Shown one piece after another: positions 1 through 64,000 of a stretch of 64,000 bases of DNA (the stretch's first letter is position 1; each line of letters opens with the position of its first letter). The notes under the pieces were generated by a model. The model searched no databases, was not told the origin of the DNA, and saw only the letters and a program-made list of their open reading frames with translations. This DNA comes from [Synechococcus] sp. NIES-970. GTDB taxonomy: Bacteria > Cyanobacteriota > Cyanobacteriia > Cyanobacteriales > MRBY01. The DNA is taken from positions 1,240,001 to 1,304,000 of the forward strand of contig AP017959.1 of assembly GCA_002356215.1 (NCBI GenBank), in the 5' to 3' direction. Made by a program: the position numbers and the translations under genes.

Positions 1-2
1 AA

Positions 3-194
3 TTTATCATCTACCCCGATGGCCGTGTCCAAGAGAAGGTCACGGGGATTGTTGGGTCTTCATGCCAAGAAGTGACCGCTGCAATTGAAAAGGAACTGGG
101 GGTTGTTCTCTCCCAAGAGCCCACCTCTGACTATTTCACCCAAACCGTCAACCAATCTGCCGAGACGAGCAACCCCGTCCAGAGCAGTTGGTGA
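3..194 (+). CDS. DUF2997 family protein (5' end missing)
   Basis: The last 63 residues of a reading frame that enters from the left edge; no start is visible. The visible part begins FIIYPDGRVQEKVTG and continues with a helix-like stretch containing EVTAAIEKELG, the pattern I associate with the short cyanobacterial DUF2997 proteins, whose function is unknown. It ends 39 bases before ycf35 and runs in the same direction as ycf35 and the ferredoxin, so the three probably form one transcript. The family name is from memory; the frame and stop codon are seen directly. Confidence 0.7.
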   Translation, partial: FIIYPDGRVQEKVTGIVGSSCQEVTAAIEKELGVVLSQEPTSDYFTQTVNQSAETSNPVQSSW

Positions 195-233
195 TTTTTT
201 TGAAAACCTCTACCAAATGCCCCACCCAAGCTT

Positions 234-617
234 ATGTCCCATTTCAGCAACATCAAAACAAAAATTCGTAATCTAACTTCCCTCAAGGCCGCCCTCAAGG
301 ATATGAATATCGACTGGAAGGAAGGGCCCAGCGCTGTTCGTGGTTATCAAGGCGATCGCCGCACTGCCGAAGTTGTGATCGAACAAGAGAATAACTACGA
401 CATTGGCTTTAGCTGGAACGGCCAGGAATACGAACTTGTTGCCGATCTGCAATATTGGCAGCAGCCCCTAACCGTAGACGGCTTTTTGCAACGCATTACC
501 CAGGGGTATGCCTACCACACCATTCTCAGTGAGACCAGCCAGCAGGGTTTCCAAGTCAGCGAACAGCAGCAAAACGAAGATGGATCTATCCGTCTGGTTG
601 TCCAACGCTGGAGCTAA
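234..617 (+). CDS. ycf35: Ycf35 / DUF1257 protein
   Basis: A 127-residue protein starting MSHFSNIKTKIRNL and ending in VVQRWS, the size and shape of Ycf35 (DUF1257), conserved in cyanobacteria and in some red-lineage plastid genomes. No enzymatic motif, signal peptide or membrane segment is visible, so a soluble protein is expected. Its biochemical role is unknown to me. It lies between the DUF2997 gene and a 4Fe-4S ferredoxin, with only three bases between its stop and the ferredoxin start, so translation of the two is probably coupled. The conserved neighbourhood hints at a shared function, possibly iron-sulfur or redox linked; that is inference. Confidence 0.85.
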   Translation: MSHFSNIKTKIRNLTSLKAALKDMNIDWKEGPSAVRGYQGDRRTAEVVIEQENNYDIGFSWNGQEYELVADLQYWQQPLTVDGFLQRITQGYAYHTILSETSQQGFQVSEQQQNEDGSIRLVVQRWS

Positions 618-620
618 TCG

Positions 621-1037
621 ATGACCCCAGAAAACACCCCCCAACGGTCTGGTTTTGAACCGGAGTTGGGGGGCTTTTTAAGAAATGATGCGGGACGGTC
701 TGGTTTTGAACCAGAGTTGGGCGGATTGTTACGCCAAAAGGGAGTGTATGTCGATGAAACTACCTGTATTGGTTGTCGCCACTGCGCCCACACTGCCCCA
801 AATACTTTCTATGTGGAAGAAGAACATGGCCGGGCCCGGGCCTATCGTCAGGACGGGGATTCAGAAGAGGTGATCCAAGAGGCGATCGACACCTGCCCTG
901 TGGACTGCATTCACTGGCTAGACTACACAATCTTGAAAGAAAAAGAGCAGGCCCGGAAATATCAGGTAATCCGTCCCCTCGGTTTGCCTCAGGATAGCGG
1001 GAGTCAGGCGATCGCCCGCAAACAGTCCCTAGGGTGA
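621..1037 (+). CDS. 4Fe-4S ferredoxin with duplicated N-terminal motif
   Basis: A 138-residue soluble ferredoxin. Cys49, Cys52 and Cys55 (CIGCRHC) plus Cys92 (TCPVDC) can bind one [4Fe-4S] cluster; Cys96 is extra. This is the single-cluster ferredoxin type common in cyanobacteria, with a C-terminal tail that follows IHWLDY. The N-terminus is odd: residues 9-25 and 26-42 are near-identical 17-residue units, each beginning RSGFEPELGG, encoded by a 51-base tandem repeat. It starts three bases after ycf35, so it is the last gene of the DUF2997-ycf35-ferredoxin run. Its 3' end overlaps the convergent lipoprotein gene by nine bases. The electron donor and acceptor are unknown. Confidence 0.88.
   Translation: MTPENTPQRSGFEPELGGFLRNDAGRSGFEPELGGLLRQKGVYVDETTCIGCRHCAHTAPNTFYVEEEHGRARAYRQDGDSEEVIQEAIDTCPVDCIHWLDYTILKEKEQARKYQVIRPLGLPQDSGSQAIARKQSLG
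645..746 (+). repeat. In-frame 51-bp tandem duplication in the ferredoxin gene
   Basis: Two consecutive 51-base units (645-695 and 696-746). Both start with the same bases encoding RSGFEPELGG and diverge in their last third (FLRNDAG against LLRQKGV). The spacing is an exact multiple of three, so the reading frame is kept. Confidence 0.85.
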
Positions 1038-1517
1038 GCCTGATCCGTGACGGGCTTGGTATTTACTTTGGCAATATTGATCAAGGGCCTGACCGGTGCT
1101 CTCCTCCTGAGAACCCGCCGCTTGACTGAGCGTCTGGGCAGCTTGGGCCGCCTCTAAGTCTTTGTCCTGGCGCGCTTTAACCATGGCATAGGTCGCTTCG
1201 GCCTGCTGTTGATAAATTTCGCTGATTTGGGCCTGGTAAGTTCTCAGTTCAGCATCTCGAAGACGTAGTTGGGCGATCGCCTCCGCCCCGATGGTGAGTG
1301 CATCTGCCGCTTGGAGCCAGCGTTCAGCGTAAAAAATTTGGGAAACACCGTCTACGGGTTCGTCTTGTACAAGGGTTTTGGCTTCGTTAACGGTACGCTG
1401 AATGGTCGTGAGGAGCGTCTGACAACCAGAAATCGCCGGGTCGACGTTTTGGCAAGCACTGAGGCCCAATAGGGCAGCGCTGCTAGAGATGCTGAGGAGA
1501 CGAGAAAACAGGGTCAA
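1029..1517 (-). CDS. Predicted lipoprotein of unknown function
   Basis: A 162-residue protein with a classical lipoprotein signal: a hydrophobic stretch of about 18 residues ends in the lipobox LSAC, giving lipidated Cys22. The mature part is mostly helical, rich in Ala, Gln and Glu (residues about 60-150), and carries two further cysteines in CQTLL and QYCQSK. I do not recognise a named family. It is probably anchored at a periplasmic or thylakoid-lumen membrane face. It faces the ferredoxin gene tail to tail with a nine-base overlap and is followed upstream by a divergent methyltransferase gene. Confidence 0.72.
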   Translation of the reverse strand: MTLFSRLLSISSSAALLGLSACQNVDPAISGCQTLLTTIQRTVNEAKTLVQDEPVDGVSQIFYAERWLQAADALTIGAEAIAQLRLRDAELRTYQAQISEIYQQQAEATYAMVKARQDKDLEAAQAAQTLSQAAGSQEESTGQALDQYCQSKYQARHGSGSP

Positions 1518-1631
1518 GGTTAGAAGAATGGTGAAAGAAGAATTGCCATGGGCAGTGTAACGAATTTTGTTTGAGATTAGAAATTTGGCTTCGTTATTCT
1601 AAAAATATTTTTGGGAGTTTTGAGGAGAAAA

Positions 1632-2300
1632 ATGGCGCTTATCAGAATTTTAGAACCAGAGGTCATGGATGATCCCGCCGAGGCGATCGCCTACGATGCG
1701 ATGGATTTTCGGGCAGTCAATCAAGCTTTTGCCGATCTCGTGGCTGAGACCTATCCTCAGGAAGAAGCTCTAGTGCTTGACTTAGGTACAGGGACAGCGC
1801 AGATTCCGATCTTGTTGGGGCAACAGCGTCCCCAGTGGCGCATTAAAGGCACAGATTTAGCGCCATCGATGTTGGCCTTGGGTCAGCAAAATGTGGCAGC
1901 GGCAGGCTTAGGTGCACAAATTGAGCTGATCGTGGCCGATGCAAAACATCTGCCCTGGCCCAATCACAGTTTTGATGTGATCATGTCCAATAGCTTGATT
2001 CACCATTTACCGAATCCGCACTCTTGTTTTCGGGAAATGGGTCGCTTGCTTAAACCCCAGGGGGCAATCATTCTCCGGGATTTATGCCGGCCAGAGAGTG
2101 CAGCTGAACTCCAGCAGATTGTAGCCACTGCCGCAGGCCCAGGTTTTGATGAGCATCAGCAAAAGTTATTTCGCGATTCTCTCTATGCAGCGTTTACGGT
2201 GGCCGAAATCAAGGCGATCGCCCAGGCCACCGGTTTAGCCAAGGCCCACATTTACCAGTCTTCGGAACGCCACTGGACCCTAATTTTTCCGCACCCTTAA
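1632..2300 (+). CDS. Class I SAM-dependent methyltransferase
   Basis: A 222-residue Rossmann-fold methyltransferase. Motif I is VLDLGTGTA near residue 50, followed by the acidic loop GTDLAPSM near residue 80 and the motif IV region SFDVIMSNSLIHHLP near residue 115, the Methyltransf_11/25 pattern. The ATG at 1632 is chosen because AGGAG lies six bases upstream; an in-frame TTG at 1611 is possible but less likely. The substrate cannot be told from sequence. It stands alone between the lipoprotein and the thioredoxin-like gene. Confidence 0.82.
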   Translation: MALIRILEPEVMDDPAEAIAYDAMDFRAVNQAFADLVAETYPQEEALVLDLGTGTAQIPILLGQQRPQWRIKGTDLAPSMLALGQQNVAAAGLGAQIELIVADAKHLPWPNHSFDVIMSNSLIHHLPNPHSCFREMGRLLKPQGAIILRDLCRPESAAELQQIVATAAGPGFDEHQQKLFRDSLYAAFTVAEIKAIAQATGLAKAHIYQSSERHWTLIFPHP

Positions 2301-2376
2301 GGCAACTTAACTAGCTTCTCGGTCCCCAGGTAATCCCCTAAGATAAAAAAATCCCAGTAATGTCAAGAGGGTCACA

Positions 2377-3195
2377 ATGGCGGAAAGTGTAGTTGTCAAT
2401 CGGGAAAATTTTGCCACGGCAGTGCTGGCGGCGTCCCAGGAAAAACCAGTCTTAGTGGATTTTTTTGCCACCTGGTGCGGCCCCTGCCAAATCTTGAAAC
2501 CCCTCCTGCAGAAATTACTCCAGGAATATGATTTCACCTTGGCCCTGGTAGACATTGATCAAAATCCAGAACTGGCTAACGAATACGGTGTCGAAGGGGT
2601 GCCTGATGTGCGCGTTGTCACCCAAGGGAAGGTGATTCCGGGGTTTGTGGGGGTAATCGCCGAAGCACAGATCCGGGAAATTCTCGAAAATCTCGGGGTG
2701 CCATCTAGCCTCGACGGGGCGATCGCCCAGCTTAAAGACCTACAAACCGCCGGAGAGTTAGCCCAGGCCAAAACCTACCTGGATGAACTATTCTCCGCTT
2801 ATCCAAAGCACCCAAAGGTAATCCTTGCCGCTGCCGAATTTCTCTTCCATTGCCAGAAACCAGAGGAAGCCAGCCGGTTACTGAATACAATTCCCCCAGA
2901 CCAAGCTGACTACCAGGCGATCGCCGAGCAGCTGCGGGGCAAACTTTTCTTCCAGGGCATTAGTCACACTGAACCCAGCAGTGATCTAGACCGAAAATAC
3001 ATCAGAGCCGCCCAACTGGCCCTCGCCGAAAACTACGAAGAAGCCCTGTTGATTTTCCTAGAAATCGTCGCGGGCGATCGCCGCTACCAGAACGATGGGG
3101 GGCGCAAAGCGATGGTGGCAATTTTCAACCTCCTGGGCTCTACCCATCCCCTCACCCAGAAATTCCAAAAACAATTAATGCAAACCCTCTATTAA
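2377..3195 (+). CDS. Thioredoxin-TPR protein, YbbN/CnoX-like
   Basis: A 272-residue fusion. Residues 1-110 form a thioredoxin domain with an intact WCGPC active site (Cys34, Cys37) and a cis-proline in EGVPDV. Residues 115-272 are helical repeats of the TPR type found in the YbbN/CnoX co-chaperones. In Escherichia coli, CnoX protects client proteins from oxidative aggregation and hands them to GroEL and DnaK, but its own CxxC motif is atypical; here the canonical redox pair suggests real disulfide exchange. No signal peptide is seen, so it should be cytosolic. It is followed, after 233 bases, by psaD. Confidence 0.86.
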   Translation: MAESVVVNRENFATAVLAASQEKPVLVDFFATWCGPCQILKPLLQKLLQEYDFTLALVDIDQNPELANEYGVEGVPDVRVVTQGKVIPGFVGVIAEAQIREILENLGVPSSLDGAIAQLKDLQTAGELAQAKTYLDELFSAYPKHPKVILAAAEFLFHCQKPEEASRLLNTIPPDQADYQAIAEQLRGKLFFQGISHTEPSSDLDRKYIRAAQLALAENYEEALLIFLEIVAGDRRYQNDGGRKAMVAIFNLLGSTHPLTQKFQKQLMQTLY

Positions 3196-3428
3196 CCGCA
3201 GATTTACCAGAAATCAAGGCATTTTCAACAAGGCTGATAGCAATTCCCCAAAGCTTTTTTACACCACACCAGCCCCCAATCAACAATCCCCAAAAGATGG
3301 AAAAATTCGTTACTAGCAACCCAGATCAGCCGGAAATAACTGTTACAGTTCTTGACACTTGATCTATGGCGTAGGGGTCTGGTGATAGCATTTGCGAAAC
3401 ACCCTTTATTTAATAAAGATTTTTGAGC

Positions 3429-3857
3429 ATGTCTAACGAGCTTACTGGAAAAACACCGAAATTCGGTGGCAGCACGGGTGGTCTTCTCGCCGCTGCAGAA
3501 CGGGAGGAGAAATACGCCATTACCTGGTCCAGTGCGAAGGAACAAGCCTTTGAACTGCCCACCGGTGGTGCTGCAATCATGAACGAAGGCGACAACTTGA
3601 TGTACTTTGCCCGCAAGGAGCAGTGCCTCGCCCTCGGTACTCAGCTAAAAACTAAATTTAAGCCCAAGATCACCGACTATAAGATCTATCGTATTTTCCC
3701 CTCTGGTGAAACTCAGTTCCTCTATCCCCTCGATGGTGTTCCCTCCGAGAAGGTAAATGAAGGTCGTGAGTATCACGGTAAAGTTGACCGCAATATCGGT
3801 AAAAACCCCGAGCCAGCAACCCTGAAATTTTCTGGCGTAGCTCCCTACGAAGCTTAG
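3429..3857 (+). CDS. psaD: Photosystem I subunit II (PsaD)
   Basis: A 142-residue stromal subunit of photosystem I that forms the ferredoxin docking site and stabilises PsaC. The sequence matches PsaD throughout: the N-terminus [20 protein letters not shown], the basic segment [15 protein letters not shown] and the ending [14 protein letters not shown]. The ATG at 3429 gives the family's usual N-terminus; a TTG six bases upstream is not needed. The gene has its own AT-rich upstream region of about 230 bases and is followed by trpE in the same direction, a neighbourhood I recall from other cyanobacteria. Confidence 0.97.
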
Positions 3858-4088
3858 GTCTTCTCTTCAACAGAGATTAGGCGGAAGTTCAAACAGTTTA
3901 GGTTTCGTGATTTCTAGACTTTCTCGGCCAGTGGCGATCGCCCAGCCCCATGAAGAAAGTCTGTTATGATGAAAAGCTGAACAAATGGCTTCCGCTTCTT
4001 TGTGTCTAGTCACGTCTCAGTTTTAGTTATTTCGTTTCTATTCACCTTCTCGGCGGCCCCATAACCCCAAGCGACCGACGCATTTCCT

Positions 4089-5609
4089 ATGATTTTTCCT
4101 GATTTCGAGCAGTTTCGGCATCTCAGTCAACAGGGTAATTTTATTCCGGTCTATCAGGAGTGGGTGGCGGATCTCGAAACGCCAGTGTCGGCTTGGTATA
4201 AGGTTTGTGCAGACCAGCCCTACAATTTTCTCCTGGAATCTGTCGAGGGGGGTGAAAATGTTGGCCGCTACAGCTTCCTGGGCTGTGACCCCGTTTGGAT
4301 CTTAGAAAATAAAGGCGATCGCACGGTGCAGAAATTTCGCACGGGTGATCTCAAAGAATTTACGGGCAACCCCTTCGATGTGTTGACCCAATGTTTAGCC
4401 ACCATTAAACCCGTCCAACTGCCGGAACTACCACCGGGTATTGGGGGACTCTTTGGCATGTGGGGCTATGAGTTGATGCGCTGGATTGAACCCCGTGTGC
4501 CTGTCTATGACCGCACCAGCGCAGATTTACCCGATGGCCTCTGGATGCAGATCGATAGCCTGATTATTTTCGACCAGGTGAAGCGGAAAATTTGGGCGAT
4601 CACCTACGCCGATCTGCGTGACCCAGCCCTTTCCCTCGAAGATGTCTATCAGAATGCTTGCGATCGCGTCACCAAGTTAGTCCTCAAGCTCAAATTGCCT
4701 TTACCAGTGGCGGCGAAACCCTTGGAATGGCTGGCGAATCCCGAAGGTGAATCCCTCAAGTATGAAAGCAATACCCCCAAGGATTTATTCTGCCAGAACG
4801 TTAACAAAGCAAAGGAATACATCAAGGCTGGGGACATTTTTCAGGTCGTTTTATCCCAGCGCCTCCAAACCAGCTACGAAGGGCACCCCTTCGATCTATA
4901 CCGTTCCCTACGGTTGATCAACCCTTCTCCTTACATGTCTTTTTATAATTTTGGCGATTGGCAACTGATCGGCTCCAGCCCCGAAATCATGGTCAAGGCC
5001 GAACAAACCCCAGAAGGTAAGCTCCAGGCAGTGTTACGGCCGATCGCCGGTACCAGACGCCGGGGAAAAACCCCCGCTGAAGACTTAGCCCTCGAAAAAG
5101 ACCTCCTCGCCGATCCCAAAGAAATTGCAGAACACGTGATGCTGGTGGATTTAGGCCGTAATGACTTGGGCCGGGTCTGCGAAAAAGGCTCCGTAACCGT
5201 CGGCGATTTGATGGTGATTGAGCGCTACTCCCATGTGATGCATATCGTCAGCAACGTGGTGGGAGAATTGGCCCCTGACCAATCGGCCTGGAATCTACTC
5301 CAAGCTTGTTTCCCCGCCGGAACTGTCAGCGGTGCCCCGAAGATTCGCGCCCTAGAAATTATTAACGAATTAGAACCCGAACGGCGCGGCCCCTACTCCG
5401 GGGTCTATGGTTACTATGACTTCGAGGGGCAACTGAATACGGCGATCACCATCCGCAGTATGATTGTGCGATCGCAAGGGAATCACCACCAAGTTTCGGT
5501 GCAGGCCGGGGCGGGGATTGTCGCCGACTCTGACCCCGAACGAGAATACCAAGAAACCCTCGATAAAGCGCGGGGGATGTTAGAAGCGATTCGTTGTCTG
5601 AAAGTCTAA
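4089..5609 (+). CDS. trpE: Anthranilate synthase component I
   Basis: A 506-residue enzyme that converts chorismate and ammonia (from TrpG) to anthranilate, the first step of tryptophan synthesis. The N-terminal domain has the LLES element (residues 48-51) that in characterised TrpE proteins takes part in tryptophan feedback inhibition. The C-terminal chorismate-binding domain shows GTRRRGKTPAEDLALE, DLGRNDLGRV and AGTVSGAPKIRALEII. It is a stand-alone component I: no TrpG domain is fused and no other trp gene is near. Its stop overlaps that of the convergent MOSC gene by four bases. Confidence 0.96.
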   Translation: MIFPDFEQFRHLSQQGNFIPVYQEWVADLETPVSAWYKVCADQPYNFLLESVEGGENVGRYSFLGCDPVWILENKGDRTVQKFRTGDLKEFTGNPFDVLTQCLATIKPVQLPELPPGIGGLFGMWGYELMRWIEPRVPVYDRTSADLPDGLWMQIDSLIIFDQVKRKIWAITYADLRDPALSLEDVYQNACDRVTKLVLKLKLPLPVAAKPLEWLANPEGESLKYESNTPKDLFCQNVNKAKEYIKAGDIFQVVLSQRLQTSYEGHPFDLYRSLRLINPSPYMSFYNFGDWQLIGSSPEIMVKAEQTPEGKLQAVLRPIAGTRRRGKTPAEDLALEKDLLADPKEIAEHVMLVDLGRNDLGRVCEKGSVTVGDLMVIERYSHVMHIVSNVVGELAPDQSAWNLLQACFPAGTVSGAPKIRALEIINELEPERRGPYSGVYGYYDFEGQLNTAITIRSMIVRSQGNHHQVSVQAGAGIVADSDPEREYQETLDKARGMLEAIRCLKV

Positions 5610-6415
5610 GGGTTAATTTCGACGCGATCGCCTATAGAAATCCGGCCTTGCTGGGTGGGCATCAGGTTGATCCCAAACAGAATCCCTTTTTCGGTGCGGC
5701 GAAAAGTGCCTAGGGTGCGGAGGGGCTCCTGGGCTGGGTGGCGATCGCCTGTATTTTGGTCGGTGGTGATCACAATGCAGCGCTCACAGGGCTTGGCCAT
5801 CACCAAGGGAACATCACGAATTTGCAATCTTTGCCAATGGTCTTCCGCAAAGGGAATATCCGTTTTTACCACCAGGTTGGGCCGAAAGCGATTCATCGGC
5901 ACTGGTGTTCCCAATTTTTCTGAAAGTAAGTCCAAAGAAGCGGTATTGGTCAATAGCACTGGGTAGCCATCGGCAAAGCTCACGGCTTGATTGTCCCAGA
6001 GGGCATACTTGGGGTTGAGGGGACGCGGCTGATCAGGGGATTGGCGCACGAGGCGACAGGGGGTTTGTAAAATCTCCGAGAACCACGCCGCTGCTACTGG
6101 CCCCTGGTCGATCGCCTGGACTTGATTGCGCCAAATTGTCACGGGAATCAATGGCCCTGGGGCATTACGGCTGAGTTTGAGCGGCGGCTCATTGTCAAAG
6201 GTAAGACTTAGATACTGATCATCCAGTTGGGGTTTGACCCGGGCCAGTTGGGGATATTGCCGTTGAGTGAGAAATTTCCCCGTAGGATCAACGATCAGCC
6301 AATGGCGATCGCCTTGAAATCCTTCATGCTCTACCACAACGCTGTTAAGGGAAATCCCTCCGCAGGATTTTACCGGATAGATAATCAGTTCAGTGACTGT
6401 GGCGATCGCAGTCAT
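5606..6415 (-). CDS. MOSC domain protein (MOCOS C-terminal type)
   Basis: A 269-residue protein with an N-terminal MOSC beta-barrel (from IIYPVKSCGGISL to about residue 120) and a C-terminal MOSC domain. The motif RFRPNLVV (near residue 177) and the cysteines Cys210 and Cys213 in KPCERCIV fit the MOCOS/mARC-like branch, which handles sulfurated molybdenum cofactor. The exact reaction is unknown. No signal peptide or membrane anchor is seen, unlike eukaryotic mARC. It is a single gene, convergent with trpE and divergent from the PhoH gene. Confidence 0.87.
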   Translation of the reverse strand: MTAIATVTELIIYPVKSCGGISLNSVVVEHEGFQGDRHWLIVDPTGKFLTQRQYPQLARVKPQLDDQYLSLTFDNEPPLKLSRNAPGPLIPVTIWRNQVQAIDQGPVAAAWFSEILQTPCRLVRQSPDQPRPLNPKYALWDNQAVSFADGYPVLLTNTASLDLLSEKLGTPVPMNRFRPNLVVKTDIPFAEDHWQRLQIRDVPLVMAKPCERCIVITTDQNTGDRHPAQEPLRTLGTFRRTEKGILFGINLMPTQQGRISIGDRVEINP

Positions 6416-6625
6416 ATAGCTCCGTTGGATGCAGGGACATTCTGGTTTTTTGAGCCCATTTTTTTAAGCATAGCGCTCAGATCTACAGAAAAAAAATTGT
6501 GAAATAACCTGGTTGTCAAAATTATTGATCGCGTTTGAATGCGCACAAATTTTTATTGCAAAACTAACAAGAAGCCCCTAAAAGCAGGACGATAGAATCA
6601 TAGGCTACCCAGTGGGGCGATCGCC

Positions 6626-7951
6626 ATGAAAAAAATCTTTGTCCTGGATACGAATGTCCTTCTCCATGATCCCCAGGCCATTCTCTCCTTTGCAGATAAT
6701 GAAGTGGTTTTGCCGATCACAGTAATTGAAGAGTTAGATCGCTTCAAAAAACAAGTCGATTCCATTGGCCGTAATGCCCGTCAAGTCTCCCGGAGCCTCG
6801 ATGCCCTCAGTCAGGGAAAATCTCTCACCCAAGGTATTGACCTTGATCAAGGGGGGCTGCTCAGGGTGGCCCTATGTAAACCAGAAATCCTCAAAACCCT
6901 TCCTCCAGAGTTAGCAGGGGCCTCCAGTGATAATGCGATTTTGGCGGTGGCCCTCACGGAACAGGAAAAATGCCAATGTCCCGTGATTCTGGTGAGTAAA
7001 GACACAAACCTCCGCATTAAGGCGGGGGTGCTAGGGCTGACCACGGAAGACTATGAAACAGGCAAGGTCAACCTCGATGAATTTTATCCGGGCACAGCGG
7101 AAGTACTGGTTGATCCCGAGCAAATCAGCCAGTTTTATAAAGATGGTGCCCTGACCTTGGCGGAAGACTTTTACCCAAATCAACTGATTACCTTAGGCGA
7201 TCGCACGAAGCCAGCCCACACCGCCCTGGGGATTTATCGCTATGATCTCAAGCAAGTAGTGGCGCTCCAAAAAGCCACCGCCGCCCCAGTGTCCAATATT
7301 CAAGCCCGCAACCGAGAACAAAAATTTGCCTTGGAATTACTCCTGCGGGATGACATCCAACTGGTGACCCTGGTGGGGAAAGCTGGCACCGGGAAAACCC
7401 TCCTGGCCCTTGCTGCTGGGGTTGCCAAAGTCACCGGAGAAAGGCTTTATACCCAACTGCTCATTTCTCGCCCCATCATCCCCATGGGCAAGGATATTGG
7501 TTATCTTCCGGGGGAAATTAAAGAAAAACTCACCCCCTGGATGCAGCCCCTCTACGACAATTTAGATTTGATGTTCCACACCCAAGACAGCCGCAATAAA
7601 CCGCGCCACTGGCGACGGGGTTATGAGGAATTGATGGAGTTGGGAGTGCTGCAGATTGAACCCCTCACCTACATCCGAGGCCGGACCATTCCCCAGCAGA
7701 TCTTGATCGTCGATGAAGCCCAAAATCTGACGCCCCACGAAGTTAAAACGATTCTCACTAGGGCCGGCGAAGGGACCAAAATTATCCTGACGGGGGATGT
7801 GGAGCAAATTGATAATCCCTACGTGGATGCCTCTAGTAATGGCCTGACCTACGTGGTGGAAAAATTCAAGCAGGAGGCGATCGCCGGTCACATTACCCTA
7901 ATCAAAGGAGAGCGATCGCCCCTGGCAGAACGGGCTTCCCAGATCCTCTAA
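6626..7951 (+). CDS. PIN-PhoH fusion ATPase
   Basis: A 441-residue protein joining an N-terminal PIN ribonuclease domain (residues 1-150) to a C-terminal PhoH P-loop ATPase. The PIN acidic residues are present: Asp8 in FVLDTN, Glu36 in IEEL, Asp102 in SSDNA and Asp126 in SKDTN. The ATPase has Walker A GKAGTGKT (251-258) and Walker B LIVDEAQNL. This PhoH2/YlaK architecture has been linked in other bacteria to RNA unwinding and cleavage; the target here is not known. The HIP1-containing stretch gggcgatcgcc lies directly before the ATG. The gene converges with the downstream paralogue pair. Confidence 0.9.
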   Translation: MKKIFVLDTNVLLHDPQAILSFADNEVVLPITVIEELDRFKKQVDSIGRNARQVSRSLDALSQGKSLTQGIDLDQGGLLRVALCKPEILKTLPPELAGASSDNAILAVALTEQEKCQCPVILVSKDTNLRIKAGVLGLTTEDYETGKVNLDEFYPGTAEVLVDPEQISQFYKDGALTLAEDFYPNQLITLGDRTKPAHTALGIYRYDLKQVVALQKATAAPVSNIQARNREQKFALELLLRDDIQLVTLVGKAGTGKTLLALAAGVAKVTGERLYTQLLISRPIIPMGKDIGYLPGEIKEKLTPWMQPLYDNLDLMFHTQDSRNKPRHWRRGYEELMELGVLQIEPLTYIRGRTIPQQILIVDEAQNLTPHEVKTILTRAGEGTKIILTGDVEQIDNPYVDASSNGLTYVVEKFKQEAIAGHITLIKGERSPLAERASQIL

Positions 7952-7961
7952 GGTGACTTTT

Positions 7962-9437
7962 TTAGGGCAACCAGTGGGGGTAAACCCCCGCAAAAGGTAA
8001 GATTTCCAGTTGGGTTTCCTCTGGGGTCGCCCCAGGAATCAGGAGCCACAGTTGGCCGCCGGCAATCGCTTCCCCGGAGGTTGTTCGGAAGAAGGGTTCC
8101 TCTAAGTTGCTTGCATCGGTCACCACTTGACTAAACAGTAAGCCGAGACCATCGGGAGCCATGCTCAGCTCCACATCTTGGAACTGGGTCAATTCAGCCA
8201 AGCGGTTTACCTCATTGTTTTCTAGGTTGATTTGGGCAAAATAGGGCTGTTCTTGGTAGTCCTCCCCAGGCATGAGCTCTGTCACAAGGCAATAGAGCTG
8301 GGTTTCCCTCGGATTAAAGGTGCAGTCCAGTATGGAGCCATCAGTATCTAACACCTTTTGCTCCCGGTCGCGGTTGTCTACCAGATAAAGTGAGCGCTGG
8401 TAGCGCAAATCCAGATTGTCACTGTTGAAGTCCACTAATACCGCGGTGCTGCCGTCTGGAGAAAAAGTCACAATTTGCCCAAAGCGCGGTAAAAAGTCGA
8501 GGGGTTCTTCTTGGATATCTTCTAGGGAAAAAATCGCAATGCCTCTTCCCTGGGGGAGGGCAATGGTTTTACCGTCGGGGGCGATCGCAAAATCACCACC
8601 CGTTAAACCCAGCGGTTGGGCCGGCTCCCCTGGGGTGACCACCCAGAGCCCAAAATCTCCCGGATCAGCACGATTGACCCGCTGCACGGCGATCGCCTCC
8701 CCATCGGCTGCCAGTTGAAACTGTAAATTTTGGTGAGTGCGATTATCCAGCACCAGCTCTAAATCAGGCGCTTCAGTTTCTTCCCCAAGGCCCGTTTTAA
8801 CCCGATAGATCTGACTGTCTTGCATCCCTTCCGCTGGGCGCATCCGGTCTACTGCACTAAACAAAATCGCTTCCCCCCGGGGATACACCTGAAAATCTAA
8901 GACCACCAGATTCGCTGGCGTCAAAATGCGTTTTTCATCCCGGGTCCAGTTATACAAAATCAGCCGTCCTTTCTCCTCCTGGGTTTCATCCGTGCCGATA
9001 TAAGCCAGGGCGCGATCGCGACTTTGAAAGCTTCCTGAAAACGGTTGCATCGTCTTCCCCAGATACCCTGATGCCGCAAACCGTTCTTGAGCTCCTCGCA
9101 GCGTTACCTGGTACTCCTGGCCATAGGGAACTGGTTCTAGTAAGGTATAGGCCAATCTTTTCCCGGCCCAACTAAATTTTCCTGGGAGAGGTGGGTCGAT
9201 CACCAAATTCTCCTCAACCCCTGCCGCATCCATGGGTCGGTCAAAAGTCATGATGAAGGCAACATCTTCTCCGCCGATCCGTTGCCCTTGCCAAGAAAAT
9301 TCCCGTACCCGAGGCCCAGTATTAATAGGGCAGTCAACCCCGCAGACTTGCTCTCCGCCGATGCCCAACCCAATCAGGAGGCTAAAAATTAAAATTAAAA
9401 CCCAAGCAAGACGATCAATGCTGGTCATGGTACTCAA
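7962..9437 (-). CDS. Membrane-anchored Ig-like/propeller protein, paralogue A
   Basis: A 491-residue protein of unknown function. Residues 10-30 form one hydrophobic segment, either an uncleaved signal anchor or a signal peptide. Residues about 45-120 look like the bacterial Ig-like (SbsA-type) domain, with phrases such as FIMTFDRPMDAAGVEENLVI typical of it. The rest contains repeated beta-strand units (DGEAIAV, DGKTIAL, DGSTAVL, DGLGLLF) that suggest a WD40/TolB-like propeller. It is a clear tandem paralogue of the next gene, sharing AYIGT, GRLILYN and ILTPA at the same relative places. The protein probably sits outside the cytoplasm. Confidence 0.78.
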   Translation of the reverse strand: MSTMTSIDRLAWVLILIFSLLIGLGIGGEQVCGVDCPINTGPRVREFSWQGQRIGGEDVAFIMTFDRPMDAAGVEENLVIDPPLPGKFSWAGKRLAYTLLEPVPYGQEYQVTLRGAQERFAASGYLGKTMQPFSGSFQSRDRALAYIGTDETQEEKGRLILYNWTRDEKRILTPANLVVLDFQVYPRGEAILFSAVDRMRPAEGMQDSQIYRVKTGLGEETEAPDLELVLDNRTHQNLQFQLAADGEAIAVQRVNRADPGDFGLWVVTPGEPAQPLGLTGGDFAIAPDGKTIALPQGRGIAIFSLEDIQEEPLDFLPRFGQIVTFSPDGSTAVLVDFNSDNLDLRYQRSLYLVDNRDREQKVLDTDGSILDCTFNPRETQLYCLVTELMPGEDYQEQPYFAQINLENNEVNRLAELTQFQDVELSMAPDGLGLLFSQVVTDASNLEEPFFRTTSGEAIAGGQLWLLIPGATPEETQLEILPFAGVYPHWLP

Positions 9438-9507
9438 TAAAAATAATCCTAAAATTTCGTAGCAGCAGGGATTGCCTGCCAGGATAAGCCAGAGAAAGCG
9501 TTAGAAG

Positions 9508-10953
9508 CTAAGGAATCCATTGGGGTTGATAGCCTGGCATTAGAGATTCCGGGGGGACTGGTTGTAGCGCCGCATCATTACTTAGTTCTGGCAGAGCCAA
9601 GATCCAAAGACGTCCCCCTTCCACAGCTAAACCGTCATTTGTCAAAAGATCACTGGTAGGCGTTGGCTGCGTCGTCACCACTTGATCAAACAACAGGGCC
9701 ACTCCATCGGCGGCAACGCTAAGCTTCACATCTCGATAGTTAGGGAGCGCTAAAAGAGCTGTTTCTTCACCGGTATTGAGATTGATCGCACTGAGGAAAG
9801 GTTCCTCCGTCACTTGCCCCATGGTTTGATTTTGGTCGATTTTGAGGCAATAAAGAAGTTCTGCGGCTCGGGGCTCAAAGCGGCAATCGACAATTGGCGT
9901 CAAAGTCCGAAGAATTTCAGTGGCTTCCCCTTGGGGATTTAAACGATGTAGGGAATAAACGCCGTTCTCTTCTCGCAAGGCAACCTGTTGGCTCTGGTCG
10001 GGAGAAAAAGCAAGGAGTTTAGTAAATTCTTCCTTTGTTTGGACTGCGCCACTGTTCCGTCGGAGAGGCACAAGAGATAGCTGCTGGCGTTGGGACACAG
10101 CCACGACATCGCCATTGGGGGCCAGGAGGAATTCATCTGCTAAAACTCCTAGAGCTCTGGGGGTCGCATTTCTTTCGATCGCCCAGAGGCCACGATCGCG
10201 GGGGTCTTCACGACTGGTACGTTGAATGATGATGCGATCGCCGTTGTCTGCGAGCTGAAAGGGGCCATTTTGGTAATCTTCGGCGTTCAGGATGGGTTGA
10301 ATTTGCCCAGCGGGTATTGTTTCAGCTTCTGACCCTTGAAAATTCAAGCCAGTGGTGACGGTATAAAGCTGCTGGTCTCCTAGCTGCGCTTGGGCGTTAC
10401 CCCGTCGGGGGAGGGCAGAAAAAAGAAGGCGATCGCCATCGGGATACACATCAAAGTTAAGAACAATCAGATCTGCCGGAGTAAGGATGCTTTTTTGCTG
10501 TTGCGTGAAGTTATATAAAATCAATCGACCCCGGTCTGTATCTTCTGTACCAATGTAAGCAAAGGCCCGGTCGCGACTTCTAATTCGACTCAAAAATGGC
10601 TCAAATGTTGGTCCTTCTATGCTAGATTCAGTCAGTCTTAGCTGGTAGTCTTGGCCATAGATTGGCTGTTCATCAAGGGTATAGAAAAAATTTTTCCCAA
10701 CCCAACTCCATCGTCCCGACAGGGGAGGTTCAATGGTGAAATTTTCTGTGACGACTGCTGGGTCAATGGCTTGGTTAAAAGATAATTGGAGCTGCCGATC
10801 TGAGACGCCGATTTGTCGCCCTTCCCAGTTGAAGGCTTGGATATGGGTCAAGGTGCGATCGCCCAAGCCCCATAATGAAACCACGAGGCATGTCAGGCAG
10901 AACAGGCAGACTAGGACAATTTGATCAAACCGTTTGAGACGAAAAGTATCCAA
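9508..10953 (-). CDS. Membrane-anchored Ig-like/propeller protein, paralogue B
   Basis: A 481-residue paralogue of the neighbouring gene, transcribed first, with 70 bases between the two. It has the same plan: one hydrophobic segment (residues 12-32), an Ig-like domain (LQLSFNQAIDPAVVTENFTI) and a run of DG-containing beta repeats (DGDRLLF, NGDVVAV, DGVALLF). The pair retains similar length and order of domains but is well diverged, so duplication is not recent. No catalytic motif is recognised. A role in cell-envelope architecture or adhesion is one guess from the Ig-like domain; I would not assign a function. Confidence 0.78.
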   Translation of the reverse strand: MDTFRLKRFDQIVLVCLFCLTCLVVSLWGLGDRTLTHIQAFNWEGRQIGVSDRQLQLSFNQAIDPAVVTENFTIEPPLSGRWSWVGKNFFYTLDEQPIYGQDYQLRLTESSIEGPTFEPFLSRIRSRDRAFAYIGTEDTDRGRLILYNFTQQQKSILTPADLIVLNFDVYPDGDRLLFSALPRRGNAQAQLGDQQLYTVTTGLNFQGSEAETIPAGQIQPILNAEDYQNGPFQLADNGDRIIIQRTSREDPRDRGLWAIERNATPRALGVLADEFLLAPNGDVVAVSQRQQLSLVPLRRNSGAVQTKEEFTKLLAFSPDQSQQVALREENGVYSLHRLNPQGEATEILRTLTPIVDCRFEPRAAELLYCLKIDQNQTMGQVTEEPFLSAINLNTGEETALLALPNYRDVKLSVAADGVALLFDQVVTTQPTPTSDLLTNDGLAVEGGRLWILALPELSNDAALQPVPPESLMPGYQPQWIP

Positions 10954-11008
10954 AACTAAAGGAGCTGCTAAATTTTGCCACCTTGCATTCTAACTTACGG
11001 CACTTTCC

Positions 11009-12131
11009 CTAAGCAGATTCGCCAACCCAGGTGTCCTGCCGGAGAGAAGCCTCAATAAATGCCTCTAAATCTCCATCCATCACCCCGGCAATATCGGTGG
11101 TTTCATGGTTCGTGCGCAAATCTTTCACCATCTGGTAGGGGTGAAATACATAGTTCCGAATTTGGTTGCCCCAAGCAGCCTCGACCATGTCACCACGAAT
11201 CTCTGCGATTTCCTTGGTCCGCTGTTCCTGGGCAATAATTAGCAGTTTGGCTTTTAGAATTGCGAGGGCTTTTTCTTTGTTCTGTAACTGTGATCGCTCC
11301 TGGGTGCAGCGCACGGCTACCCCCGTGGGCAGATGGACAATGCGGACTGCTGTTTCAACTTTATTGACGTTTTGGCCACCCTTGCCCCCTGCCCGGGAAG
11401 TGGTGATTTCTAGATCTTTGTCGGGAATATCAACCTTAACCGCCTCATCTCCTAATAGGGGCATCACCTCCACCCCCGCAAAACTGGTTTGCCGTTTGCC
11501 ATTGGCATTAAATGGGGAAATACGTACCAGGCGATGGGTGCCTTTTTCGTGCTTGAGATAACCAAAGGCATAACGGCCTTCTACTTCTAGGGTGGCCGAT
11601 TTCAAACCGGCTTCATCTCCCTCAGAAATCTCAGCAAGACGGATTTTATAGCCCTGTTTTTCGCTCCAACGGGTATACATCCGTAGCAACATCTCTGCCC
11701 AATCTTGAGCATCTGTCCCTCCGGCCCCGGCATTGATTGTTAGTACCGCCCCGAAGTTGTCGTATTCCCCCGAGAGCATTTGTTGCAGCTCCCAACGGTT
11801 CAGTTCTTTTTGGAGCTTAGCCAAGCTGTCTACAGCTTCTGTGAGGAGGGCTGGGTCTTCTGCTTCGGCGAGTAGTTCGGCGATCGCCTGGGCATCTTCA
11901 AACTGAGCTTGCCATTGGTGATATTGAGCCACAGTCCCTTTGATGTCTGTCAATTCCTGGAGAATCACCTGGGCCGCTTGCTGATCATCCCAGAATTCCG
12001 GTTGGGCCGCCTGCTGCTCTAGGTCAAAAATCTTGGCGTCTAAGGTTTTTAGGTCAAAGATAGTCCTGGGTTTTCCCCAGGTGCGCTTGGGTCAATTCGA
12101 GAGAGCGTTTCAAATCAGTTAATTCCACCAT
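11009..12131 (-). CDS. prfB: Peptide chain release factor 2, made by programmed +1 frameshift
   Basis: Release factor 2 frees the finished polypeptide at UGA and UAA codons. The gene is in two frames. Translation starts at the ATG at 12131 and reads 25 codons ([14 protein letters not shown] and on to DYL) to an in-frame TGA at 12056-12054. A +1 slip at CTT-TGA-C then continues as [13 protein letters not shown] to the stop at 11009, giving about 373 residues, the normal RF2 length. The body shows the UGA/UAA-recognising tripeptide SPF (in RISPFNANG) and the peptidyl-tRNA hydrolysis motif GGQ (in [10 protein letters not shown]). The frameshift lets RF2 regulate its own level: low RF2 favours slipping. 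Confidence 0.95.
12053..12068 (-). promoter_or_regulatory. prfB programmed +1 frameshift site
   Basis: On the minus strand the bases read AGGACTATCTTTGAC. The core TATCTTTGAC is the same as the well-studied Escherichia coli prfB slip site: a CTT codon, a TGA stop and a following C that weakens termination. AGGA lies four bases before CTT and can act as the internal Shine-Dalgarno stimulator, though it is weaker than the AGGGGG of E. coli. Confidence 0.93.
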
Positions 12132-12466
12132 AGGGCGCGCTGTGTCTCTTACAGATTTACGAAGAATAAAAAGAAGCTTGGGGCATCGATTATAACCAAA
12201 TTCCCTTGCCAGAAAAAACGCTTGTCTCAAAGTTTGGGATCAATTCGCTAGAATAAAACCATTGGCCCCCCGGAAAAGTTGTCAAGAATACCCCGAAATG
12301 ATAGAGTCTGCTGGATAATTGCTATCAGGCAACATTGCATAGTCGAAAGTGCATTTCCCAAACATCATCTCCTGCCTCAAACCTACTGGCATTATTCCCC
12401 AGAGCGCACCCTAGATACTGTTCATTTTTCCTTTTCCACTAACGCATCGCCATTACTGTAGACAAC
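12132..12466. other. Intergenic region between prfB and the PRC-barrel gene
   Basis: 335 bases between divergent genes. It must hold the prfB promoter (minus strand) and the promoter and leader of the PRC-barrel gene (plus strand). I see no convincing RNA gene, terminator or conserved operator. Open frames here are short and unlike known proteins. Confidence 0.6.
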
Positions 12467-13411
12467 ATGAGCATTGATTCTATCCGCCTACGCAATGAAT
12501 TCATCAATACCCAGGTGATCACCCAAAATCGGGGTACTCGCCTGGGCGTCGTCAAGGATGTATTAGTGGACATCGATCGCCGCGAAGTTGTCTCCCTCGG
12601 ACTGCGAGATAGCGTTTTTTCCGTCTCGGGCATGCCCAAATACATGTATCTGGAGGCGATTACCAAAACTGGCGATGTCATTCTTGTCAATAATGAAGAT
12701 GTCCTGGCTGACGTGGATGTTGAGGCTTACAGCCCCTTGATCAATAGTGAGGTCATCACCGAAGCAGGAGAACCCCTAGGGCGCGTACGGGACTTTCAAT
12801 TTGATCTAGAAACGGGTGTTGTCTCCTCGATTATTATCGCTTCCATTGGTTTGCCCCAAATTCCAGAGCAGGTAATCAGCACCTATGAGCTGCCCATTGA
12901 AGAAGTAATTAGCAGCGGCCCCAATCGCCTGATTGTTTTTGAGGGGGCGGAAGAACGCCTCAGTCAAATCACCGTTGGCCTCCTGGAGCGTCTAGGCATC
13001 GGCCGTCCTCCCTGGGAGCGGGAACAGGAAGATCTTTACTACGCACCAACTGCTCGCCCAGAAAATCAACTGGGCACTGGTGTGCCGCTCCAGCAACCTA
13101 TTTCCCGCCCCGTAGAAGCCCGTCAACCCCTTAACAACTGGGAGGACGAATGGGAAGAAGAGGCGATCGCCCCGCCCCCACCCCAGCGACAACAGGCCAG
13201 AGCCATGCGCTACGACGAATATGACGAAGGGAGTAACTGGGGAGATGACGGCGGCTACGGTTATGAAGAGCCTGCCCAAGGTTATGGCGAAGATGTCGCC
13301 GGGGATGTTTGGGATGATGACAGTCGTGATGAGCCGCCCTACCAGCCCCCAGCAGTAAACATTCCCGAAAAGAAAAAAGAATATGAATACGAAGAAGACG
13401 CTGGGTATTAA
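12467..13411 (+). CDS. PRC-barrel protein with long acidic C-terminal tail
   Basis: A 314-residue protein with two PRC-barrel domains: residues about 5-80 (INTQVITQNRGTRLGVVKDV) and about 87-160 (SEVITEAGEPLGRVRDFQFD). PRC barrels occur in the H subunit of photosynthetic reaction centres and in RimM. The segment after residue 190 looks disordered, rich in Pro, Gln, Glu, Asp and Tyr, and ends in a charged stretch KKKEYEYEEDAGY. Cyanobacterial proteins of this plan are conserved but uncharacterised as far as I know. No membrane segment or signal peptide is present. A rho-independent terminator follows, so it is probably a single-gene transcript. Confidence 0.85.
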   Translation: MSIDSIRLRNEFINTQVITQNRGTRLGVVKDVLVDIDRREVVSLGLRDSVFSVSGMPKYMYLEAITKTGDVILVNNEDVLADVDVEAYSPLINSEVITEAGEPLGRVRDFQFDLETGVVSSIIIASIGLPQIPEQVISTYELPIEEVISSGPNRLIVFEGAEERLSQITVGLLERLGIGRPPWEREQEDLYYAPTARPENQLGTGVPLQQPISRPVEARQPLNNWEDEWEEEAIAPPPPQRQQARAMRYDEYDEGSNWGDDGGYGYEEPAQGYGEDVAGDVWDDDSRDEPPYQPPAVNIPEKKKEYEYEEDAGY

Positions 13412-13440
13412 CCTCCCATAACCAACCCCGTAAATCCTTG

Positions 13441-13474
13441 AAAGGCTGTAGCTAGAGCTGCTACGGCCTTTTTA
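13441..13474 (+). terminator. Rho-independent terminator after the PRC-barrel gene
   Basis: The stem arms AAGGCTGTAGC and GCTACGGCCTT pair with one wobble around a seven-base loop, followed by a T run. It lies 30 bases after the stop codon. Confidence 0.85.
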
Positions 13475-13639
13475 TTGGACTAGAGATTTCCCTCTAGGAC
13501 TCTCTTTTAATAACTTTTTCTTATCAAAAATAGAACTTAAACTCAACAATTAACCCCCAAGAGCTATGGCAGATTTACGTAACAGTTTGTTAAGCTAACA
13601 ACAGCAAGCATTTTTACTTTCTTCACATAGGTACTCACC

Positions 13640-13777
13640 ATGGACGACAAAAAATTCGGTTTCACTGCATCTGCCGAAAACCTCAATGGCCGCATGGCAA
13701 TGATTGGTTTTGTCGCAGCGATCATTCTTGAAGTTGCCACCGGTCAAGGTGTACTCCACTTCTTCGGCCTTCTCTAA
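13640..13777 (+). CDS. High-light-inducible protein (HLIP/SCP)
   Basis: A 45-residue one-helix protein of the CAB/ELIP/HLIP superfamily. The chlorophyll-binding signature [13 protein letters not shown] is complete (Glu13, Asn16, Arg18), followed by the hydrophobic helix [15 protein letters not shown]. Such proteins sit in the thylakoid membrane, bind chlorophyll and carotenoid, quench excess excitation and associate with photosystem II assembly complexes or chlorophyll synthase. It is too short for many gene finders. The ATG follows gtactcacc with no strong ribosome site. A long upstream AT-rich region and its own terminator indicate a single-gene, probably stress-induced transcript. Confidence 0.95.
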
Positions 13778-13818
13778 AACTTTCAACTAACCTCTTCAAT
13801 TTTCATTGTCAATCTTCA

Positions 13819-13855
13819 AGGGCTGGGTACTATCAAATAGTATTCGGCTTTTTTA
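13819..13855 (+). terminator. Rho-independent terminator after the HLIP gene
   Basis: A hairpin of 13 pairs (including G-T pairs) between GGCTGGGTACTAT and ATAGTATTCGGCTT with a three-base loop, followed by a T tract. Confidence 0.85.
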
Positions 13856-13879
13856 TTAGCGGTTGAATCACAACTTGTT

Positions 13880-14143
13880 ATGTGGCGCGCTTTTTGTTTG
13901 AGTGTCTTAATTTGTTTCAATCTTTTGGTTTTACCAGTCTATGGGGAAACCTGTCGCACCTATGAAAACCAAGAAATTTGCTTAATCTCCCTCAAGCGCA
14001 GTGCTAAATACTATTGGGAATATCGGGCTGTATTACGGATAGATGGCAAAAAATTACCAATAAAAAAGTTTGACTGTCTCCATGATTTAGCCTTGGCGAA
14101 CAATCAACGAAAATTTGTTTGTAGCCTCGTATCTAAACTCTAA
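13880..14143 (+). CDS. Small secreted protein, unknown
   Basis: An 87-residue protein with a clear signal peptide (basic start MWRAF, hydrophobic core LSVLICFNLLVLPV, cleavage probably after YGE or nearby). The mature part is about 65 residues with four cysteines (ETCRTY, QEICLI, FDCLHD, FVCSLV), which could form two disulfides in the periplasm or lumen. I recognise no family. It lies just after the HLIP terminator on the same strand. Base composition is more AT-rich than its neighbours. Confidence 0.65.
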   Translation: MWRAFCLSVLICFNLLVLPVYGETCRTYENQEICLISLKRSAKYYWEYRAVLRIDGKKLPIKKFDCLHDLALANNQRKFVCSLVSKL

Positions 14144-14389
14144 TTTTGGCATGAACCAAGGAACTTTGAGATCTTGAATGGGATTCATTTTATGAAATTT
14201 TTGAGGCTACTCCTACAAAACATTTCATACTATTGATAGATATTGAGATCTTACATTTGGTGGATGATAACTTGGCTGTGTAATTGCTAATGTGTATACA
14301 TAGATTAATTCTTGGCACTTCACTTGGTTAAAAAAATCAAGGCATGTTTAGAGTTTAATCTTTGTTGCAAAAAAGGAGGTATTTTCTCA

Positions 14390-14728
14390 ATGAATACCGA
14401 GAGCATTACAGTTCCCCAAACCCTTAACCAACAAGGGATGAGTAGTGGTGAAGAACTCATTCCGGCAGAGGTTGCTGCTAGGCAGTCACGGGAAGGAGAA
14501 TTTACGCCAGAACCCCAAGAAACTGAGGACTTGAGTATCGACACAACGGCGGGCTATACGGTCAGTGAACAAGGCCTTGTGAATAATTATGCGGTGACGC
14601 CAACCGTCTATGAAGAAGGAAAATCCTTAGCGGAAAGGCGGCGAGATTACACTATGTTAGGTATTGTCGCTTTGGTCATTATTGGGTTATTTATCGGCAT
14701 GGCGATCGCCATTAATTTAACCGTATAA
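14390..14728 (+). CDS. Ssl1498/Psb34-like light-harvesting-like protein, N-terminally extended
   Basis: A 112-residue protein. The last 57 residues, from GYTVSEQGLVNNYAVTP through one membrane helix (MLGIVALVIIGLFIGMAIAI), match the Ssl1498 family, which includes Psb34, a small HLIP-related protein bound to photosystem II assembly intermediates. The first 55 residues are an acidic, probably disordered extension rich in Glu, Gln, Thr and Pro; family members I know are only about 55-60 residues in total. The start at 14390 is supported by AAAAGGAGG nine bases upstream. Placement near an HLIP gene fits a role in photoprotection or photosystem assembly. Confidence 0.85.
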   Translation: MNTESITVPQTLNQQGMSSGEELIPAEVAARQSREGEFTPEPQETEDLSIDTTAGYTVSEQGLVNNYAVTPTVYEEGKSLAERRRDYTMLGIVALVIIGLFIGMAIAINLTV

Positions 14729-14893
14729 AAATCAAAGTGAGGGTAACCTCGTCAGATTTTTTGAAAAAAATTATTTCGCTAAGGGGGGCAACTCCCTTAT
14801 TTTTTTGTGCTTTTTGGGGACAGTGAGCGGGGGCACTTTCCGGTACAATTTGCCTGAATGTTCTGTTAATTTGAGCCTATACTCTCGACCACC

Positions 14894-16096
14894 ATGAAAG
14901 ATCGCCTCAGTTTGTGCATGATTGTCAAAAATGAAGCGGATGCTTTGGGGACTTGCCTCAACAGTGTCCGGGATCTGGTGGGGGAAATTGTGATCCTCGA
15001 TACGGGCTCGACTGATGAAACGGTGGCGATCGCCAAGGAATTTGGGGCGACAGTGGGCCATTTTGAATGGAACCAAGATTTTGCTGCTGCCCGGAACGAA
15101 GCGTTGAAACTGGTAACCAAAGATTGGGTACTGGTTTTAGATGCCGATGAAACCCTCAATCCCAAAGTTATCCCCGCCATTGAACAGGCGATCGCCGAAC
15201 CAGAAACTTTGGTGGTGAACCTATTGCGTTACGAAATTGGGGCGAGCCAATCACCTTATTCCCTAGTATCGCGACTCTTTCGGCGCCATCCAGCTTTGGA
15301 ATTTACCCGGCCCTACCACGCAATGATCGACGATAGCGTGCAGGCTCTGCTGGAAAAAGAACCCCAATGGCAGATCAAGGAACTCCCCCAGGTGGCTATT
15401 TTTCACACCGGCTATCAACGGGAGGCGATCGCCAAACTCGAAAAAAGCACCAGGGCCAAGCTGGCGATGGAAAGCTACTACCAGACCCATCCCAATGACC
15501 CCTATGTCTGCAGTAAATTGGGGGGGATTTACCTCGGCGAAGGTCTGCCCAAACAAGCCCTCAAAATCCTCAAACAGGGCTTGAAATATGCCGCCAATAC
15601 CAGCCCAAATCTCCGCTATGAACTGCATTTTCACCTAGGCAACGCCTTCCGCCAAAATCACGAACCGGATAAGGCGATCAAGCATTACCAACTGGCCAGC
15701 GAGCAGCCCCTCCAGGACAAACTCAAAATTGGTGCCTATCACAACCATGGCGCTCTTCTGCAAACCCTAGGTAAGCACAATGAGGCGATCGCCCTCCATC
15801 AAACCACCGTCACCATTGACCCGACCTTTGCCGCCGGACATTACAACCTGGGTCTTGCCCACAAAGCCCTCGGTCAGGTGGGCGAAGCGATTACCGCCTA
15901 TGAAAATTCCCTCAAGTTTAATCCTCTCAACCCCTGGACGCACCAAAATTTGGCAGCCCTCCTGTTCCGCATTGGTCAAACCGCCGAGAGCATGAAATTT
16001 TTTAAACAGGCGATCGCCCTCCATGAAACCCAAAATCCCGCCGAAGCCCAACGCCTCAGAATAAAACTTGCCCAACTCACCCACGAAGTCCCCTAA
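14894..16096 (+). CDS. Family 2 glycosyltransferase fused to TPR repeats
   Basis: A 400-residue protein. Residues 1-180 are a GT-A glycosyltransferase of the TPR-linked GT2 type: the start LSLCMIVKNEADALGTCLNSV, EIVILDTGSTDET and the metal-binding DAD of LVLDADETL. Residues about 195-390 are TPR units (for example YNLGLAHKALGQVGEAI). Such enzymes transfer sugars to peptides or glycans, with the repeats positioning the substrate; the substrate is not predictable here. No membrane helix is visible. It stands alone, followed by tRNA-Thr after 72 bases. Confidence 0.88.
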   Translation: MKDRLSLCMIVKNEADALGTCLNSVRDLVGEIVILDTGSTDETVAIAKEFGATVGHFEWNQDFAAARNEALKLVTKDWVLVLDADETLNPKVIPAIEQAIAEPETLVVNLLRYEIGASQSPYSLVSRLFRRHPALEFTRPYHAMIDDSVQALLEKEPQWQIKELPQVAIFHTGYQREAIAKLEKSTRAKLAMESYYQTHPNDPYVCSKLGGIYLGEGLPKQALKILKQGLKYAANTSPNLRYELHFHLGNAFRQNHEPDKAIKHYQLASEQPLQDKLKIGAYHNHGALLQTLGKHNEAIALHQTTVTIDPTFAAGHYNLGLAHKALGQVGEAITAYENSLKFNPLNPWTHQNLAALLFRIGQTAESMKFFKQAIALHETQNPAEAQRLRIKLAQLTHEVP

Positions 16097-16168
16097 ATAT
16101 TTTTTGAGGCAACCTTTCTTGCGTGAATCCTCCAGGCAAAATGTAGTAAAATACAATCTCGCAAAAGC

Positions 16169-16241
<73 letters not shown>

Positions 16242-16313
16242 TAGTAAACAAGAAAAATATCCAGGCGATCGCCAGGGCTCTTCAGTTGTCCTGTCGCCTA
16301 AAAAATACCCATT

Positions 16314-16342
16314 AAAAAAGCACCGAGATTAAATCCCAGTGC
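16314..16342 (-). terminator. Rho-independent terminator of psaFJ
   Basis: On the minus strand GCACTGGGA pairs with TCTCGGTGC (nine pairs with two G-T) across a short AT loop, followed by six T. It lies about 50 bases after psaJ. Confidence 0.85.
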
Positions 16343-16390
16343 CCTTCTTTTCTTAACAATTAACGCAAAAATTCCAGTGATATCTTAAAC

Positions 16391-16504
16391 CTAAGGGTGG
16401 AATAAAAGATCAGGGAAAAAGCGGTTGAACTCAATCAAAAGCCCTGCTGTAAAAACCATCATCGCGGTTAAAAGAACCGGTGCAGAAGATAAGAACTTAT
16501 CCAT
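16391..16504 (-). CDS. psaJ: Photosystem I subunit IX (PsaJ)
   Basis: A 37-residue single-helix membrane protein starting [20 protein letters not shown] and ending FFPDLLFHP, the standard PsaJ sequence and length. It binds chlorophyll and carotenoid at the edge of photosystem I and helps hold PsaF. It lies 45 bases after psaF on the same strand, and a terminator follows, so psaF-psaJ form a two-gene operon. Confidence 0.97.
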
Positions 16505-16549
16505 TGATTTACTCCAAAAAGAATGATAAATACTGAAAACGACGAAAAC

Positions 16550-17059
16550 CTAGCGGGGAGAAACGGGCACATCCGCATCCTTTACCACTAGCTCACCGGA
16601 AGTAAATTCTTTTAGAGCAGCTAAAGGCCAAGCAAAAGCAGCCAACATCAAGCCAAAGGCGAGGGGCACATTGATGATGATTTCTGCCATTGCCGCGTCT
16701 TTTTCTTTACGGACAGCGATCAGATAAGAGCGGCCAGCCCAACCAATCCAACCTGCAATGTAGAGGAAGAGAATGCTCGGGATCAAAAATTCACCAGCGT
16801 GATCTAAGCGACCATCGACGATGAGGTGGGGCAAACCTTCGGGGCCACAGAGGGCTTCAGAATAGGCTGCGGCCCGGTTTTGACCAGAGTTTGGGTCTGC
16901 GGTGGTGTTGCGGAAGTTCTTTGCTCTTTGTTTATAAGCGGCGGACTGACTACAGGGCGTCAGGTGAGAAAGAGAATCTGCTTTCACGGGGGAAGCGAAA
17001 CCCAGCCACAAAGTTAAAGAGAGAGCAAAGGCGCAAACAACAGCTACGAAACGTTGCAT
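16550..17059 (-). CDS. psaF: Photosystem I subunit III (PsaF)
   Basis: A 169-residue precursor. Residues 1-27 are a cleavable signal (hydrophobic core [19 protein letters not shown], cleavage likely after KAD or just before), so the N-terminus lies in the thylakoid lumen. The mature part contains [18 protein letters not shown] and the conserved [21 protein letters not shown], then a membrane helix ([21 protein letters not shown]) and a second hydrophobic segment. The ATG at 17059, preceded by GGAAAC, is chosen over an upstream in-frame start. It is first in the psaFJ operon and divergent from tsaD. Confidence 0.97.
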
Positions 17060-17214
17060 AAGTTTGTTTCCTTTTGTTACAAAATAGTAAAGTTTTTTGT
17101 ACAAAAGATACGCCAATCCATTTGTACTTTGGAAGCAATATTACTGTGACCAGCGTATCGAGTAAAGGCAAAAAAGGTTAAAGTTGTTAACTTAAATCTA
17201 AGTTATACCGATAT
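17060..17214. promoter_or_regulatory. Shared psaFJ/tsaD upstream region
   Basis: 155 AT-rich bases between divergent starts. They must contain the psaFJ promoter and leader and the tsaD promoter. I cannot place a confident -10/-35 pair or a known regulator site by eye. Confidence 0.5.
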
Positions 17215-18255
17215 ATGAGCATTGTTTTGGCAATCGAAACAAGTTGTGATGAAACTGCCGTTGCAATTGTTAAAAATCGTAAAGTTCTTGGTAATGTGGT
17301 TGCCTCTCAAATTGATATTCACCGGGAATTTGGTGGGGTTGTACCGGAGGTGGCATCACGATATCACCTCGAAAGTATCAATGCTTGTATCGACACCGCC
17401 CTTGCACAGGCGGGTTTAGGTTGGCATGAAATTGAGGCGATCGCCACCACCTGTGCGCCGGGATTGGTGGGCGCTCTCCTAGTGGGGGCCGCCGCCGGAA
17501 AAACCCTAGCCATGGTACACAACAAGCCCTTTATCGCTGTCCATCACTTAGAAGGTCATATTTACGCTAGTTATTTGAGTCAACCGGAGTTGGAGCCGCC
17601 TTTTCTTTGTCTCTTGGTTTCGGGAGGACATACAAGCTTCATTGAGGTGCGCGGTTGCGGTGAGTATGAACTGTTGGGGGAAACCCGCGATGATGCCGCC
17701 GGGGAAGCCTTTGATAAGGTGGCGCGGTTACTGAAGGTCGGTTATCCCGGTGGCCCGGTGATCGATCGCCTTGCCAAAACAGGAAATCCCCAAGCCTTTA
17801 AATTACCCGAAGGAAAAATTTCTCTCCCTGGGGGCGGCTATCATCCCTATGACTGCAGTTTTAGCGGCCTGAAAACAGCGGTTTTGCGCTTGGTGCAGCA
17901 GCTCGAAGCGACGGGCCAAGACATTCCGGTGGCCGACATTGCCGCCAGTTTCCAATACACCGTCGCCCAGGCTTTAACAAAACGGGCAGTCCGCTGTGCG
18001 GGCGATCGCCAACTGAAAACCATTGTGGTCGGTGGTGGTGTCGCGGCAAACAGTGGCCTCCGGGAGTCATTGACGACAGCCGCCGAAAAAGCCGGGATTC
18101 AAGTTTATTTTCCCCCCTTGAAATTTTGTACCGACAACGCCGCGATGATCGCCTGTGCCGCAGCGGAACATTTCGAGAGAGGCGATCGCTCGTCCTTAGA
18201 TTTGCCTGTTGCCTCCCGTTTGCCCATCACCCAAGTGCAGACTTTGTATAAGTGA
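17215..18255 (+). CDS. tsaD: tRNA threonylcarbamoyladenosine transferase TsaD
   Basis: A 346-residue ASKHA-fold enzyme that transfers threonylcarbamoyl onto A37 of ANN-reading tRNAs, together with TsaB, TsaE and TsaC. The start [17 protein letters not shown], the metal-binding HLEGH (His111, His115), the SGGHTSF loop and [11 protein letters not shown] are all present, and the length is typical. It is divergent from psaFJ, an arrangement I recall from other cyanobacteria. An acidic C-terminus and the HIP1 sites inside the gene are unremarkable. Confidence 0.97.
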
Positions 18256-18273
18256 ACCTTGAGGAAAAGTTGA

Positions 18274-19122
18274 TTAAGCAAAAACGGCGGTACGGTTACC
18301 GTAAACCAAAACGCGGTTTTGTAAATGTAGGCGGACGGCCCGAGACAGGACAATCCGCTCTAAATCTTTCCCTTTGCGAATCAAATCTTTGACATCATCC
18401 CGGTGGCTGACCCGCACCACATCCTGTTCGATAATCGGCCCTTCATCGAGATCCTGGGTGACATAGTGGGCCGTTGCGCCAATGATTTTTACGCCCCGCT
18501 CGTAGGCCCGGTGGTAGGGTTTCGCCCCCGCAAAGGCAGGCAGAAAAGAATGGTGAATATTGATCACCTGGTTAAATTTCCCCAAAAAATCAGGACTAAG
18601 CACCTGCATATATTTAGCGAGGATCACCAGATCGATGTTGTATTCCTTCAGTAGGGCCAGCTGTTTTGCTTCCTGTTCTGCTTTGGTGGCTTTGGTGATC
18701 GGGATGTGGTGAAAATCGATGTTGAACTGTTGGGCGATCGCCTCCAGCTCTGGGTGATTACTCATAATCAGAGGGATTTCCGCCTTGAGTTCCTTCGCCT
18801 GTTGTCGCCAGAGCAGATCCAAGAGGCAATGGTCCTGTTTCGTCACCCAGATCGCGAGTCGGGGCACTTGGTCAGAAAAATGCAGGCTGTAGGTGGCCCC
18901 CAAGGGTTTGGCGATCGCCCCAAAGGCCGGCTCGATCACATCCCGGGGTAGATTGAACCCAGTCAGCTCCCACTCAATGCGCGTTAAAAACAGGCCCACA
19001 CTAAAATCGGTGTGTTGATCGGCATGGATAATGTTGCCGCCGTTGGCATAGATAAAATTGGCGATTTTCGCAACCAGACCTTGTTGATCCGGACAAGACA
19101 CCAGAAGAGTAGCAGTGGGCAT
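18274..19122 (-). CDS. purU: Formyltetrahydrofolate deformylase
   Basis: A 282-residue enzyme that hydrolyses 10-formyltetrahydrofolate to formate and tetrahydrofolate, balancing one-carbon pools. Residues 1-80 form an ACT domain (start MPTATLLVSCPDQQGLVAKIA). The C-terminal formyltransferase-fold domain has the catalytic pattern INIHHSFLPAF and the Asp of TQDLDEGPIIEQD. In photorespiring organisms PurU also supplies formate. It is a single gene, convergent with tsaD; the upstream 99 bases show no riboswitch-like structure that I can see. Confidence 0.95.
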   Translation of the reverse strand: MPTATLLVSCPDQQGLVAKIANFIYANGGNIIHADQHTDFSVGLFLTRIEWELTGFNLPRDVIEPAFGAIAKPLGATYSLHFSDQVPRLAIWVTKQDHCLLDLLWRQQAKELKAEIPLIMSNHPELEAIAQQFNIDFHHIPITKATKAEQEAKQLALLKEYNIDLVILAKYMQVLSPDFLGKFNQVINIHHSFLPAFAGAKPYHRAYERGVKIIGATAHYVTQDLDEGPIIEQDVVRVSHRDDVKDLIRKGKDLERIVLSRAVRLHLQNRVLVYGNRTAVFA

Positions 19123-19221
19123 TGCTGTTTATAAAAGTTAAATTATTCGCAAAACTCTAATATTGTAAGGGTTTCAGCTCCAAAATAAAGACCAGCGGCA
19201 CAATCTCATCCCTTAGAAATC

Positions 19222-20670
19222 ATGATCCAGCCATGGAATCAAGTGCAACAAACTTTCCAGGCCATTTGGGGCTATACAGACTTTCGGCCACCCCAGGATC
19301 AAGTTATTCGTAGCTTATTGTCTGGGCAAGATGCCCTGATTGTGATGCCCACTGGCGGGGGGAAATCCATTTGCTTCCAATTACCTGCGCTATTGCAAAC
19401 GGGTTTAACCCTCGTCATTTCGCCCCTAGTGGCCCTGATGGAAAATCAAGTGCAGGATCTGCGCGCTAAAGGTCTTCCCGCCCAGGTGCTCCACAGTCAA
19501 TTGTCAAAGCTGGAGCGGCGGCAAACCCTGACAGCCCTCGAAAAAAAGCAACTGCGGCTCCTGTATCTTTCGCCAGAAACGTTACTCAGCTTGCCAGTGT
19601 GGGAACGCCTCATTTGGCCAGATTTACAGATTAACGGCCTGATCCTCGATGAAGCCCATTGTTTGGTGCAGTGGGGCGATACCTTTCGGCCCGCCTATCG
19701 TCGTTTGGGGGCTGTGCGCCCTGCCCTGCTCAAGCATAAACCCAAGGGCAGTACCATGGCGATCGCCGCTTTTACGGCCACGGCTGATCCCCAAGCTCAA
19801 CGGGCGATTTGTCAAACCCTCCAGCTAAAAAGTCCGAAAAAATTTCTCCAGAGCCCCTACCGCCCTAATTTAAACTTGGCCTGTCGCACCATCTGGACAC
19901 CGAAAGGGAAACGGGATCAGGTGCAAAAATTTATTCGATCCCAGAGCAATCAATCGGGATTGATCTATGTGCGCTCCCGCCAGGATGCGGAAACCCTTGT
20001 GACGGAATTACGACAAAATCAACATAAAACAGTCGCTTATCATGCAGGCCTCAGTCCAGGCGATCGCCGCCAACGGGAAAAAGATTGGCTCACGGGGAAA
20101 CTGCAATTTGTGGTGTGTACCAACGCCTTTGGGATGGGCATCGATAAAGCCGATGTGCGTTGGATTCTCCACTACCATCCCCCCAGTCTGTTGGCGGAAT
20201 ATATCCAAGAAATTGGGCGAGCGGGACGAGACGGGAAAAAGAGTGTAGCCTTGAGTTTGGTCAGTGAAGCCAGTGGTTTGTTTAATCCAGAGGACAAAAA
20301 TCGGGCCCGTTTCTTTTGGCAAAATCTCCAAAAAACAATTCGTCAAGCGGAAAAGCTCGCCCATAACCTGCCCCCTCAGGGAAATATTGCTGATTTTGAT
20401 TCTCCCCAAGCCGCCTTAGGTTTGGCGATTCTGCACAGCACAGGCCAACTACACTGGCGAGACCCCTTTACCTATGAACAGCGCTCATCCCCCCATACTC
20501 AAACATTTATCCAGCTGAGGACACAACAAGCACAGACGTTCCAGCAAATGCAAAATTTTTGGCCCCATAAAGGCTGTCGCTGGCATTATTTGCTCCAAAG
20601 TTTTGGGTTTCCCCAGAAAGCGGGAAATTTTCGTTGTGGCCATTGCGATCGCTGCGAAAAATCTCGATGA
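19222..20670 (+). CDS. recQ: RecQ-family ATP-dependent DNA helicase (short)
   Basis: A 482-residue superfamily 2 helicase. Motif I is PTGGGKSICFQLPA, motif II is LDEAHCLVQWG, and motif VI lies in IQEIGRAGRDG. A cysteine cluster at the end (RCGHCDRC) is the RecQ zinc-binding module. The protein lacks the winged-helix plus HRDC region of full-length RecQ, so it belongs to the short RecQ type found in cyanobacteria. It should unwind branched DNA in recombination and fork repair. The next gene starts 33 bases downstream on the same strand. Confidence 0.92.
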   Translation: MIQPWNQVQQTFQAIWGYTDFRPPQDQVIRSLLSGQDALIVMPTGGGKSICFQLPALLQTGLTLVISPLVALMENQVQDLRAKGLPAQVLHSQLSKLERRQTLTALEKKQLRLLYLSPETLLSLPVWERLIWPDLQINGLILDEAHCLVQWGDTFRPAYRRLGAVRPALLKHKPKGSTMAIAAFTATADPQAQRAICQTLQLKSPKKFLQSPYRPNLNLACRTIWTPKGKRDQVQKFIRSQSNQSGLIYVRSRQDAETLVTELRQNQHKTVAYHAGLSPGDRRQREKDWLTGKLQFVVCTNAFGMGIDKADVRWILHYHPPSLLAEYIQEIGRAGRDGKKSVALSLVSEASGLFNPEDKNRARFFWQNLQKTIRQAEKLAHNLPPQGNIADFDSPQAALGLAILHSTGQLHWRDPFTYEQRSSPHTQTFIQLRTQQAQTFQQMQNFWPHKGCRWHYLLQSFGFPQKAGNFRCGHCDRCEKSR

Positions 20671-20703
20671 TCGAAATTAGTGGCATAAGTTCAGGAGAAA
20701 CCC

Positions 20704-21384
20704 ATGTACGTTCTAATCGGTGGCGCTGGCTTGATGGGGCGCGATCTCGCGAAAACCCTCCAGCGGATGCAGTATACCGTTGCGGTGATTGATACAAACC
20801 CTGCCATTTGCCAGGAAGCCCGGGAAAAAATTGGTGTGATGGCCTTTGAAGGAAGTGCCGTTAAAACGAGTGTTTTGATCGAAGCGGGGATCCTTAAAGC
20901 CAACGCAGTGATCGCCACCCTCCGAGACGATGCCCTCAACCTGGCCCTGGTGACCCTCTGTAAGCATTATGGCGTCCCCCAAATTATTGTCCGGATGCGC
21001 GATCGCGACTTTACTGAACCTTACAAACTGGCCGGGGCGACCCACATTATCAGCACCACAGAATTAGCGATGAATCGGGTGATCAATGCGATCGAATATC
21101 CCGAAGTGGATGCGATGATGCACTTTGAACAGGGACAAATTGAAGTCCTGAAGCTTTCCATTCCTGAAAATTGCACCATTGTTAGGCGCAGTATTGCGGA
21201 ATTGGCCCAGGATCCGCGCTTTCCGGCGGGCACTCTCATTATTGGTTACCAAGCCCACCCCCATGAGGAACTCCACATCCCCAACGGCAATACCCTCCTT
21301 GAGGGGGGCTCAACGATTCTGGCCGTGACAAAACCGGAACTCGTCCACCAACTTGTCGATTTCATGGGGTTATGTGGGACTTAA
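20704..21384 (+). CDS. TrkA-type NAD-binding K+ transport regulator
   Basis: A 226-residue cytosolic protein. Residues 1-130 form an RCK/TrkA-N domain with the dinucleotide motif GGAGLMG near the start; residues about 140-220 form a TrkA-C domain (SIPENCTIVRRSIAELA, TLLEGGSTILAV). Such proteins gate KtrB/TrkH potassium transporters through NAD(H) or ATP. No membrane K+ transporter gene is adjacent; the next gene is a Na+/H+ antiporter on the opposite strand whose stop overlaps this one by four bases. An ion-homeostasis link between the two is inference. Confidence 0.88.
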   Translation: MYVLIGGAGLMGRDLAKTLQRMQYTVAVIDTNPAICQEAREKIGVMAFEGSAVKTSVLIEAGILKANAVIATLRDDALNLALVTLCKHYGVPQIIVRMRDRDFTEPYKLAGATHIISTTELAMNRVINAIEYPEVDAMMHFEQGQIEVLKLSIPENCTIVRRSIAELAQDPRFPAGTLIIGYQAHPHEELHIPNGNTLLEGGSTILAVTKPELVHQLVDFMGLCGT

Positions 21385-23003
21385 TGATCCCGGAGGTTGA
21401 TAATCTCTTGGTTTAAGGCTTGGATGTAAGGCCGGGCCGTTTCTTCGGTGATCAGTCCTTTGAGGATTGCCCCATTGATCGCACTTTTTTCAGCGAGAAA
21501 AAGACGCAGGCGCACCCCATTGAGATAGGCTTGATTCTCAAATTGGCTTAACCTTTGGCTCAGGCGCTGGTTGTAGAGCCCCCGCAGCTCCTCCTCGGCA
21601 TTGGCAATGCGGGCCTGGTAAGTGGCAAACAGTTCCTCATAGAGAAATTTTGGGAGGCTGCCGCTCTGTAATAACTCCTTGAGTTCCTCCTGGGCCGATT
21701 TTGCGGCAATCAAGTTCAATTGCAGGGTTTCTAAGCGTTGGCGCACAGGAGAAGGCTTTGCCAGCTGGAGTTTTTTCACGCACCAAGGCAGACTTAGCCC
21801 TTGGCCAATTAGAGACACCAAAACGGTACTAAACACCAGAGTGACCACCTGCGATCGCCCGGCGAGGGTCAAGGGTAAACCAAGGGCGAGGGCCATAGAT
21901 AGAGAGCCTTTCACATTCCCGAGAATCAACACATGTTGCCAACGAAGCGGCAGGGGGCGGTCAAAAAACTTCAGCCCCCAGAGCAGCGGATAAATCGAAA
22001 AAATTCGCCCCGTTTGGTAGGCCAAAATCGCCAACAGCGCTGCTGGAATACTCTGCAGAAGGGCCTGGGGTTCCACTTCGATGCCCACGAATAGGAAAAT
22101 AAATGTATTGACCCCAAAACCCGCATATTCCCAAAAATTTAACAGAGTAATCGTCATGGAGCCAGAGCTTTCCCGCAGGGCAACATTACCAATTAGCAGC
22201 CCCGCAATCAGCACGGCGATCGCACTGGAAACCCCGAGCAATTGCCCAATTTGGAATGTGCCAAGGGACACTGCCACAGTCAACAAAATATTACTAAGGG
22301 GATCATCCAACTGCCGGAACAGGCCAATACAGAGATAGCCTAAACCCAAGCCCAACAGACCGCCCCCCACAAAGGCAATCAGGATTTGTTCAATGCCTTG
22401 GCCAACGCTAAAAGAACCCTGTAGGTGGATCGTCGTAACAACATTCAGCAAAACCAGGGCAATCCCGTCATTAAATAAACTTTCTCCTTCCACAATGGTG
22501 GCCAAGCGTCCCGGCACTGGCACCGTCCGAAAAGCCGCAATGACAGAAACTGTATCAGTGATCGTCAAAATGACTCCCACAGCACAGGCCGTTAACCAAG
22601 CCAGATCTAAACTAACCTTGAGCAAATAGGCGGTGATCGTGGCAGCCAAGAGAACCCCTGGCCCCGCTAAAAGAGTAATCGGTTTAATGGTGCTGCGTAA
22701 CCGACTGATATCTGTATTGATCGCGGCCTCAAAGATCAAAATCGGCAGAAATAAATTCAAAATCACATCAGGATTTAAACCAATGGCCTCTGCTAGTAGC
22801 TGTCTGGGAATTAACAAACCCGCGAGCACAAGCCCAATCACATAGGGAATCCTCAGCCAGCGAGTCACCAGAGCTACCACCGTCGCGACTAGCAGTAACA
22901 AAATCAAGGTATCGACCAGTCCCGTAAAAGCATTATTCGGCAGAGAAACCGCTTGTCCGAACAGGAAGCTATGGCGCACAATAATCAGGTGGGGATCAAG
23001 CAC
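21381..23003 (-). CDS. CPA1-type Na+/H+ antiporter (NhaP/NhaS-like)
   Basis: A 540-residue membrane protein with about 12 hydrophobic segments in residues 30-410 and a charged cytosolic tail of about 130 residues. The ion-binding region appears as ILTITDTVSVIAAFR near residue 150 and the paired helix as EGESLFNDGIALVL near residue 180, typical of NhaP-type exchangers. It would expel Na+ in exchange for protons, which fits a salt-tolerant organism. The start is a GTG. Cyanobacteria have several NhaS genes; I cannot assign the number. The TnpB element begins about 60 bases upstream. Confidence 0.9.
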   Translation of the reverse strand: MLDPHLIIVRHSFLFGQAVSLPNNAFTGLVDTLILLLLVATVVALVTRWLRIPYVIGLVLAGLLIPRQLLAEAIGLNPDVILNLFLPILIFEAAINTDISRLRSTIKPITLLAGPGVLLAATITAYLLKVSLDLAWLTACAVGVILTITDTVSVIAAFRTVPVPGRLATIVEGESLFNDGIALVLLNVVTTIHLQGSFSVGQGIEQILIAFVGGGLLGLGLGYLCIGLFRQLDDPLSNILLTVAVSLGTFQIGQLLGVSSAIAVLIAGLLIGNVALRESSGSMTITLLNFWEYAGFGVNTFIFLFVGIEVEPQALLQSIPAALLAILAYQTGRIFSIYPLLWGLKFFDRPLPLRWQHVLILGNVKGSLSMALALGLPLTLAGRSQVVTLVFSTVLVSLIGQGLSLPWCVKKLQLAKPSPVRQRLETLQLNLIAAKSAQEELKELLQSGSLPKFLYEELFATYQARIANAEEELRGLYNQRLSQRLSQFENQAYLNGVRLRLFLAEKSAINGAILKGLITEETARPYIQALNQEIINLRDH

Positions 23004-23096
23004 AGTGAGAGATATCCTTAGGGATAAAAAGACCGCAATATAGTCATCAAAAATCTCCGAGAGATCCTGTCTTAAAATGACAGGGAGTAATACGAG

Positions 23097-23132
23097 TGTC
23101 AGTCAATCCGTTCGATGCTGCGAAGACTGACA
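23097..23132 (+). repeat. Left-end subterminal hairpin of the TnpB element
   Basis: TGTCAGTC (23097-23104) and GACTGACA (23125-23132) pair over eight bases; TTCG and CGAA inside add four more pairs after a six-base bulge. IS605-family ends are recognised as such imperfect single-stranded hairpins. Confidence 0.7.
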
Positions 23133-23175
23133 AATAATCTATATTGCTCACAGAATCAAGCATTATAATGTGAGT

Positions 23176-24348
23176 ATGACACAACGTGCTTTTAAGTATC
23201 GCTTCTATCCTACCCCTGAACAGGAATCCCTGTTGAGACGGACGATGGGCTGTACTCGTTTGGTCTACAATCGCGCCCTTGCCGTGAGAACCCAGGCTTG
23301 GTCCGAAGAGAAAAAACAAGTTGGCTACAGCGATACTTCGGCAATGCTGACGGCTTGGAAAAAGCAAGATGACCTCCAATTTTTGAATGAGGTGAGCTGT
23401 GTCCCCTTGCAACAGGGATTGAGACATCTTCAGAAAGCATTCCGTAACTTTTTTCAAGGACGGGCCAAATACCCAACCTTCAAGAAAAAACGGAACGGTG
23501 GCAGTGCAGAGTTTACGAAATCTGCGTTCAAGTGGAGGGATGGGCAAGTTTTTCTGGCCAAGTGTTCTGAGCCACTGGCCATCCGTTGGAGCCGAGCATT
23601 ACCCAAGGGCGCAAATCCCTCGACAATTACCGTGAAGCTTTCGCCGGCTGGAAGATGGACAATCTCTCTGTTGGTGGATGTTGATGTCGACCCATTGCCG
23701 CCATCCCCAAATCAAATTGGCATTGATTTGGGCGTGACCAGTTTGGCGGCCCTGAGCAATGGAGATAAGATTGCGAATCCCAAAAACTTCAATACTAAAC
23801 GCCGCAAACTGAAGAAAGCTCAGAAGGCATTGGCACGAAAGCAGAAAGGGTCGAACAATCGCCACAAGGCTCGTTTAAAAGTGGCTAAGGTGCATCAGGA
23901 AATCGCTGATGCCAGAAAGGATTTTCTTCACAAGCTGACGACTCGATGGGTACGCGAAAACCAAACGATCGCCGTTGAGGACTTGGTGGTGAAGAACATG
24001 GTAAAGAACCAAAAACTGGCGCTCTCGATTAGTGATGCGAGTTGGGGCGAGCTGGTCAGACAACTTGAGTACAAGTGCGACTGGTATGGCCGCAGGTTGA
24101 TCAAGATTGACCGCTGGTTTCCGAGTTCTAGGCGGTGTGGTAGTTGTGGTCACATTATTGAAAAACTGCCGTTAAATGTCCGTGCATGGGATTGCCTCAA
24201 CTGTGGGGCACACCATGACCGGGATATCAACGCTGCCAAAAACATTCTTGCCGCAGGGCTTGCGGTGAAAGTCTGTGGAGCAAACGTAAGACCAGAAAGG
24301 CATAAATCTGATGGCAGTTGCAATGAAACAGAAAGGTCTAGGAAGTGA
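23176..24348 (+). CDS. tnpB: RNA-guided endonuclease TnpB (IS605 OrfB)
   Basis: A 390-residue TnpB. The N-terminal helix-turn-helix-like region starts MTQRAFKYRFYPTPEQESLL. The RuvC triad looks intact: Asp in IGIDLGVTSLA (near residue 185), Glu in VEDLVVKNM (near 268) and Asp in HHDRDINAAKN (near 350). A zinc ribbon is formed by CGSCG and CLNCG. TnpB proteins are ancestors of Cas12 and cut DNA guided by an RNA made from the element's right end, which helps the element persist. A TATAAT box at 23164-23169 lies seven bases before the ATG, so the mRNA may lack a leader; a GTG at 23170 is the alternative start. No frame damage is seen. Confidence 0.93.
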   Translation: MTQRAFKYRFYPTPEQESLLRRTMGCTRLVYNRALAVRTQAWSEEKKQVGYSDTSAMLTAWKKQDDLQFLNEVSCVPLQQGLRHLQKAFRNFFQGRAKYPTFKKKRNGGSAEFTKSAFKWRDGQVFLAKCSEPLAIRWSRALPKGANPSTITVKLSPAGRWTISLLVDVDVDPLPPSPNQIGIDLGVTSLAALSNGDKIANPKNFNTKRRKLKKAQKALARKQKGSNNRHKARLKVAKVHQEIADARKDFLHKLTTRWVRENQTIAVEDLVVKNMVKNQKLALSISDASWGELVRQLEYKCDWYGRRLIKIDRWFPSSRRCGSCGHIIEKLPLNVRAWDCLNCGAHHDRDINAAKNILAAGLAVKVCGANVRPERHKSDGSCNETERSRK

Positions 24349-24406
24349 TTCTTAGACTCCCTGTACCTTTTAGGTCGGGAAGGATGTCAACCTAAGGGAA
24401 TCGAAC
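24250..24406 (+). ncRNA. Predicted reRNA/omegaRNA of the TnpB element
   Basis: In characterised TnpB systems the guide RNA overlaps the 3' end of tnpB, spans the right-end hairpin and ends with about 16 bases of flanking host DNA as guide. By that rule the scaffold here would end at TCAA (24387-24390) and the guide would begin CCTAAGGGAATCG. The boundaries are inferred from the family, not seen as a promoter. Confidence 0.35.
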
Positions 24407-24461
24407 GGAAAGATCGGCAGGATTGGATAGATTGAAAGCAGGTGCGAGAAAAGAAAATCGA

Positions 24462-25595
24462 GTGCAGGTTGTCATCACGGGACTCGGCTTACGCTGTGGT
24501 TTAGGCGATCGCCTCCAGGCTTGGGAAAGATTACAGCGGGGTGAAACGGCGATCCAACTACGGCAACCGTTCGCTGATTTACCCGTGCTACCGATGGCAA
24601 TGTTGGGGAAAGCCCCCATAGATCTAGAACTGCTCCGTCAGGAATTGGTAGCGGCGACCTTGGCAGACGCTAATTTGACAACCCCGTTAGAAAATTGCGG
24701 TATTGTCATTGGCTCTAGTCGAGGCTTCCAGGGGCAATGGGAAAGGTTACGGTGCAAGTATCGTCAGGGCGATTTGGCCGATCTTGAGCATTGGCTGGCC
24801 TATTTACCGCACCAGTTGGCGATCGCCTCAGCCCAACAAATCGGTTCAACCGGGCCAATGCTTGCCCCCATGGGCGCTTGCACCACGGGTCTATGGGCGA
24901 TCGCCCAGGGTTTCGAGCTGCTGCAACGGGGCGACTGTACCCAAGTATTGGCTGGGGCAGTAGAATCGCCCATTACGCCTTTGAGCGTTACGGGATTTCA
25001 GAAAATGGGAGCCTTGGCAACGACTGGCTGTTTTCCCTTTGATCACCGGCGGGAGGGGTTGGTTTTAGGGGAAGGGGGGGCGATGTTTCTACTAGAAACC
25101 CTCGAGTCGGCCCAGCAACGGGATGCCGAAATTTACGGAACGGTCCTCGGCTGGAGTTTTACCTGCGATGCCCACCATATGAACGCGCCCCAGGGTAACC
25201 ATCAAGCAGCGATGAAGGCGATCGCCCAATGTTTAGAACGCTCTAGCTTGGAACCAAAAGACATTGACCACATTCACCCCCACGGCACCAGCACTCAGCT
25301 CAATGACCAGGCTGAAGCGGCGATGATCCAACAACTATTTCCCTACCGTCCCTTAGTCGCTGGCAGCAAAGGGGCCACAGGCCATACCCTCGGCGCATCG
25401 GGGGCCTTGGGAGTTGCCTTCTCTCTGTTAATGCTGCGGGAGCAACGACTGTTTCCCTCTGTGGGCTTAGCCCAGCCAGAATTTGATCTGAATTTTGTCA
25501 GACAAACCCAGGATCATCCCCTCCATAATGTCCTTTGTTTGAGTTTTGGGTTTGGGGGTCAAAATGGGGCGATCGCCTTACAAAAATTAGGATGA
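24462..25595 (+). CDS. Solitary beta-ketoacyl-ACP synthase (KS, FabF-like)
   Basis: A 377-residue condensing enzyme with the full Cys-His-His triad: Cys near residue 140 in GACTTGLWA, His near 272 in HPHGTSTQLND and His near 307 in KGATGHTLGA. It would perform Claisen condensation of an acyl-enzyme with malonyl-ACP. It is shorter and more divergent than housekeeping FabF, with no acp, fabD or fabG nearby, so a special acyl product is possible. The GTG at 24462 gives the usual family start (VVITGLGLRC); a TTG at 24423 would add 13 residues. The TnpB element ends 71 bases upstream and may have changed its promoter or N-terminus. Confidence 0.85.
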   Translation: MQVVITGLGLRCGLGDRLQAWERLQRGETAIQLRQPFADLPVLPMAMLGKAPIDLELLRQELVAATLADANLTTPLENCGIVIGSSRGFQGQWERLRCKYRQGDLADLEHWLAYLPHQLAIASAQQIGSTGPMLAPMGACTTGLWAIAQGFELLQRGDCTQVLAGAVESPITPLSVTGFQKMGALATTGCFPFDHRREGLVLGEGGAMFLLETLESAQQRDAEIYGTVLGWSFTCDAHHMNAPQGNHQAAMKAIAQCLERSSLEPKDIDHIHPHGTSTQLNDQAEAAMIQQLFPYRPLVAGSKGATGHTLGASGALGVAFSLLMLREQRLFPSVGLAQPEFDLNFVRQTQDHPLHNVLCLSFGFGGQNGAIALQKLG

Positions 25596-25702
25596 AGATA
25601 TTCGCTTTTGTCGGTAGCTTGAGAAAAATTGCAAACCTCAACCTAACCGCAAGTACAGCGTGGTGCGTCGCCCTGAGGCCACATTTCAGATTCAAGAAAA
25701 GG

Positions 25703-27142
25703 CTAGGTTAAAGCTTCTAGAAGAGAGGTCAATTTTAACTGCACTTCAGCATATTCCCGTTCTGGTTGGGAACCCGCAACAATTCCGGCCCCTCCAAAGA
25801 GCCGGGCATGGTTCCCACGAATCAATGCCGACCGGATTGCGACGATAAATTCACTATTGCCCTGACTGTCCAGCCAACCAAGGGGAGCAGCATAGAGGGT
25901 ACGATCAAAGGCTTCTGCCTGACGAATTTCTGCACAGGCGATCGCCCGGGGAACGCCGGCTACCGCTGGGGTGGGGTGGAGTTGGGCGACCACTTCTAGG
26001 GGATGAATCTGAGCCGGGAGAGCGGCGCTAATGGGTGTCCAGAGATGCTGAATGTTAGAGAGCTTCAGTAACGTTCGGGGGGCAGCCTGGGGGGTGAGGT
26101 TGAGTTTTTTTAGCTGTCCCACCAAAAAGTCCGTTACCGCCTGATGTTCTCGCTGTTCCTTTTCGCTCTGGAGTAGGCTCTGGGCGAGCTGGAGATCTGT
26201 TACTGGAGAATTTCCCCGGGGTGCAGAACCTGCTAGGGCATCGGTGATCAGCTCGCCCTTTTGTACCGCAAGTAATCGTTCGGGGCTGGCCCCAATGAAA
26301 GTTTCTCCCCGCTGATTTCGCAAAGAAAAAATGCAGCAGTCTGGGTGGCGATCGCGTAAATTGTCTAGGGCATGAACCACGTCAAACGCCTGGTTTGCTG
26401 TGACATCGAGGGCATGGGCAAGGACGATTTTACTGAGCTTACCTTGGTCAATAAGCTGCAGCGCCCGCTGTACTGCTGCCGTAAACCCCATTGAGGCAGT
26501 GCAGACTGTCCCTCGAATGCCTGTCGATGGCGTTAATACTGGGGGGAGGGTTTTTAAGAAATGATGAAATTGTTGGGCCAATTGATGCAATAAAGGCCGC
26601 TGTTGGCGATCGCCATTTAAGACCAAAAAATAATCCTGATGGTGTCGCACCAATTGCAGCCGTGGGATGGTCACTAGACCAGCCGGAAAGGGAGCCTCGG
26701 CGGTTTGGGTCGAAAAAAAAGTAAAACCACAGGCAAAATAGGGAACTGGCGCGGCCATACTTCCTTGAATTTTTTCTTGCCAATGGTCAATAAACTGTTG
26801 GGCTTGGTGAAAACGATTTTCTCCCTGGAGTACCAGTTCCTGGAGGGAGCCAAAGTTCAGGATTGCTCGCTGCTGCTGTCGGTTTTCCCAGTAAAAATGA
26901 TTGAGGGGCATGGGGATGATTTGCTCGATCGCCCGCAGTACTACCAGACTATCGATAGCGCCAATCTGAAGAATTTCACTGGCGATCTCTCCAGATTGGG
27001 GCACATTTTTTTGGGTTAACCACCGCTGCCATGGTGAGGTGGACACTTGACGCTGCGAGAAGGAAGCTCCCGTTCCCTCCCCCAATGCCGAACCGTGACT
27101 TTGATCCGGCTCTAGGCGATCGCGCCAAAGCGTTTTTCCCAC
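25703..27142 (-). CDS. menF: Isochorismate synthase (MenF)
   Basis: A 479-residue chorismate-utilising enzyme. The C-terminal half (about 215-475) has the MenF/EntC signature: SKIVLAHALDV, FIGASPERLL, ALAGSAPRGNSP, HPTPAVAGVPR and GAGIVAGSQPEREY. It converts chorismate to isochorismate, the entry to phylloquinone (vitamin K1), the secondary electron acceptor A1 of photosystem I. The N-terminal 200 residues are the variable cyanobacterial extension. The start is a GTG preceded by GAGGGA. No other men gene lies in the window. Its role ties to the PSI genes elsewhere in the window. Confidence 0.93.
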   Translation of the reverse strand: MGKTLWRDRLEPDQSHGSALGEGTGASFSQRQVSTSPWQRWLTQKNVPQSGEIASEILQIGAIDSLVVLRAIEQIIPMPLNHFYWENRQQQRAILNFGSLQELVLQGENRFHQAQQFIDHWQEKIQGSMAAPVPYFACGFTFFSTQTAEAPFPAGLVTIPRLQLVRHHQDYFLVLNGDRQQRPLLHQLAQQFHHFLKTLPPVLTPSTGIRGTVCTASMGFTAAVQRALQLIDQGKLSKIVLAHALDVTANQAFDVVHALDNLRDRHPDCCIFSLRNQRGETFIGASPERLLAVQKGELITDALAGSAPRGNSPVTDLQLAQSLLQSEKEQREHQAVTDFLVGQLKKLNLTPQAAPRTLLKLSNIQHLWTPISAALPAQIHPLEVVAQLHPTPAVAGVPRAIACAEIRQAEAFDRTLYAAPLGWLDSQGNSEFIVAIRSALIRGNHARLFGGAGIVAGSQPEREYAEVQLKLTSLLEALT

Positions 27143-27625
27143 AATTCAGATCCCTCTATGGCGATGGACAACTAAAACAGAGGTGTATAAGCCGTGGTCG
27201 ATGGTGTAGCAACTGGGGTCAATCATCATGCTTTTCCCAGTGACCAGATAGCTGTAGCAGGCTATGCTCCAGGATTTTCCCATCGAGACTTCAAGCTTGT
27301 TTTATGTATGGTAACGAAACGCTGCCTAACTTCATAGGTTCCGGACTTGATTTGGGGGCAGTTTCCCGAAAAAATCTTCTAATTTGGATATTTTTTACTT
27401 TTTCTTAAGTTTTTTTCAAAGTTATTCTGCATCCTGTCATTTTGTGCATCCATAGCAAAAATCTAAATCTGCTTTAGAGTATGCCCCTAGCTCCCAAATT
27501 TTGGCAAAATTTAGACAAAATACCCAAAAAATTTGCCTAAATTGCAGGATTTAGGGGAACTCGACCACCATGGACTCGGGTTTTAGGGGCGATCGCCCCA
27601 CCGGGAATACACCAAGGGGGGTTCC
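27143..27625. other. 483-bp AT-rich intergenic region with an inverted repeat
   Basis: It lies upstream of menF and downstream of the Get3d-like gene, both on the minus strand. It becomes strongly AT-rich from about 27380. AATTTAGACAAA (27508-27519) and TTTGCCTAAATT (27532-27543) form an inverted repeat with one mismatch. A 14-base palindrome centred on a HIP1 site (GGGGCGATCGCCCC, near 27590) follows. No convincing protein or known RNA is seen. Confidence 0.6.
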
Positions 27626-28723
27626 CTAAAGGGAAATAATCAAATACTGATCCTGGAATTTTGCCCCTTTAACGGGTGCTCCCTTCAGGGGAGGCGGCAG
27701 CAGAATATTCCGCCGTTGGTCACCCGCTTCAATGGTGATCTCTGGGCCATATTGGGTTAATTTCACCTGTTTTTTGTCAAAGGTGGGGAGAAAGACCTTT
27801 ACCTGACGAGCTGCGACATCAATCACCAGGGGGCGGGGGGCTTTAGACGCTGCTTTGAAATCAGGTAAATATGCCATAAATTTTTCCCAGGCGTCAGTGG
27901 ATTGTGCTGGAATAAACTGCACTGGCAGCGGTGCAAAAATATCGGTAAAGGGTTCGCTGCTTTCGCTCTGATTGGCAATGACCCCGCCGACGGTTACATT
28001 GACCTGTTGCGCACTACCCCAGAGATATTGGGCTTTGGCGATCGCCCCAGGACTACCATCGGTAACGAGATAGGCGACAAAATGATTAGGATCGGCGATT
28101 GTTTTTTTTCCGGTTTCAAGGATTTGGTTGGCTTCTTGGGTGGGTTCCGCCGCAAAATTATCAAACGTCCAAGACACGTTCAAAATTGCACTCGTCACAG
28201 GTTGCACAAAGGGGGCAATGGTGCGCCCGAAGTCGGACTCCTGAAATACTTCCCGAAAACGACGAATATACCAACTGGCAATTTCCGGGGTTCCCAATAG
28301 TCGTAGGGTAGCCATATCCCCTGGGCCATCGTAGATAATCACGTCATAACGTCCGCTTTGGTCGTAGTCCCAAATCTCCTTGAGAGCTACCGCGCTGTCC
28401 ATACCCGGGAGAATGCCCAGCTCCTGGCCATAGACGTTTTTTAAAGTGGGCGATCGCAGGTATTTCGCTTCCAATTCCTTCACCTGTTCCCACCCTGATT
28501 CAAGGGCTGTCGCCGTCATGATTTGTACGACATCCAAATGGGCCTCCACCTGTTGGGGCGTAAAGGTGGGGGGCAGTTGGAAGGGGATCCCCCAAGCCGG
28601 ACTGGGATCCTGGCCAATGAGCAACACCCGCTGACCTGAACTGGCGTATTTTTTTGCAGTGGCGATCGCCACCGTAGAACGACCCACCCCGCCTTTACCA
28701 AGGAACGTCAAAATAAAAGCCAT
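27626..28723 (-). CDS. Get3d-like ATPase (ArsA/GET3 superfamily)
   Basis: A 365-residue protein of the ArsA/Get3 P-loop family. The N-terminus MAFILTFLGKGGVGRST contains the deviant Walker A (residues 9-17), keeping the signature Lys10 but with Arg15 in place of the usual P-loop lysine. The dimer-type switch region (IYDGPGDMATLRLLG) follows. The C-terminal 60 residues, from VKVFLPTFDKKQVKL to YLIISL, look like the alpha-crystallin-type domain that marks Get3d of photosynthetic organisms. Client proteins are unknown; Get3 in eukaryotes targets tail-anchored membrane proteins. The ATG at 28723 is supported by GGAG. It is a single gene. Confidence 0.85.
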   Translation of the reverse strand: MAFILTFLGKGGVGRSTVAIATAKKYASSGQRVLLIGQDPSPAWGIPFQLPPTFTPQQVEAHLDVVQIMTATALESGWEQVKELEAKYLRSPTLKNVYGQELGILPGMDSAVALKEIWDYDQSGRYDVIIYDGPGDMATLRLLGTPEIASWYIRRFREVFQESDFGRTIAPFVQPVTSAILNVSWTFDNFAAEPTQEANQILETGKKTIADPNHFVAYLVTDGSPGAIAKAQYLWGSAQQVNVTVGGVIANQSESSEPFTDIFAPLPVQFIPAQSTDAWEKFMAYLPDFKAASKAPRPLVIDVAARQVKVFLPTFDKKQVKLTQYGPEITIEAGDQRRNILLPPPLKGAPVKGAKFQDQYLIISL

Positions 28724-29142
28724 AGTTCTCCGTGACAAAAATTACCTCACAGAAATTGTAGCGATTCTCCTTGGTAATCTTGGCAGGCACCGTTAAATCT
28801 AATTCCCACAGGAGGCGATCGCCCACTGGCTTCAGAACTTCATTTTTCGCGCCGTTTCTGCGCTCTTCACAAAACAGGACGCAACTGAAACATGAGTAAT
28901 GGCTGGTCTAAAAAATCCAGAAAACCGGTAAATGCCATTATTCTTGGCTGCAAAAAGTGCCATTAATCATCCCTGTCATCGTTAGCTATGGCAGATATAA
29001 AATCTCAGCGATCCTCACTTCATTTTTTTAGGATAGAAAAATAAAAAACTGCTGAGGTTACATCTTTAAACTTGATGCATCTACAGCAGTTTTTTAACTT
29101 GAACGTTTAAAGAGTTTTGTGACTTCAAAACATTCAAAAAAC
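28724..29142. other. Intergenic region between the Get3d-like gene and petL
   Basis: 419 bases. The right half holds the petL terminator (29043-29095). The left half is upstream of the Get3d-like gene and must carry its promoter. A 43-codon minus-strand open frame between about 28840 and 28970 shows no family features and I do not call it. Confidence 0.6.
29043..29095 (-). terminator. petL terminator, bidirectional inverted repeat
   Basis: AAAAAACTGCTG (29043-29054) and CAGCAGTTTTTT (29084-29095) are exact reverse complements, 12 pairs with a 29-base loop. T runs exist on both strands, so it can end transcription either way. Confidence 0.8.
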
Positions 29143-29238
29143 TTAGATAATATTAGCTGCCCGCAAACCGAGGAAACCACCCAAAGCAACACCAGTGAAA
29201 ACAATAATATAACCAGCAAAAGGAAGAACTGCAGCCAT
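29143..29238 (-). CDS. petL: Cytochrome b6f complex subunit PetL
   Basis: A 31-residue single-helix protein, starting MAAVLPFAGYIIVFTGVALG and ending FLGLRAANII. The pattern of a hydrophobic helix with FTG and a terminal GLR followed by a small tail matches cyanobacterial PetL. It sits at the periphery of the cytochrome b6f complex in the thylakoid membrane and helps stabilise the dimer. It has its own terminators on either side, so it is a single-gene transcript. It is below the usual size limit for gene finding. Confidence 0.88.
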   Translation of the reverse strand: MAAVLPFAGYIIVFTGVALGGFLGLRAANII

Positions 29239-29312
29239 TTTATTAAAATTCCAGTCGAAAACGTTGCTCTCCATTATAAAGGAAAGGGTGATCGCCACAA
29301 AAATCACCCAAG

Positions 29313-29350
29313 AAAGAAGGGAAGCAGCCTGTAGACTGCTTCCCTTCTTT
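29313..29350 (-). terminator. ftsH terminator, 15-bp perfect inverted repeat
   Basis: AAAGAAGGGAAGCAG (29313-29327) pairs perfectly with CTGCTTCCCTTCTTT (29336-29350) over an eight-base loop. It lies 32 bases after the ftsH stop and isolates ftsH from petL. Confidence 0.88.
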
Positions 29351-29381
29351 GAGAATGTCTCGAAACCTCTAAGGAATCAGT

Positions 29382-31268
29382 TTAAATCTGGGGGACAAAC
29401 TGTTCCTTTTCGGGGACGGTAGTGTACTCAGCAACAATTTGCCGGAATTCCTCTCCATCAATAGTTTCTTTCTCAATCAAAAGATCAACGAGGCGATCGA
29501 TGACTTCCCGGTTATCCCGAACGATCTGACGGGCAATGCGATGAGCTTCCTCTGCGATTACTCGTACCTGCTCATCAATGCGAGAAGCTACCTCTTCAGA
29601 ATATTCGGAGCGATTCATGAAACCACCACCGAGGAATACTTCACCCTGTTGACTTTCTAAGGACAAAAGCCCCAAGGAACTCATCCCAAAACGGGTTACC
29701 ATCTGCCGTGCCATACCACTCACCTGCTGTAGGTCTCCCCCAGCCCCAGTTGTGACTTCATCATGGCCAAAGATTTCTTCTTCTGCTGCCCGACCGCCGA
29801 GGGCACCAGAAATCCGTGCCATCAGTTGAGATTTCGTTGTTAAACCCTGTTCTTCATTGGGAGTAAACCAAGTTAAGCCTTGGGCTTGGCCCCGGGGAAT
29901 GAGGGTGACCTTTTGTACGGGGTCATGATCTTTAAGCAATGTGCCGACAATAGCATGGCCCACTTCATGGTAAGCAATCAAGCGCTTACTCTTACTGTCG
30001 ACGAGGGGTGTGCCTTCCATCCCTGCAATGACGCGATCAACGGCATCGTCAATTTCAGCCATGGTGATTGCTTCTTTGCGGCGGCGGGCGGTGAGAATCG
30101 CTGCTTCATTCAACAGGTTCGCCAAATCTGCCCCACTAAAACCGGGCGTCCGGCGCGCAATAACATCGAGGGAAATTTCCTCAGCAAGCTTTTTGTTACG
30201 GGCGTGAACTTCAAGAATGTTCAGACGGCCCTTGATATCGGGGGTGTCTACAGTCACTTGGCGGTCAAAACGGCCTGGACGCATGAGTGCGGAGTCGAGG
30301 ACATCGGGACGGTTCGTGGCCGCAATGATGATAATGCCGGTATTTCCTTCAAAACCATCCATCTCGGTAAGGAGCTGGTTGAGGGTTTGTTCCCGTTCGT
30401 CATTGCCACCGCCAATGCCGGCTCCCCGTTGACGACCAACGGCATCAATTTCATCGATAAAGATGAGACAGGGCGCATTTTCTTTTGCTTTCTTGAAGAG
30501 GTCACGGACGCGGGATGCGCCAACCCCGACAAACATTTCGACGAATTCGGAACCAGAAATGCTGAAGAAGGGGACACCCGCTTCGCCGGCGATCGCTTTT
30601 GCAAGTAAAGTTTTACCAGTTCCAGGAGGGCCCACGAGAAGAACCCCTTTGGGAATGCGAGCCCCCACAGCGGTGAATTTTTCTGGTTGTTTCAGGAAAG
30701 TAACAACCTCTTGCAGTTCTTCTTTTGCTTCCTCAATGCCGGCAACATCGTCAAACATAACCCCTGTCTGGGCTTCCATCATAAATTTCGCCTTCGATTT
30801 ACCGAAGTTCATCGCTTGGCCAGGGCCACCAGGCATATTGTTGGAGCGACGGAACAGGAAAAACAGACCAGAAATTAACAAAATTGGGAAAATCAGATTA
30901 CCGAGAATCCCCCACACAGCCCCGTTGTTACTCGCGGGGTGGGAGTCAAAATCAACGTTGGCTGCCCGTAGCTTGCTGATTAGTTCAGGGGAGTTACCGG
31001 GGAGATCAACGCGAATTTGCTGCACACGGTTGTCCAGTTCTGGATCGACTGCTTCAATAATTGCCGTGCGTCCCCCTTCATAGAGATCTACGCTCGCTAC
31101 CCGACCAGCATCTAGATATTCAAGGAAGCGGCCATAGCTCATGCGAATGTTGGCGCTATTTCCTACCAGGTTGGCGGGGTTCGCGGCAAAGGCGCCCTGC
31201 CAAACAAAAAAGCCGATTACAAGTAGGGGGAGTGCCCAGAGGACAACGGTTTTCCAAGATGGTTTCAT
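29382..31268 (-). CDS. ftsH: ATP-dependent zinc metalloprotease FtsH (FtsH2/Slr0228 type)
   Basis: A 628-residue membrane AAA+ protease. Two membrane helices (about 8-25 and 120-138) flank a lumenal domain. The AAA module has Walker A GPPGTGKT (213-220), Walker [13 protein letters not shown] and the SRH region, followed by the zinc protease motif HEVGH near residue 430. The start [16 protein letters not shown] and the ending FVPQI resemble Synechocystis Slr0228 (FtsH2), which removes damaged D1 from photosystem II; the subtype call is from memory. It is a single gene with a strong terminator. Confidence 0.95.
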
Positions 31269-31595
31269 GGGTTAGTCTTTGGTATGTTTGATTCAATAAA
31301 ACTGGCGCTAAAAAAGTGGCAGTAAGCTGCGAATTTTTATAACCGGGCGCACCACTAAGCAAAGGTTTCTGGGCTCATCAACGATCCAGAAAGCGGGATT
31401 CGCTAGGGGATTAGCCTGTAAATTGGCGTTTTTATGACGATGTCTTAACTAAATTTAACTTAATTCTCATTTTGATAGCAACTTTCTGGGATTTTTCTGG
31501 ATGGATCCATGGCAATTTACGGCTAAGTGGTTGTCTATCCCGAAAATAATCTTCCCCATTGCCCCAGGATCTTTGGCCTTGGGGTTAAATATTGG

Positions 31596-32645
31596 ATGAG
31601 GTTTTATTTTCCCTCTCTCCGTAGCACCACTGTGATTTCTCCTTCTCCTCTCCCGCCTAAATCTTCAGCTTCTTCTAACCTTAACACTGTCTCCTTGGTA
31701 TCTCGGCCCAAGCAACAATGGACGTTGTTGCTCCTGGGTTTGGCTTTGGGGGCTGTTTCTTTTGCGGCAATTTTTATCCGCTGGTGTAGTACGGAGTTGG
31801 GAGCTGGGGCAATTGTTTTTAATCGGTTATGGTTAGCGACGGTGGTTCTGGGTCTTTGGGAAATTTTGAAGCCCCGAGAAAAATCACTCAATGTTGCTTC
31901 GCCTGGGATCACTTGGACGGACTATGGTTTATTGCTGTTGGTAGGGGCAGTTTCTTCGAGCTCGGTAGTGCTTTGGGCTCTCTCCCTCACGGAGACGAGT
32001 GTGGCAAATTCAACGGTATTGCGCAATTTAACGCCGTTGTTTACAACTTTGGGGGCGTGGTTATGGCTGCGTCAACGTTTTGATCGGCGTTTTCTTTGGG
32101 GGCTAGCTTTGGCGGTAGGGGGGGCGATCGCCATCGGTGTGACGGATTTCCAATTGGCTTGGGAACAGCTTACGGGGGATTTTTTCGCCCTATTGTCGGC
32201 CCTTTGTTATGGCGTCAATTTACTGCTGGTCGAAAACCTGCGCGATCGCCTCGGGGCGAGCCAAATTTTACTCTGGCGCTGTGGCTTTGGTTGCATTCTC
32301 CTTTTGCCCTTCGTGCTGTTGACTGAGGATCATCTTTTTCCCCAATCTCTGCCGGTATGGGGAGCGGCGATTGGTTTGGCCGTTCTATGCCAATGTTTTG
32401 GTCAGGGGCTAGTCGTCCATAGCCTCAAGACATTTTCCTCGGGCTTCGTGGCGATTTTCTTGCTCCTAGAGCCGATCATTACGGCCGTTTTTGCCTGGGG
32501 CTTCCTAGGGGAAACTTTGACAATCACTAATGCGATCGCCTTTTGCGGTGTTTTAGGGGGAATTTATCTAGCGAAATCGAGCAGTCGCGCCGATCCTCCC
32601 CCAGCCCAACCCCCAGAAGCGTCCTATTCTTCGCCGGCCACCTGA
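31596..32645 (+). CDS. EamA/DMT-family permease
   Basis: A membrane protein of about 349 residues with ten hydrophobic segments in two EamA halves (for example [21 protein letters not shown] and [19 protein letters not shown], then [20 protein letters not shown]). It is a drug/metabolite transporter, and the substrate cannot be told. The ATG at 31596 is chosen for the N-terminus; an in-frame GTG at 31527 would add 23 residues, and neither has a good ribosome site, so the start is uncertain. The Pro/Ser-rich cytosolic ends are unremarkable. The 3' end overlaps gcvH, which is on the opposite strand, by 22 bases. Confidence 0.85.
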
Positions 32646-33022
32646 AGTCGATATTCCTCAGCGGTCATGGTTTCGGCGAGCATTTCGTCATCGAGGTTAT
32701 CGACCCGGACTTTGATAAACCAGCCTTCTTCGTAGGGGTCTTCTGAAACCATTTCTGGGGATTGGATTAAAGCTTCATTACGGTCAATAACTGTGCCGGA
32801 AATCGGTGCATAGAGATCTTCGACTGCTTTGACAGACTCAATGCTACCAAAGGTTTCTCCCACGAGAATTGCATCCCCTTCTTCCGGTAGATCCAAGAAC
32901 ACGATATCCCCCAGTTCATCGATGGCATGGGCACTTAGGCCGATGGTGGCAATTTCTCCATCGAGGCGAATGTATTCGTGGCTATCTAAATACCGAAGGT
33001 CATCTGGATATTCGAGTTCCAT
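32624..33022 (-). CDS. gcvH: Glycine cleavage system H protein
   Basis: A 132-residue lipoyl carrier that shuttles the aminomethyl group between the P and T proteins of the glycine cleavage complex, important in photorespiration. The lipoylated lysine is Lys65 in [15 protein letters not shown]. The ATG at 33022 gives the normal H-protein start ([20 protein letters not shown]); a longer frame to 33097 is not needed. No gcvT or gcvP is near. I see no glycine riboswitch in the 176 bases upstream. Confidence 0.96.
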
Positions 33023-33198
33023 AGTCAATGTCTCTAGGCTGGAAAAGGTTAGGGGCGCAGACGCGGGGTCTCCGTGGATTAACTTGGTCTTTGTCACCCT
33101 TGGGCTACTTTATGCCGGAACTTTGGCAAGATCAAGGTTTCCAGAGAAATTTGTTACGATTTCTGCTCGCCTCATCTGTCAGAGGACATGAAGCGAGT

Positions 33199-33324
33199 TT
33201 AGGGATGGCGATCGCCTTTATTCTTTTTGTCGAATTTTGTCCCCATTTCCGTTTTTGCTGACCAGACTAGGTACGCAGCCAGACCGCAGAAAAAGAGGCC
33301 AAATCCCAAGAGATTCTTGTCCAT
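33199..33324 (-). CDS. Possible 41-residue membrane protein
   Basis: An open frame starting MDKNLLGFGLFFCGLAAYLVW with a single hydrophobic helix (residues 4-21) and a basic tail ending NKGDRHP. GGAG lies four bases before the ATG, and the frame begins 14 bases after the pepP stop on the same strand, both in its favour. I do not recognise a family, and chance is possible for so short a frame. The tail is encoded over a HIP1 site. Confidence 0.45.
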   Translation of the reverse strand: MDKNLLGFGLFFCGLAAYLVWSAKTEMGTKFDKKNKGDRHP

Positions 33325-33338
33325 TTGTCTCCACAGCC

Positions 33339-34664
33339 TTAGGCTTCTAAATCTTTAACTTCTTTAGGAACTGCCGCCGTTAAAACATCATTACCTGTCG
33401 CTGTGACCAGCACATCGTCTTCGATGCGAATGCCGATCCCCTGCCAGTGGTCGGCAATGTCGGGTTGATCTTCTGTGGGCTGGATATAGGGAGAAATGTA
33501 AATTCCCGGCTCGACAGTGACCACATTCCCTGGGGCAAAGGTGGTCCAGTCGTCTTTTTCGGGGCCAATTTTGTAAATGCCTGCATCATGAACATCCAGG
33601 CCCAACCAATGGCCCGTGCCATGCATAAAAAAGGGCTTGTATTTTTCCCCTTCGATAAGTTCTTCCAAATTACCGCGCAAAAGTCCCAGATCCCTTAGTC
33701 CATGGGTGATCACCCGTACCGCCGCCTGGTGGGGAGCTTGGTAAGAATTTCCCGGTTTAACGGCGGCGATCGCCTGTTTTTGAGCCTCTAGAACGAGTTC
33801 ATACAACACCCGCTGCTCTGGGGTAAAGCGATCGCCTACGGGAAAGGTGCGGGTAATATCGCCGTTGTAGTACTCATAACAAGCCCCCGCATCGATCAAG
33901 AGTAGTTCATTGTCCTGGAGCTGGGCGTTATTTTCCACATAGTGCAGCACACAGGCATTAGCTCCGCCCGCGACAATAGAAGGATAGGCAAACCCGGCGG
34001 CCCCTTCGAGGCGAAATAGATGTTCAATCTCCGCCTGGACTTGGTATTCGTATAGCCCCGGCTTGGCATATTCCATCGCCCAGAGGTGGGCCTTGGCTGA
34101 AATAGCCGTGGCCCGCCGGGTCAATGCGAGTTCTGCTTCACTTTTGACCATCCGCATCGGGTGCAAAATCGTCCCCGGATCGGCGATCGCCGTGGGGCCA
34201 GTACCCCGTTTGGATCGGGTAGCCAGGAGCCGCTGGTAGTGCTGCAGAATCGTCTGGTTAAATTTTTCGTCCCGGCCAAAATGATAAAAAAGGCGATCGC
34301 TCCCCTTGAGATAATCTGGCAATTTTTCGGCCAGCTCATGGATCGAGTAGGCGATATCGGCACCAAATTTTTCCTGGGCCCCTTCAACCCCAGCCCGGTA
34401 GCCGACCCAAGTTTCCTCAGCCAGATCTTTGGGTTGGACAAAGAGAATGAATTGATGCTCTGGATGGTGGGGCGCAAACACCGCCACTGCATTGGGTTCA
34501 TTAAATCCCGTCAAATAATAAAAATCACTGTCTTGGCGGAAGTTGTATTCCACGTCATTGTGCATCACCGCATGGGGCGCACTGCGGAAAATGGCCGTGC
34601 CCTGGCCCAATTTCGCCATAAAGGTTTGTCGACGCTGTTGGTATTCCTGTGCGGTGATGGCCAT
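33339..34664 (-). CDS. pepP: Xaa-Pro aminopeptidase
   Basis: A 441-residue M24 metallopeptidase that removes N-terminal residues preceding proline. The N-terminal domain (from MAITAQEYQQRRQTF) precedes the pita-bread fold. The metal ligands are visible: Asp in LLIDAGACYEYYNGDITRTF (two Asp), His in GTGHWLGLDVHD, Glu in VEPGIYI and Glu in GIRIEDDV. The ATG at 34664 gives the typical start; an upstream frame of 21 residues is hydrophobic and unlikely. It is cytosolic, and a small open frame follows closely. Confidence 0.94.
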   Translation of the reverse strand: MAITAQEYQQRRQTFMAKLGQGTAIFRSAPHAVMHNDVEYNFRQDSDFYYLTGFNEPNAVAVFAPHHPEHQFILFVQPKDLAEETWVGYRAGVEGAQEKFGADIAYSIHELAEKLPDYLKGSDRLFYHFGRDEKFNQTILQHYQRLLATRSKRGTGPTAIADPGTILHPMRMVKSEAELALTRRATAISAKAHLWAMEYAKPGLYEYQVQAEIEHLFRLEGAAGFAYPSIVAGGANACVLHYVENNAQLQDNELLLIDAGACYEYYNGDITRTFPVGDRFTPEQRVLYELVLEAQKQAIAAVKPGNSYQAPHQAAVRVITHGLRDLGLLRGNLEELIEGEKYKPFFMHGTGHWLGLDVHDAGIYKIGPEKDDWTTFAPGNVVTVEPGIYISPYIQPTEDQPDIADHWQGIGIRIEDDVLVTATGNDVLTAAVPKEVKDLEA

Positions 34665-34742
34665 GGTGCGCTGCCTTGGGATTTGCCCGGAAAAAATTAT
34701 GAAAAAGAATGAATCAAATGGTAACAAACTTTTCCCATCGGC

Positions 34743-34774
34743 AAAAAAGGGTAAGGGCGATCGCCCTTACCCTT
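34743..34774 (-). terminator. pdhA terminator built on a HIP1-centred palindrome
   Basis: A perfect 28-base palindrome (34747-34774) with the HIP1 octamer at its exact centre. On the minus strand it is followed by a T run (A at 34743-34746), 30 bases after the pdhA stop, so it can act as an intrinsic terminator. Confidence 0.8.
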
Positions 34775-34803
34775 GCACTTAAAAATTCAACGCATTTATT
34801 GCA

Positions 34804-35844
34804 TTAGCTCTCTGCAAAAATATATTTACGCAGGTCAGCCGGATTCGGTTCAGGGCTATTTTCCGCGAAGGTCACCGAATCATTCACCACTTCCTGGACG
34901 CGCTTTTCGATCGCCTTGAGTTCTTCAGCGGTGGCAAGACCGCGGTTGGTGACGAACTTCTCAAAGCGTGTAATCGGATCCCGTTGGGCCCAAAACGCTT
35001 TTTCTTCTGCTGAACGCAATTCGTCTGGATCAGCGAGGGAGTGACCCCGGAAACGGTAGGTCAAGGCTTCAATTAAAGTCGGCCCTTCCCCAGCTCTGGC
35101 TCTGGCTACGGCTTTTTGGGCCACATCCCGCATCGCCAGCACATCCATCCCATCAACTTCATAACCGGGCATCCCGAAAACACTGGCTTTTTTGTAGATT
35201 TCCGGCTGGGAGGTTGCTCGCTCGTGGGCCATACCGATCGCCCATTTGTTATTCTCAACGACGAACAAAATGGGGAGTTTCCAGAGGGCCGCCATGTTTA
35301 GGGTTTCAAAGAATTGGCCATTGTTCGAAGTGCCATCCCCAAAGAAACAAGCAGTTACGTTATCAGCGCTGCGATCGCCCATCACTTCCTGACGATATTT
35401 ACTTTGGAGGGCTGCCCCCGCCGCCACGGGAATCCCTTCTCCGATAAACGCATAGCCCCCAAGTAAACCATGCTCTTTCGAGAACATGTGCATCGAGCCG
35501 CCCCGACCCTTACTACAACCCGTTTCTTTCCCAAACAATTCTGCCATCACTTCCCGCGCCGGAACCCCGGCACTGAGGGCATGGACGTGGTCGCGATAGG
35601 TACTACAAACAAAATCTTCTCCCTGGCGCATGGAGCGGATCACCCCGGTGGAGACTGCTTCCTGGCCGTTGTAGAGGTGAACGAAGCCAAACATCTTGCC
35701 ACGGTAATACATCTCCGCACACTTGTCTTCAAACAAGCGTCCTAAGGTCATATCTTCATAGAGCATCAGCGCTTCTTTTTTACTGATCTCGACCGAAGAA
35801 TTATCAAATTCGGGGGCTGTCCGTTCTTTATGCATCATTAACAT
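34804..35844 (-). CDS. pdhA: Pyruvate dehydrogenase E1 component, alpha subunit
   Basis: A 346-residue thiamine-diphosphate enzyme subunit that, with E1 beta, decarboxylates pyruvate and acetylates the E2 lipoyl group to feed acetyl-CoA synthesis. The cofactor motif runs from [15 protein letters not shown] to VVENN. The region [23 protein letters not shown] and the phosphorylation-loop-like [12 protein letters not shown] are typical. The beta subunit and E2 are not in the window, as is usual in cyanobacteria. The start is one of several closely spaced ATG codons (MLMMHKE). Confidence 0.95.
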
Positions 35845-36111
35845 TCAGGATTTTTGCTTAGTCGTATGGGGTGATCACCCGGCCCAGGGGCAGTGTGAAA
35901 TCCGCAAGTAACAGTTTAGAATCAAATTGGTCTCCATAGAAGTAGAGCCCGGCAGGTTAAGGAACTCCGCAGGCAACAAATCTATGGCCTAGGGTGAGCG
36001 ATTTGGTAATCGTCAGAACCAAGGACGCAGCGGCAGACCAGCCATGGTGTCGAAATTCTTCGGCTAATATAACCTTAATTGAAGTGATTTTTGCTGATAG
36101 GAAAGTAAACT

Positions 36112-38232
36112 GTGCGCATTCCGCTCGACTATTACCGCATCCTGTGCGTCCCCGCAAAGGCAACTACTGCCCAAATTACCCAAGCCTATCGCGATCGCCT
36201 GTCTCAAATGCCCCGTCGCGAGCACGGAGCCTTGGCCATTGAAGCCCGCAACCGGATTATCGAGCAAGCCTTTGACGTCCTCTCCCAAACAGAAAGCCGT
36301 GCGGTTTACGACCATGAGCTATCGGGCAATCTTTTTCGCTCCCTCGTTCCTAGCCGTCCGAAGCTGCCCTTCCCCGACCATGCTGTCAGTGGTCCCCCCG
36401 AGATTGACCCCCATCAGCCGACCATTGCCATTGAGGAGCGTGATTTCCTCGGTGGACTTCTACTATTACTCGACCTAGGTGAATACGAACTGATCCTAAA
36501 GCTGGCATCTCCTTACCTCAGGGGCAAAGGTAAACAAGTCAAAGGGGGTTCCCTAGGAGACCCAGATCTGGTGAATCCAGAATTACGTCTTTGTTTAGCC
36601 TTAGCCCACTGGGAGCTCAGCCGTGAACAATGGCTGCAACAACACTACGAACTGGCTGCTACCTCTGGACAGGCGGGGCAAACCTTGTTGGCAGACGCGG
36701 ATCTTTTCCCTGAGCTCCGGGAGGAAATCCAGGCAGAGCTCAATCGCCTCCGTCCTTACCAGATACTGGAACTATTGTCCTTGACAGATGGGGAAACGGC
36801 GGAAAGAAAGCGGGGCTTAGCAATGCTCCAGGATATGCTCGATGCCCGGGGGGGTATTGATGGTCAGGGGGATGACAAATCGGGCCTGGGCATTGATGAT
36901 TTTTTACGTTTCATTCAACAGCTGCGGAGTTATCTGACAGTTCAGGAACAGTTAGAGCTGTTTGTGGCAGAATCAAAGCGTCCCTCAGCTGCGGCGACTT
37001 ATTTAGCGGTTTATGGGCTCCTAGGAGCCGGATTTTCTTGGCGACAACCCCAGTTAGTACTCCAGGCCCAGGAACTGTTGGAGCGTTTGGGGCAGCGGCA
37101 GGATGTCTATTTAGAACAGTCGATCTGCGCTCTACTCCTGGGACAACCTGATGAGGCGAATCAACTGCTGGAGCAGAGTCAAGAACAGGAAGCGATCACC
37201 TACATTCGAGAACAGTCCCAAGGGGCAGCCAATTTACTACCGGGCCTTTGTCTTTATGGCGAAACTTGGCTGAAAACTGAGGTATTTTCCCACTTCCGGG
37301 ATTTGCGTCAACGGCGCGATGATACTGCTGTTTCTTTGAAAGCTTATTTTGCAGATTTAGAGGTGCAGCAGTACCTAGAAGGTCTTCCCATTGCGCCGCC
37401 TCCTGAACCAGAAACAGCCCCAACTCAACCTCAAGCGGCGATCGCCGCGACGGTAGCACCGGAGGTTAACCCAGCCCCCTTGCCCAGTCGCCCCGAAAAA
37501 GTGACTTCCTTCGAGGCTTTGGTTTCAGAATCAGCACCAACCATGGTGCCGGATGTCTCTCCTGGGGTGATGACGCCCCCGAGCCCCCCAGAACCAGAGC
37601 CAGTGATCGAAACGGCAGAAACTGGGCCATCCCACCGATCTTTTTCGGTCCCCTTTTTGGCGATCGCCGTTGCTTTAGGGGCTGTGGTTGCGCTCGTTGG
37701 CCTAGTGCAGCTCATCACCAGATCGCCTTCCCAGGAAACTGCCTCCAATGGCCCCACGGTAACGACTCCAGCCCCAGAGCCAGAGACGCCCGTCGAGCCC
37801 CCGCCCCCAGAGGCACCCATAATTGAGAATGAGAATCCGACGCCCATTTTAGATGAGGCGATCGCCACTGAGGTGATCGAAAATTGGTTTACCAGTAAGT
37901 CCCAAGCCTTTGGCCCAGACCATGACCTAACCGCCCTCGAAAACATTTTGACCAATCCTTCTCTCGCAGAATGGCGGAGCCGGGCCCAGCAGGTGAGGGA
38001 TGCAGGCCACTACCGCACCTACGAACACAGTCTTACTGTCGAGAGCTTTAATTTCGATCCGAGTCAACCGGACGTGGCGACTGTTGAAGCCCAAGTGCAG
38101 GAAAAAGCAAACCATTATCGGGGGAATGGGGCCTTAGATGCGAGTCAGTCCTACGACTCTTCCCTACAGATTCGCTATAGTCTCGTGCGCCAAGACGATC
38201 GCTGGCTCATTCGTTCTTCCCAAACCCTGTAG
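36112..38232 (+). CDS. zipN: Cell division protein ZipN/Ftn2 (ARC6 homologue)
   Basis: A 706-residue membrane protein. Residues 5-65 are J-like (start MRIPLDYYRILCVPAKATT) but have no HPD triad, so it is unlikely to stimulate DnaK. The middle is helical repeats; one membrane helix lies near residues 513-534 (PFLAIAVALGAVVALVGLVQL); and the C-terminal IMS/ARC6-type domain follows (VIENWFTSKSQAFG to DDRWLIRSSQTL). ZipN is the cyanobacterial assembly factor of the FtsZ ring and the ancestor of chloroplast ARC6. The start is GTG. It is followed three bases later by a DUF2227 gene. Confidence 0.93.
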   Translation: MRIPLDYYRILCVPAKATTAQITQAYRDRLSQMPRREHGALAIEARNRIIEQAFDVLSQTESRAVYDHELSGNLFRSLVPSRPKLPFPDHAVSGPPEIDPHQPTIAIEERDFLGGLLLLLDLGEYELILKLASPYLRGKGKQVKGGSLGDPDLVNPELRLCLALAHWELSREQWLQQHYELAATSGQAGQTLLADADLFPELREEIQAELNRLRPYQILELLSLTDGETAERKRGLAMLQDMLDARGGIDGQGDDKSGLGIDDFLRFIQQLRSYLTVQEQLELFVAESKRPSAAATYLAVYGLLGAGFSWRQPQLVLQAQELLERLGQRQDVYLEQSICALLLGQPDEANQLLEQSQEQEAITYIREQSQGAANLLPGLCLYGETWLKTEVFSHFRDLRQRRDDTAVSLKAYFADLEVQQYLEGLPIAPPPEPETAPTQPQAAIAATVAPEVNPAPLPSRPEKVTSFEALVSESAPTMVPDVSPGVMTPPSPPEPEPVIETAETGPSHRSFSVPFLAIAVALGAVVALVGLVQLITRSPSQETASNGPTVTTPAPEPETPVEPPPPEAPIIENENPTPILDEAIATEVIENWFTSKSQAFGPDHDLTALENILTNPSLAEWRSRAQQVRDAGHYRTYEHSLTVESFNFDPSQPDVATVEAQVQEKANHYRGNGALDASQSYDSSLQIRYSLVRQDDRWLIRSSQTL

Positions 38233-38235
38233 CCG

Positions 38236-38823
38236 ATGCCCTCTGGACGAACCCATGATCAGATTACCTTCTGGGGGCTGCCCTTAGTGGCTGGTCTGGG
38301 CCTCTGGCTCGGGCAGCGCTGGGAATTAGCCTTACTCCTGAGTTGCGCTTACCTGTTCAGCGGCCTGATGTTTGGCCCCGATCTAGACATTCGCTCAGTG
38401 CAATTTAAGCGCTGGGGCATGTTGCGTTGGCTTTGGCTCCCCTACCAAAAAAATCTCCGCCACCGTTCCGTGCTTTCCCATGGCTTTCTTATTGGGACAG
38501 TGATTCGACTGCTGTACCTGGGGGGGATTTTGTTTCTCGTGGCAATCGTCAGCGTGGCGATCGCCCAATTATTTTTCGACTTTAGTTGGAATTGGCGTTC
38601 GTTTTGGGTCATGGCCCAAGCCCGTTGGCGGCAGGATTATTTGGCCGAAAGTATCGCCCTGTTTGCCGGCTTAGAACTTGGGGCGATGAGCCATTCTATA
38701 AGTGATTGGTTGGGGTCGGCCCTAAAACGTTCCCAGAAACGGGGTATTTTTTCGCGGCTACCCCAGATTTCCGGTAAAAAAAGGCAAAGTAAACGCAAAT
38801 CTCCCCGCCCAAGCCGGAGGTAA
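38236..38823 (+). CDS. DUF2227 metal-binding membrane protein
   Basis: A 195-residue protein with four hydrophobic segments, starting MPSGRTHDQITFWGLP. The conserved polar positions His7/Asp8, GPDLDIRS and HRSVLSHGFLIG suggest metal binding in the PgpB/DUF2227 manner, but the reaction is unknown. The basic tail (KKRQSKRKSPRPSRR) lies on the cytosolic side. It starts three bases after zipN and is followed by a phosphoribosyltransferase two bases later, so the three genes are one operon. Confidence 0.85.
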   Translation: MPSGRTHDQITFWGLPLVAGLGLWLGQRWELALLLSCAYLFSGLMFGPDLDIRSVQFKRWGMLRWLWLPYQKNLRHRSVLSHGFLIGTVIRLLYLGGILFLVAIVSVAIAQLFFDFSWNWRSFWVMAQARWRQDYLAESIALFAGLELGAMSHSISDWLGSALKRSQKRGIFSRLPQISGKKRQSKRKSPRPSRR

Positions 38824-38825
38824 AT

Positions 38826-39359
38826 ATGACCGATTTGAAAGTCGATTTAAAAATCAGTTGGGCTGAATATCACCAGCTCATTGAACAGTTGGCCCGACAA
38901 ATTCATCGCTCCCAATGGGAGTTTAATCAGATCCTCTGTTTGGCGAAGGGCGGTTTACGGATCGGCGATATTTTGGCCCGCCTTTTCGACCAGCCCCTAG
39001 GGATCTTAAATGTGACCAGTTATGGTGGCACGGGAAATCGGGAGCAGGGTCAACTGCAGTTTGCAGAACACTTGACGAATTTTGGGCCCCTAGGCGATCG
39101 CCTGCTGTTGGTAGATGATCTGGTAGATTCCGGCGCGAGCCTCCGGGAAGCCCAAATCTGGTTAAAACAATATGCCCCCCAAGTGAAGGAAATGCGCACT
39201 GCTGTTCTTTGGTATAAGGGCCAGGCGCAATTTCAGCCCGATTATTACGCACAGCATTTGCCCGATAATCCCTGGATTGAGCAACCCTTTGAACATTACG
39301 AAAGGGGTGTGACAGCCTTAGGAGAGGATAGCCATGCAAAATCAGACGAGATCTATTAA
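38826..39359 (+). CDS. Purine-type phosphoribosyltransferase
   Basis: A 177-residue type I phosphoribosyltransferase. The PRPP-binding signature is LLLVDDLVDSGASLRE (near residue 97), with LCLAKGGLRIGDILA upstream. The compact size resembles bacterial xanthine or hypoxanthine phosphoribosyltransferases of the Gpt class, salvaging purine bases with PRPP. The base cannot be assigned. It is the last gene of the tight zipN operon; the FemAB-like gene starts 33 bases further on. Confidence 0.87.
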   Translation: MTDLKVDLKISWAEYHQLIEQLARQIHRSQWEFNQILCLAKGGLRIGDILARLFDQPLGILNVTSYGGTGNREQGQLQFAEHLTNFGPLGDRLLLVDDLVDSGASLREAQIWLKQYAPQVKEMRTAVLWYKGQAQFQPDYYAQHLPDNPWIEQPFEHYERGVTALGEDSHAKSDEIY

Positions 39360-39392
39360 CGTATAAAAAAATCCCCAACCCCGCCAAAATCA

Positions 39393-40580
39393 ATGGTTTC
39401 CCCGTCGCAAATCACCGCCACTTGGCACAGTGAGATCGCCGAAATCCCCAAAGCTGCCTGGGATGCGATCGCCTCACCGTTGAAAACCCCTTTCCTAGAA
39501 TGGGATTGGCTCCACAACATTGAAACCTCCGGCAGTGTTGGCCCGAGAACCGGTTGGCAGCCCTGCCACCTCTCGCTCCAGCGCAACGGAGAATTGATCG
39601 CCATGGCCCCCCTCTACATCAAAGGCCACAGCTACGGCGAATTTGTTTTTGACCACCAATGGGCTGACTTGTCCCACCGCCTGGGCCACGAATACTATCC
39701 CAAGCTAGTCGGTATGACCCCCTTTACACCCGCAGTGGGTTACCGCTTTCTCATCGCCCCTGGTGAAGATGAACGGGAACTGTGTCAAATGATGGTGCAG
39801 GCGATCGATCAGTTTTGCGATCGCCACGGCATTTCTGGTTGTAACTTCTTGTTTGTGGATCCGGATTGGCAGAAAACCATGGAGCAGTTAGGTTTCCGGG
39901 CTTGGCTCCACCATGGCTACATCTGGAGTAACCATGACTTTAGCGATTTTGACGATTACCTCGGGGCGTTCACCTCGAACCAACGGAAAAATATTAAGCG
40001 GGAGCGCAAAGCCGTTGAAAAAGCAGGTCTAACCATGAAGATGATGGCGGGCGATGAAATTCCGGCCCATTATTTTCCCTTGATTTATCGCTTCTATAGC
40101 AGCACCTGCGACAAATTTTTTTGGGGTAGTAAATATCTGCGAAAAGCTTTTTTTGAGCAGCTAGAGTCCACCTATCGTCACCGAGTTGTCCTCGCTGCCG
40201 CCTACATCCCTGAAGACGAAAAACACCCCGTGGGCCTCTCTTTTTGCATCCGTAAAGATGAGCATCTCTATGGGCGGTATTGGGGCGCTTTTGATGAATA
40301 TGATTGTCTCCATTTTGAAGCTTGTTATTACAAGCCGATCCAGTGGGCGATCGCCCAGGGAATCACCATGTATGACCCAGGGGCGGGCGGGAAACACAAA
40401 CGGCGGAGGGGTTTCCCAGCAACGCCCAACTATAGCCTGCATCGCTTCTATCAACCCCGCATGGGCCAAATTTTGGATGCTTATATTCAAGAAATCAATG
40501 CAATGGAGCAACAAGAAATTGACGCGATCAATGCAGATATTCCCTTTAAGCGGCGGGAGTTACATTTAGATATTTCCTAA
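39393..40580 (+). CDS. FemAB-like acyltransferase (DUF482, COG3146)
   Basis: A 395-residue protein of the FemAB-like/DUF482 family, with duplicated GNAT folds. Typical parts are FLEWDWLHNIETSGSVGPRTGW near the start and the C-terminal FCIRKDEHLYGRYWGAFDEYD. Related proteins are predicted N-acyltransferases, but the acceptor is unknown. No signal or membrane segment is present. It lies 33 bases after the phosphoribosyltransferase, same strand, and may share its transcript. Confidence 0.86.
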   Translation: MVSPSQITATWHSEIAEIPKAAWDAIASPLKTPFLEWDWLHNIETSGSVGPRTGWQPCHLSLQRNGELIAMAPLYIKGHSYGEFVFDHQWADLSHRLGHEYYPKLVGMTPFTPAVGYRFLIAPGEDERELCQMMVQAIDQFCDRHGISGCNFLFVDPDWQKTMEQLGFRAWLHHGYIWSNHDFSDFDDYLGAFTSNQRKNIKRERKAVEKAGLTMKMMAGDEIPAHYFPLIYRFYSSTCDKFFWGSKYLRKAFFEQLESTYRHRVVLAAAYIPEDEKHPVGLSFCIRKDEHLYGRYWGAFDEYDCLHFEACYYKPIQWAIAQGITMYDPGAGGKHKRRRGFPATPNYSLHRFYQPRMGQILDAYIQEINAMEQQEIDAINADIPFKRRELHLDIS

Positions 40581-40706
40581 ATAAATTATTATTGCATTGC
40601 CTGTCAGCGAAAAAATACATCTCTCTGGATTTAATAATTTAGCTACATAAAAAAACAAGTATTTTTACTGTTTTAACAGCTTGTATTTTTGAATAAATAA
40701 TCCGCC

Positions 40707-41234
40707 CTATTCAACATCTAGTTGGCGACCTGTGCGGTCATAGACCAAGAGATCCCACTGGCCATTTTCAGCCATCTCAAAGGCAATTTTTGAGCCGTCA
40801 GCACTGATGTTGGGATGGCGCACTTCTTGGTTGAGATTATCTGTTAAATTGCGCTTTTGTTGAAATTCGCGGTCATATAAGTAAATATCTGATTCCCCCT
40901 GACGATTCACCGCAAAGACGATGTAACGGCCATCTTCTGAAATGCTGGGGTGGGAAGCGCGCTCATTGAGGGCATTGAGACCGGGCAAAAGAATTGTTTG
41001 GCGACTGTTGGTATCAAACAAGTAGATGTCCTGGGAACCGTTGCGGTCTGAGGCAAAAACAAGATATGGTCCAGCGATCGCCGGGTCAAAATCTAGGGAG
41101 CGACTGTTGAGGCTGCGCCCCCCCGGATCGACGGGAAAATTCACAATTCGCGGGTAACCAACACAGCCTTGGAGCCATAGGCTCAAGCTCAGCAATAGTA
41201 AACTGTGTGGGGAAAAAAGATGCCGCATGGTCAA
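40707..41234 (-). CDS. TolB-like propeller lipoprotein
   Basis: A 175-residue lipoprotein. A hydrophobic stretch ends at the lipobox LQGC (Cys24). The mature part holds about three TolB/WD40-type blades (YLVFASDRNGSQDIYLFD, YIVFAVNRQGESDIYLYD, KIAFEMAENGQWDLLVYD). A full propeller would need more blades, so the protein either dimerises or is a short version. It could be part of an envelope complex in the manner of TolB. It starts at 41234, or at 41228, two codons later. The divergent comM gene starts 69 bases away. Confidence 0.82.
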   Translation of the reverse strand: MTMRHLFSPHSLLLLSLSLWLQGCVGYPRIVNFPVDPGGRSLNSRSLDFDPAIAGPYLVFASDRNGSQDIYLFDTNSRQTILLPGLNALNERASHPSISEDGRYIVFAVNRQGESDIYLYDREFQQKRNLTDNLNQEVRHPNISADGSKIAFEMAENGQWDLLVYDRTGRQLDVE

Positions 41235-41303
41235 GGGAAATTAGGGAGCAGGCGATCGCCTTTTTTTCGATAGTATTGTCTCAGTAGCACAGTAAATAAA
41301 GCC

Positions 41304-42833
41304 ATGCTATCAAGAATTTGGAGCGCCACGATTGTCGGGGTTGATGCCCTCAGAGTCGCCGTAGAAGTAGATATTTCTGGGGGACTACCGAAAATGATTG
41401 TGGTGGGTCTACCGGATACGGCGGTGCAGGAGTCAAAGGAACGGGTCAAGGCTGCCCTCAAAAATTCGGGCTTTGGCTTCCCGGTGCGTAAAATTTTGGT
41501 GAATCTTGCGCCGGCGGATCTTCGTAAGGAAGGCCCAAGCTTTGATCTTCCCATTAGTGTGGGAATTTTGGCCGCTACCGAACAAATTGAAACAACCCTC
41601 CTCAAGGATTTTGTATTTTTGGGGGAAGTTTCCCTTGATGGCACCCTACGACCTGTGGCCGGGGTACTGCCGATCGCCGCCGCTGCCCAAAAGTTGGGTT
41701 TCAAAGGGATGCTTGTGCCTAGGGCCAACGCCCAGGAAGCCGCAGTTGTCGAAGGTCTAACGGTTTATGGTTGCGCCAATCTCCAGGAGGTGGCAGCTGT
41801 ATTGGGGGCTCCCCAGGAGCATCGCCCCGTCCGTATCGATATCCGCGAGGCGATCGCCAAAGCTGCGCACCTTGTCCCGGATCTCAAGGATGTCAAAGGC
41901 CAGAGTTTGGCCCGCCGCGCCCTCGAAATTGCCGCCGCTGGGGGCCATAATCTGATTTTTGTGGGGCCACCCGGTAGCGGCAAAACAATGCTAGCCCGAA
42001 GATTACCCGGCATTTTACCGAAACTATCTTTTGATGAAGCCTTAGAAGTCTCCCAGATCCATTCCGTCGCAGGGTTACTCAAAGACCGAGGCACATTGGT
42101 CACCGCCCGTCCTTTCCGCAGTCCCCACCATTCCGCCTCTGGCCCTTCCCTAGTGGGTGGTGGCAGTTTTCCGCGCCCCGGCGAAATTTCCCTGGCCCAT
42201 CGGGGGATCTTGTTCCTCGACGAACTGACGGAATTTAAACGCAATGTCCTCGAATTTTTGCGGCAACCCCTCGAAGATGGCTTTGTCACCATTTCTCGCA
42301 CTCGTCAATCGGTAGAATTTCCGGCTCAATTCACCCTCGTTGCCAGCACAAATCCCTGTCCCTGTGGCTATTTTGGTGACCCGATTCAAGCCTGTACCTG
42401 TAGCCCGCGATCGCGTGAACAATATTGGGCGAAACTTTCGGGGCCGCTGATGGACCGCATTGATCTCCAGGTGGCGGTCAATCGTCTGAAACCGGAAGAA
42501 ATGCTCCAGCAGGGGGTTGGGGAAGAGTCCCGTACGGTGGCGGAACGGGTGAACCAAGCGCGGCACATTGCTCAGGAACGCTTTCGCGATCACCCCCAAG
42601 TACACTGCAATGCGGAGATGACTGCGAAGGATCTGCGGGAATATTGCAGTCTGGAGCAGAGTAGTCGCAGCTTGTTAGAAGGGGCAATTCGTAAGTTGGG
42701 GTTATCAGCCCGGGCGATGGATCGGATTTTAAAGGTGGCCCGTACGATCGCCGACTTAGCTGCCACGCCAACGATCCAGACGGCTCACATCGCTGAGGCG
42801 GTTCAATATCGCACTATCGATCGCCTGCAGTAG
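41304..42833 (+). CDS. comM: ComM/YifB family Mg-chelatase-like ATPase
   Basis: A 509-residue AAA+ protein with an N-terminal Lon-like domain (start MLSRIWSATIVGVDALRVAV) and a C-terminal Mg-chelatase-type module. Walker A is GPPGSGKT in the middle of the protein, Walker B is GILFLDELTEF, and NPCPCGYFGD marks the family. In transformable bacteria, ComM is a hexameric helicase that helps integrate taken-up DNA by branch migration. The window's relatives of PCC 7002 are naturally transformable, which suits the call. It ends six bases before the convergent oxidoreductase gene. Confidence 0.93.
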   Translation: MLSRIWSATIVGVDALRVAVEVDISGGLPKMIVVGLPDTAVQESKERVKAALKNSGFGFPVRKILVNLAPADLRKEGPSFDLPISVGILAATEQIETTLLKDFVFLGEVSLDGTLRPVAGVLPIAAAAQKLGFKGMLVPRANAQEAAVVEGLTVYGCANLQEVAAVLGAPQEHRPVRIDIREAIAKAAHLVPDLKDVKGQSLARRALEIAAAGGHNLIFVGPPGSGKTMLARRLPGILPKLSFDEALEVSQIHSVAGLLKDRGTLVTARPFRSPHHSASGPSLVGGGSFPRPGEISLAHRGILFLDELTEFKRNVLEFLRQPLEDGFVTISRTRQSVEFPAQFTLVASTNPCPCGYFGDPIQACTCSPRSREQYWAKLSGPLMDRIDLQVAVNRLKPEEMLQQGVGEESRTVAERVNQARHIAQERFRDHPQVHCNAEMTAKDLREYCSLEQSSRSLLEGAIRKLGLSARAMDRILKVARTIADLAATPTIQTAHIAEAVQYRTIDRLQ

Positions 42834-42839
42834 CTCTCC

Positions 42840-44564
42840 TTAGGCGAGGCCCTCAAGGACAAACCAGGGGGCTGCGTGATTGACCCGGCCGATCGCCTGG
42901 ATTCTTTGGGGAGCATCGAGGCTCTCGAGCCATTGGTGTAGTGAAAAATCGAGGGTTATCACCTGGAGGGAGTCAGGATAATCGGGGAAAGTAATGGCAA
43001 ACGTGCGATCGCCGGTCGGGAAAATTTCACCGCCGTAGGCTTTAGCCTGGGGTGTGGCTCTGGAAACAAACGACTCACAACCACATAATCCATGTTCAGA
43101 ATATTGGTCGGGATGATCGAGATAAAATCGTTGCCACTGCAACCATTCGGGATGATCCCAGGCCAAATTATAGAGGGGGATCACGGCGGCGGGGGCAAAA
43201 GGATCTGTGAGGAGCTTTTCTTGGATGGCTCGCACATCAAGGTCCTTGGGGCCACATTGATTTTGAATTGCCAGTGCTGCTGCCTGTCCTGCCGCCTGAC
43301 CAATATTCAGCACCAGGGGTTGGAGACGCGTTGCCCCATTCGCCATGTGAGAAACGGCAATATTTTTCTCGCAAGCGAGGCAATTTTCCACCGTCGCTGA
43401 ATACAAAGCCGTGTAGGGAATCGTAAAAGGTGTGCCTGTCCAGCGGCCCCCCCAGGGAATCGATTTGGGGGCCAGGGGAAATTCAAAGCCTGGATAGTGG
43501 TGGTCATTGGCATAGTTCCCGACGGCGATCGCCATGACTTCCCCAGCCGCATTTAACGGTAACGGGGCGACAGTGCCATTAGGCAGAATCTGCTGTTCCG
43601 TAAGGGTTTCTGTCCCGATCAACCGCCGACTTTCTCGAAAATAGGGCATCAAAGCAAAGCTCCCACCCTGCAAGCCATGGGGAAACACATCTGGCGCGAG
43701 GCCATATTCTCCGCCAGATTCTTGGTAAATGTAATCGGCAAACGCCAAACTATGGGCCTGGGCTTCCCGATAAAAATCAAGGCGTTGCTGGGGATCTAAA
43801 AGGCGATCGCCTCCCAGGCCATAGTCATTTCCTGCCAGGGGCCAATTGATCATGTATTGGCCCTTGGGCAAGCCCCCATAGTTCATGAATGCATCGAGGC
43901 CATATTTCTCCCAAGCCCCCTGAAATATCGAAAAATCGCCATGACCCGGCGATGGTTGCAAGCCATGTTTTTGTAGATAAAAAACCCAGGTGGGGGACTG
44001 CACCGGATACATTGCCGTCATCTCGTTCGACATCGCAGGGGCGCTGGGCTCTTGGAAATTTTCTGACCAATCCCAACCCCAACGGTGGGGCACATCCCCC
44101 AAGGCTAATACATCTCCCAACTCCGTCCCATCGAGGATGATGTCCGCCGCAATTTGGTAATTTTTAAACCGGACACCCGTTAGGCGATCGCCCTGTCTTT
44201 TTACTTCGAGGGGGACCTGTCCCGCAATCCAGGTGAGGTTTTTTTCCGCCTTGACCCAATCCGCAAAAATTTGCGCCCCAATCCGGGGATCAAAAGTGAA
44301 CATACTCACCCAACTGTGATCTAAACCGTCTCGCTGGTGTCGCCACTGGAGTTCCCGCAAAAAAGCCCCCCATAATCCCGTCTGCCAAGCCTGCAGTTCA
44401 TTCCCATCCGGAGCTGCTACCCCCGCCGCCGTCAACATTCCCCCCAGCCAAGGGAATTCACTCACCAAAATTGTCGCCACACCATTCCGTGCACATTGGA
44501 GAGCTGCCGCTGTTCCCCCTGTGCCACCACCAACGACCAAGACCTTTGTTTGTAAGCTCTCCAT
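42840..44564 (-). CDS. FAD-dependent oxidoreductase of unknown substrate
   Basis: A 574-residue flavoprotein. The dinucleotide motif VLVVGGGTGGTAAAL is at residues 9-23 and ILVSEFPWLGG follows at the ribose-binding acidic position. This is the FAD_oxidored (PF12831-like) pattern, a family often annotated xanthan-lyase-like without proof. Conserved NGAVHPPH-like motifs are absent, and the region ILDGTELGDVLALGD sits at the usual place. The substrate cannot be told. It is on the minus strand between comM and the LCP gene, with 48 bases to the latter, which lies upstream of it on the same strand. Confidence 0.85.
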   Translation of the reverse strand: MESLQTKVLVVGGGTGGTAAALQCARNGVATILVSEFPWLGGMLTAAGVAAPDGNELQAWQTGLWGAFLRELQWRHQRDGLDHSWVSMFTFDPRIGAQIFADWVKAEKNLTWIAGQVPLEVKRQGDRLTGVRFKNYQIAADIILDGTELGDVLALGDVPHRWGWDWSENFQEPSAPAMSNEMTAMYPVQSPTWVFYLQKHGLQPSPGHGDFSIFQGAWEKYGLDAFMNYGGLPKGQYMINWPLAGNDYGLGGDRLLDPQQRLDFYREAQAHSLAFADYIYQESGGEYGLAPDVFPHGLQGGSFALMPYFRESRRLIGTETLTEQQILPNGTVAPLPLNAAGEVMAIAVGNYANDHHYPGFEFPLAPKSIPWGGRWTGTPFTIPYTALYSATVENCLACEKNIAVSHMANGATRLQPLVLNIGQAAGQAAALAIQNQCGPKDLDVRAIQEKLLTDPFAPAAVIPLYNLAWDHPEWLQWQRFYLDHPDQYSEHGLCGCESFVSRATPQAKAYGGEIFPTGDRTFAITFPDYPDSLQVITLDFSLHQWLESLDAPQRIQAIGRVNHAAPWFVLEGLA

Positions 44565-44612
44565 AAAAATTGCAATAACTTGTTTTGCGCAAAATTATTT
44601 AGCGAATGGTCT

Positions 44613-46022
44613 CTAATCAGCCGTGACAGGTTGTTGATCACGTATGAGCCAATCCTGACCGACAAGAATGGTAAAGTCCGATTCAATTTCCCCGGTAGAG
44701 GAGGCTTCGATCCGACCAACTCCCAGGAGAGCCCGCAGTTGATTCGCACCAGAGATATTTCCCTGTTGAGCGATCACCTGGCTTTGCTCTAAGCGTTCTG
44801 GGTGATCATTGGCCAGATAAAGATTGGTGAACCCCTGGGTTTGTAAATATTCTGAAACCTGCCGCGCCATCCCCGGAGAACCAGTGGCATTTTGAATTGC
44901 GATGCGGACATTTCTCGTTAAACCGGGCTCACCGGAGCCAGAGAAGTTAGGCGACTCTACCCCAAAAAACTCAGTCATCACTTGATTTTTGCCTTCATCG
45001 GAGATGATCCAATAGCTACGGTTATATTCCCCCGCATCACTAAATCGTCCTGGTAGCATCACCATCTGGAATTGCTCTGGGCCCAATTGTCGCGAAAAGT
45101 TCATCAGGGCCAACATTTCTTCCCAGGTCAAATTCGTATCAATATGCTCCCTGATGACACCAATCAGAGCTGGTAGCCGCGGGATAATGCTCGGAGATTG
45201 AATTTTCTCTCGGAGGGCCTTTAGGAGAATTTGTTGCCGTTGTACGCGACCGATGTCTCCAAATTGATCTTGCCGGAAACGAACGAACTGTTCTGCTTGG
45301 TCGCCATCTAAAACTTGCCAACCTTTTTCGAGGTTGATCTCTAAGCCCTGGGTTTGGTCGGTATAACGCATATCTGCAGGGACAAAGACATTAACGCCCC
45401 CCACCGCATCCACTAATTCTTTAAAGGTGTCGGTAGTCACGCGTACATAGCGATCCACAGCTACTCCATTGAGGACATCACTGACGACTTGGACGGCCAA
45501 CTGGCCTCCACCATAGGCGTTGGCTTCATTCACTTTTGTGATCCCCACATTGGGAATTCTCACCTGGCTATCCCGAGGAATAGAAAGCATATTCACTTGG
45601 CCCTGCTCAGGGCTAAATCCTAGGAGGAGCATGGTATCGCTGCGTCCATCAAATGCTGCCTCAGGGGTAGCGGCCGCCTCGACTCGATCAACTCCCATAA
45701 TCAGAACATTGACTGGCCGCCCAAGGCTGTAGGTACCGAGTTGTCTTAGGCCATCGGTCGCGAGTCCTCCTAGGGGGGCGGGTAAAAAGGGTAAAACGAG
45801 TTGAGAAATCGGGCTATAGACGGCGATCGCTGTACCCACCGCCGCAGAGAGGAGGATGGTTCCCATAAAACCCGCCCCCCAGGAAAACCCATGGACAAAG
45901 GCCGGGATCCCTTTTGCTTTAGGTTGACCACGGCGGGGGACGGGCTGACCAGGCGATCGCAACACCTTTGTCGAACCTGTACGGGTGTGCTCCCCACTTG
46001 TGACGTCCTGACCATGAACCAT
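44613..46022 (-). CDS. LytR-CpsA-Psr (LCP) family protein
   Basis: A 469-residue single-pass membrane protein. A basic cytosolic stretch of about 55 residues precedes one hydrophobic segment (MGTILLSAAVGTAIAVY). The LCP domain (about 105-260) has VNVLIMGVDR, a conserved SDTMLLLGFSPE, SIPRDSQV and ITKVNEANAYGG, with the diphosphate-binding arginines. The C-terminal LytR_C domain begins VRIAIQNATGSPGMA. LCP enzymes attach polyprenyl-linked glycans to peptidoglycan, so a role in capsule or wall-glycan anchoring is expected. It lies immediately upstream of the FAD oxidoreductase on the same strand. Confidence 0.92.
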   Translation of the reverse strand: MVHGQDVTSGEHTRTGSTKVLRSPGQPVPRRGQPKAKGIPAFVHGFSWGAGFMGTILLSAAVGTAIAVYSPISQLVLPFLPAPLGGLATDGLRQLGTYSLGRPVNVLIMGVDRVEAAATPEAAFDGRSDTMLLLGFSPEQGQVNMLSIPRDSQVRIPNVGITKVNEANAYGGGQLAVQVVSDVLNGVAVDRYVRVTTDTFKELVDAVGGVNVFVPADMRYTDQTQGLEINLEKGWQVLDGDQAEQFVRFRQDQFGDIGRVQRQQILLKALREKIQSPSIIPRLPALIGVIREHIDTNLTWEEMLALMNFSRQLGPEQFQMVMLPGRFSDAGEYNRSYWIISDEGKNQVMTEFFGVESPNFSGSGEPGLTRNVRIAIQNATGSPGMARQVSEYLQTQGFTNLYLANDHPERLEQSQVIAQQGNISGANQLRALLGVGRIEASSTGEIESDFTILVGQDWLIRDQQPVTAD

Positions 46023-46326
46023 GAGACTCTTTCTCCTAAGGGATGAACTAAATTATCCCGCCTAATAACTGTTACAGGGGACCATACCTTGTCAATATTA
46101 TTCGACGCAGTACTTCTTAATGCTTTTTTCAAAAAATACCAATAAATTTACCGATATTTACTGAGCGCCCCCAATTGCTTGGTAAATATTTTCTCACCCA
46201 AGGCAGGATCCCATAAGCTAACCTAGAATCTAACCCCACAACACAGTAGACTAAAAGACTGAAATCGTGTTCTTGGTCGTGACCCCAGACCTCAGACTCT
46301 CACAAATTTCCTCAGAACACCCAAAA
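46023..46326. other. Intergenic region between the LCP gene and moeB
   Basis: 304 bases between divergent genes; AT-rich in the middle. TTTACC near 46148 and GGTAAA near 46182 form a weak inverted repeat. No small gene or known RNA is seen; promoters for both sides are expected. Confidence 0.55.
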
Positions 46327-47502
46327 ATGTTAAATCCTAATTTAGATACTATAGAACTAACAAAGGATGACTACGAACGCTACTCACGGCACTTAATCCT
46401 GCCAGAAGTAGGCGTAGACGGGCAAAAAAAGCTCAAAGCAGCTAGTGTCCTTTGTATCGGTAGCGGCGGCCTTGGGTCGCCATTACTGCTTTACCTTGCC
46501 GCCGCAGGCATCGGTCGGATTGGTCTGGTTGATTTTGACATTGTGGATTTCTCAAACCTACAACGCCAAATTATCCATGGCACGTCCTGGGTGGGTAAAC
46601 CCAAAATCCAATCAGCAAAAAATCGGATTCTGGAAATCAATCCCTTCTGTCAGGTAGATCTCTACGAAACCCAGATTAACTCCGAAAATGCCCTCGACAT
46701 CATTGCGCCCTACGATATCATCGTTGACGGAACCGACAATTTCCCGACCCGATACCTCACCAATGATGCTTGTGTTCTTTTGAACAAGCCTAACGTTTAC
46801 GGCTCAATTTTCCGCTTTGAAGGTCAGGCAACTGTCTTTAACTATGAAGGGGGGCCCAACTACCGTGATCTCTATCCGGAACCGCCGCCACCAGGAATGG
46901 TTCCCTCCTGTGCTGAAGGGGGGGTTCTCGGCGTTCTCCCGGGGATTATTGGCACAATTCAGGCGACGGAAACGATCAAAATAATTTTGGGTGCTAAGAA
47001 CACTCTCAGTGGCCGCTTGTTACTCTACAACGCCCTAGATATGAAATTCCGGGAATTAAAGCTACGCCCAAATCCGGAACGGCCTGTCATTGAAAAGTTG
47101 ATTGACTACGAACAGTTTTGTGGGATTCCCCAAGCAAAAGCAGCGGAGGCAGCACAGCAAGCAGCGATGGAAGAAATTACAGTAACGGAACTCAAAGCGA
47201 TCATCGATGGTGATGCTGATGATTATGTGCTCATTGATGTTCGCAATCCCCATGAATATGACATTGCTCAAATTCCTGGGTCAACCCTAATTCCCTTACC
47301 GGATATCGAGCAGGGAGATGGTGTTGAACAGGTCAGAGCACTGTTGGCAGACGGCAAAAAATTGATTGCCCACTGTAAAATGGGTGGTCGCTCAGCAAAA
47401 GCCCTCGGGATTCTCCAGGAAGCGGGAATTTCGGGAATCAACGTCAAGGGCGGGATCAAGGCTTGGAGTGAGGAAGTTGATCCCAGCGTACCTCTGTACT
47501 AG
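46327..47502 (+). CDS. moeB: MoeB-type adenylyltransferase fused to rhodanese
   Basis: A 391-residue protein. The N-terminal ThiF/MoeB domain has GSGGLGSPLLLYLAAAG (nucleotide binding), VDFDIVDFSNLQRQ and NVYGSIFRFEGQ. Residues about 290-390 form a rhodanese domain with an active Cys in LIAHCKMGGRSAKAL. Enzymes of this type adenylate and sulfurate the C-terminus of MoaD- or ThiS-like carrier proteins for molybdopterin or thiamine synthesis. The ATG at 46327 gives the usual start MLNPNLDTIELTKDDYERYS. It is a single gene with a terminator after it. Confidence 0.93.
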   Translation: MLNPNLDTIELTKDDYERYSRHLILPEVGVDGQKKLKAASVLCIGSGGLGSPLLLYLAAAGIGRIGLVDFDIVDFSNLQRQIIHGTSWVGKPKIQSAKNRILEINPFCQVDLYETQINSENALDIIAPYDIIVDGTDNFPTRYLTNDACVLLNKPNVYGSIFRFEGQATVFNYEGGPNYRDLYPEPPPPGMVPSCAEGGVLGVLPGIIGTIQATETIKIILGAKNTLSGRLLLYNALDMKFRELKLRPNPERPVIEKLIDYEQFCGIPQAKAAEAAQQAAMEEITVTELKAIIDGDADDYVLIDVRNPHEYDIAQIPGSTLIPLPDIEQGDGVEQVRALLADGKKLIAHCKMGGRSAKALGILQEAGISGINVKGGIKAWSEEVDPSVPLY

Positions 47503-47545
47503 CAGATAACAGCTTGATAGGCTTTATAAAGAAAAAGTCCATGAT

Positions 47546-47574
47546 GAAAAACCCGCATAGAGGCGGGTTTTTTT
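47546..47574 (+). terminator. moeB terminator
   Basis: AAAACCCGC pairs with GCGGGTTTT over a six-base loop, followed by more T. It is 43 bases after the moeB stop. Confidence 0.9.
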
Positions 47575-47610
47575 GTAGAAACCATCTAGGCGATCGCCCC
47601 CGTACCATAG

Positions 47611-47633
47611 AAAAACCCCTCTGGTGAGGGGCT
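47611..47633 (-). terminator. Sigma-factor gene terminator
   Basis: On the minus strand CCCCTC-ACCA-GAGGGG is followed by five T, about 30 bases after the sigma gene's stop. Confidence 0.85.
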
Positions 47634-47663
47634 TCTTGATACTTGAATGCGATCGCCAGCCAA

Positions 47664-48752
47664 TTAGTAGAGCCAGCTTTTAAGGCGGCGGGCCACCTGG
47701 GGACGGCGTAATTTGCGCATCGCTTTGCTCTGGATTTGACGCACCCGTTCCCGGGAAAGATTAAACATGCCACCCACTTCCTCAAGAGTGTGGGGTTGTT
47801 CAGACGAGAGGCCGTAGCGGAGGGCGATCACTTCCTTTTCACGGTCAGTGAGCACATCGCCGAGAACATCCCAAAGCTCTTGACGCATCATCGCTTCACT
47901 CATTCGCTCTTCTGGCAATTGCAGACCATCATCTTCGAGGAGGTCTACGAGTTCTGTATCTTCACCCTTGCCGACACGGTGATTGAGAGAAAGAGACTGC
48001 CGCCGGAGTTGAAGGAGCTGGTGAAGTTGATCTGGGGTGATGTCCAGTTCTTGGGCTAATTCTGTTTCCGTCGGGTTCCGTTGGAGGGTTTGCTTGAGAG
48101 TCCGCTGGGCTTTTTTGAGTTTGTTGAGCTTTTCGACAATGTGAATCGGCAGCCGGATCGTACGGGCATCGTTGGCGATCGTGCGGGTGATCGCCTGACG
48201 AATCCACCAATAGGCATAGGTGGAGAATTTATAACCTTTGTTGGGGTCAAATTTTTCGGCGGCCCGATTCAAACCGATCGCCCCTTCCTGAATCAAATCT
48301 AGAAACGGGACACCGCGATTAAGGTAACGTTTGGCAATGGAAACGACGAGACGCAGATTGGAGCGAATCATTTTTCGCTTCGCAACACGCCCCTTATAAA
48401 GAACCGAATTGAGCTGCTTTACCGTCTCTAGGCCTAATGTAGTTGCCCATTCTTCGTTGGTGGGCGATCGCCCTAATTGCGCCTGTAGCTCAAGGCGACG
48501 TTCTTCCGCATCATTGAGGAACTTGACACTGTGGGCCAGTTGAATTTCTTCATCGGGCTTGAGGAGAGGATAGCGGGCCATTTCCTTAAAGAATGCCCCC
48601 ACCGTATCTTCATTACGGCTCCGGCCACCCCGAGCATGGAGCTCTGTATCTGAAAATGCCACCTCAACCATTGAACCGCTAGGGTCTAGTTCAGAGACAG
48701 AGTGGACATCCTGGGCATAAACTGGGTCGAGATTGTTAGTTGTATCGAACAT
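47664..48752 (-). CDS. Group 2 sigma-70 factor (SigC-like)
   Basis: A 362-residue sigma factor with regions 1.2 to 4.2 complete. Region 1.2 reads DTVGAFFKEMARYPLL, region 2 MIRSNLRLVVSIAKRYLNRGVPFLDLIQEGAIGL, and region 4 holds the helix-turn-helix HTLEEVGGMFNLSRERVRQI. The short N-terminus and variant region 1.2 place it in group 2 (non-essential, stress or nutrient linked) rather than the main SigA. The region 1.2 wording resembles SigC as I remember it; the letter is uncertain. It has a terminator and about 650 bases of upstream DNA. Confidence 0.88.
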   Translation of the reverse strand: MFDTTNNLDPVYAQDVHSVSELDPSGSMVEVAFSDTELHARGGRSRNEDTVGAFFKEMARYPLLKPDEEIQLAHSVKFLNDAEERRLELQAQLGRSPTNEEWATTLGLETVKQLNSVLYKGRVAKRKMIRSNLRLVVSIAKRYLNRGVPFLDLIQEGAIGLNRAAEKFDPNKGYKFSTYAYWWIRQAITRTIANDARTIRLPIHIVEKLNKLKKAQRTLKQTLQRNPTETELAQELDITPDQLHQLLQLRRQSLSLNHRVGKGEDTELVDLLEDDGLQLPEERMSEAMMRQELWDVLGDVLTDREKEVIALRYGLSSEQPHTLEEVGGMFNLSRERVRQIQSKAMRKLRRPQVARRLKSWLY

Positions 48753-49404
48753 AATCCTACGAAATATAAGGTCAGGGGCGTGTGTGGTGGGAAGCGAGGA
48801 TTAACAAATGAAAAGTAAAAGGAACTAACTAGACACCGGGGGGTCTTGGTAAAGGATTTCAGTTTAAGCATGGGCGCAATGTTTGTCGGACCCACAAAAC
48901 TGTTATACCTATGCAAATTCCGAAAATGTAAATAACGCTTTAATAAAAATCAACAATTACTGGATTTTTCCGGGAGTTCAACCCAGAGGAGAGAATGTTT
49001 TCCTAAAAGAGCAATGTAGCAGTCTGGGGAACGAAATATGGTTTTGTTAAATACAAAATTAAGATTTCAGCCAAGAAGATGATTCTTGGAGCAACTGATG
49101 TGAATTTTCTTAAAATCTTTCGCAAGCTTTTGATAAGACAGCAATGCAAGGAACATCAGAGCATCTCGATTACAATGGATTTCTGATGCTTTTTGAAGCG
49201 CCAGAGACTTTTTTAAAGATTATTTAATATTTGAGTTGCTTGGGATGTGTTGTTTTCCTCTCACCTAATCAAAGTCTCACAATAACTGACTCACTTCACT
49301 CTATCTAGGGTTACATATAGAAAAAAACGATGATGCTTATTTGAATTGATAAAAAATCATGGGGTATAGTGCTGAAGTGATGATTTTTTGGGAATCTTAA
49401 ATAG
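48753..49404. other. 652-bp intergenic region with a terminator-like hairpin
   Basis: It lies between the divergent sigma and priA genes. A minus-strand TATAAC (on the plus strand GTTATA at 48902-48907) is a possible -10 for the sigma gene, giving a leader of about 150 bases. On the plus strand CATCAGA (49154-49160) and TCTGATG (49182-49188) form a hairpin followed by five T-rich bases, which looks like a terminator although no annotated gene runs into it. The rest is AT-rich and without protein-like frames. Confidence 0.5.
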
Positions 49405-51816
49405 TTGGTTTGGCTTGAAGTATTAGTTGATTGTGGATATACCCAGGGGCTATTTACCTATGCAATTCCGCCGGAATTAACAGTGGTCTCTGGGGATATT
49501 GTGTCGGTGGGATTTGGGGCACAGCAGGTGGGAGCGATCGCCATTCGTTTGACCCCAGACCCGCCCCAGGGACTTGATCCCCAGCAAATTCGTCCGATTA
49601 CTGGCATTATTGCCCGGGGTTTTTTTTCAGCCCATTACTGGCAGCTACTTTTGCAAGTTGCTGACTACTACCAAAGCGATGTAATGACTGTGGTGCGCTT
49701 GGCGTTGCCTCCTGGTCTTTTGCGGCGATCGCAGCCCCGGGTACGATTGCTCAAAACAGCGCTTAATGCCCATGACCTAGAGCCATTGTCTGGGCCCGCC
49801 CAGCAGCTCCTTGACTTACTCCAACGGGGATCTGGAAAAGACTACAGCGTGCGCCACCTCCAGAGACAGGTCAAATCTGTCTATCGAGGCATCCAAGAAT
49901 TAGAAAAATGGGGCCTGGTGGAGCGGTATTTGGCCGCGCCCCAGGTGGTACGGGGGCAACGGCGTAAATCTGTCACCTACGTGGGAGAACAGGAGGGGAT
50001 CACGAAGCGGCAACGGGAAATTTTAATGGTGTTGCGCTACGGGGGGGGTGAAATGTGGCTGGCCGAACTGGTAGGAACCGCCAAAACTACCGCTGCCACG
50101 GTGGAAAAACTAGAAAAATTGGGTTGTGTCACGATCGCCGCACGAGAAAAACTACGACTCCACCAGGCGCCAGAGCATCATCGAGATTGCCCTAAAATCC
50201 TCACGACAGCCCAGCAGAGAGCCTTACAGACCATTCAAAAGATTCAGGGTTATGGTGAAGTGCTCCTCCATGGGGTAACAGGTTCGGGAAAAACAGAGGT
50301 CTACCTCCAGGCGATCGCCCCGGTGCTAACCCAGCAAAAATCTGCCCTCGTTTTAGTTCCAGAAATTGGTTTAACTCCCCAGTTAGTAGATCGCTTTCGG
50401 GCGAGGTTTGGCGATCGCGTTTTGACCTACCACAGTGGTCTGTCTGACGGAGAACGCTACGACACTTGGCGACAGATGTTGCGACCCGACAGTCAAATCA
50501 TTATCGGCACTCGCTCTGCGATTTTTGCGCCCCTACCCGATGTGGGGATCATCATCCTCGATGAAGAACATGACAGCAGCTACAAACAGGATCAGCCCGC
50601 CCCCTGTTACCATGCCCGTACCGTTGCCCGATGGCGATCGCAACAGGAAAATTGTCCGCTCATCCTCGGTTCGGCCACCCCAGACCTTGATACCTGGGTG
50701 CAGTTTCAGGGTCACCCTGATCCTCAGCATCACTACCTTGCCCTACCAGAGCGCGTCCAGGCGCGGCCCCTCCCCCCGGTCACAATTGTGGATATGCGCC
50801 ACGAGCTACGCCTGGGCAATCGATCTTTGTTTAGTCAATCCCTCCGCCAAGCCCTCGAACGCATTACCCAAACGCAAGAACAGGGTATTTTATTTGTGGC
50901 CAGACGTGGTCATAGCACCTTCGTTTCCTGCCGCAGTTGTGGCTATGTGATGGAATGTCCCCATTGTGACGTTTCCCTGTCCTATCACTATGTCCAACCA
51001 GGCAGCACCCCCGTCCTGCGTTGCCACTACTGCGACCACACTCAGATTCAACCGAAGCATTGTCCCAGTTGCGAGTCTCCTTATTTCAAATTTTTTGGCA
51101 ATGGGACCCAAAAAGTGTTTCAGGCGATCGCCCAAGAATTTCCCCAACTCCGTTGTCTGCGCTTCGACAGTGACACCACGAAGCGTAAGGGCGCCCACCG
51201 GGATTTACTCGGACAATTTGCCCGGGGGGAAGCGGATATTTTATTGGGCACACAGATGCTGACCAAGGGTTTAGATGTCGCCCAGGTGACCCTAGTGGGG
51301 ATCATCGCCGCCGATGGGCTGCTGCACCAAAGTGATTTTCGAGCCGCCGAAAGAACCTTTCAAACCCTCACCCAGGTGGCGGGCCGGGCGGGCCGGGGGG
51401 CAGAACCAGGCCAAGTCATTTTACAGACCTATTCCCCAGAGCACCCAGTAATCCAAGCAGTCAAAAGCCACGATTATCTGACCTTTGCCCAACGGGAAGT
51501 ATTGCAACGACAAGAACTAGACTACCCTCCCTTCGGAAAATTAGTACTCTTGCGGTTCAGTGGTGAAAACCAAGATCAGGTGCGCCACACCGCTGAGGCG
51601 ATCGCCGAACAATGTTTTTCTTTACTAATGCCCGAAGATGAACTGTTGGGACCAGTACCCGCCAATGTTTTGCGGGTGGCACGGCGTTATCGATGGCAAG
51701 TGGTGCTGAAATTCCCCCAGGGAAAACAAGTGCTTCCCGATTTAACCTTTTTGCGGGAACTGTGCCCCCGTAATGTAAGCCTCTCGATTAACGTCGACCC
51801 GCTTTATCTCGATTAG
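49405..51816 (+). CDS. priA: Primosomal replication protein N' (PriA)
   Basis: An 803-residue helicase that reloads the replisome at stalled forks. An N-terminal DNA-binding domain (start MVWLEVLVDCGYTQGLFTY) is followed by Walker A GVTGSGKT, motif II ILDEEHDSSYKQ, the zinc-binding cysteines (CRSCGYVMECPHC, CHYC, CPSCES) and the C-terminal helicase lobe with QVAGRAGRG. The start is a TTG directly after a stop codon in the same frame, so the coding start cannot be further upstream. It converges with nadC. Confidence 0.95.
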   Translation: MVWLEVLVDCGYTQGLFTYAIPPELTVVSGDIVSVGFGAQQVGAIAIRLTPDPPQGLDPQQIRPITGIIARGFFSAHYWQLLLQVADYYQSDVMTVVRLALPPGLLRRSQPRVRLLKTALNAHDLEPLSGPAQQLLDLLQRGSGKDYSVRHLQRQVKSVYRGIQELEKWGLVERYLAAPQVVRGQRRKSVTYVGEQEGITKRQREILMVLRYGGGEMWLAELVGTAKTTAATVEKLEKLGCVTIAAREKLRLHQAPEHHRDCPKILTTAQQRALQTIQKIQGYGEVLLHGVTGSGKTEVYLQAIAPVLTQQKSALVLVPEIGLTPQLVDRFRARFGDRVLTYHSGLSDGERYDTWRQMLRPDSQIIIGTRSAIFAPLPDVGIIILDEEHDSSYKQDQPAPCYHARTVARWRSQQENCPLILGSATPDLDTWVQFQGHPDPQHHYLALPERVQARPLPPVTIVDMRHELRLGNRSLFSQSLRQALERITQTQEQGILFVARRGHSTFVSCRSCGYVMECPHCDVSLSYHYVQPGSTPVLRCHYCDHTQIQPKHCPSCESPYFKFFGNGTQKVFQAIAQEFPQLRCLRFDSDTTKRKGAHRDLLGQFARGEADILLGTQMLTKGLDVAQVTLVGIIAADGLLHQSDFRAAERTFQTLTQVAGRAGRGAEPGQVILQTYSPEHPVIQAVKSHDYLTFAQREVLQRQELDYPPFGKLVLLRFSGENQDQVRHTAEAIAEQCFSLLMPEDELLGPVPANVLRVARRYRWQVVLKFPQGKQVLPDLTFLRELCPRNVSLSINVDPLYLD

Positions 51817-51819
51817 CCG

Positions 51820-52683
51820 CTATGCCGTAATCTTCATGCTGATATCCAACCAAGGAGCCCGGGTAATCGTGGCACTGGTGGAAATATAATCAACCCCAGT
51901 GAGGGCAACATCTCGCAAGGTTTCTAGGGTGATATTGCCAGAGGCCTCTAGCTTGAGCCGTGGATTTTTGGCCCGTAATTGGGGGATCAACGCAGCCATC
52001 TGCGCCACAGCCATATTATCTAACATCAAAATATCAGCCCCTGCCAGCACCGCTTCAAAAGCTTGGTCAGGGGTCTCGGCCTCTACTTCAATGGTTAGGG
52101 GATAGGGCATGTTTTGGCGCACTAGGGCGATCGCCTGGGTGATTCCCCCCGCTGCTTGGATATGGTTGTCTTTGATCATCACAGCATCATCTAGGCCGAA
52201 GCGGTGATTTTTGCCACCACCCACTTGCACAGCATACTTTTCTAAAAGGCGTAAACCAGGGGTGGTTTTGCGAGTGTCAACCAGTTGAGCCGGGAGATCA
52301 GCAATTTTTTCGACATATTTTGCCGTTTCCGTGGCAATCCCCCCCAAGGGCATCAAAATATTCAGGGCCACCCGTTCCCCCATCAGTAAAATATCCAGGG
52401 GAGCGGTAATGGTGGCAATCAAATCCTTTGGCGTTCCCCTAGAGCCTTCGGGGAGAGCGATGTCCAGTTGAAAATGTTGGGGTTCTAGCAGACGAAAAAC
52501 CCGCTCCACCAAAGGCAGGCCCGCCACCAACCCTGGTGCCTTAAGAATCAATTGGGCTTGGCCGATGGGGGCTTGGGTTTGGGCAAAGAGGGCTTGGGTG
52601 GTCCGATCGCCGCGACCGAGGTCTTCTTGTAACCACCGTTGAAGGAGGGGATCAATGACTAACCAAGGGGGTAACAGTGCCAT
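51820..52683 (-). CDS. nadC: Nicotinate-nucleotide pyrophosphorylase (carboxylating)
   Basis: A 287-residue enzyme that converts quinolinate and PRPP to nicotinate mononucleotide, carbon dioxide and pyrophosphate in de novo NAD synthesis. The quinolinate-binding region VDTRKTTPGLRLLEKYAV, GGGKNHRFGL and the C-terminal LMLDN and LEASGNI strands are all present. Another gene (DUF2973) lies five bases upstream on the same strand, so it is the second gene of a short operon. It converges with priA, with a three-base gap. Confidence 0.96.
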   Translation of the reverse strand: MALLPPWLVIDPLLQRWLQEDLGRGDRTTQALFAQTQAPIGQAQLILKAPGLVAGLPLVERVFRLLEPQHFQLDIALPEGSRGTPKDLIATITAPLDILLMGERVALNILMPLGGIATETAKYVEKIADLPAQLVDTRKTTPGLRLLEKYAVQVGGGKNHRFGLDDAVMIKDNHIQAAGGITQAIALVRQNMPYPLTIEVEAETPDQAFEAVLAGADILMLDNMAVAQMAALIPQLRAKNPRLKLEASGNITLETLRDVALTGVDYISTSATITRAPWLDISMKITA

Positions 52684-52688
52684 CGCGA

Positions 52689-53000
52689 TTAGGCATCCCC
52701 ATCGGCATTGTTGTCACTGCTGGGAGAAGCATTATACAAATTGTCGAGGCGCTGCCTGGCATCTTCAACATCTAGCGATCGCACTACCAACAAAGGCTCA
52801 TTAATGGGTTGACCAAGCTCATCGAGCATCTCTGGATGGGGAGTCGGTCTGGGTCGTTGGGGTTGAGCATTGCGGCTGTTACTCTGAAAATTTGGGTAGA
52901 CCCTTGTTTCATTACTCAGCATCATAAAGCTACGCACCAGGTTCACCGCGGCGATGGTGGCGATAATTCCAAATGCCAAAATAAACAAGAGATGAAACAT
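52689..53000 (-). CDS. DUF2973 protein, single-pass membrane
   Basis: A 103-residue protein. An N-terminal hydrophobic helix (MFHLLFILAFGIIATIAAVNLV) is followed by a polar tail with HPEMLDELGQPI and LLVVRSLDVEDARQRL, which I recognise as the DUF2973 pattern of cyanobacteria. The function is unknown. The helix is probably an uncleaved anchor with the tail on the cytosolic side. It precedes nadC by five bases, so the two are probably cotranscribed. Confidence 0.8.
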   Translation of the reverse strand: MFHLLFILAFGIIATIAAVNLVRSFMMLSNETRVYPNFQSNSRNAQPQRPRPTPHPEMLDELGQPINEPLLVVRSLDVEDARQRLDNLYNASPSSDNNADGDA

Positions 53001-53142
53001 GGTTAACCTGTGCCTCGCTTAACAAGCAGCAATTCCGGTGCCGAGAAAGGCTACTTTATTTTTTATTATCTCGAAAAAACAGCCGTCTGGCAAAGGGCGA
53101 TCGCCCTTGATCCCCAGTCACTGCCCCTAGGAGAATCAAAAT

Positions 53143-54441
53143 TCAATCTTGGGGAGAACGAAGGGAGCTCGCTGGCAAATTGTCCTGAGGCGCAGATGGT
53201 AGATCTAGGAGCTCACTCATCAGGGCCGTTAACTTTTGGGCCGCCCCTGCTTCCCCTCGACAAGCCTGGAGCGCCTGGGCGATCGCCGCCAATTTTTCTG
53301 GGTGGTCTAAATAATCTAAAACCAACTCTGCGAGGTCTTCAGGATGAAGCTCCCCTAATAACTCCGGCACAATTTCTTTTTTCGCCCAAATATTTGGCCA
53401 AGCATAGCGCACCCGGTGTTTACGCACATAGGCTAAAATGCGGCGGTTGAGCCAGCGTACAAACCATGTGCCCACCAGGGGAATTTTTGCGATCAGCCCC
53501 GGAATGCCATCCCAAGCCCGCATCGCATCAATTTGCTGGGTCGGCAAGAGCACCAACATCGGTAAACCCAAGGCCCCCAATTCAGCGGTATTCGCCCCAA
53601 TGGTGGTCAGGCAGAGCTGGCATCGCCTCAGGAAATCAGAGGCAGGAAAGTCTGTAATCAGTTGAATCTTCGCCCCATTGACCATCTGTAGGTAGGCTTG
53701 GTTATCTTGATAAGTTAGGTGAATTGGGCATAAACCAAAGGTCTCCACTAGGGGATTTTGTTGGCGATCGCCATAGCGCAACAAAGTCTGAATGGTGATG
53801 GTCGGGGCCACAGGGAGCATAAATTGCACCTCTGGACGCTGGTCATGGATAATTGTCGCCGTAGCCAACATCAAAGGGACTCCTTGGGCAAGCTTCATGC
53901 CCTTAGAGCCAGGTAGAAAGCCAATCATTGGGTTTGTGCCGCCTTGTTGCTGGTCGACCTGGGAGACATCCACCATGAGATCCCCTACGATGCGACCTTT
54001 GGAGCGATATTTAGGCGGGATTTGTTGGAGTACTTGCCGATTCATGACCCCAAAACCATCGATCCAGCGCCACCAGCGAGCCTCCTGCTCGGCATAGATG
54101 AGGGTCTTAAAGCCCAGGCGTTTACCAATGACTAGGGGAAAAAATTGATCTCCTCCCAAAAAAAGCACCAACCCCTGGGTAAACCAAGACCAATTTTCTG
54201 CGGTTTTGCCCCAGAGAAGAAATGGCAAAAAATGTTGTGCGGCCTGGACCCGGTCAACCTCGGGATAGCTACGGGCGATCGCCGCCTCCCGACCTGTGCT
54301 GTGGGAACAAGGGGCGAGAATGATCGAAATACGGGGGAGTGTCCCGAGTTGTTCGCGCACGGCCTTAACCACGGGGCGCACCCAGGTGGTCACTTCCCCG
54401 GGGCCGTTGGTCAGGATAACAAGATCGAACGGTTGAGCCAT
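53143..54441 (-). CDS. Cyanobacterial LpxB-like glycosyltransferase
   Basis: A 432-residue protein resembling lipid-A-disaccharide synthases of the GT-B fold (LVILTNGPGEVTTWVRPVVKA, GFLPGSKGMKLAQGVPLM, TIGANTAELGALGLPMLVLLP). Most cyanobacteria do not make lipid A, so this branch, annotated LpxB-like, must act on another lipid or glycan; that is inference from the lineage. There is a region with WWRWIDGFGVMN that may touch the membrane. It is first downstream of the membrane protein gene below (15-base gap, same strand). Confidence 0.8.
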   Translation of the reverse strand: MAQPFDLVILTNGPGEVTTWVRPVVKAVREQLGTLPRISIILAPCSHSTGREAAIARSYPEVDRVQAAQHFLPFLLWGKTAENWSWFTQGLVLFLGGDQFFPLVIGKRLGFKTLIYAEQEARWWRWIDGFGVMNRQVLQQIPPKYRSKGRIVGDLMVDVSQVDQQQGGTNPMIGFLPGSKGMKLAQGVPLMLATATIIHDQRPEVQFMLPVAPTITIQTLLRYGDRQQNPLVETFGLCPIHLTYQDNQAYLQMVNGAKIQLITDFPASDFLRRCQLCLTTIGANTAELGALGLPMLVLLPTQQIDAMRAWDGIPGLIAKIPLVGTWFVRWLNRRILAYVRKHRVRYAWPNIWAKKEIVPELLGELHPEDLAELVLDYLDHPEKLAAIAQALQACRGEAGAAQKLTALMSELLDLPSAPQDNLPASSLRSPQD

Positions 54442-54456
54442 CGTTTTTAGAACCGC

Positions 54457-55248
54457 CTAAACCTTTTCCTTGGCCAAGGATTTTAGGGGTGTTTTGGGCT
54501 GGCTCAAATTCAGGGGTACGCCGGTTTTTTCCAGGCGCAGGGGCGCTGAAACCGTTGATTTTGGATGTTGGTAGAGACGCAGGGTTCCCAATAGTGCTTC
54601 CCGCAGGGGGCTCTCGGTTTCCTGCTGCCAACTGAGGTGAAGGAAGGTTTTGAGGGTCTGTTGTTGTTCGGGGGTGAGGCGACGTTCTTGGAGTAGCTGA
54701 CGGAGCTGCCGAATCGCATATAGACGTCGCACCATACTGCGATCGCCTAAGTCAGCCAAAGACTTTTCAAACTGCTGCAGCGGTGAAGCAGAATTTAAAC
54801 TGCGGCGTACATTCAACAAAAAAATAATACTAATTAAACTCCCTTGGAGTAATAGGGCGCTAGTGAGCCAAGGATTACCACTCGATTGCCACAGGGCGAT
54901 CGCCCCGTAGCTGACCAAGACCGCCACACTCCCCCCGACCCCAGCAAGCAATAGACGCCGATAGCGCCCCTGCCAAAGCCGATAGGCTGCTTCGAGATAG
55001 GTTTCCCAGGATAGGTCATCGGCCAAGTAGATTGCCCCCATGACAGCGCCCCCTAGGGCGATCGCCAGCATTAGCTGCCACTGCCAGATCCAGAGGCCCA
55101 AAACTCCGGCCCCGATCCCAGTAACTTGGCCAGCTCGGGGCCAGTCTATGGCGCGGTTCAAGGCAGACCATTGACGCTGAATATCATTCAGCCGCCGTCG
55201 GTTGAATTTCAGTGGAGGAGAGGGGGATCGACGTAAATACTTAGACAC
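54457..55248 (-). CDS. Membrane protein of unknown function
   Basis: A 263-residue protein. Basic residues at the start (MSKYLRRSPSPPLKFNRRRL) precede four hydrophobic segments in residues about 45-145; the remainder (about 150-230) is helical and hydrophilic (RSMVRRLYAIRQLRQLLQERRLTPEQQQTLKTF would be split into two helices). I recognise no family. It lies 15 bases upstream of the LpxB-like gene on the same strand and probably shares its transcript. A basic C-terminus follows. Confidence 0.68.
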   Translation of the reverse strand: MSKYLRRSPSPPLKFNRRRLNDIQRQWSALNRAIDWPRAGQVTGIGAGVLGLWIWQWQLMLAIALGGAVMGAIYLADDLSWETYLEAAYRLWQGRYRRLLLAGVGGSVAVLVSYGAIALWQSSGNPWLTSALLLQGSLISIIFLLNVRRSLNSASPLQQFEKSLADLGDRSMVRRLYAIRQLRQLLQERRLTPEQQQTLKTFLHLSWQQETESPLREALLGTLRLYQHPKSTVSAPLRLEKTGVPLNLSQPKTPLKSLAKEKV

Positions 55249-55346
55249 AAAACCAGTCTAGGGCACGAACAAAATCAACAGTTATTTTTTCGGGGAGAAA
55301 AAATTTCCCTTAAGCATATCGCACTTTCTGGAGGGAGAGAAATGCT

Positions 55347-55544
55347 TTAACCGCGCCGGAGACCGCTAAACCAGTAGCCCAAGACAAAACCCAAAATCAT
55401 GGCCCACAGTTGACCGCTGTCAACAAAATTTTGGAAGCCATCCCGAATTTGTCCGAGGACATCGGGATCTTCAACATAGCCCACCTGGGCAATGATGATC
55501 TGCTGGGACGACAGTGAGGGGGAATCGGTGGAATTAGCAATCAT
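55347..55544 (-). CDS. Small protein with C-terminal membrane helix
   Basis: A 65-residue protein starting MIANSTDSPSLSSQQIIIA and ending with a hydrophobic segment (LWAMILGFVLGYWFSGLRRG), which looks like a tail anchor. The start at 55544 overlaps the phosphatase stop (55534) by 11 bases; an ATG-equivalent at 55592 would overlap more. The function is unknown. It is the downstream neighbour of the RsbU-type phosphatase, so cotranscription is likely. Confidence 0.6.
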   Translation of the reverse strand: MIANSTDSPSLSSQQIIIAQVGYVEDPDVLGQIRDGFQNFVDSGQLWAMILGFVLGYWFSGLRRG

Positions 55545-57030
55545 GGTGCTGACAGGGCTGAGGATAGACTGCTTCTGATTGTACCTGGACAACGACCAGG
55601 GTCATATCGTCACCCCCTTTAACTTTGGGATAGGTAAATTTTTCGACCTGAGTGAACAGTTCCTGGACGATCGCCTCGGGGGTTTGACAATTTTGGCAGG
55701 CATTTTGAAAAACCCGCACCAGGTTTTCTTCGTCGAAGCGATCGCCATGGGCATTGACCGCATCGGTAAAGCCATCGGTGTAGTAGAGAACGATATCCCC
55801 TATTTCTAGCACCACTTTTGCATCTTCATAGGTGGAATCTAAGTCAAGGCCAATGAGCATGCCTTGGGTATCAAGGGTCTCGATTGTTTGGGTTTGGGCA
55901 CGCCACAACAGGGGCGGATGGTGGGCCGCGTTGCTGTAGGCGAGGGTACGGGTTTTCGGGTCATACTCTGAATAAAACAGGGTGACAAACCGATGGGAAT
56001 TATCCAAATCAGCATACATAACCCGATTGAGATGTTCGAGAATTTTCGCGGGGCTATGGCGGTTCAACACTTCTGCCCGGAGCATGCCCCTGGTCATGGT
56101 CATAATCAAACCAGCGGGAACGCCCTTGCCCATCACATCGCCGATCACAATGCTCCAGGGGACACATTGCACCAGTTTTGGATCATCTTGACGGCGAATC
56201 CGGTCGTAATTACTGGGAATAAAGTCGTAGTAATCGCCCCCGACCCGGTAGGCATTGCGGTAGTCGGCGGCGATCGCCAACCCTTTGATTTGGGGACATT
56301 CCCTCGGGAGGAGGTGATTTTGAATTTCCGAGGCAATCTCTAATTCTCGGTCTTGTTTTTCTTTGCTGCGGAGCTTGCTAGTCAGGTCATTGTTAGCGAT
56401 CGCCACCGCCGTTTGGTCAGCCACCAGTTGCACCAGTTTTCGGCGGGTGATGTCCCAACTGTACTGGGGGTCACGGCTAAAGACATAGAGCTTGCCCCGG
56501 GTAACATTTTTGACGAGAATCGGTGTACTACAAATTCGAAACTCATTCCCCAGCTGAGTTTGGAGCTTTTCATCCCATTCCAAAGCTTCTTGGGCTGTGC
56601 AAATGGACGCCGAGCTATCCCCATTGGCGATCGCCCCTTTGGTTTGCTCAAAAGCCCGACGAATGAGCTGGCAGTCGCCCCCTTCACCACAATAAAATTT
56701 TTCTAAGTGAATCTGGCCTTGGGGCTCAAAAAGCACAAGGGCTCCCCCATCCGCATCGACAACCCGGGCCGACATCAGGGGGGTAAGTTCTAAAAATTGA
56801 TTGAGATTATTAAAGCTCCTTAGGGCAAAACCGAGGGAACTCAAGAGATCTTGAACCTTGGTTTGTTCGCGACTTAGTTTGGCGATTTGCGTCCGTAAAA
56901 ATTCGACATCTTCGCCAATAGCCGTCTCTAAATGCATCTCTGATGGGTCAGACGCTACCTGTAATTCTGACTCCCGGGCGGCAGGGTCAAAATACTTGGG
57001 AGTGGCAAAATTAGAGGCAGAAGGAGTCAC
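55534..57030 (-). CDS. RsbU-type PP2C phosphatase with GAF domain
   Basis: A 498-residue regulator. A coiled stretch near residues 45-75 is followed by a GAF domain (about 80-230) and a SpoIIE/PP2C phosphatase domain (about 245-490). Metal-binding acidic residues are visible: GGDYYDF, IVIGDVMGKGVPAGLIM, YYTDGFTDAVN and KGGDDMTL. Such proteins dephosphorylate anti-anti-sigma factors in partner-switching pathways, with the GAF domain as sensor. No anti-sigma gene is adjacent. The start is a GTG. Confidence 0.9.
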   Translation of the reverse strand: MTPSASNFATPKYFDPAARESELQVASDPSEMHLETAIGEDVEFLRTQIAKLSREQTKVQDLLSSLGFALRSFNNLNQFLELTPLMSARVVDADGGALVLFEPQGQIHLEKFYCGEGGDCQLIRRAFEQTKGAIANGDSSASICTAQEALEWDEKLQTQLGNEFRICSTPILVKNVTRGKLYVFSRDPQYSWDITRRKLVQLVADQTAVAIANNDLTSKLRSKEKQDRELEIASEIQNHLLPRECPQIKGLAIAADYRNAYRVGGDYYDFIPSNYDRIRRQDDPKLVQCVPWSIVIGDVMGKGVPAGLIMTMTRGMLRAEVLNRHSPAKILEHLNRVMYADLDNSHRFVTLFYSEYDPKTRTLAYSNAAHHPPLLWRAQTQTIETLDTQGMLIGLDLDSTYEDAKVVLEIGDIVLYYTDGFTDAVNAHGDRFDEENLVRVFQNACQNCQTPEAIVQELFTQVEKFTYPKVKGGDDMTLVVVQVQSEAVYPQPCQHHDC

Positions 57031-57248
57031 AATGATTGATGTCGTGGGGGTAAAAAATCTTGGTGAATAAGGGCACTGGATCGCGATCAGGGAGTCAGTT
57101 TTTCGACAACATTACTTATGTCTCGCAACGGCCTATTTTTTGGGCGGCCCCGGAGCTTCCATCGTCTGGAATTGGTCGGGTCGGTTTTTTACGGTTGCTA
57201 ATTCATAGCTTAGTGGCTGCTATTTTGTCAAGGCATGGTTTGTGGCAT

Positions 57249-58199
57249 TTAGGCATCAAGGTTCAACTGGGCTTGGCGATGGGCCGCATAAACAGCCTGG
57301 ACGTTGTACCAATTGAGAAAGATGCGGGCTACTTCCAGGGCCAGTTGGGATTTGCCCTGCTGAATGAGCCACCGCAGTAAAGGCTGAAGACGTTTTTCGT
57401 TGAGCCACCCTCCCAGGGAAAGAATGCCCCAGAGTAGACGATGAAACCACGTCATTTGGATCATCATCCGCACTTCCCAAGTGGGATGTTTTTGGTAGAA
57501 GATAACACCCATTTTGCCCCGTTGAATCTCCTGGTCGATGAGTTGGGGAATTTGCTCAAGGCTAAAGGCGGGATGCCAATGGTAACCAACGGCGGCGGGG
57601 CATTTAATCAGTGTCAGTCCCAGTTTTTTTAGACGGACACCGAGTTCGAGGTCTTCCCAGCCATAGAGTTGAAAACCCACATCAAAGAGACCCGCTTCTA
57701 AAAGCCATTTACGGGCGATCGCCACATTGCCTGTGGCAAAATAGGCGGCTGAAAAATCAGTTACCTTGAAGGGCTCACGGGTGGGATTGTCAAAATTCGC
57801 TGTGTTGATGACGCGACCATAGGTAAAGAGGCGATCGCTTTTTAGTTTTCGTTTCCCCTGGCGTAGTCCTTCCAGGTGAGCCGCTAAAAAAGTCTCTGTG
57901 ACCACCAGATCACTGTCAATAAAAATAATGATATCGCCCCGGGCCTGTTTAACCCCCAGGTTACGGGCAGCGGCTGCCCCTTTATGGGCCTGTTCAAACA
58001 GCCGGACATGGGGATATTGCTGTGCCTCTGTCTGTAGCCAAGCCACTGTACCATCGGTGGAGCCATCATCCACCACCACAACTTCATAACCCCCATTGGC
58101 CAGCTCTTCCGGTACCTGTTGCTGCTCAAGGGCCCAGAGACATTTTGTCAAAATCGGCTTGCGGTTATAGGTAGGGATGACAACGCTGATGTAAACCAA
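57249..58199 (-). CDS. Family 2 glycosyltransferase
   Basis: A 316-residue GT-A enzyme starting MVYISVVIPTYNRKPILTKCL. The donor motif VVVDDGSTDGT, a DSD metal site in IIFIDSDLV and the acceptor-side GWEDLELGVRLKKLG are typical. A C-terminal stretch with hydrophobic bits (RLLWGILSLGGWL) may touch the membrane. The product is unknown; extracellular polysaccharide or lipid-linked glycan is plausible. It lies 53 bases after the class A PBP gene, on the same strand. Confidence 0.9.
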   Translation of the reverse strand: MVYISVVIPTYNRKPILTKCLWALEQQQVPEELANGGYEVVVVDDGSTDGTVAWLQTEAQQYPHVRLFEQAHKGAAAARNLGVKQARGDIIIFIDSDLVVTETFLAAHLEGLRQGKRKLKSDRLFTYGRVINTANFDNPTREPFKVTDFSAAYFATGNVAIARKWLLEAGLFDVGFQLYGWEDLELGVRLKKLGLTLIKCPAAVGYHWHPAFSLEQIPQLIDQEIQRGKMGVIFYQKHPTWEVRMMIQMTWFHRLLWGILSLGGWLNEKRLQPLLRWLIQQGKSQLALEVARIFLNWYNVQAVYAAHRQAQLNLDA

Positions 58200-58252
58200 A
58201 TTGCGTACCTGAAACTAGGGAGAAAATAACTGTCCCATTATGCCGGATATAC

Positions 58253-60193
58253 CTAGGGTTTGGGTTGCTCATACTTTGAAGCTGGCGCAAAATATTGGGG
58301 CGCCTCGCCCTTGAGTGCTTCCTGCATAAAGGCTCGCCAAATGGGCGCTGCGGCCCCGCCCCCAGTTGTGCCTGTTCCCATGGGACGATAATCATCGTTG
58401 CCGATCCACACGGCGGCCGACAGTTGGGGGACATAACCGACAAACCACACATCTCGTTCTGCTGAGGTCGTGCCTGTTTTGCCGGCGGCAGGGCGATCGC
58501 CTAAACTCGCCGACCGACCAGTCCCACTGGTAATCACCCCTTGGAGGACACTATTAAGAGAAGCCGTCGCCCAGGGATCTAAAACCAAACGAGGCTGGGG
58601 AGTGTTATCCAACAGTACATTTCCTTGACTATCGGTCACCCGTAGAATCATTGTGGTTTCACTCTGCCAGCCATTGTTCGCGAAGGTGGCATAGGCACTG
58701 GCCATTTCAAGGGGGCTGATCCCTACGGCACCGAGGGGGAGAGAGACGACAGGCTGGAGCGGACTCTTGATTCCCAACAGACGACAAATCTCAATTACCT
58801 TGTCGAGACCCACTGCCCTCCCCAGTTTCACCGCAGGGACATTCTTAGAAACGACGAGGGTATCGTACAAACTCATTGTTCCCGAAAAATCCCCTCCGTA
58901 GTTCTGGGGCGCATAGGTGCCACTCCCATCGGGATAACTCACTGGACTATCGTCGATAGTAGTAAAAGGTGTGTATTTACCGCTGGCGAAAGCAGCATAG
59001 TAGACGAATGGTTTAAACGCAGAACCTGGCTGCCGCTGGGATTGAATGGCACGGTTAAACTGACTTTCTTGATAGTCGCGACCCCCGATCAAGACTTTGA
59101 CAAAATGGGTACGCGGATCAACGGCGGCCACGGCAATCTGGTCCGCCCGGAGCCCCCGATTGCGAGCCTGCTGAAAACTATTTTGGACGATGGTCTCGGT
59201 GCGCCGCTGCAGGTCAAGATCAAGGGTCGTCTGGACTTGCATGCCCCCTTTTCGGACAAGTTCTTCCCCGAAGCGTGCGGTCAACTCTTCCACAACAGCT
59301 TGGGTAATGTAGGGAGAAGCGCTGGCAAGCCAAGCTGTTGGTCTGCCTACCAGGAGGGGTTCTTTGGCAGCGGCCTCTGCTTGTGCGGGGGTAATCCACC
59401 CCAGATCTCGCATCCGGTTTAACACGATGAGTTGCCGTTGTTTGGTCTGTTGGTAGTTACGGAAGGGACTATATTCTTCAGGGGCTTGAATCATCCCTGC
59501 CATCACTGCAGCCTCAGCGAGGGTGAGGTCAGCGGCAGATTTATTGAAATAGGATTCGGCGGCAGTTTCAACACCGTAGTTGTTGTGTCCCCAGTAGATG
59601 TTATTGAGATACATCTCCAGGATTTCATCTTTGGTAAAGCTCTGCTCAATGCGTAGGGCCAATATGGTTTCGGCCAGTTTACGGTTATAGGTACGGTCTT
59701 GGGCAAGGAAGAGATTTTTCACCAACTGCATGGTGATGGTCGAAGCGCCTTCGGTAATCCCCCCGGCTTGGAGGTTAGAGATGATTGCCCGGCCAATACT
59801 GGTGGGGTTGATCCCATTGTGTTGGTAAAAGTGGCTGTCTTCGATCGCCAAAATCGCTAATTTCAGGTCCGAAGAAACCTCGGGAAGAGTCGTATTTCTG
59901 CGGTTGGCTTCTCCGTGGAGACTGAGAAGGACTTTGCCGTTAATGTCGTAAATATAGCTAGTTTCGGTGGGCACGTAAGTCTTGAGGGTGCGCACATCGG
60001 GGAGATTGCGGAAACTGATGGCCAGCCCCACCAGCCCCCCAGCGGCGATCGCACTCCCCAATAACGTGCAGGTGATCATTGTGCCCACAGCCTTCTGGCA
60101 GACACCTTGGAAAAAGCCCTGGGGCGATCGCTCAGCCTGAGCCTGGGGACGGGACATTTTCTTTGTTTTGTGCCGGACGGTGCTAGATGACAA
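58253..60193 (-). CDS. Class A penicillin-binding protein (PBP1A family)
   Basis: A 646-residue bifunctional peptidoglycan synthase. A basic cytosolic start precedes one membrane helix (residues about 38-60). The glycosyltransferase domain has the catalytic Glu in AILAIEDSHFYQHNGI and the ATTITMQ-like stretch GASTITMQLVKN. The transpeptidase domain has SxxK (SAFKPF), SxN (SKN) and KTG (AAGKTGTTSAERDVWF). It polymerises and crosslinks wall glycan. Cyanobacteria hold several such paralogues, so the number is not assigned. It precedes the GT2 gene in the same direction. Confidence 0.95.
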   Translation of the reverse strand: MSSSTVRHKTKKMSRPQAQAERSPQGFFQGVCQKAVGTMITCTLLGSAIAAGGLVGLAISFRNLPDVRTLKTYVPTETSYIYDINGKVLLSLHGEANRRNTTLPEVSSDLKLAILAIEDSHFYQHNGINPTSIGRAIISNLQAGGITEGASTITMQLVKNLFLAQDRTYNRKLAETILALRIEQSFTKDEILEMYLNNIYWGHNNYGVETAAESYFNKSAADLTLAEAAVMAGMIQAPEEYSPFRNYQQTKQRQLIVLNRMRDLGWITPAQAEAAAKEPLLVGRPTAWLASASPYITQAVVEELTARFGEELVRKGGMQVQTTLDLDLQRRTETIVQNSFQQARNRGLRADQIAVAAVDPRTHFVKVLIGGRDYQESQFNRAIQSQRQPGSAFKPFVYYAAFASGKYTPFTTIDDSPVSYPDGSGTYAPQNYGGDFSGTMSLYDTLVVSKNVPAVKLGRAVGLDKVIEICRLLGIKSPLQPVVSLPLGAVGISPLEMASAYATFANNGWQSETTMILRVTDSQGNVLLDNTPQPRLVLDPWATASLNSVLQGVITSGTGRSASLGDRPAAGKTGTTSAERDVWFVGYVPQLSAAVWIGNDDYRPMGTGTTGGGAAAPIWRAFMQEALKGEAPQYFAPASKYEQPKP

Positions 60194-60340
60194 GGGCGTT
60201 AACCTCTAATGGTTCGGGAGACTGGAGCAGACAGGCTGGGGGCGCCGCAAAAAAGGAGATCGATTCGAGGCTTGACGGTGGTTTCTGCCCAAAATTTTAA
60301 CAAGGGAAACCTGCTTTTTGACGGACTAAGACCATCGGCC

Positions 60341-60373
60341 AAAAAAATAATCCCTGCTTCGAATCAAGCAAGG
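60341..60373 (-). terminator. petG terminator
   Basis: On the minus strand CCTTGCTT pairs with AAGCAGGG (one G-T pair) over a six-base loop, followed by ATTA and seven T. It lies about 40 bases after the petG stop. Confidence 0.8.
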
Positions 60374-60382
60374 ATCACCATA

Positions 60383-60414
60383 GCCAGTCTCGATGGCAGT
60401 CGAGACGGCTTTTT
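60383..60414 (+). terminator. Plus-strand terminator-like hairpin next to petG
   Basis: GCC-bulged A-GTCTCGA pairs with TCGAGAC-GGC over a six-base loop, followed by five T at the petG stop codon. No annotated plus-strand gene leads into it. It could end an unannotated transcript or stabilise the petG 3' end. Confidence 0.55.
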
Positions 60415-60529
60415 ATTCCATGCCGAGGTCATTGCCGCGCTTGTACTGGAGGTAAGCAGCCACGAACAAACCCGCAAGGGTAACGGGGATCAGGCCTAAC
60501 ACGATGCCGAGTAAAAGGGGTTCAATCAC
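60413..60529 (-). CDS. petG: Cytochrome b6f complex subunit 5 (PetG)
   Basis: A 38-residue single-helix protein starting with GTG (read M), [19 protein letters not shown] and ending [13 protein letters not shown], the standard PetG sequence. It is an essential small subunit at the edge of the cytochrome b6f complex. Upstream, the plus-strand cytM is divergent with about 180 bases between them, so both may share a regulatory region. The coding sequence is too short for many gene finders. Confidence 0.97.
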
Positions 60530-60712
60530 AGAAATTCTCCTTTGGCGGTAATTTTAAAACGCACTCTTTAAAATATTTGTAACTATTCTATGGGATTGGG
60601 GAAGTCCGTGCCAAGGGATTTGATTCGACATTCCGGGGCGATCGCAGTAGGATGACTATTAAGAAAAATTGCGTAATATCAACAAAGTTGTATCCCTTCG
60701 ACAGCAAATTCT

Positions 60713-61087
60713 GTGGCTAATTCTTCCGAGCTTTCCGTCCCAAACTTTTCGAAGCTCCTCTTCGTGACGATGCTGACATTGGCGATCGCTGCCCTGGGGA
60801 TGTTTGGTGCTTACAATTCCCAAGCCAGTGATCCCTATGTCCAACAGGTCTTGAGTCTACGGGGTGATGATTTACGCGGTAGTGCAATTTTTCAGATTAA
60901 TTGTGCTGGCTGCCACGGCGTGAGTGCCAGTGGCAATGTTGGCCCAGATCTGCGCTCAGTGGCCCAACGCAAATCCGATGTACGTTTAATCCAACAGGTA
61001 ATCAGTGGTAAAACTCCACCCATGCCCAAGTTCCAGCCAGCACCCCAAGATATGGCTGACCTATTGAGTTATCTTCGTACCCTCTAG
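60713..61087 (+). CDS. cytM: Cytochrome cM
   Basis: A 124-residue c-type cytochrome. An N-terminal hydrophobic segment (residues about 14-35) is probably an uncleaved anchor or signal. The heme site is CAGCH in NCAGCHGVSASG, with Met in PPMPKF as likely axial ligand. This length and pattern match CytM, a cyanobacteria-specific cytochrome linked to stress and to repression of respiration in mixotrophic growth; a soluble cytochrome c6 would be shorter. The start is GTG. It is divergent from petG. Confidence 0.85.
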   Translation: MANSSELSVPNFSKLLFVTMLTLAIAALGMFGAYNSQASDPYVQQVLSLRGDDLRGSAIFQINCAGCHGVSASGNVGPDLRSVAQRKSDVRLIQQVISGKTPPMPKFQPAPQDMADLLSYLRTL

Positions 61088-61142
61088 CCTTGATTTTGGG
61101 AATTATCTCCCTTTCCCTACTATTTTTATCTGTTGTGTTGCC

Positions 61143-61832
61143 ATGGCTCGCTCAATTCTCCTTGGTTTATTGTGGTTTGGGTTTGTTCTCTATGCTTTTT
61201 GGGGAGCGCCGCCGAATCAACCGGATACCCTGGCGCTGATCCTCGCCTTGTCCCAGGGGAATTGGGATGGGCTTAATCCACTCGTCATTGCGCTGTTTAA
61301 TGCCATGGGAATCTTACCCGTGATGTATGGGGCCTTGCTGTTTTTAGATGGTCGGGGCCAAAAATTACCCGCCTGGGCCTTCGCCGCAGGGAGCTTTTTC
61401 CTCGGTGCTTTTGCGTTATTGCCCTACCTGGCTTTACGGCGGGACAATCCTACTTTTGTGGGTCAAAAAAATATTTGGCTCCGCTGGCAAGATTCGCGGC
61501 TGTTGGGTTTATTTTGCCTAATTGCTCTGGTGGTGTTGTTTATCTATGGTTTAGGCCAGGGTGATTGGTCTGACTATGGGGCTAAATTTGCCAATGATCG
61601 CTTCATTCAGGTCATGAGCTTAGATTTTTGTTTACTGTCGCTGCTGTTTCCGATCTTGCTGGGGGATGATTTTGACCGCCGGGGTTTGACAGAGAAAAAA
61701 GGGTGGCTCTGGGCGATCGCCTTCACTCCCCCTTTTGGGGCCGCCTTGTATTTAGCCCTACGCCCTCCCACTCTGACAGCCTCCGGCAATGTTACTGTGG
61801 CATCCATGCCCACGGCAGATCGGGGGAACTGA
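61143..61832 (+). CDS. Polytopic membrane protein, unknown
   Basis: A 229-residue protein with about six hydrophobic segments, starting MARSILLGLLWFGFVLYAFWGAPP, and with a tail that ends ASMPTADRGN. I recognise no named family; related cyanobacterial and plant-type proteins exist as far as I recall. The stop TGA overlaps the next gene's ATG by one base, so translation is coupled with the SDR gene. cytM lies 55 bases upstream in the same direction. Confidence 0.78.
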   Translation: MARSILLGLLWFGFVLYAFWGAPPNQPDTLALILALSQGNWDGLNPLVIALFNAMGILPVMYGALLFLDGRGQKLPAWAFAAGSFFLGAFALLPYLALRRDNPTFVGQKNIWLRWQDSRLLGLFCLIALVVLFIYGLGQGDWSDYGAKFANDRFIQVMSLDFCLLSLLFPILLGDDFDRRGLTEKKGWLWAIAFTPPFGAALYLALRPPTLTASGNVTVASMPTADRGN

Positions 61833-62569
61833 TGGAAGCACTTGTGATCGGGGCTAGTCGCGGCATTGGCCTTGCTTTTATCCGGCAATATTTAGGGATG
61901 ATCCATTGTCAGCGGGTCTACGGCACCTACCGCCACCTGTCAGCGGAATTAAAGCTGCTCCAGGCTGAATATCCAGAACGCTTGGTTTTACTGCCCGTAG
62001 ATGTGACCCAAGAAGATCAAATTATCCAGGCGATCGCCACCCTTAAGGGCCAAGCGCAGCGGCTCGATGAAGTCATTTATTGTGTCGGTCTACTCCACCA
62101 GCAGACTCTTCAACCAGAAAAAAGCCTCCGTCACATTCACCCTGAGAATTTACTGACCTACTTTCAAATCAATGCCATTGGTGCGGTGCTCTGGGCCAAG
62201 CATTTAGCGCCCCTCCTGCGCCACGGCGATCGCGCTGTGTTTGCCGCCATCTCTGCTAAGGTCGGGAGCATTGAAGATAACCGTTTGGGGGGCTGGTATG
62301 GTTATCGCGCCTCAAAAGCTGCCCTAAATATGTTCCTAAAAAATATTGCGATCGAATGGAAACGCACCATGTCCCAGGCGATCGTGGTGGCTCTCCACCC
62401 GGGCACGACTGACACCGAGTTATCCCAACCCTTTCAAAAAAATGTCCCCCCCGAAAAGCTTTTTACGCCAGAACGTACTGCGAATCAGCTGCGCCTCGTG
62501 CTCGATCGCCTGACGGATCAAGACAGTGGCCAGTTTTTGAGTTGGGATGGAACTCCCTTGCCCTGGTAG
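61832..62569 (+). CDS. Short-chain dehydrogenase/reductase (C-factor type)
   Basis: A 245-residue Rossmann-fold oxidoreductase. The cofactor motif GASRGIG is at residues 7-13, and the catalytic Ser-Tyr-Lys appear as SAKVGSI (Ser) and YGYRASKAALN (Tyr, Lys). The length and the N-terminus MEALVIGASRGIGLAFI resemble the CsgA/C-factor SDR subgroup. The substrate is unknown. The ATG at 61832, sharing a base with the preceding stop, replaces a longer, implausible upstream frame. Confidence 0.88.
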   Translation: MEALVIGASRGIGLAFIRQYLGMIHCQRVYGTYRHLSAELKLLQAEYPERLVLLPVDVTQEDQIIQAIATLKGQAQRLDEVIYCVGLLHQQTLQPEKSLRHIHPENLLTYFQINAIGAVLWAKHLAPLLRHGDRAVFAAISAKVGSIEDNRLGGWYGYRASKAALNMFLKNIAIEWKRTMSQAIVVALHPGTTDTELSQPFQKNVPPEKLFTPERTANQLRLVLDRLTDQDSGQFLSWDGTPLPW

Positions 62570-62908
62570 CAAGCCTGATGTCAAGGTGTTTACCTCCAAA
62601 AAGTCAGCTCTAGGCAGACCCATTTACCCGCTTCGGGCAAGGTCAAAGATTTCAGAACGGCGGCCTGTAATTTTGGCCGTGAGTCATCCAGGCGATCGCC
62701 TAGGGGAAAGCCCCTCCTAGGAACCATAATGTGCTTCATCGGCAATGGGGTTCGAGTATATTGGAGATGGCCCCTGGGAGCCAATTCTGTCACCGCAGCC
62801 TTAAAACCCATGGGCGCTATCTACAAAAACGATAAACTTACTGCTCTTGAGATTGATCCTGGCCTGATTACTGGGAGTAGAGTTGTCATCACAGGAACAA
62901 TTAAATCC
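62570..62908. other. Intergenic region or leader before the DEAD-box gene
   Basis: 339 bases. A hairpin with CCTAG...CTAGG lies at about 62699-62721. From an ATG at 62729 a frame is open through to the helicase start with no stop (60 codons), so either the helicase has an unusual N-terminal extension or this is a long leader. A minus-strand frame covers part of it, but neither resembles a protein I know. Confidence 0.55.
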
Positions 62909-64000
62909 ATGACATTTGACACCCTCGGTCTTTCGGCCGCACTATTGCGCGCTGTTGCCGACGAAAACTACAGTGCTGCAACCCCGATTCAACAGCAGGC
63001 GATCCCACCCATCTTGCAAGGAAAAGACATTCTCGCCAGCGCCCAGACCGGTACAGGAAAAACAGCCAGTTTTACACTCCCTCTACTCCAACTTCTGAGT
63101 GAAAATACTGCGCGAAAAGGACAACGATCGCCTAGGGCATTAATCCTCACCCCGACCCGTGAACTGGCCATCCAGGTGAGTGAAAGCGTTAACACCTACG
63201 GTAAATATTTGTCGCTGAAGACGGTGGTCGTCTTTGGGGGCGTCAATATCAATCGGCAAATCAAAGGTTTAGAACAGGGTGCAGATATTGTGGTGGCCAC
63301 ACCGGGGCGATTACTGGACCATGTGGCCCAAAAAACAGTCGATCTCTCCCGCATTGAGATTTTGGTCTTGGACGAATGCGATCGCATGTTAGATATGGGC
63401 TTTATCCGCGATATTCGCAAAATTTTGGCGAGAATCCCAGAAAATCGCCAGACATTGCTCTTTTCAGCCACATTTTCCACTGAAATTCAAAAACTAGCAA
63501 AAACATTACTCAAAAATCCAGTACAGGTTGAAGTGGCTCCCCGCAATACCGCCGCTGAACAGGTGGAGCAGGTGGTGCATCCCGTCGATCGCGATCGCAA
63601 ACGGGAATTATTGTCCTATCTCATTGGCTTTAACAATTGGCGACAGGTTTTAGTATTTACCCGCACCAAACATGGGGCGAACCGCCTGGCGGAACAATTG
63701 GCCCAGGATGGCCTAAAAACAGCAGCAATTCACGGCAATAAAAGTCAGGCCGCCCGCAGCCGCGCCTTAAACGAATTTAAACAGGGTAAGGTTCGCGTGT
63801 TGGTGGCGACAGACGTGGCCTCCCGGGGTTTGGATATTGACCAGTTGCCCCATGTGGTGAACTTTGAGCTACCCAATGTACCAGAAGATTATGTCCATCG
63901 CATCGGCCGCACAGGGCGGGCGGGCAATGAAGGCCGGGCGATTTCGCTGGTATCCCACGATGAACATCCCCTCCTAAAAGATATTGAAAAGCTGCTGAAG
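62909..64000 (+). CDS. DEAD-box RNA helicase, RhlE type (3' end missing)
   Basis: The first 364 residues of a superfamily 2 RNA helicase; the frame is still open at the window edge. The family start [19 protein letters not shown] fits RhlE. Motif Q ([13 protein letters not shown]), motif I AQTGTGKT (45-52), the GG and TPGR motifs, SAT, and [10 protein letters not shown] are present. Motif II reads DECD (155-158), not DEAD. Such helicases remodel RNA in ribosome assembly or cold stress. The start at 62909 fits the family, though an in-frame open stretch extends upstream. Confidence 0.92.

What the first reader, a model, noticed from the sequence alone, without database searches (positions are those of the whole stretch)
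23066..24390. Intact solo TnpB element with readable ends and a predictable guide
The RuvC triad, zinc ribbon and both end structures look intact while tnpA is absent, so this may be an active RNA-guided nuclease that can move only with help in trans. The predicted guide is the host DNA just after TCAA at 24390, starting CCTAAGGGAATCG. Eight bases near the left end are the exact complement of eight at the right end.
Basis: partly seen in the sequence, partly recalled or inferred. Interest (0 to 1): 0.6.

Follow-up and report, generated by a model that had tools for sequence, protein, structure and literature searches.

The report
Ordinary solo TnpB insertion sequence
A small jumping gene in a cyanobacterium carries a complete RNA-guided DNA-cutting enzyme but no transposase of its own; it is an ordinary member of a known family, and relatives suggest that such elements can move with borrowed help.

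Summary
Real but ordinary. Window 23176-24348 (+) encodes a complete ISDra2-type TnpB; RuvC and zinc-ribbon residues align with ISDra2 TnpB. In relatives the left edge follows T[C/T]AT(C) (25 of 30 loci by eye) and the right end is TCAA (49 of 50). The guide start at 24391 is as predicted. The two congeners in which both flanks were found lack the element. New here: two helices of the predicted guide RNA covary (40 distinct sequences); the only Y1 transposase match in the host is broken; none was found beside 49 relatives; one relative's genome has three solo copies, identical over 1333 bases, at different sites, plus a tnpA-bearing element sharing 22 bases of left-end hairpin. So solo elements probably moved in trans there. 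The 8-base complement is real (9 bases) but not seen in relatives. 'Both ends intact' is too strong: both guide tetranucleotides differ from those of relatives and the right hairpin has a mismatch at its foot. New member of a known kind (IS1341-type).

The parts
23044..23048 (+). TCAT(C): flanking target motif, predicted TAM. The last C is either its fifth base or the first base of the element.
   Evidence: T[C/T]ATC precedes the left end in 25 of 30 aligned loci (strand corrections, by eye); TCATG in two copies (L152, L153) and TCATA in L074 and L158 suggest that the fifth base belongs to the element.
23048..24390 (+). the whole element, 1343 bp (1342 if it begins at 23049)
   Evidence: alignment of ends with relatives; flanks run on without an insert in G002 and PCC 7117
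23061..23064 (+). left guide tetranucleotide, GAGA here, GAAA in L051 and L052
   Evidence: the role of a tetranucleotide 5' of the hairpin foot is as described in PMC6006769 (passages)
23066..23084 (+). left-end hairpin CCTGTC-TTAAAAT-GACAGG (plus a T.G pair at its foot, 23065/23085)
   Evidence: hairpins follow T[C/T]ATC in relatives
23164..23169 (+). TATAAT box six bases before the tnpB start codon (could give a leaderless mRNA)
   Evidence: sequence; a loose rule for such a box fits 36 of 50 loci (no control run)
23176..24348 (+). tnpB, 390 aa
   Evidence: PF01385, PF07282, PF12323; NF040570 above its cut-off; ISDra2 TnpB E 7e-79
24329..24390 (+). 3' part of the predicted omega (guide-scaffold) RNA: helix 1, drawn by eye as 24336-24344/24349-24357 with the tnpB stop codon in its loop, and helix 2 = right hairpin
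   Evidence: covariation of the 14 pairs predicted by RNAalifold: 96.4% of cells paired, 32 further pair types, 11 pairs changed on both sides; 1000 shuffles mean 77.4%, 23.9, 7.0, maxima 81.1%, 29, 11
24355..24358 (+). right guide tetranucleotide, GACT here, GAAT in 45 of 50 loci
   Evidence: the search rule admitted four tetranucleotides, so the count is among those
24359..24380 (+). right-end hairpin, with a C.A mismatch at the foot and a T.G pair
24387..24390 (+). TCAA, right cleavage site and last bases of the element
   Evidence: TCAA in 49 of 50 loci, TCAC in L051 (the rule fixed GTCA and left the last base free)
24391..24406 (+). predicted guide (host DNA), CCTAAGGGAATCGAAC
   Evidence: position follows from the family ends; no other place in the genome with fewer than two mismatches

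Best explanation
This is an IS1341-type (solo tnpB) member of the IS200/IS605 family that inserted after TCAT in the short gap between two divergent genes (an antiporter-like gene and a ketoacyl-synthase-like gene; my reading of the translations). TnpB would be made together with a guide RNA formed by the 3' end of its own transcript plus the first 16 or so host bases after TCAA. That complex would cut chromosome copies carrying the joined empty site (TCAT followed by CCTAAGGG...), so that repair from a copy with the element puts the element back. Excision and insertion need a Y1 transposase from another element. Shown: anatomy, ends, covariation of the RNA helices, lack of the element in two congeners, no intact tnpA found in this genome, solo copies at new sites in a relative. 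Inferred: expression, cutting, and mobility of this copy. The confidence is for what kind of element it is and how it would work; it overlaps with the first rival, which concerns whether this copy still works.
For: Protein families; alignment to ISDra2 TnpB with catalytic residues kept. Ends shared with relatives: TCAA in 49 of 50 loci, T[C/T]ATC on the left in 25 of 30. RNA helices covary over 40 distinct right ends. Both flanks uninterrupted in G002 and G003/PCC 7117. dN 0.079 and dS 0.80 to the nearest relative. No Y1 transposase found beside 49 relatives. G049: three copies with 0 differences over 1333 aligned bases at different sites, and a tnpA-tnpB element with the same left hairpin over 22 bases and a GAATC...GTCAA right end. 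Precedent: ISDra2 TnpB needs its TAM and a matching guide, and was proposed to cut the donor joint (PMC8612924, passages).
Against: No RNA data. Both guide tetranucleotides differ from those usual in the family and the right hairpin has a mismatch at its foot, so this copy may be stranded even with a helper. The host's only Y1 match is broken, and this copy shares only 6 bases in a row of left end with the three tnpA-bearing elements compared. The sites without the element have diverged so much that the aligner did not place the junction cleanly; the edges rest on the family alignment. Folding the window's RNA end alone is no better than chance (z -1.4, 18 of 200 shuffles as good). Rfam gave only one sub-threshold match.
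Confidence: 0.85

Rival explanations
1. A decayed remnant: the element has no transposase to use and its ends are no longer recognised; TnpB is still open only because the loss of function is recent, and it does nothing now.
For: Guide tetranucleotides differ from those usual in the family on both sides and the right hairpin has a mismatch; single copy; no intact tnpA found in the genome.
Against: The frame is complete and catalytic residues are kept; of the 14 predicted RNA pairs this copy breaks only the C.A at the foot of the right hairpin; change is mostly synonymous relative to L051; no tnpA was found beside the 49 relatives either, so its absence is usual in this group.
Confidence: 0.25
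2. A domesticated TnpB: retained by the host for its own use (for example defence or gene regulation), no longer a mobile element.
For: Conserved nuclease with no transposase nearby.
Against: Absent from the two congeners that have the uninterrupted site; best relative is in another family of the order at 85% protein identity, whereas congeners' TnpBs reach 43% over any match longer than 100 residues, as expected for a mobile element; upstream flanks of relatives do not align outside the element. Regulators derived from TnpB lack the RuvC residues (recalled, not checked here).
Confidence: 0.05
3. The 9-base complement between left and right ends is a functional pairing, for example joining the ends in a single-stranded loop.
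For: 9 exact bases; only 17 of 2000 shuffles of the window's ends reach 9 or more.
Against: The 18 other elements with both ends found have 4-7, and 17 of 342 combinations of ends from different elements also reach 9. Both left arms contain CCTGT, so the right arm of the left hairpin is bound to complement part of the left arm of the right hairpin.
Confidence: 0.04

Closest known systems
IS1341 group of the IS200/IS605 family (solo tnpB between LE and RE)
   Same: Only tnpB, hairpins near both ends, 1.34 kb against 1252-1393 bp for 10 of 18 IS1341 elements in PMC9956272 (passages)
   Different: Nothing found that sets it apart as a kind; host and target motif TYAT(C) are particulars of this cyanobacterial group
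ISDra2 of Deinococcus radiodurans and its TnpB (PDB 8bf8, 8h1j)
   Same: TnpB homologous along residues 3-363 with catalytic and zinc residues aligned; guide RNA from the right end, target beside the TAM (PMC8612924, passages)
   Different: ISDra2 has tnpA; its TAM is TTGAT, here TCAT(C) is predicted; the two right-end RNAs were not compared here
tnpA-tnpB (IS605-type) elements of other cyanobacteria, L187 (G060) and L188 (G049)
   Same: TTATC before the left end, hairpins of the same kind, GAATC guide...GTCAA right end
   Different: They carry tnpA divergent to their own tnpB; the window's left end shares only 6 bases in a row with them

Membership tests
TnpB RNA-guided nuclease | TnpB family profile above curated cut-off | tested here: met
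   NF040570 378 bits against cut-off 100; PF01385, PF07282, PF12323 above cut-off. The narrower NF038281 falls below its cut-off (395 against 425).
TnpB RNA-guided nuclease | RuvC D-E-D and zinc-ribbon cysteines | tested here: met
   D184, E268, D350; C321, C324, C340, C343 aligned with ISDra2
TnpB RNA-guided nuclease | guide RNA from the right end, overlapping the gene's 3' end | tested here: inconclusive
   two covarying helices, but no RNA data, no significant fold of the single sequence and no Rfam match above threshold
TnpB RNA-guided nuclease | TAM-dependent cutting of DNA | not testable with these tools
   needs biochemistry
IS200/IS605 family ends | subterminal hairpins with guide tetranucleotides, flanking left target motif, right cleavage site at the end, no target duplication | tested here: met
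   TCAT is not repeated after 24390; each guide differs by one base from that usual in relatives
IS1341 group | tnpB only, no tnpA or trace of it in the element | tested here: met
   no TnpA by tblastn in the 64-kb window; genome-wide only a broken Y1 fragment on contig C2
IS605 / ISDra2-like autonomous element | Y1 transposase in the element | tested here: not met

The most novel reading that the evidence does not exclude
With no transposase known in the cell, the TnpB acts purely as a homing or retention device: it removes empty alleles among the several chromosome copies that cyanobacteria carry (recalled), so selection keeps the nuclease and its RNA while the transposase-recognised guides in the DNA ends drift. 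The changed guide bases at both ends beside largely preserved RNA pairing are what this would predict.
Probability: 0.12. Interest if true: 0.5.

Novelty: new member of a known kind. Interest (0 to 1): 0.22.

Why it matters
By itself little: related TnpBs are very common in this order (294 of 388 sampled genomes have a match at E 1e-60, solo or not). The useful side result bears on a question that PMC9956272 calls unclear, whether IS1341 elements are autonomous or decayed copies (that paper leans to independent evolution; passages): in G049 a solo element exists in three copies, identical over 1333 bases, with different flanks, and a tnpA-bearing element elsewhere in that chromosome has the same left hairpin over 22 bases. 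This gives a definite pair with which mobilisation in trans can be tested. The predicted TAM and guide also make a simple cutting assay possible.

Tried and rejected
Rfam: one match far below its family's threshold. Plasmid and phage collections: 45 plasmid and 5 phage records match, none over 80% of the query; the best plasmid rows have 68% identity over 76-78% and 74.5% over 67% of it; no near copy. IMG/VR: 22 loci, best 66% protein identity; not pursued. Second guide targets in the genome: 24 places at up to 3 mismatches, the element's own included, against 28 for the reversed control pattern; only the element's own has fewer than 2; of 7 others read (of 23), none is preceded by TYAT. Two broken TnpB pieces elsewhere in the genome (C2:121874-121963, C1:477783-477854) were glanced at as possible guide-RNA-only remnants; I saw no GTCAA end of this family and dropped them without a systematic test. 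The other tnpA loci fetched (L179, L182, L183, L185, L186) were glanced at and show no AAACCCCG left hairpin beside tnpA that I noticed; not tested further. A structure prediction was not run, because sequence homology to solved TnpBs is strong.

Against the matched-helper reading: in G060 the tnpA-bearing element L187 shares only 10 bases in a row with that genome's own solo copies L152 and L153, but 29 with L079 and 26 with L059, L060 and L156 of other genomes; in G227, L189 shares 11 with that genome's L077 and L161; and the fourth G049 copy, L151, shares 8 with L188. So ends are shared between tnpA-bearing and solo elements in general, and a same-genome match stands out only for L148-L150.

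My own error: three of the 29 relatives (L052, L054, L070) were read on the wrong strand; one search raised the suspicion (23% identity of L054), one search found and fixed it, repeats the end counts on all 50 loci. The complement statistics and the per-pair counts (19 elements and 36 sequences) were not repeated. In one search one of the 28 left ends picked by the rule (L061) is a wrong pick by eye; 25 of 28 have [G/A]AAAC before the stem, by eye. The same rule fires on 20 of 1000 shuffled upstream regions.

Full report
Where it is. The window is part of a 2.84-Mb contig of a 3.12-Mb cyanobacterial genome in 5 contigs. One of the other members of its genus held here, G003, has a contig of the same length as the chromosome of Picosynechococcus sp. 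PCC 7117, and the same region of that record was found by name, so the host is taken to be a Picosynechococcus.

What is there. A 390-residue TnpB, 23176-24348 on the + strand, matches OrfB_IS605, the zinc-ribbon TNB domain and the N-terminal HTH of Pfam and the guided_TnpB model of NCBIfam. It aligns to ISDra2 TnpB (8bf8, E 7e-79) from residue 3 to 363, and D184, E268, D350 and the four cysteines 321, 324, 340, 343 stand at ISDra2 D191, E278, D361 and 331, 334, 351, 354 (ISDra2 numbers counted by me on the printed alignment; window motif positions).

Relatives. A search of 388 genomes of the order found 294 with a match at E 1e-60. The nearest is L051 in G064, another family, with 85% protein identity and 81% nucleotide identity over the element (1072 of 1320 aligned columns). 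TnpBs in other members of the genus reach 43% over any match longer than 100 residues; 3 of the 5 others have a match. This points to horizontal arrival. dN is 0.079 and dS 0.80 between the window's gene and L051, so change between them has been mostly synonymous.

Ends. I took the 29 relatives whose loci came and 20 further loci, 50 with the window. In the alignment of upstream regions of the first 30, T[C/T]ATC stands immediately before the left end in 25, counted by eye after correcting the strand of three; L053, L054, L064, L068 and L074 do not show it (L064 stops at a contig end). All 50 have the right-end pattern, with TCAA in 49 and TCAC in L051. The rule itself asked for CAGAAA, one of four guide tetranucleotides and GTCA plus any base, so only the last base of that count is free. 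The left rule (T[C/T]ATC 11-32 bases before a hairpin) fires in 28 of 50 loci and in 20 of 1000 shuffled regions. The element's edges are therefore about 23048 and 24390. Whether the C at 23048 belongs to the element is open: two copies with TCATG (L152, L153) and two relatives with TCATA (L074, L158) suggest that it does.

Empty site. In G002 and G003 (PCC 7117) the left flank matches up to window 23007 and 23030 and the right flank from 24462 on, 113 and 90 bases apart. Of 5 other genomes of the genus these are the two with both flanks; in G001, G004 and G005 only the right gene matches. The gap itself has diverged, and the aligner did not place the junction cleanly. By eye, ACATCCTACGG of PCC 7117 lies against TCAT joined to CCTAAGG without a gap (sequences). 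TCAT is not repeated after 24390, so there is no target duplication.

Guide RNA. The stretch from CAGAAA (24329) to TCAA was aligned for 40 distinct sequences. Two predicted helices, 14 pairs, have 96.4% of cells paired, 32 further pair types and 11 pairs changed on both sides; 1000 shuffles of the 3' letters give means of 77.4%, 23.9 and 7.0 and maxima of 81.1%, 29 and 11. The first two measures exceed every shuffle; the third equals the best one. Shuffles ignore relatedness, so these are not probabilities, and the structure was predicted from the same alignment. The second helix is also the DNA hairpin of the right end, so its covariation may serve the DNA, the RNA or both. Helix 1 has the tnpB stop codon in its loop. 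Folding the window's sequence alone does not show the structure beyond chance (z -1.4, 18 of 200), and the same holds for the right end as DNA; the left end is clear.

How intact are the ends? A tetranucleotide just 5' of each hairpin foot guides TnpA cleavage in this family (PMC6006769, passages). On the right it is GAAT in 45 of 50 loci, and GACT in the window and L060 (labelled AGAC there; letters). On the left, [G/A]AAAC precedes the stem in 25 of the 28 left ends picked, by eye; the window has GAGAT. The window also has C.A where 34 of 36 have C-G at the foot of the right hairpin. The cleavage motifs TCAT and TCAA are as in relatives. I conclude that the structures are largely kept and the recognition letters are slightly off; whether a TnpA accepts them is unknown.

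Transposase. A genome-wide Y1_Tnp search finds one match in the host, 73 of 121 positions with three stops, on contig C2. Using two Y1 TnpAs (46% identical to each other) as tblastn queries at E 1e-3, 0 of 49 relatives show tnpA within the flanks held (1-1.5 kb; shorter on one side in L053, L063, L064 and L070), while L048 and L040, from which the queries came, find each other. A more distant TnpA could be missed. Solo thus seems the usual state here.

Help in trans. In G049 the copies L148, L149 and L150 differ by 0 of 1333 bases, apart from three bases at the left edge of L148, and have different flanks on both sides. G049 also has an open tnpA-tnpB pair (L188) whose left end starts TTATC and shares AAACCCCGTTGCTTCAGCACGG, 22 bases, with these copies; the longest match of L188 with a solo copy of another genome is 18 bases, and with the fourth G049 copy, L151, 8. 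Its right end is GAATC...GTATGTCAA. L187 in G060 has the same arrangement, but shares only 10 bases with G060's own two solo copies (identical to each other over 1137 bases) against 29 with L079 of another genome; L189 in G227 shares 11 with that genome's L077 and L161. So tnpA-bearing and solo elements share ends in general, and one genome gives good circumstantial evidence that solo elements moved with the transposase of such an element. The window's own left end shares only 6 bases in a row with these three.

The complement. ACAGGGAGT and ACTCCCTGT, 9 bases. In 18 other elements the longest is 4 to 7; with ends of different elements combined, 17 of 342 combinations give 9 and 3 give 8. Both left arms contain CCTGT, so part of the complement follows from the two hairpins having like stems. 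I see no function.

Literature. A search for Picosynechococcus with TnpB gave no paper in the held library; TnpB with cyanobacteria, transposase and guide RNA gave 13; IS605 with cyanobacteria and others 46, 20 listed; two further TnpB searches listed, and 19, 10 listed. I saw no description of this element in those listings, which cover open-licence papers only and were not read in full. TnpB as a retention and gene-drive device is in print (PMC11870625, abstract; PMC8612924, passages), so the mechanism proposed is known.

Verdict. A new member of a known kind.

Noticed in passing
L148, L149, L150 (G049), left and right junctions: L149's right flank begins CATAATTCTC, the same ten bases as the start of the element in L149 and L150 (CATAATTCTCC), while L148 has CGGGATTCTCC. 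The element in L149 may have picked up three target bases at its left edge and L150 may descend from it, which would show the order of two moves.
   Followed up: partly
window 23164-23175: TATAAT lies six bases before the tnpB start codon; a loose rule for such a box fits 36 of 50 loci, so the mRNA may be leaderless.
   Followed up: partly
window 23003-23048 and 24390-24438: The insertion splits a short gap between two divergently read genes; tnpB reads toward the ketoacyl-synthase-like gene, so it may change the expression of both.
   Followed up: no
L177 (G000:C2:121874-121963) and L178 (G000:C1:477783-477854): Two fragments of other TnpB genes, both C-terminal zinc-ribbon pieces only.
   Followed up: partly
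L016 (G000:C2:103947-104165): Broken Y1 transposase fragment with three stops, the only Y1 match in the genome.
   Followed up: partly
G002: A congener has 19 TnpB matches of several kinds against 2 in the window's genome (one of them a 38-residue fragment), a large difference within one genus.
   Followed up: no
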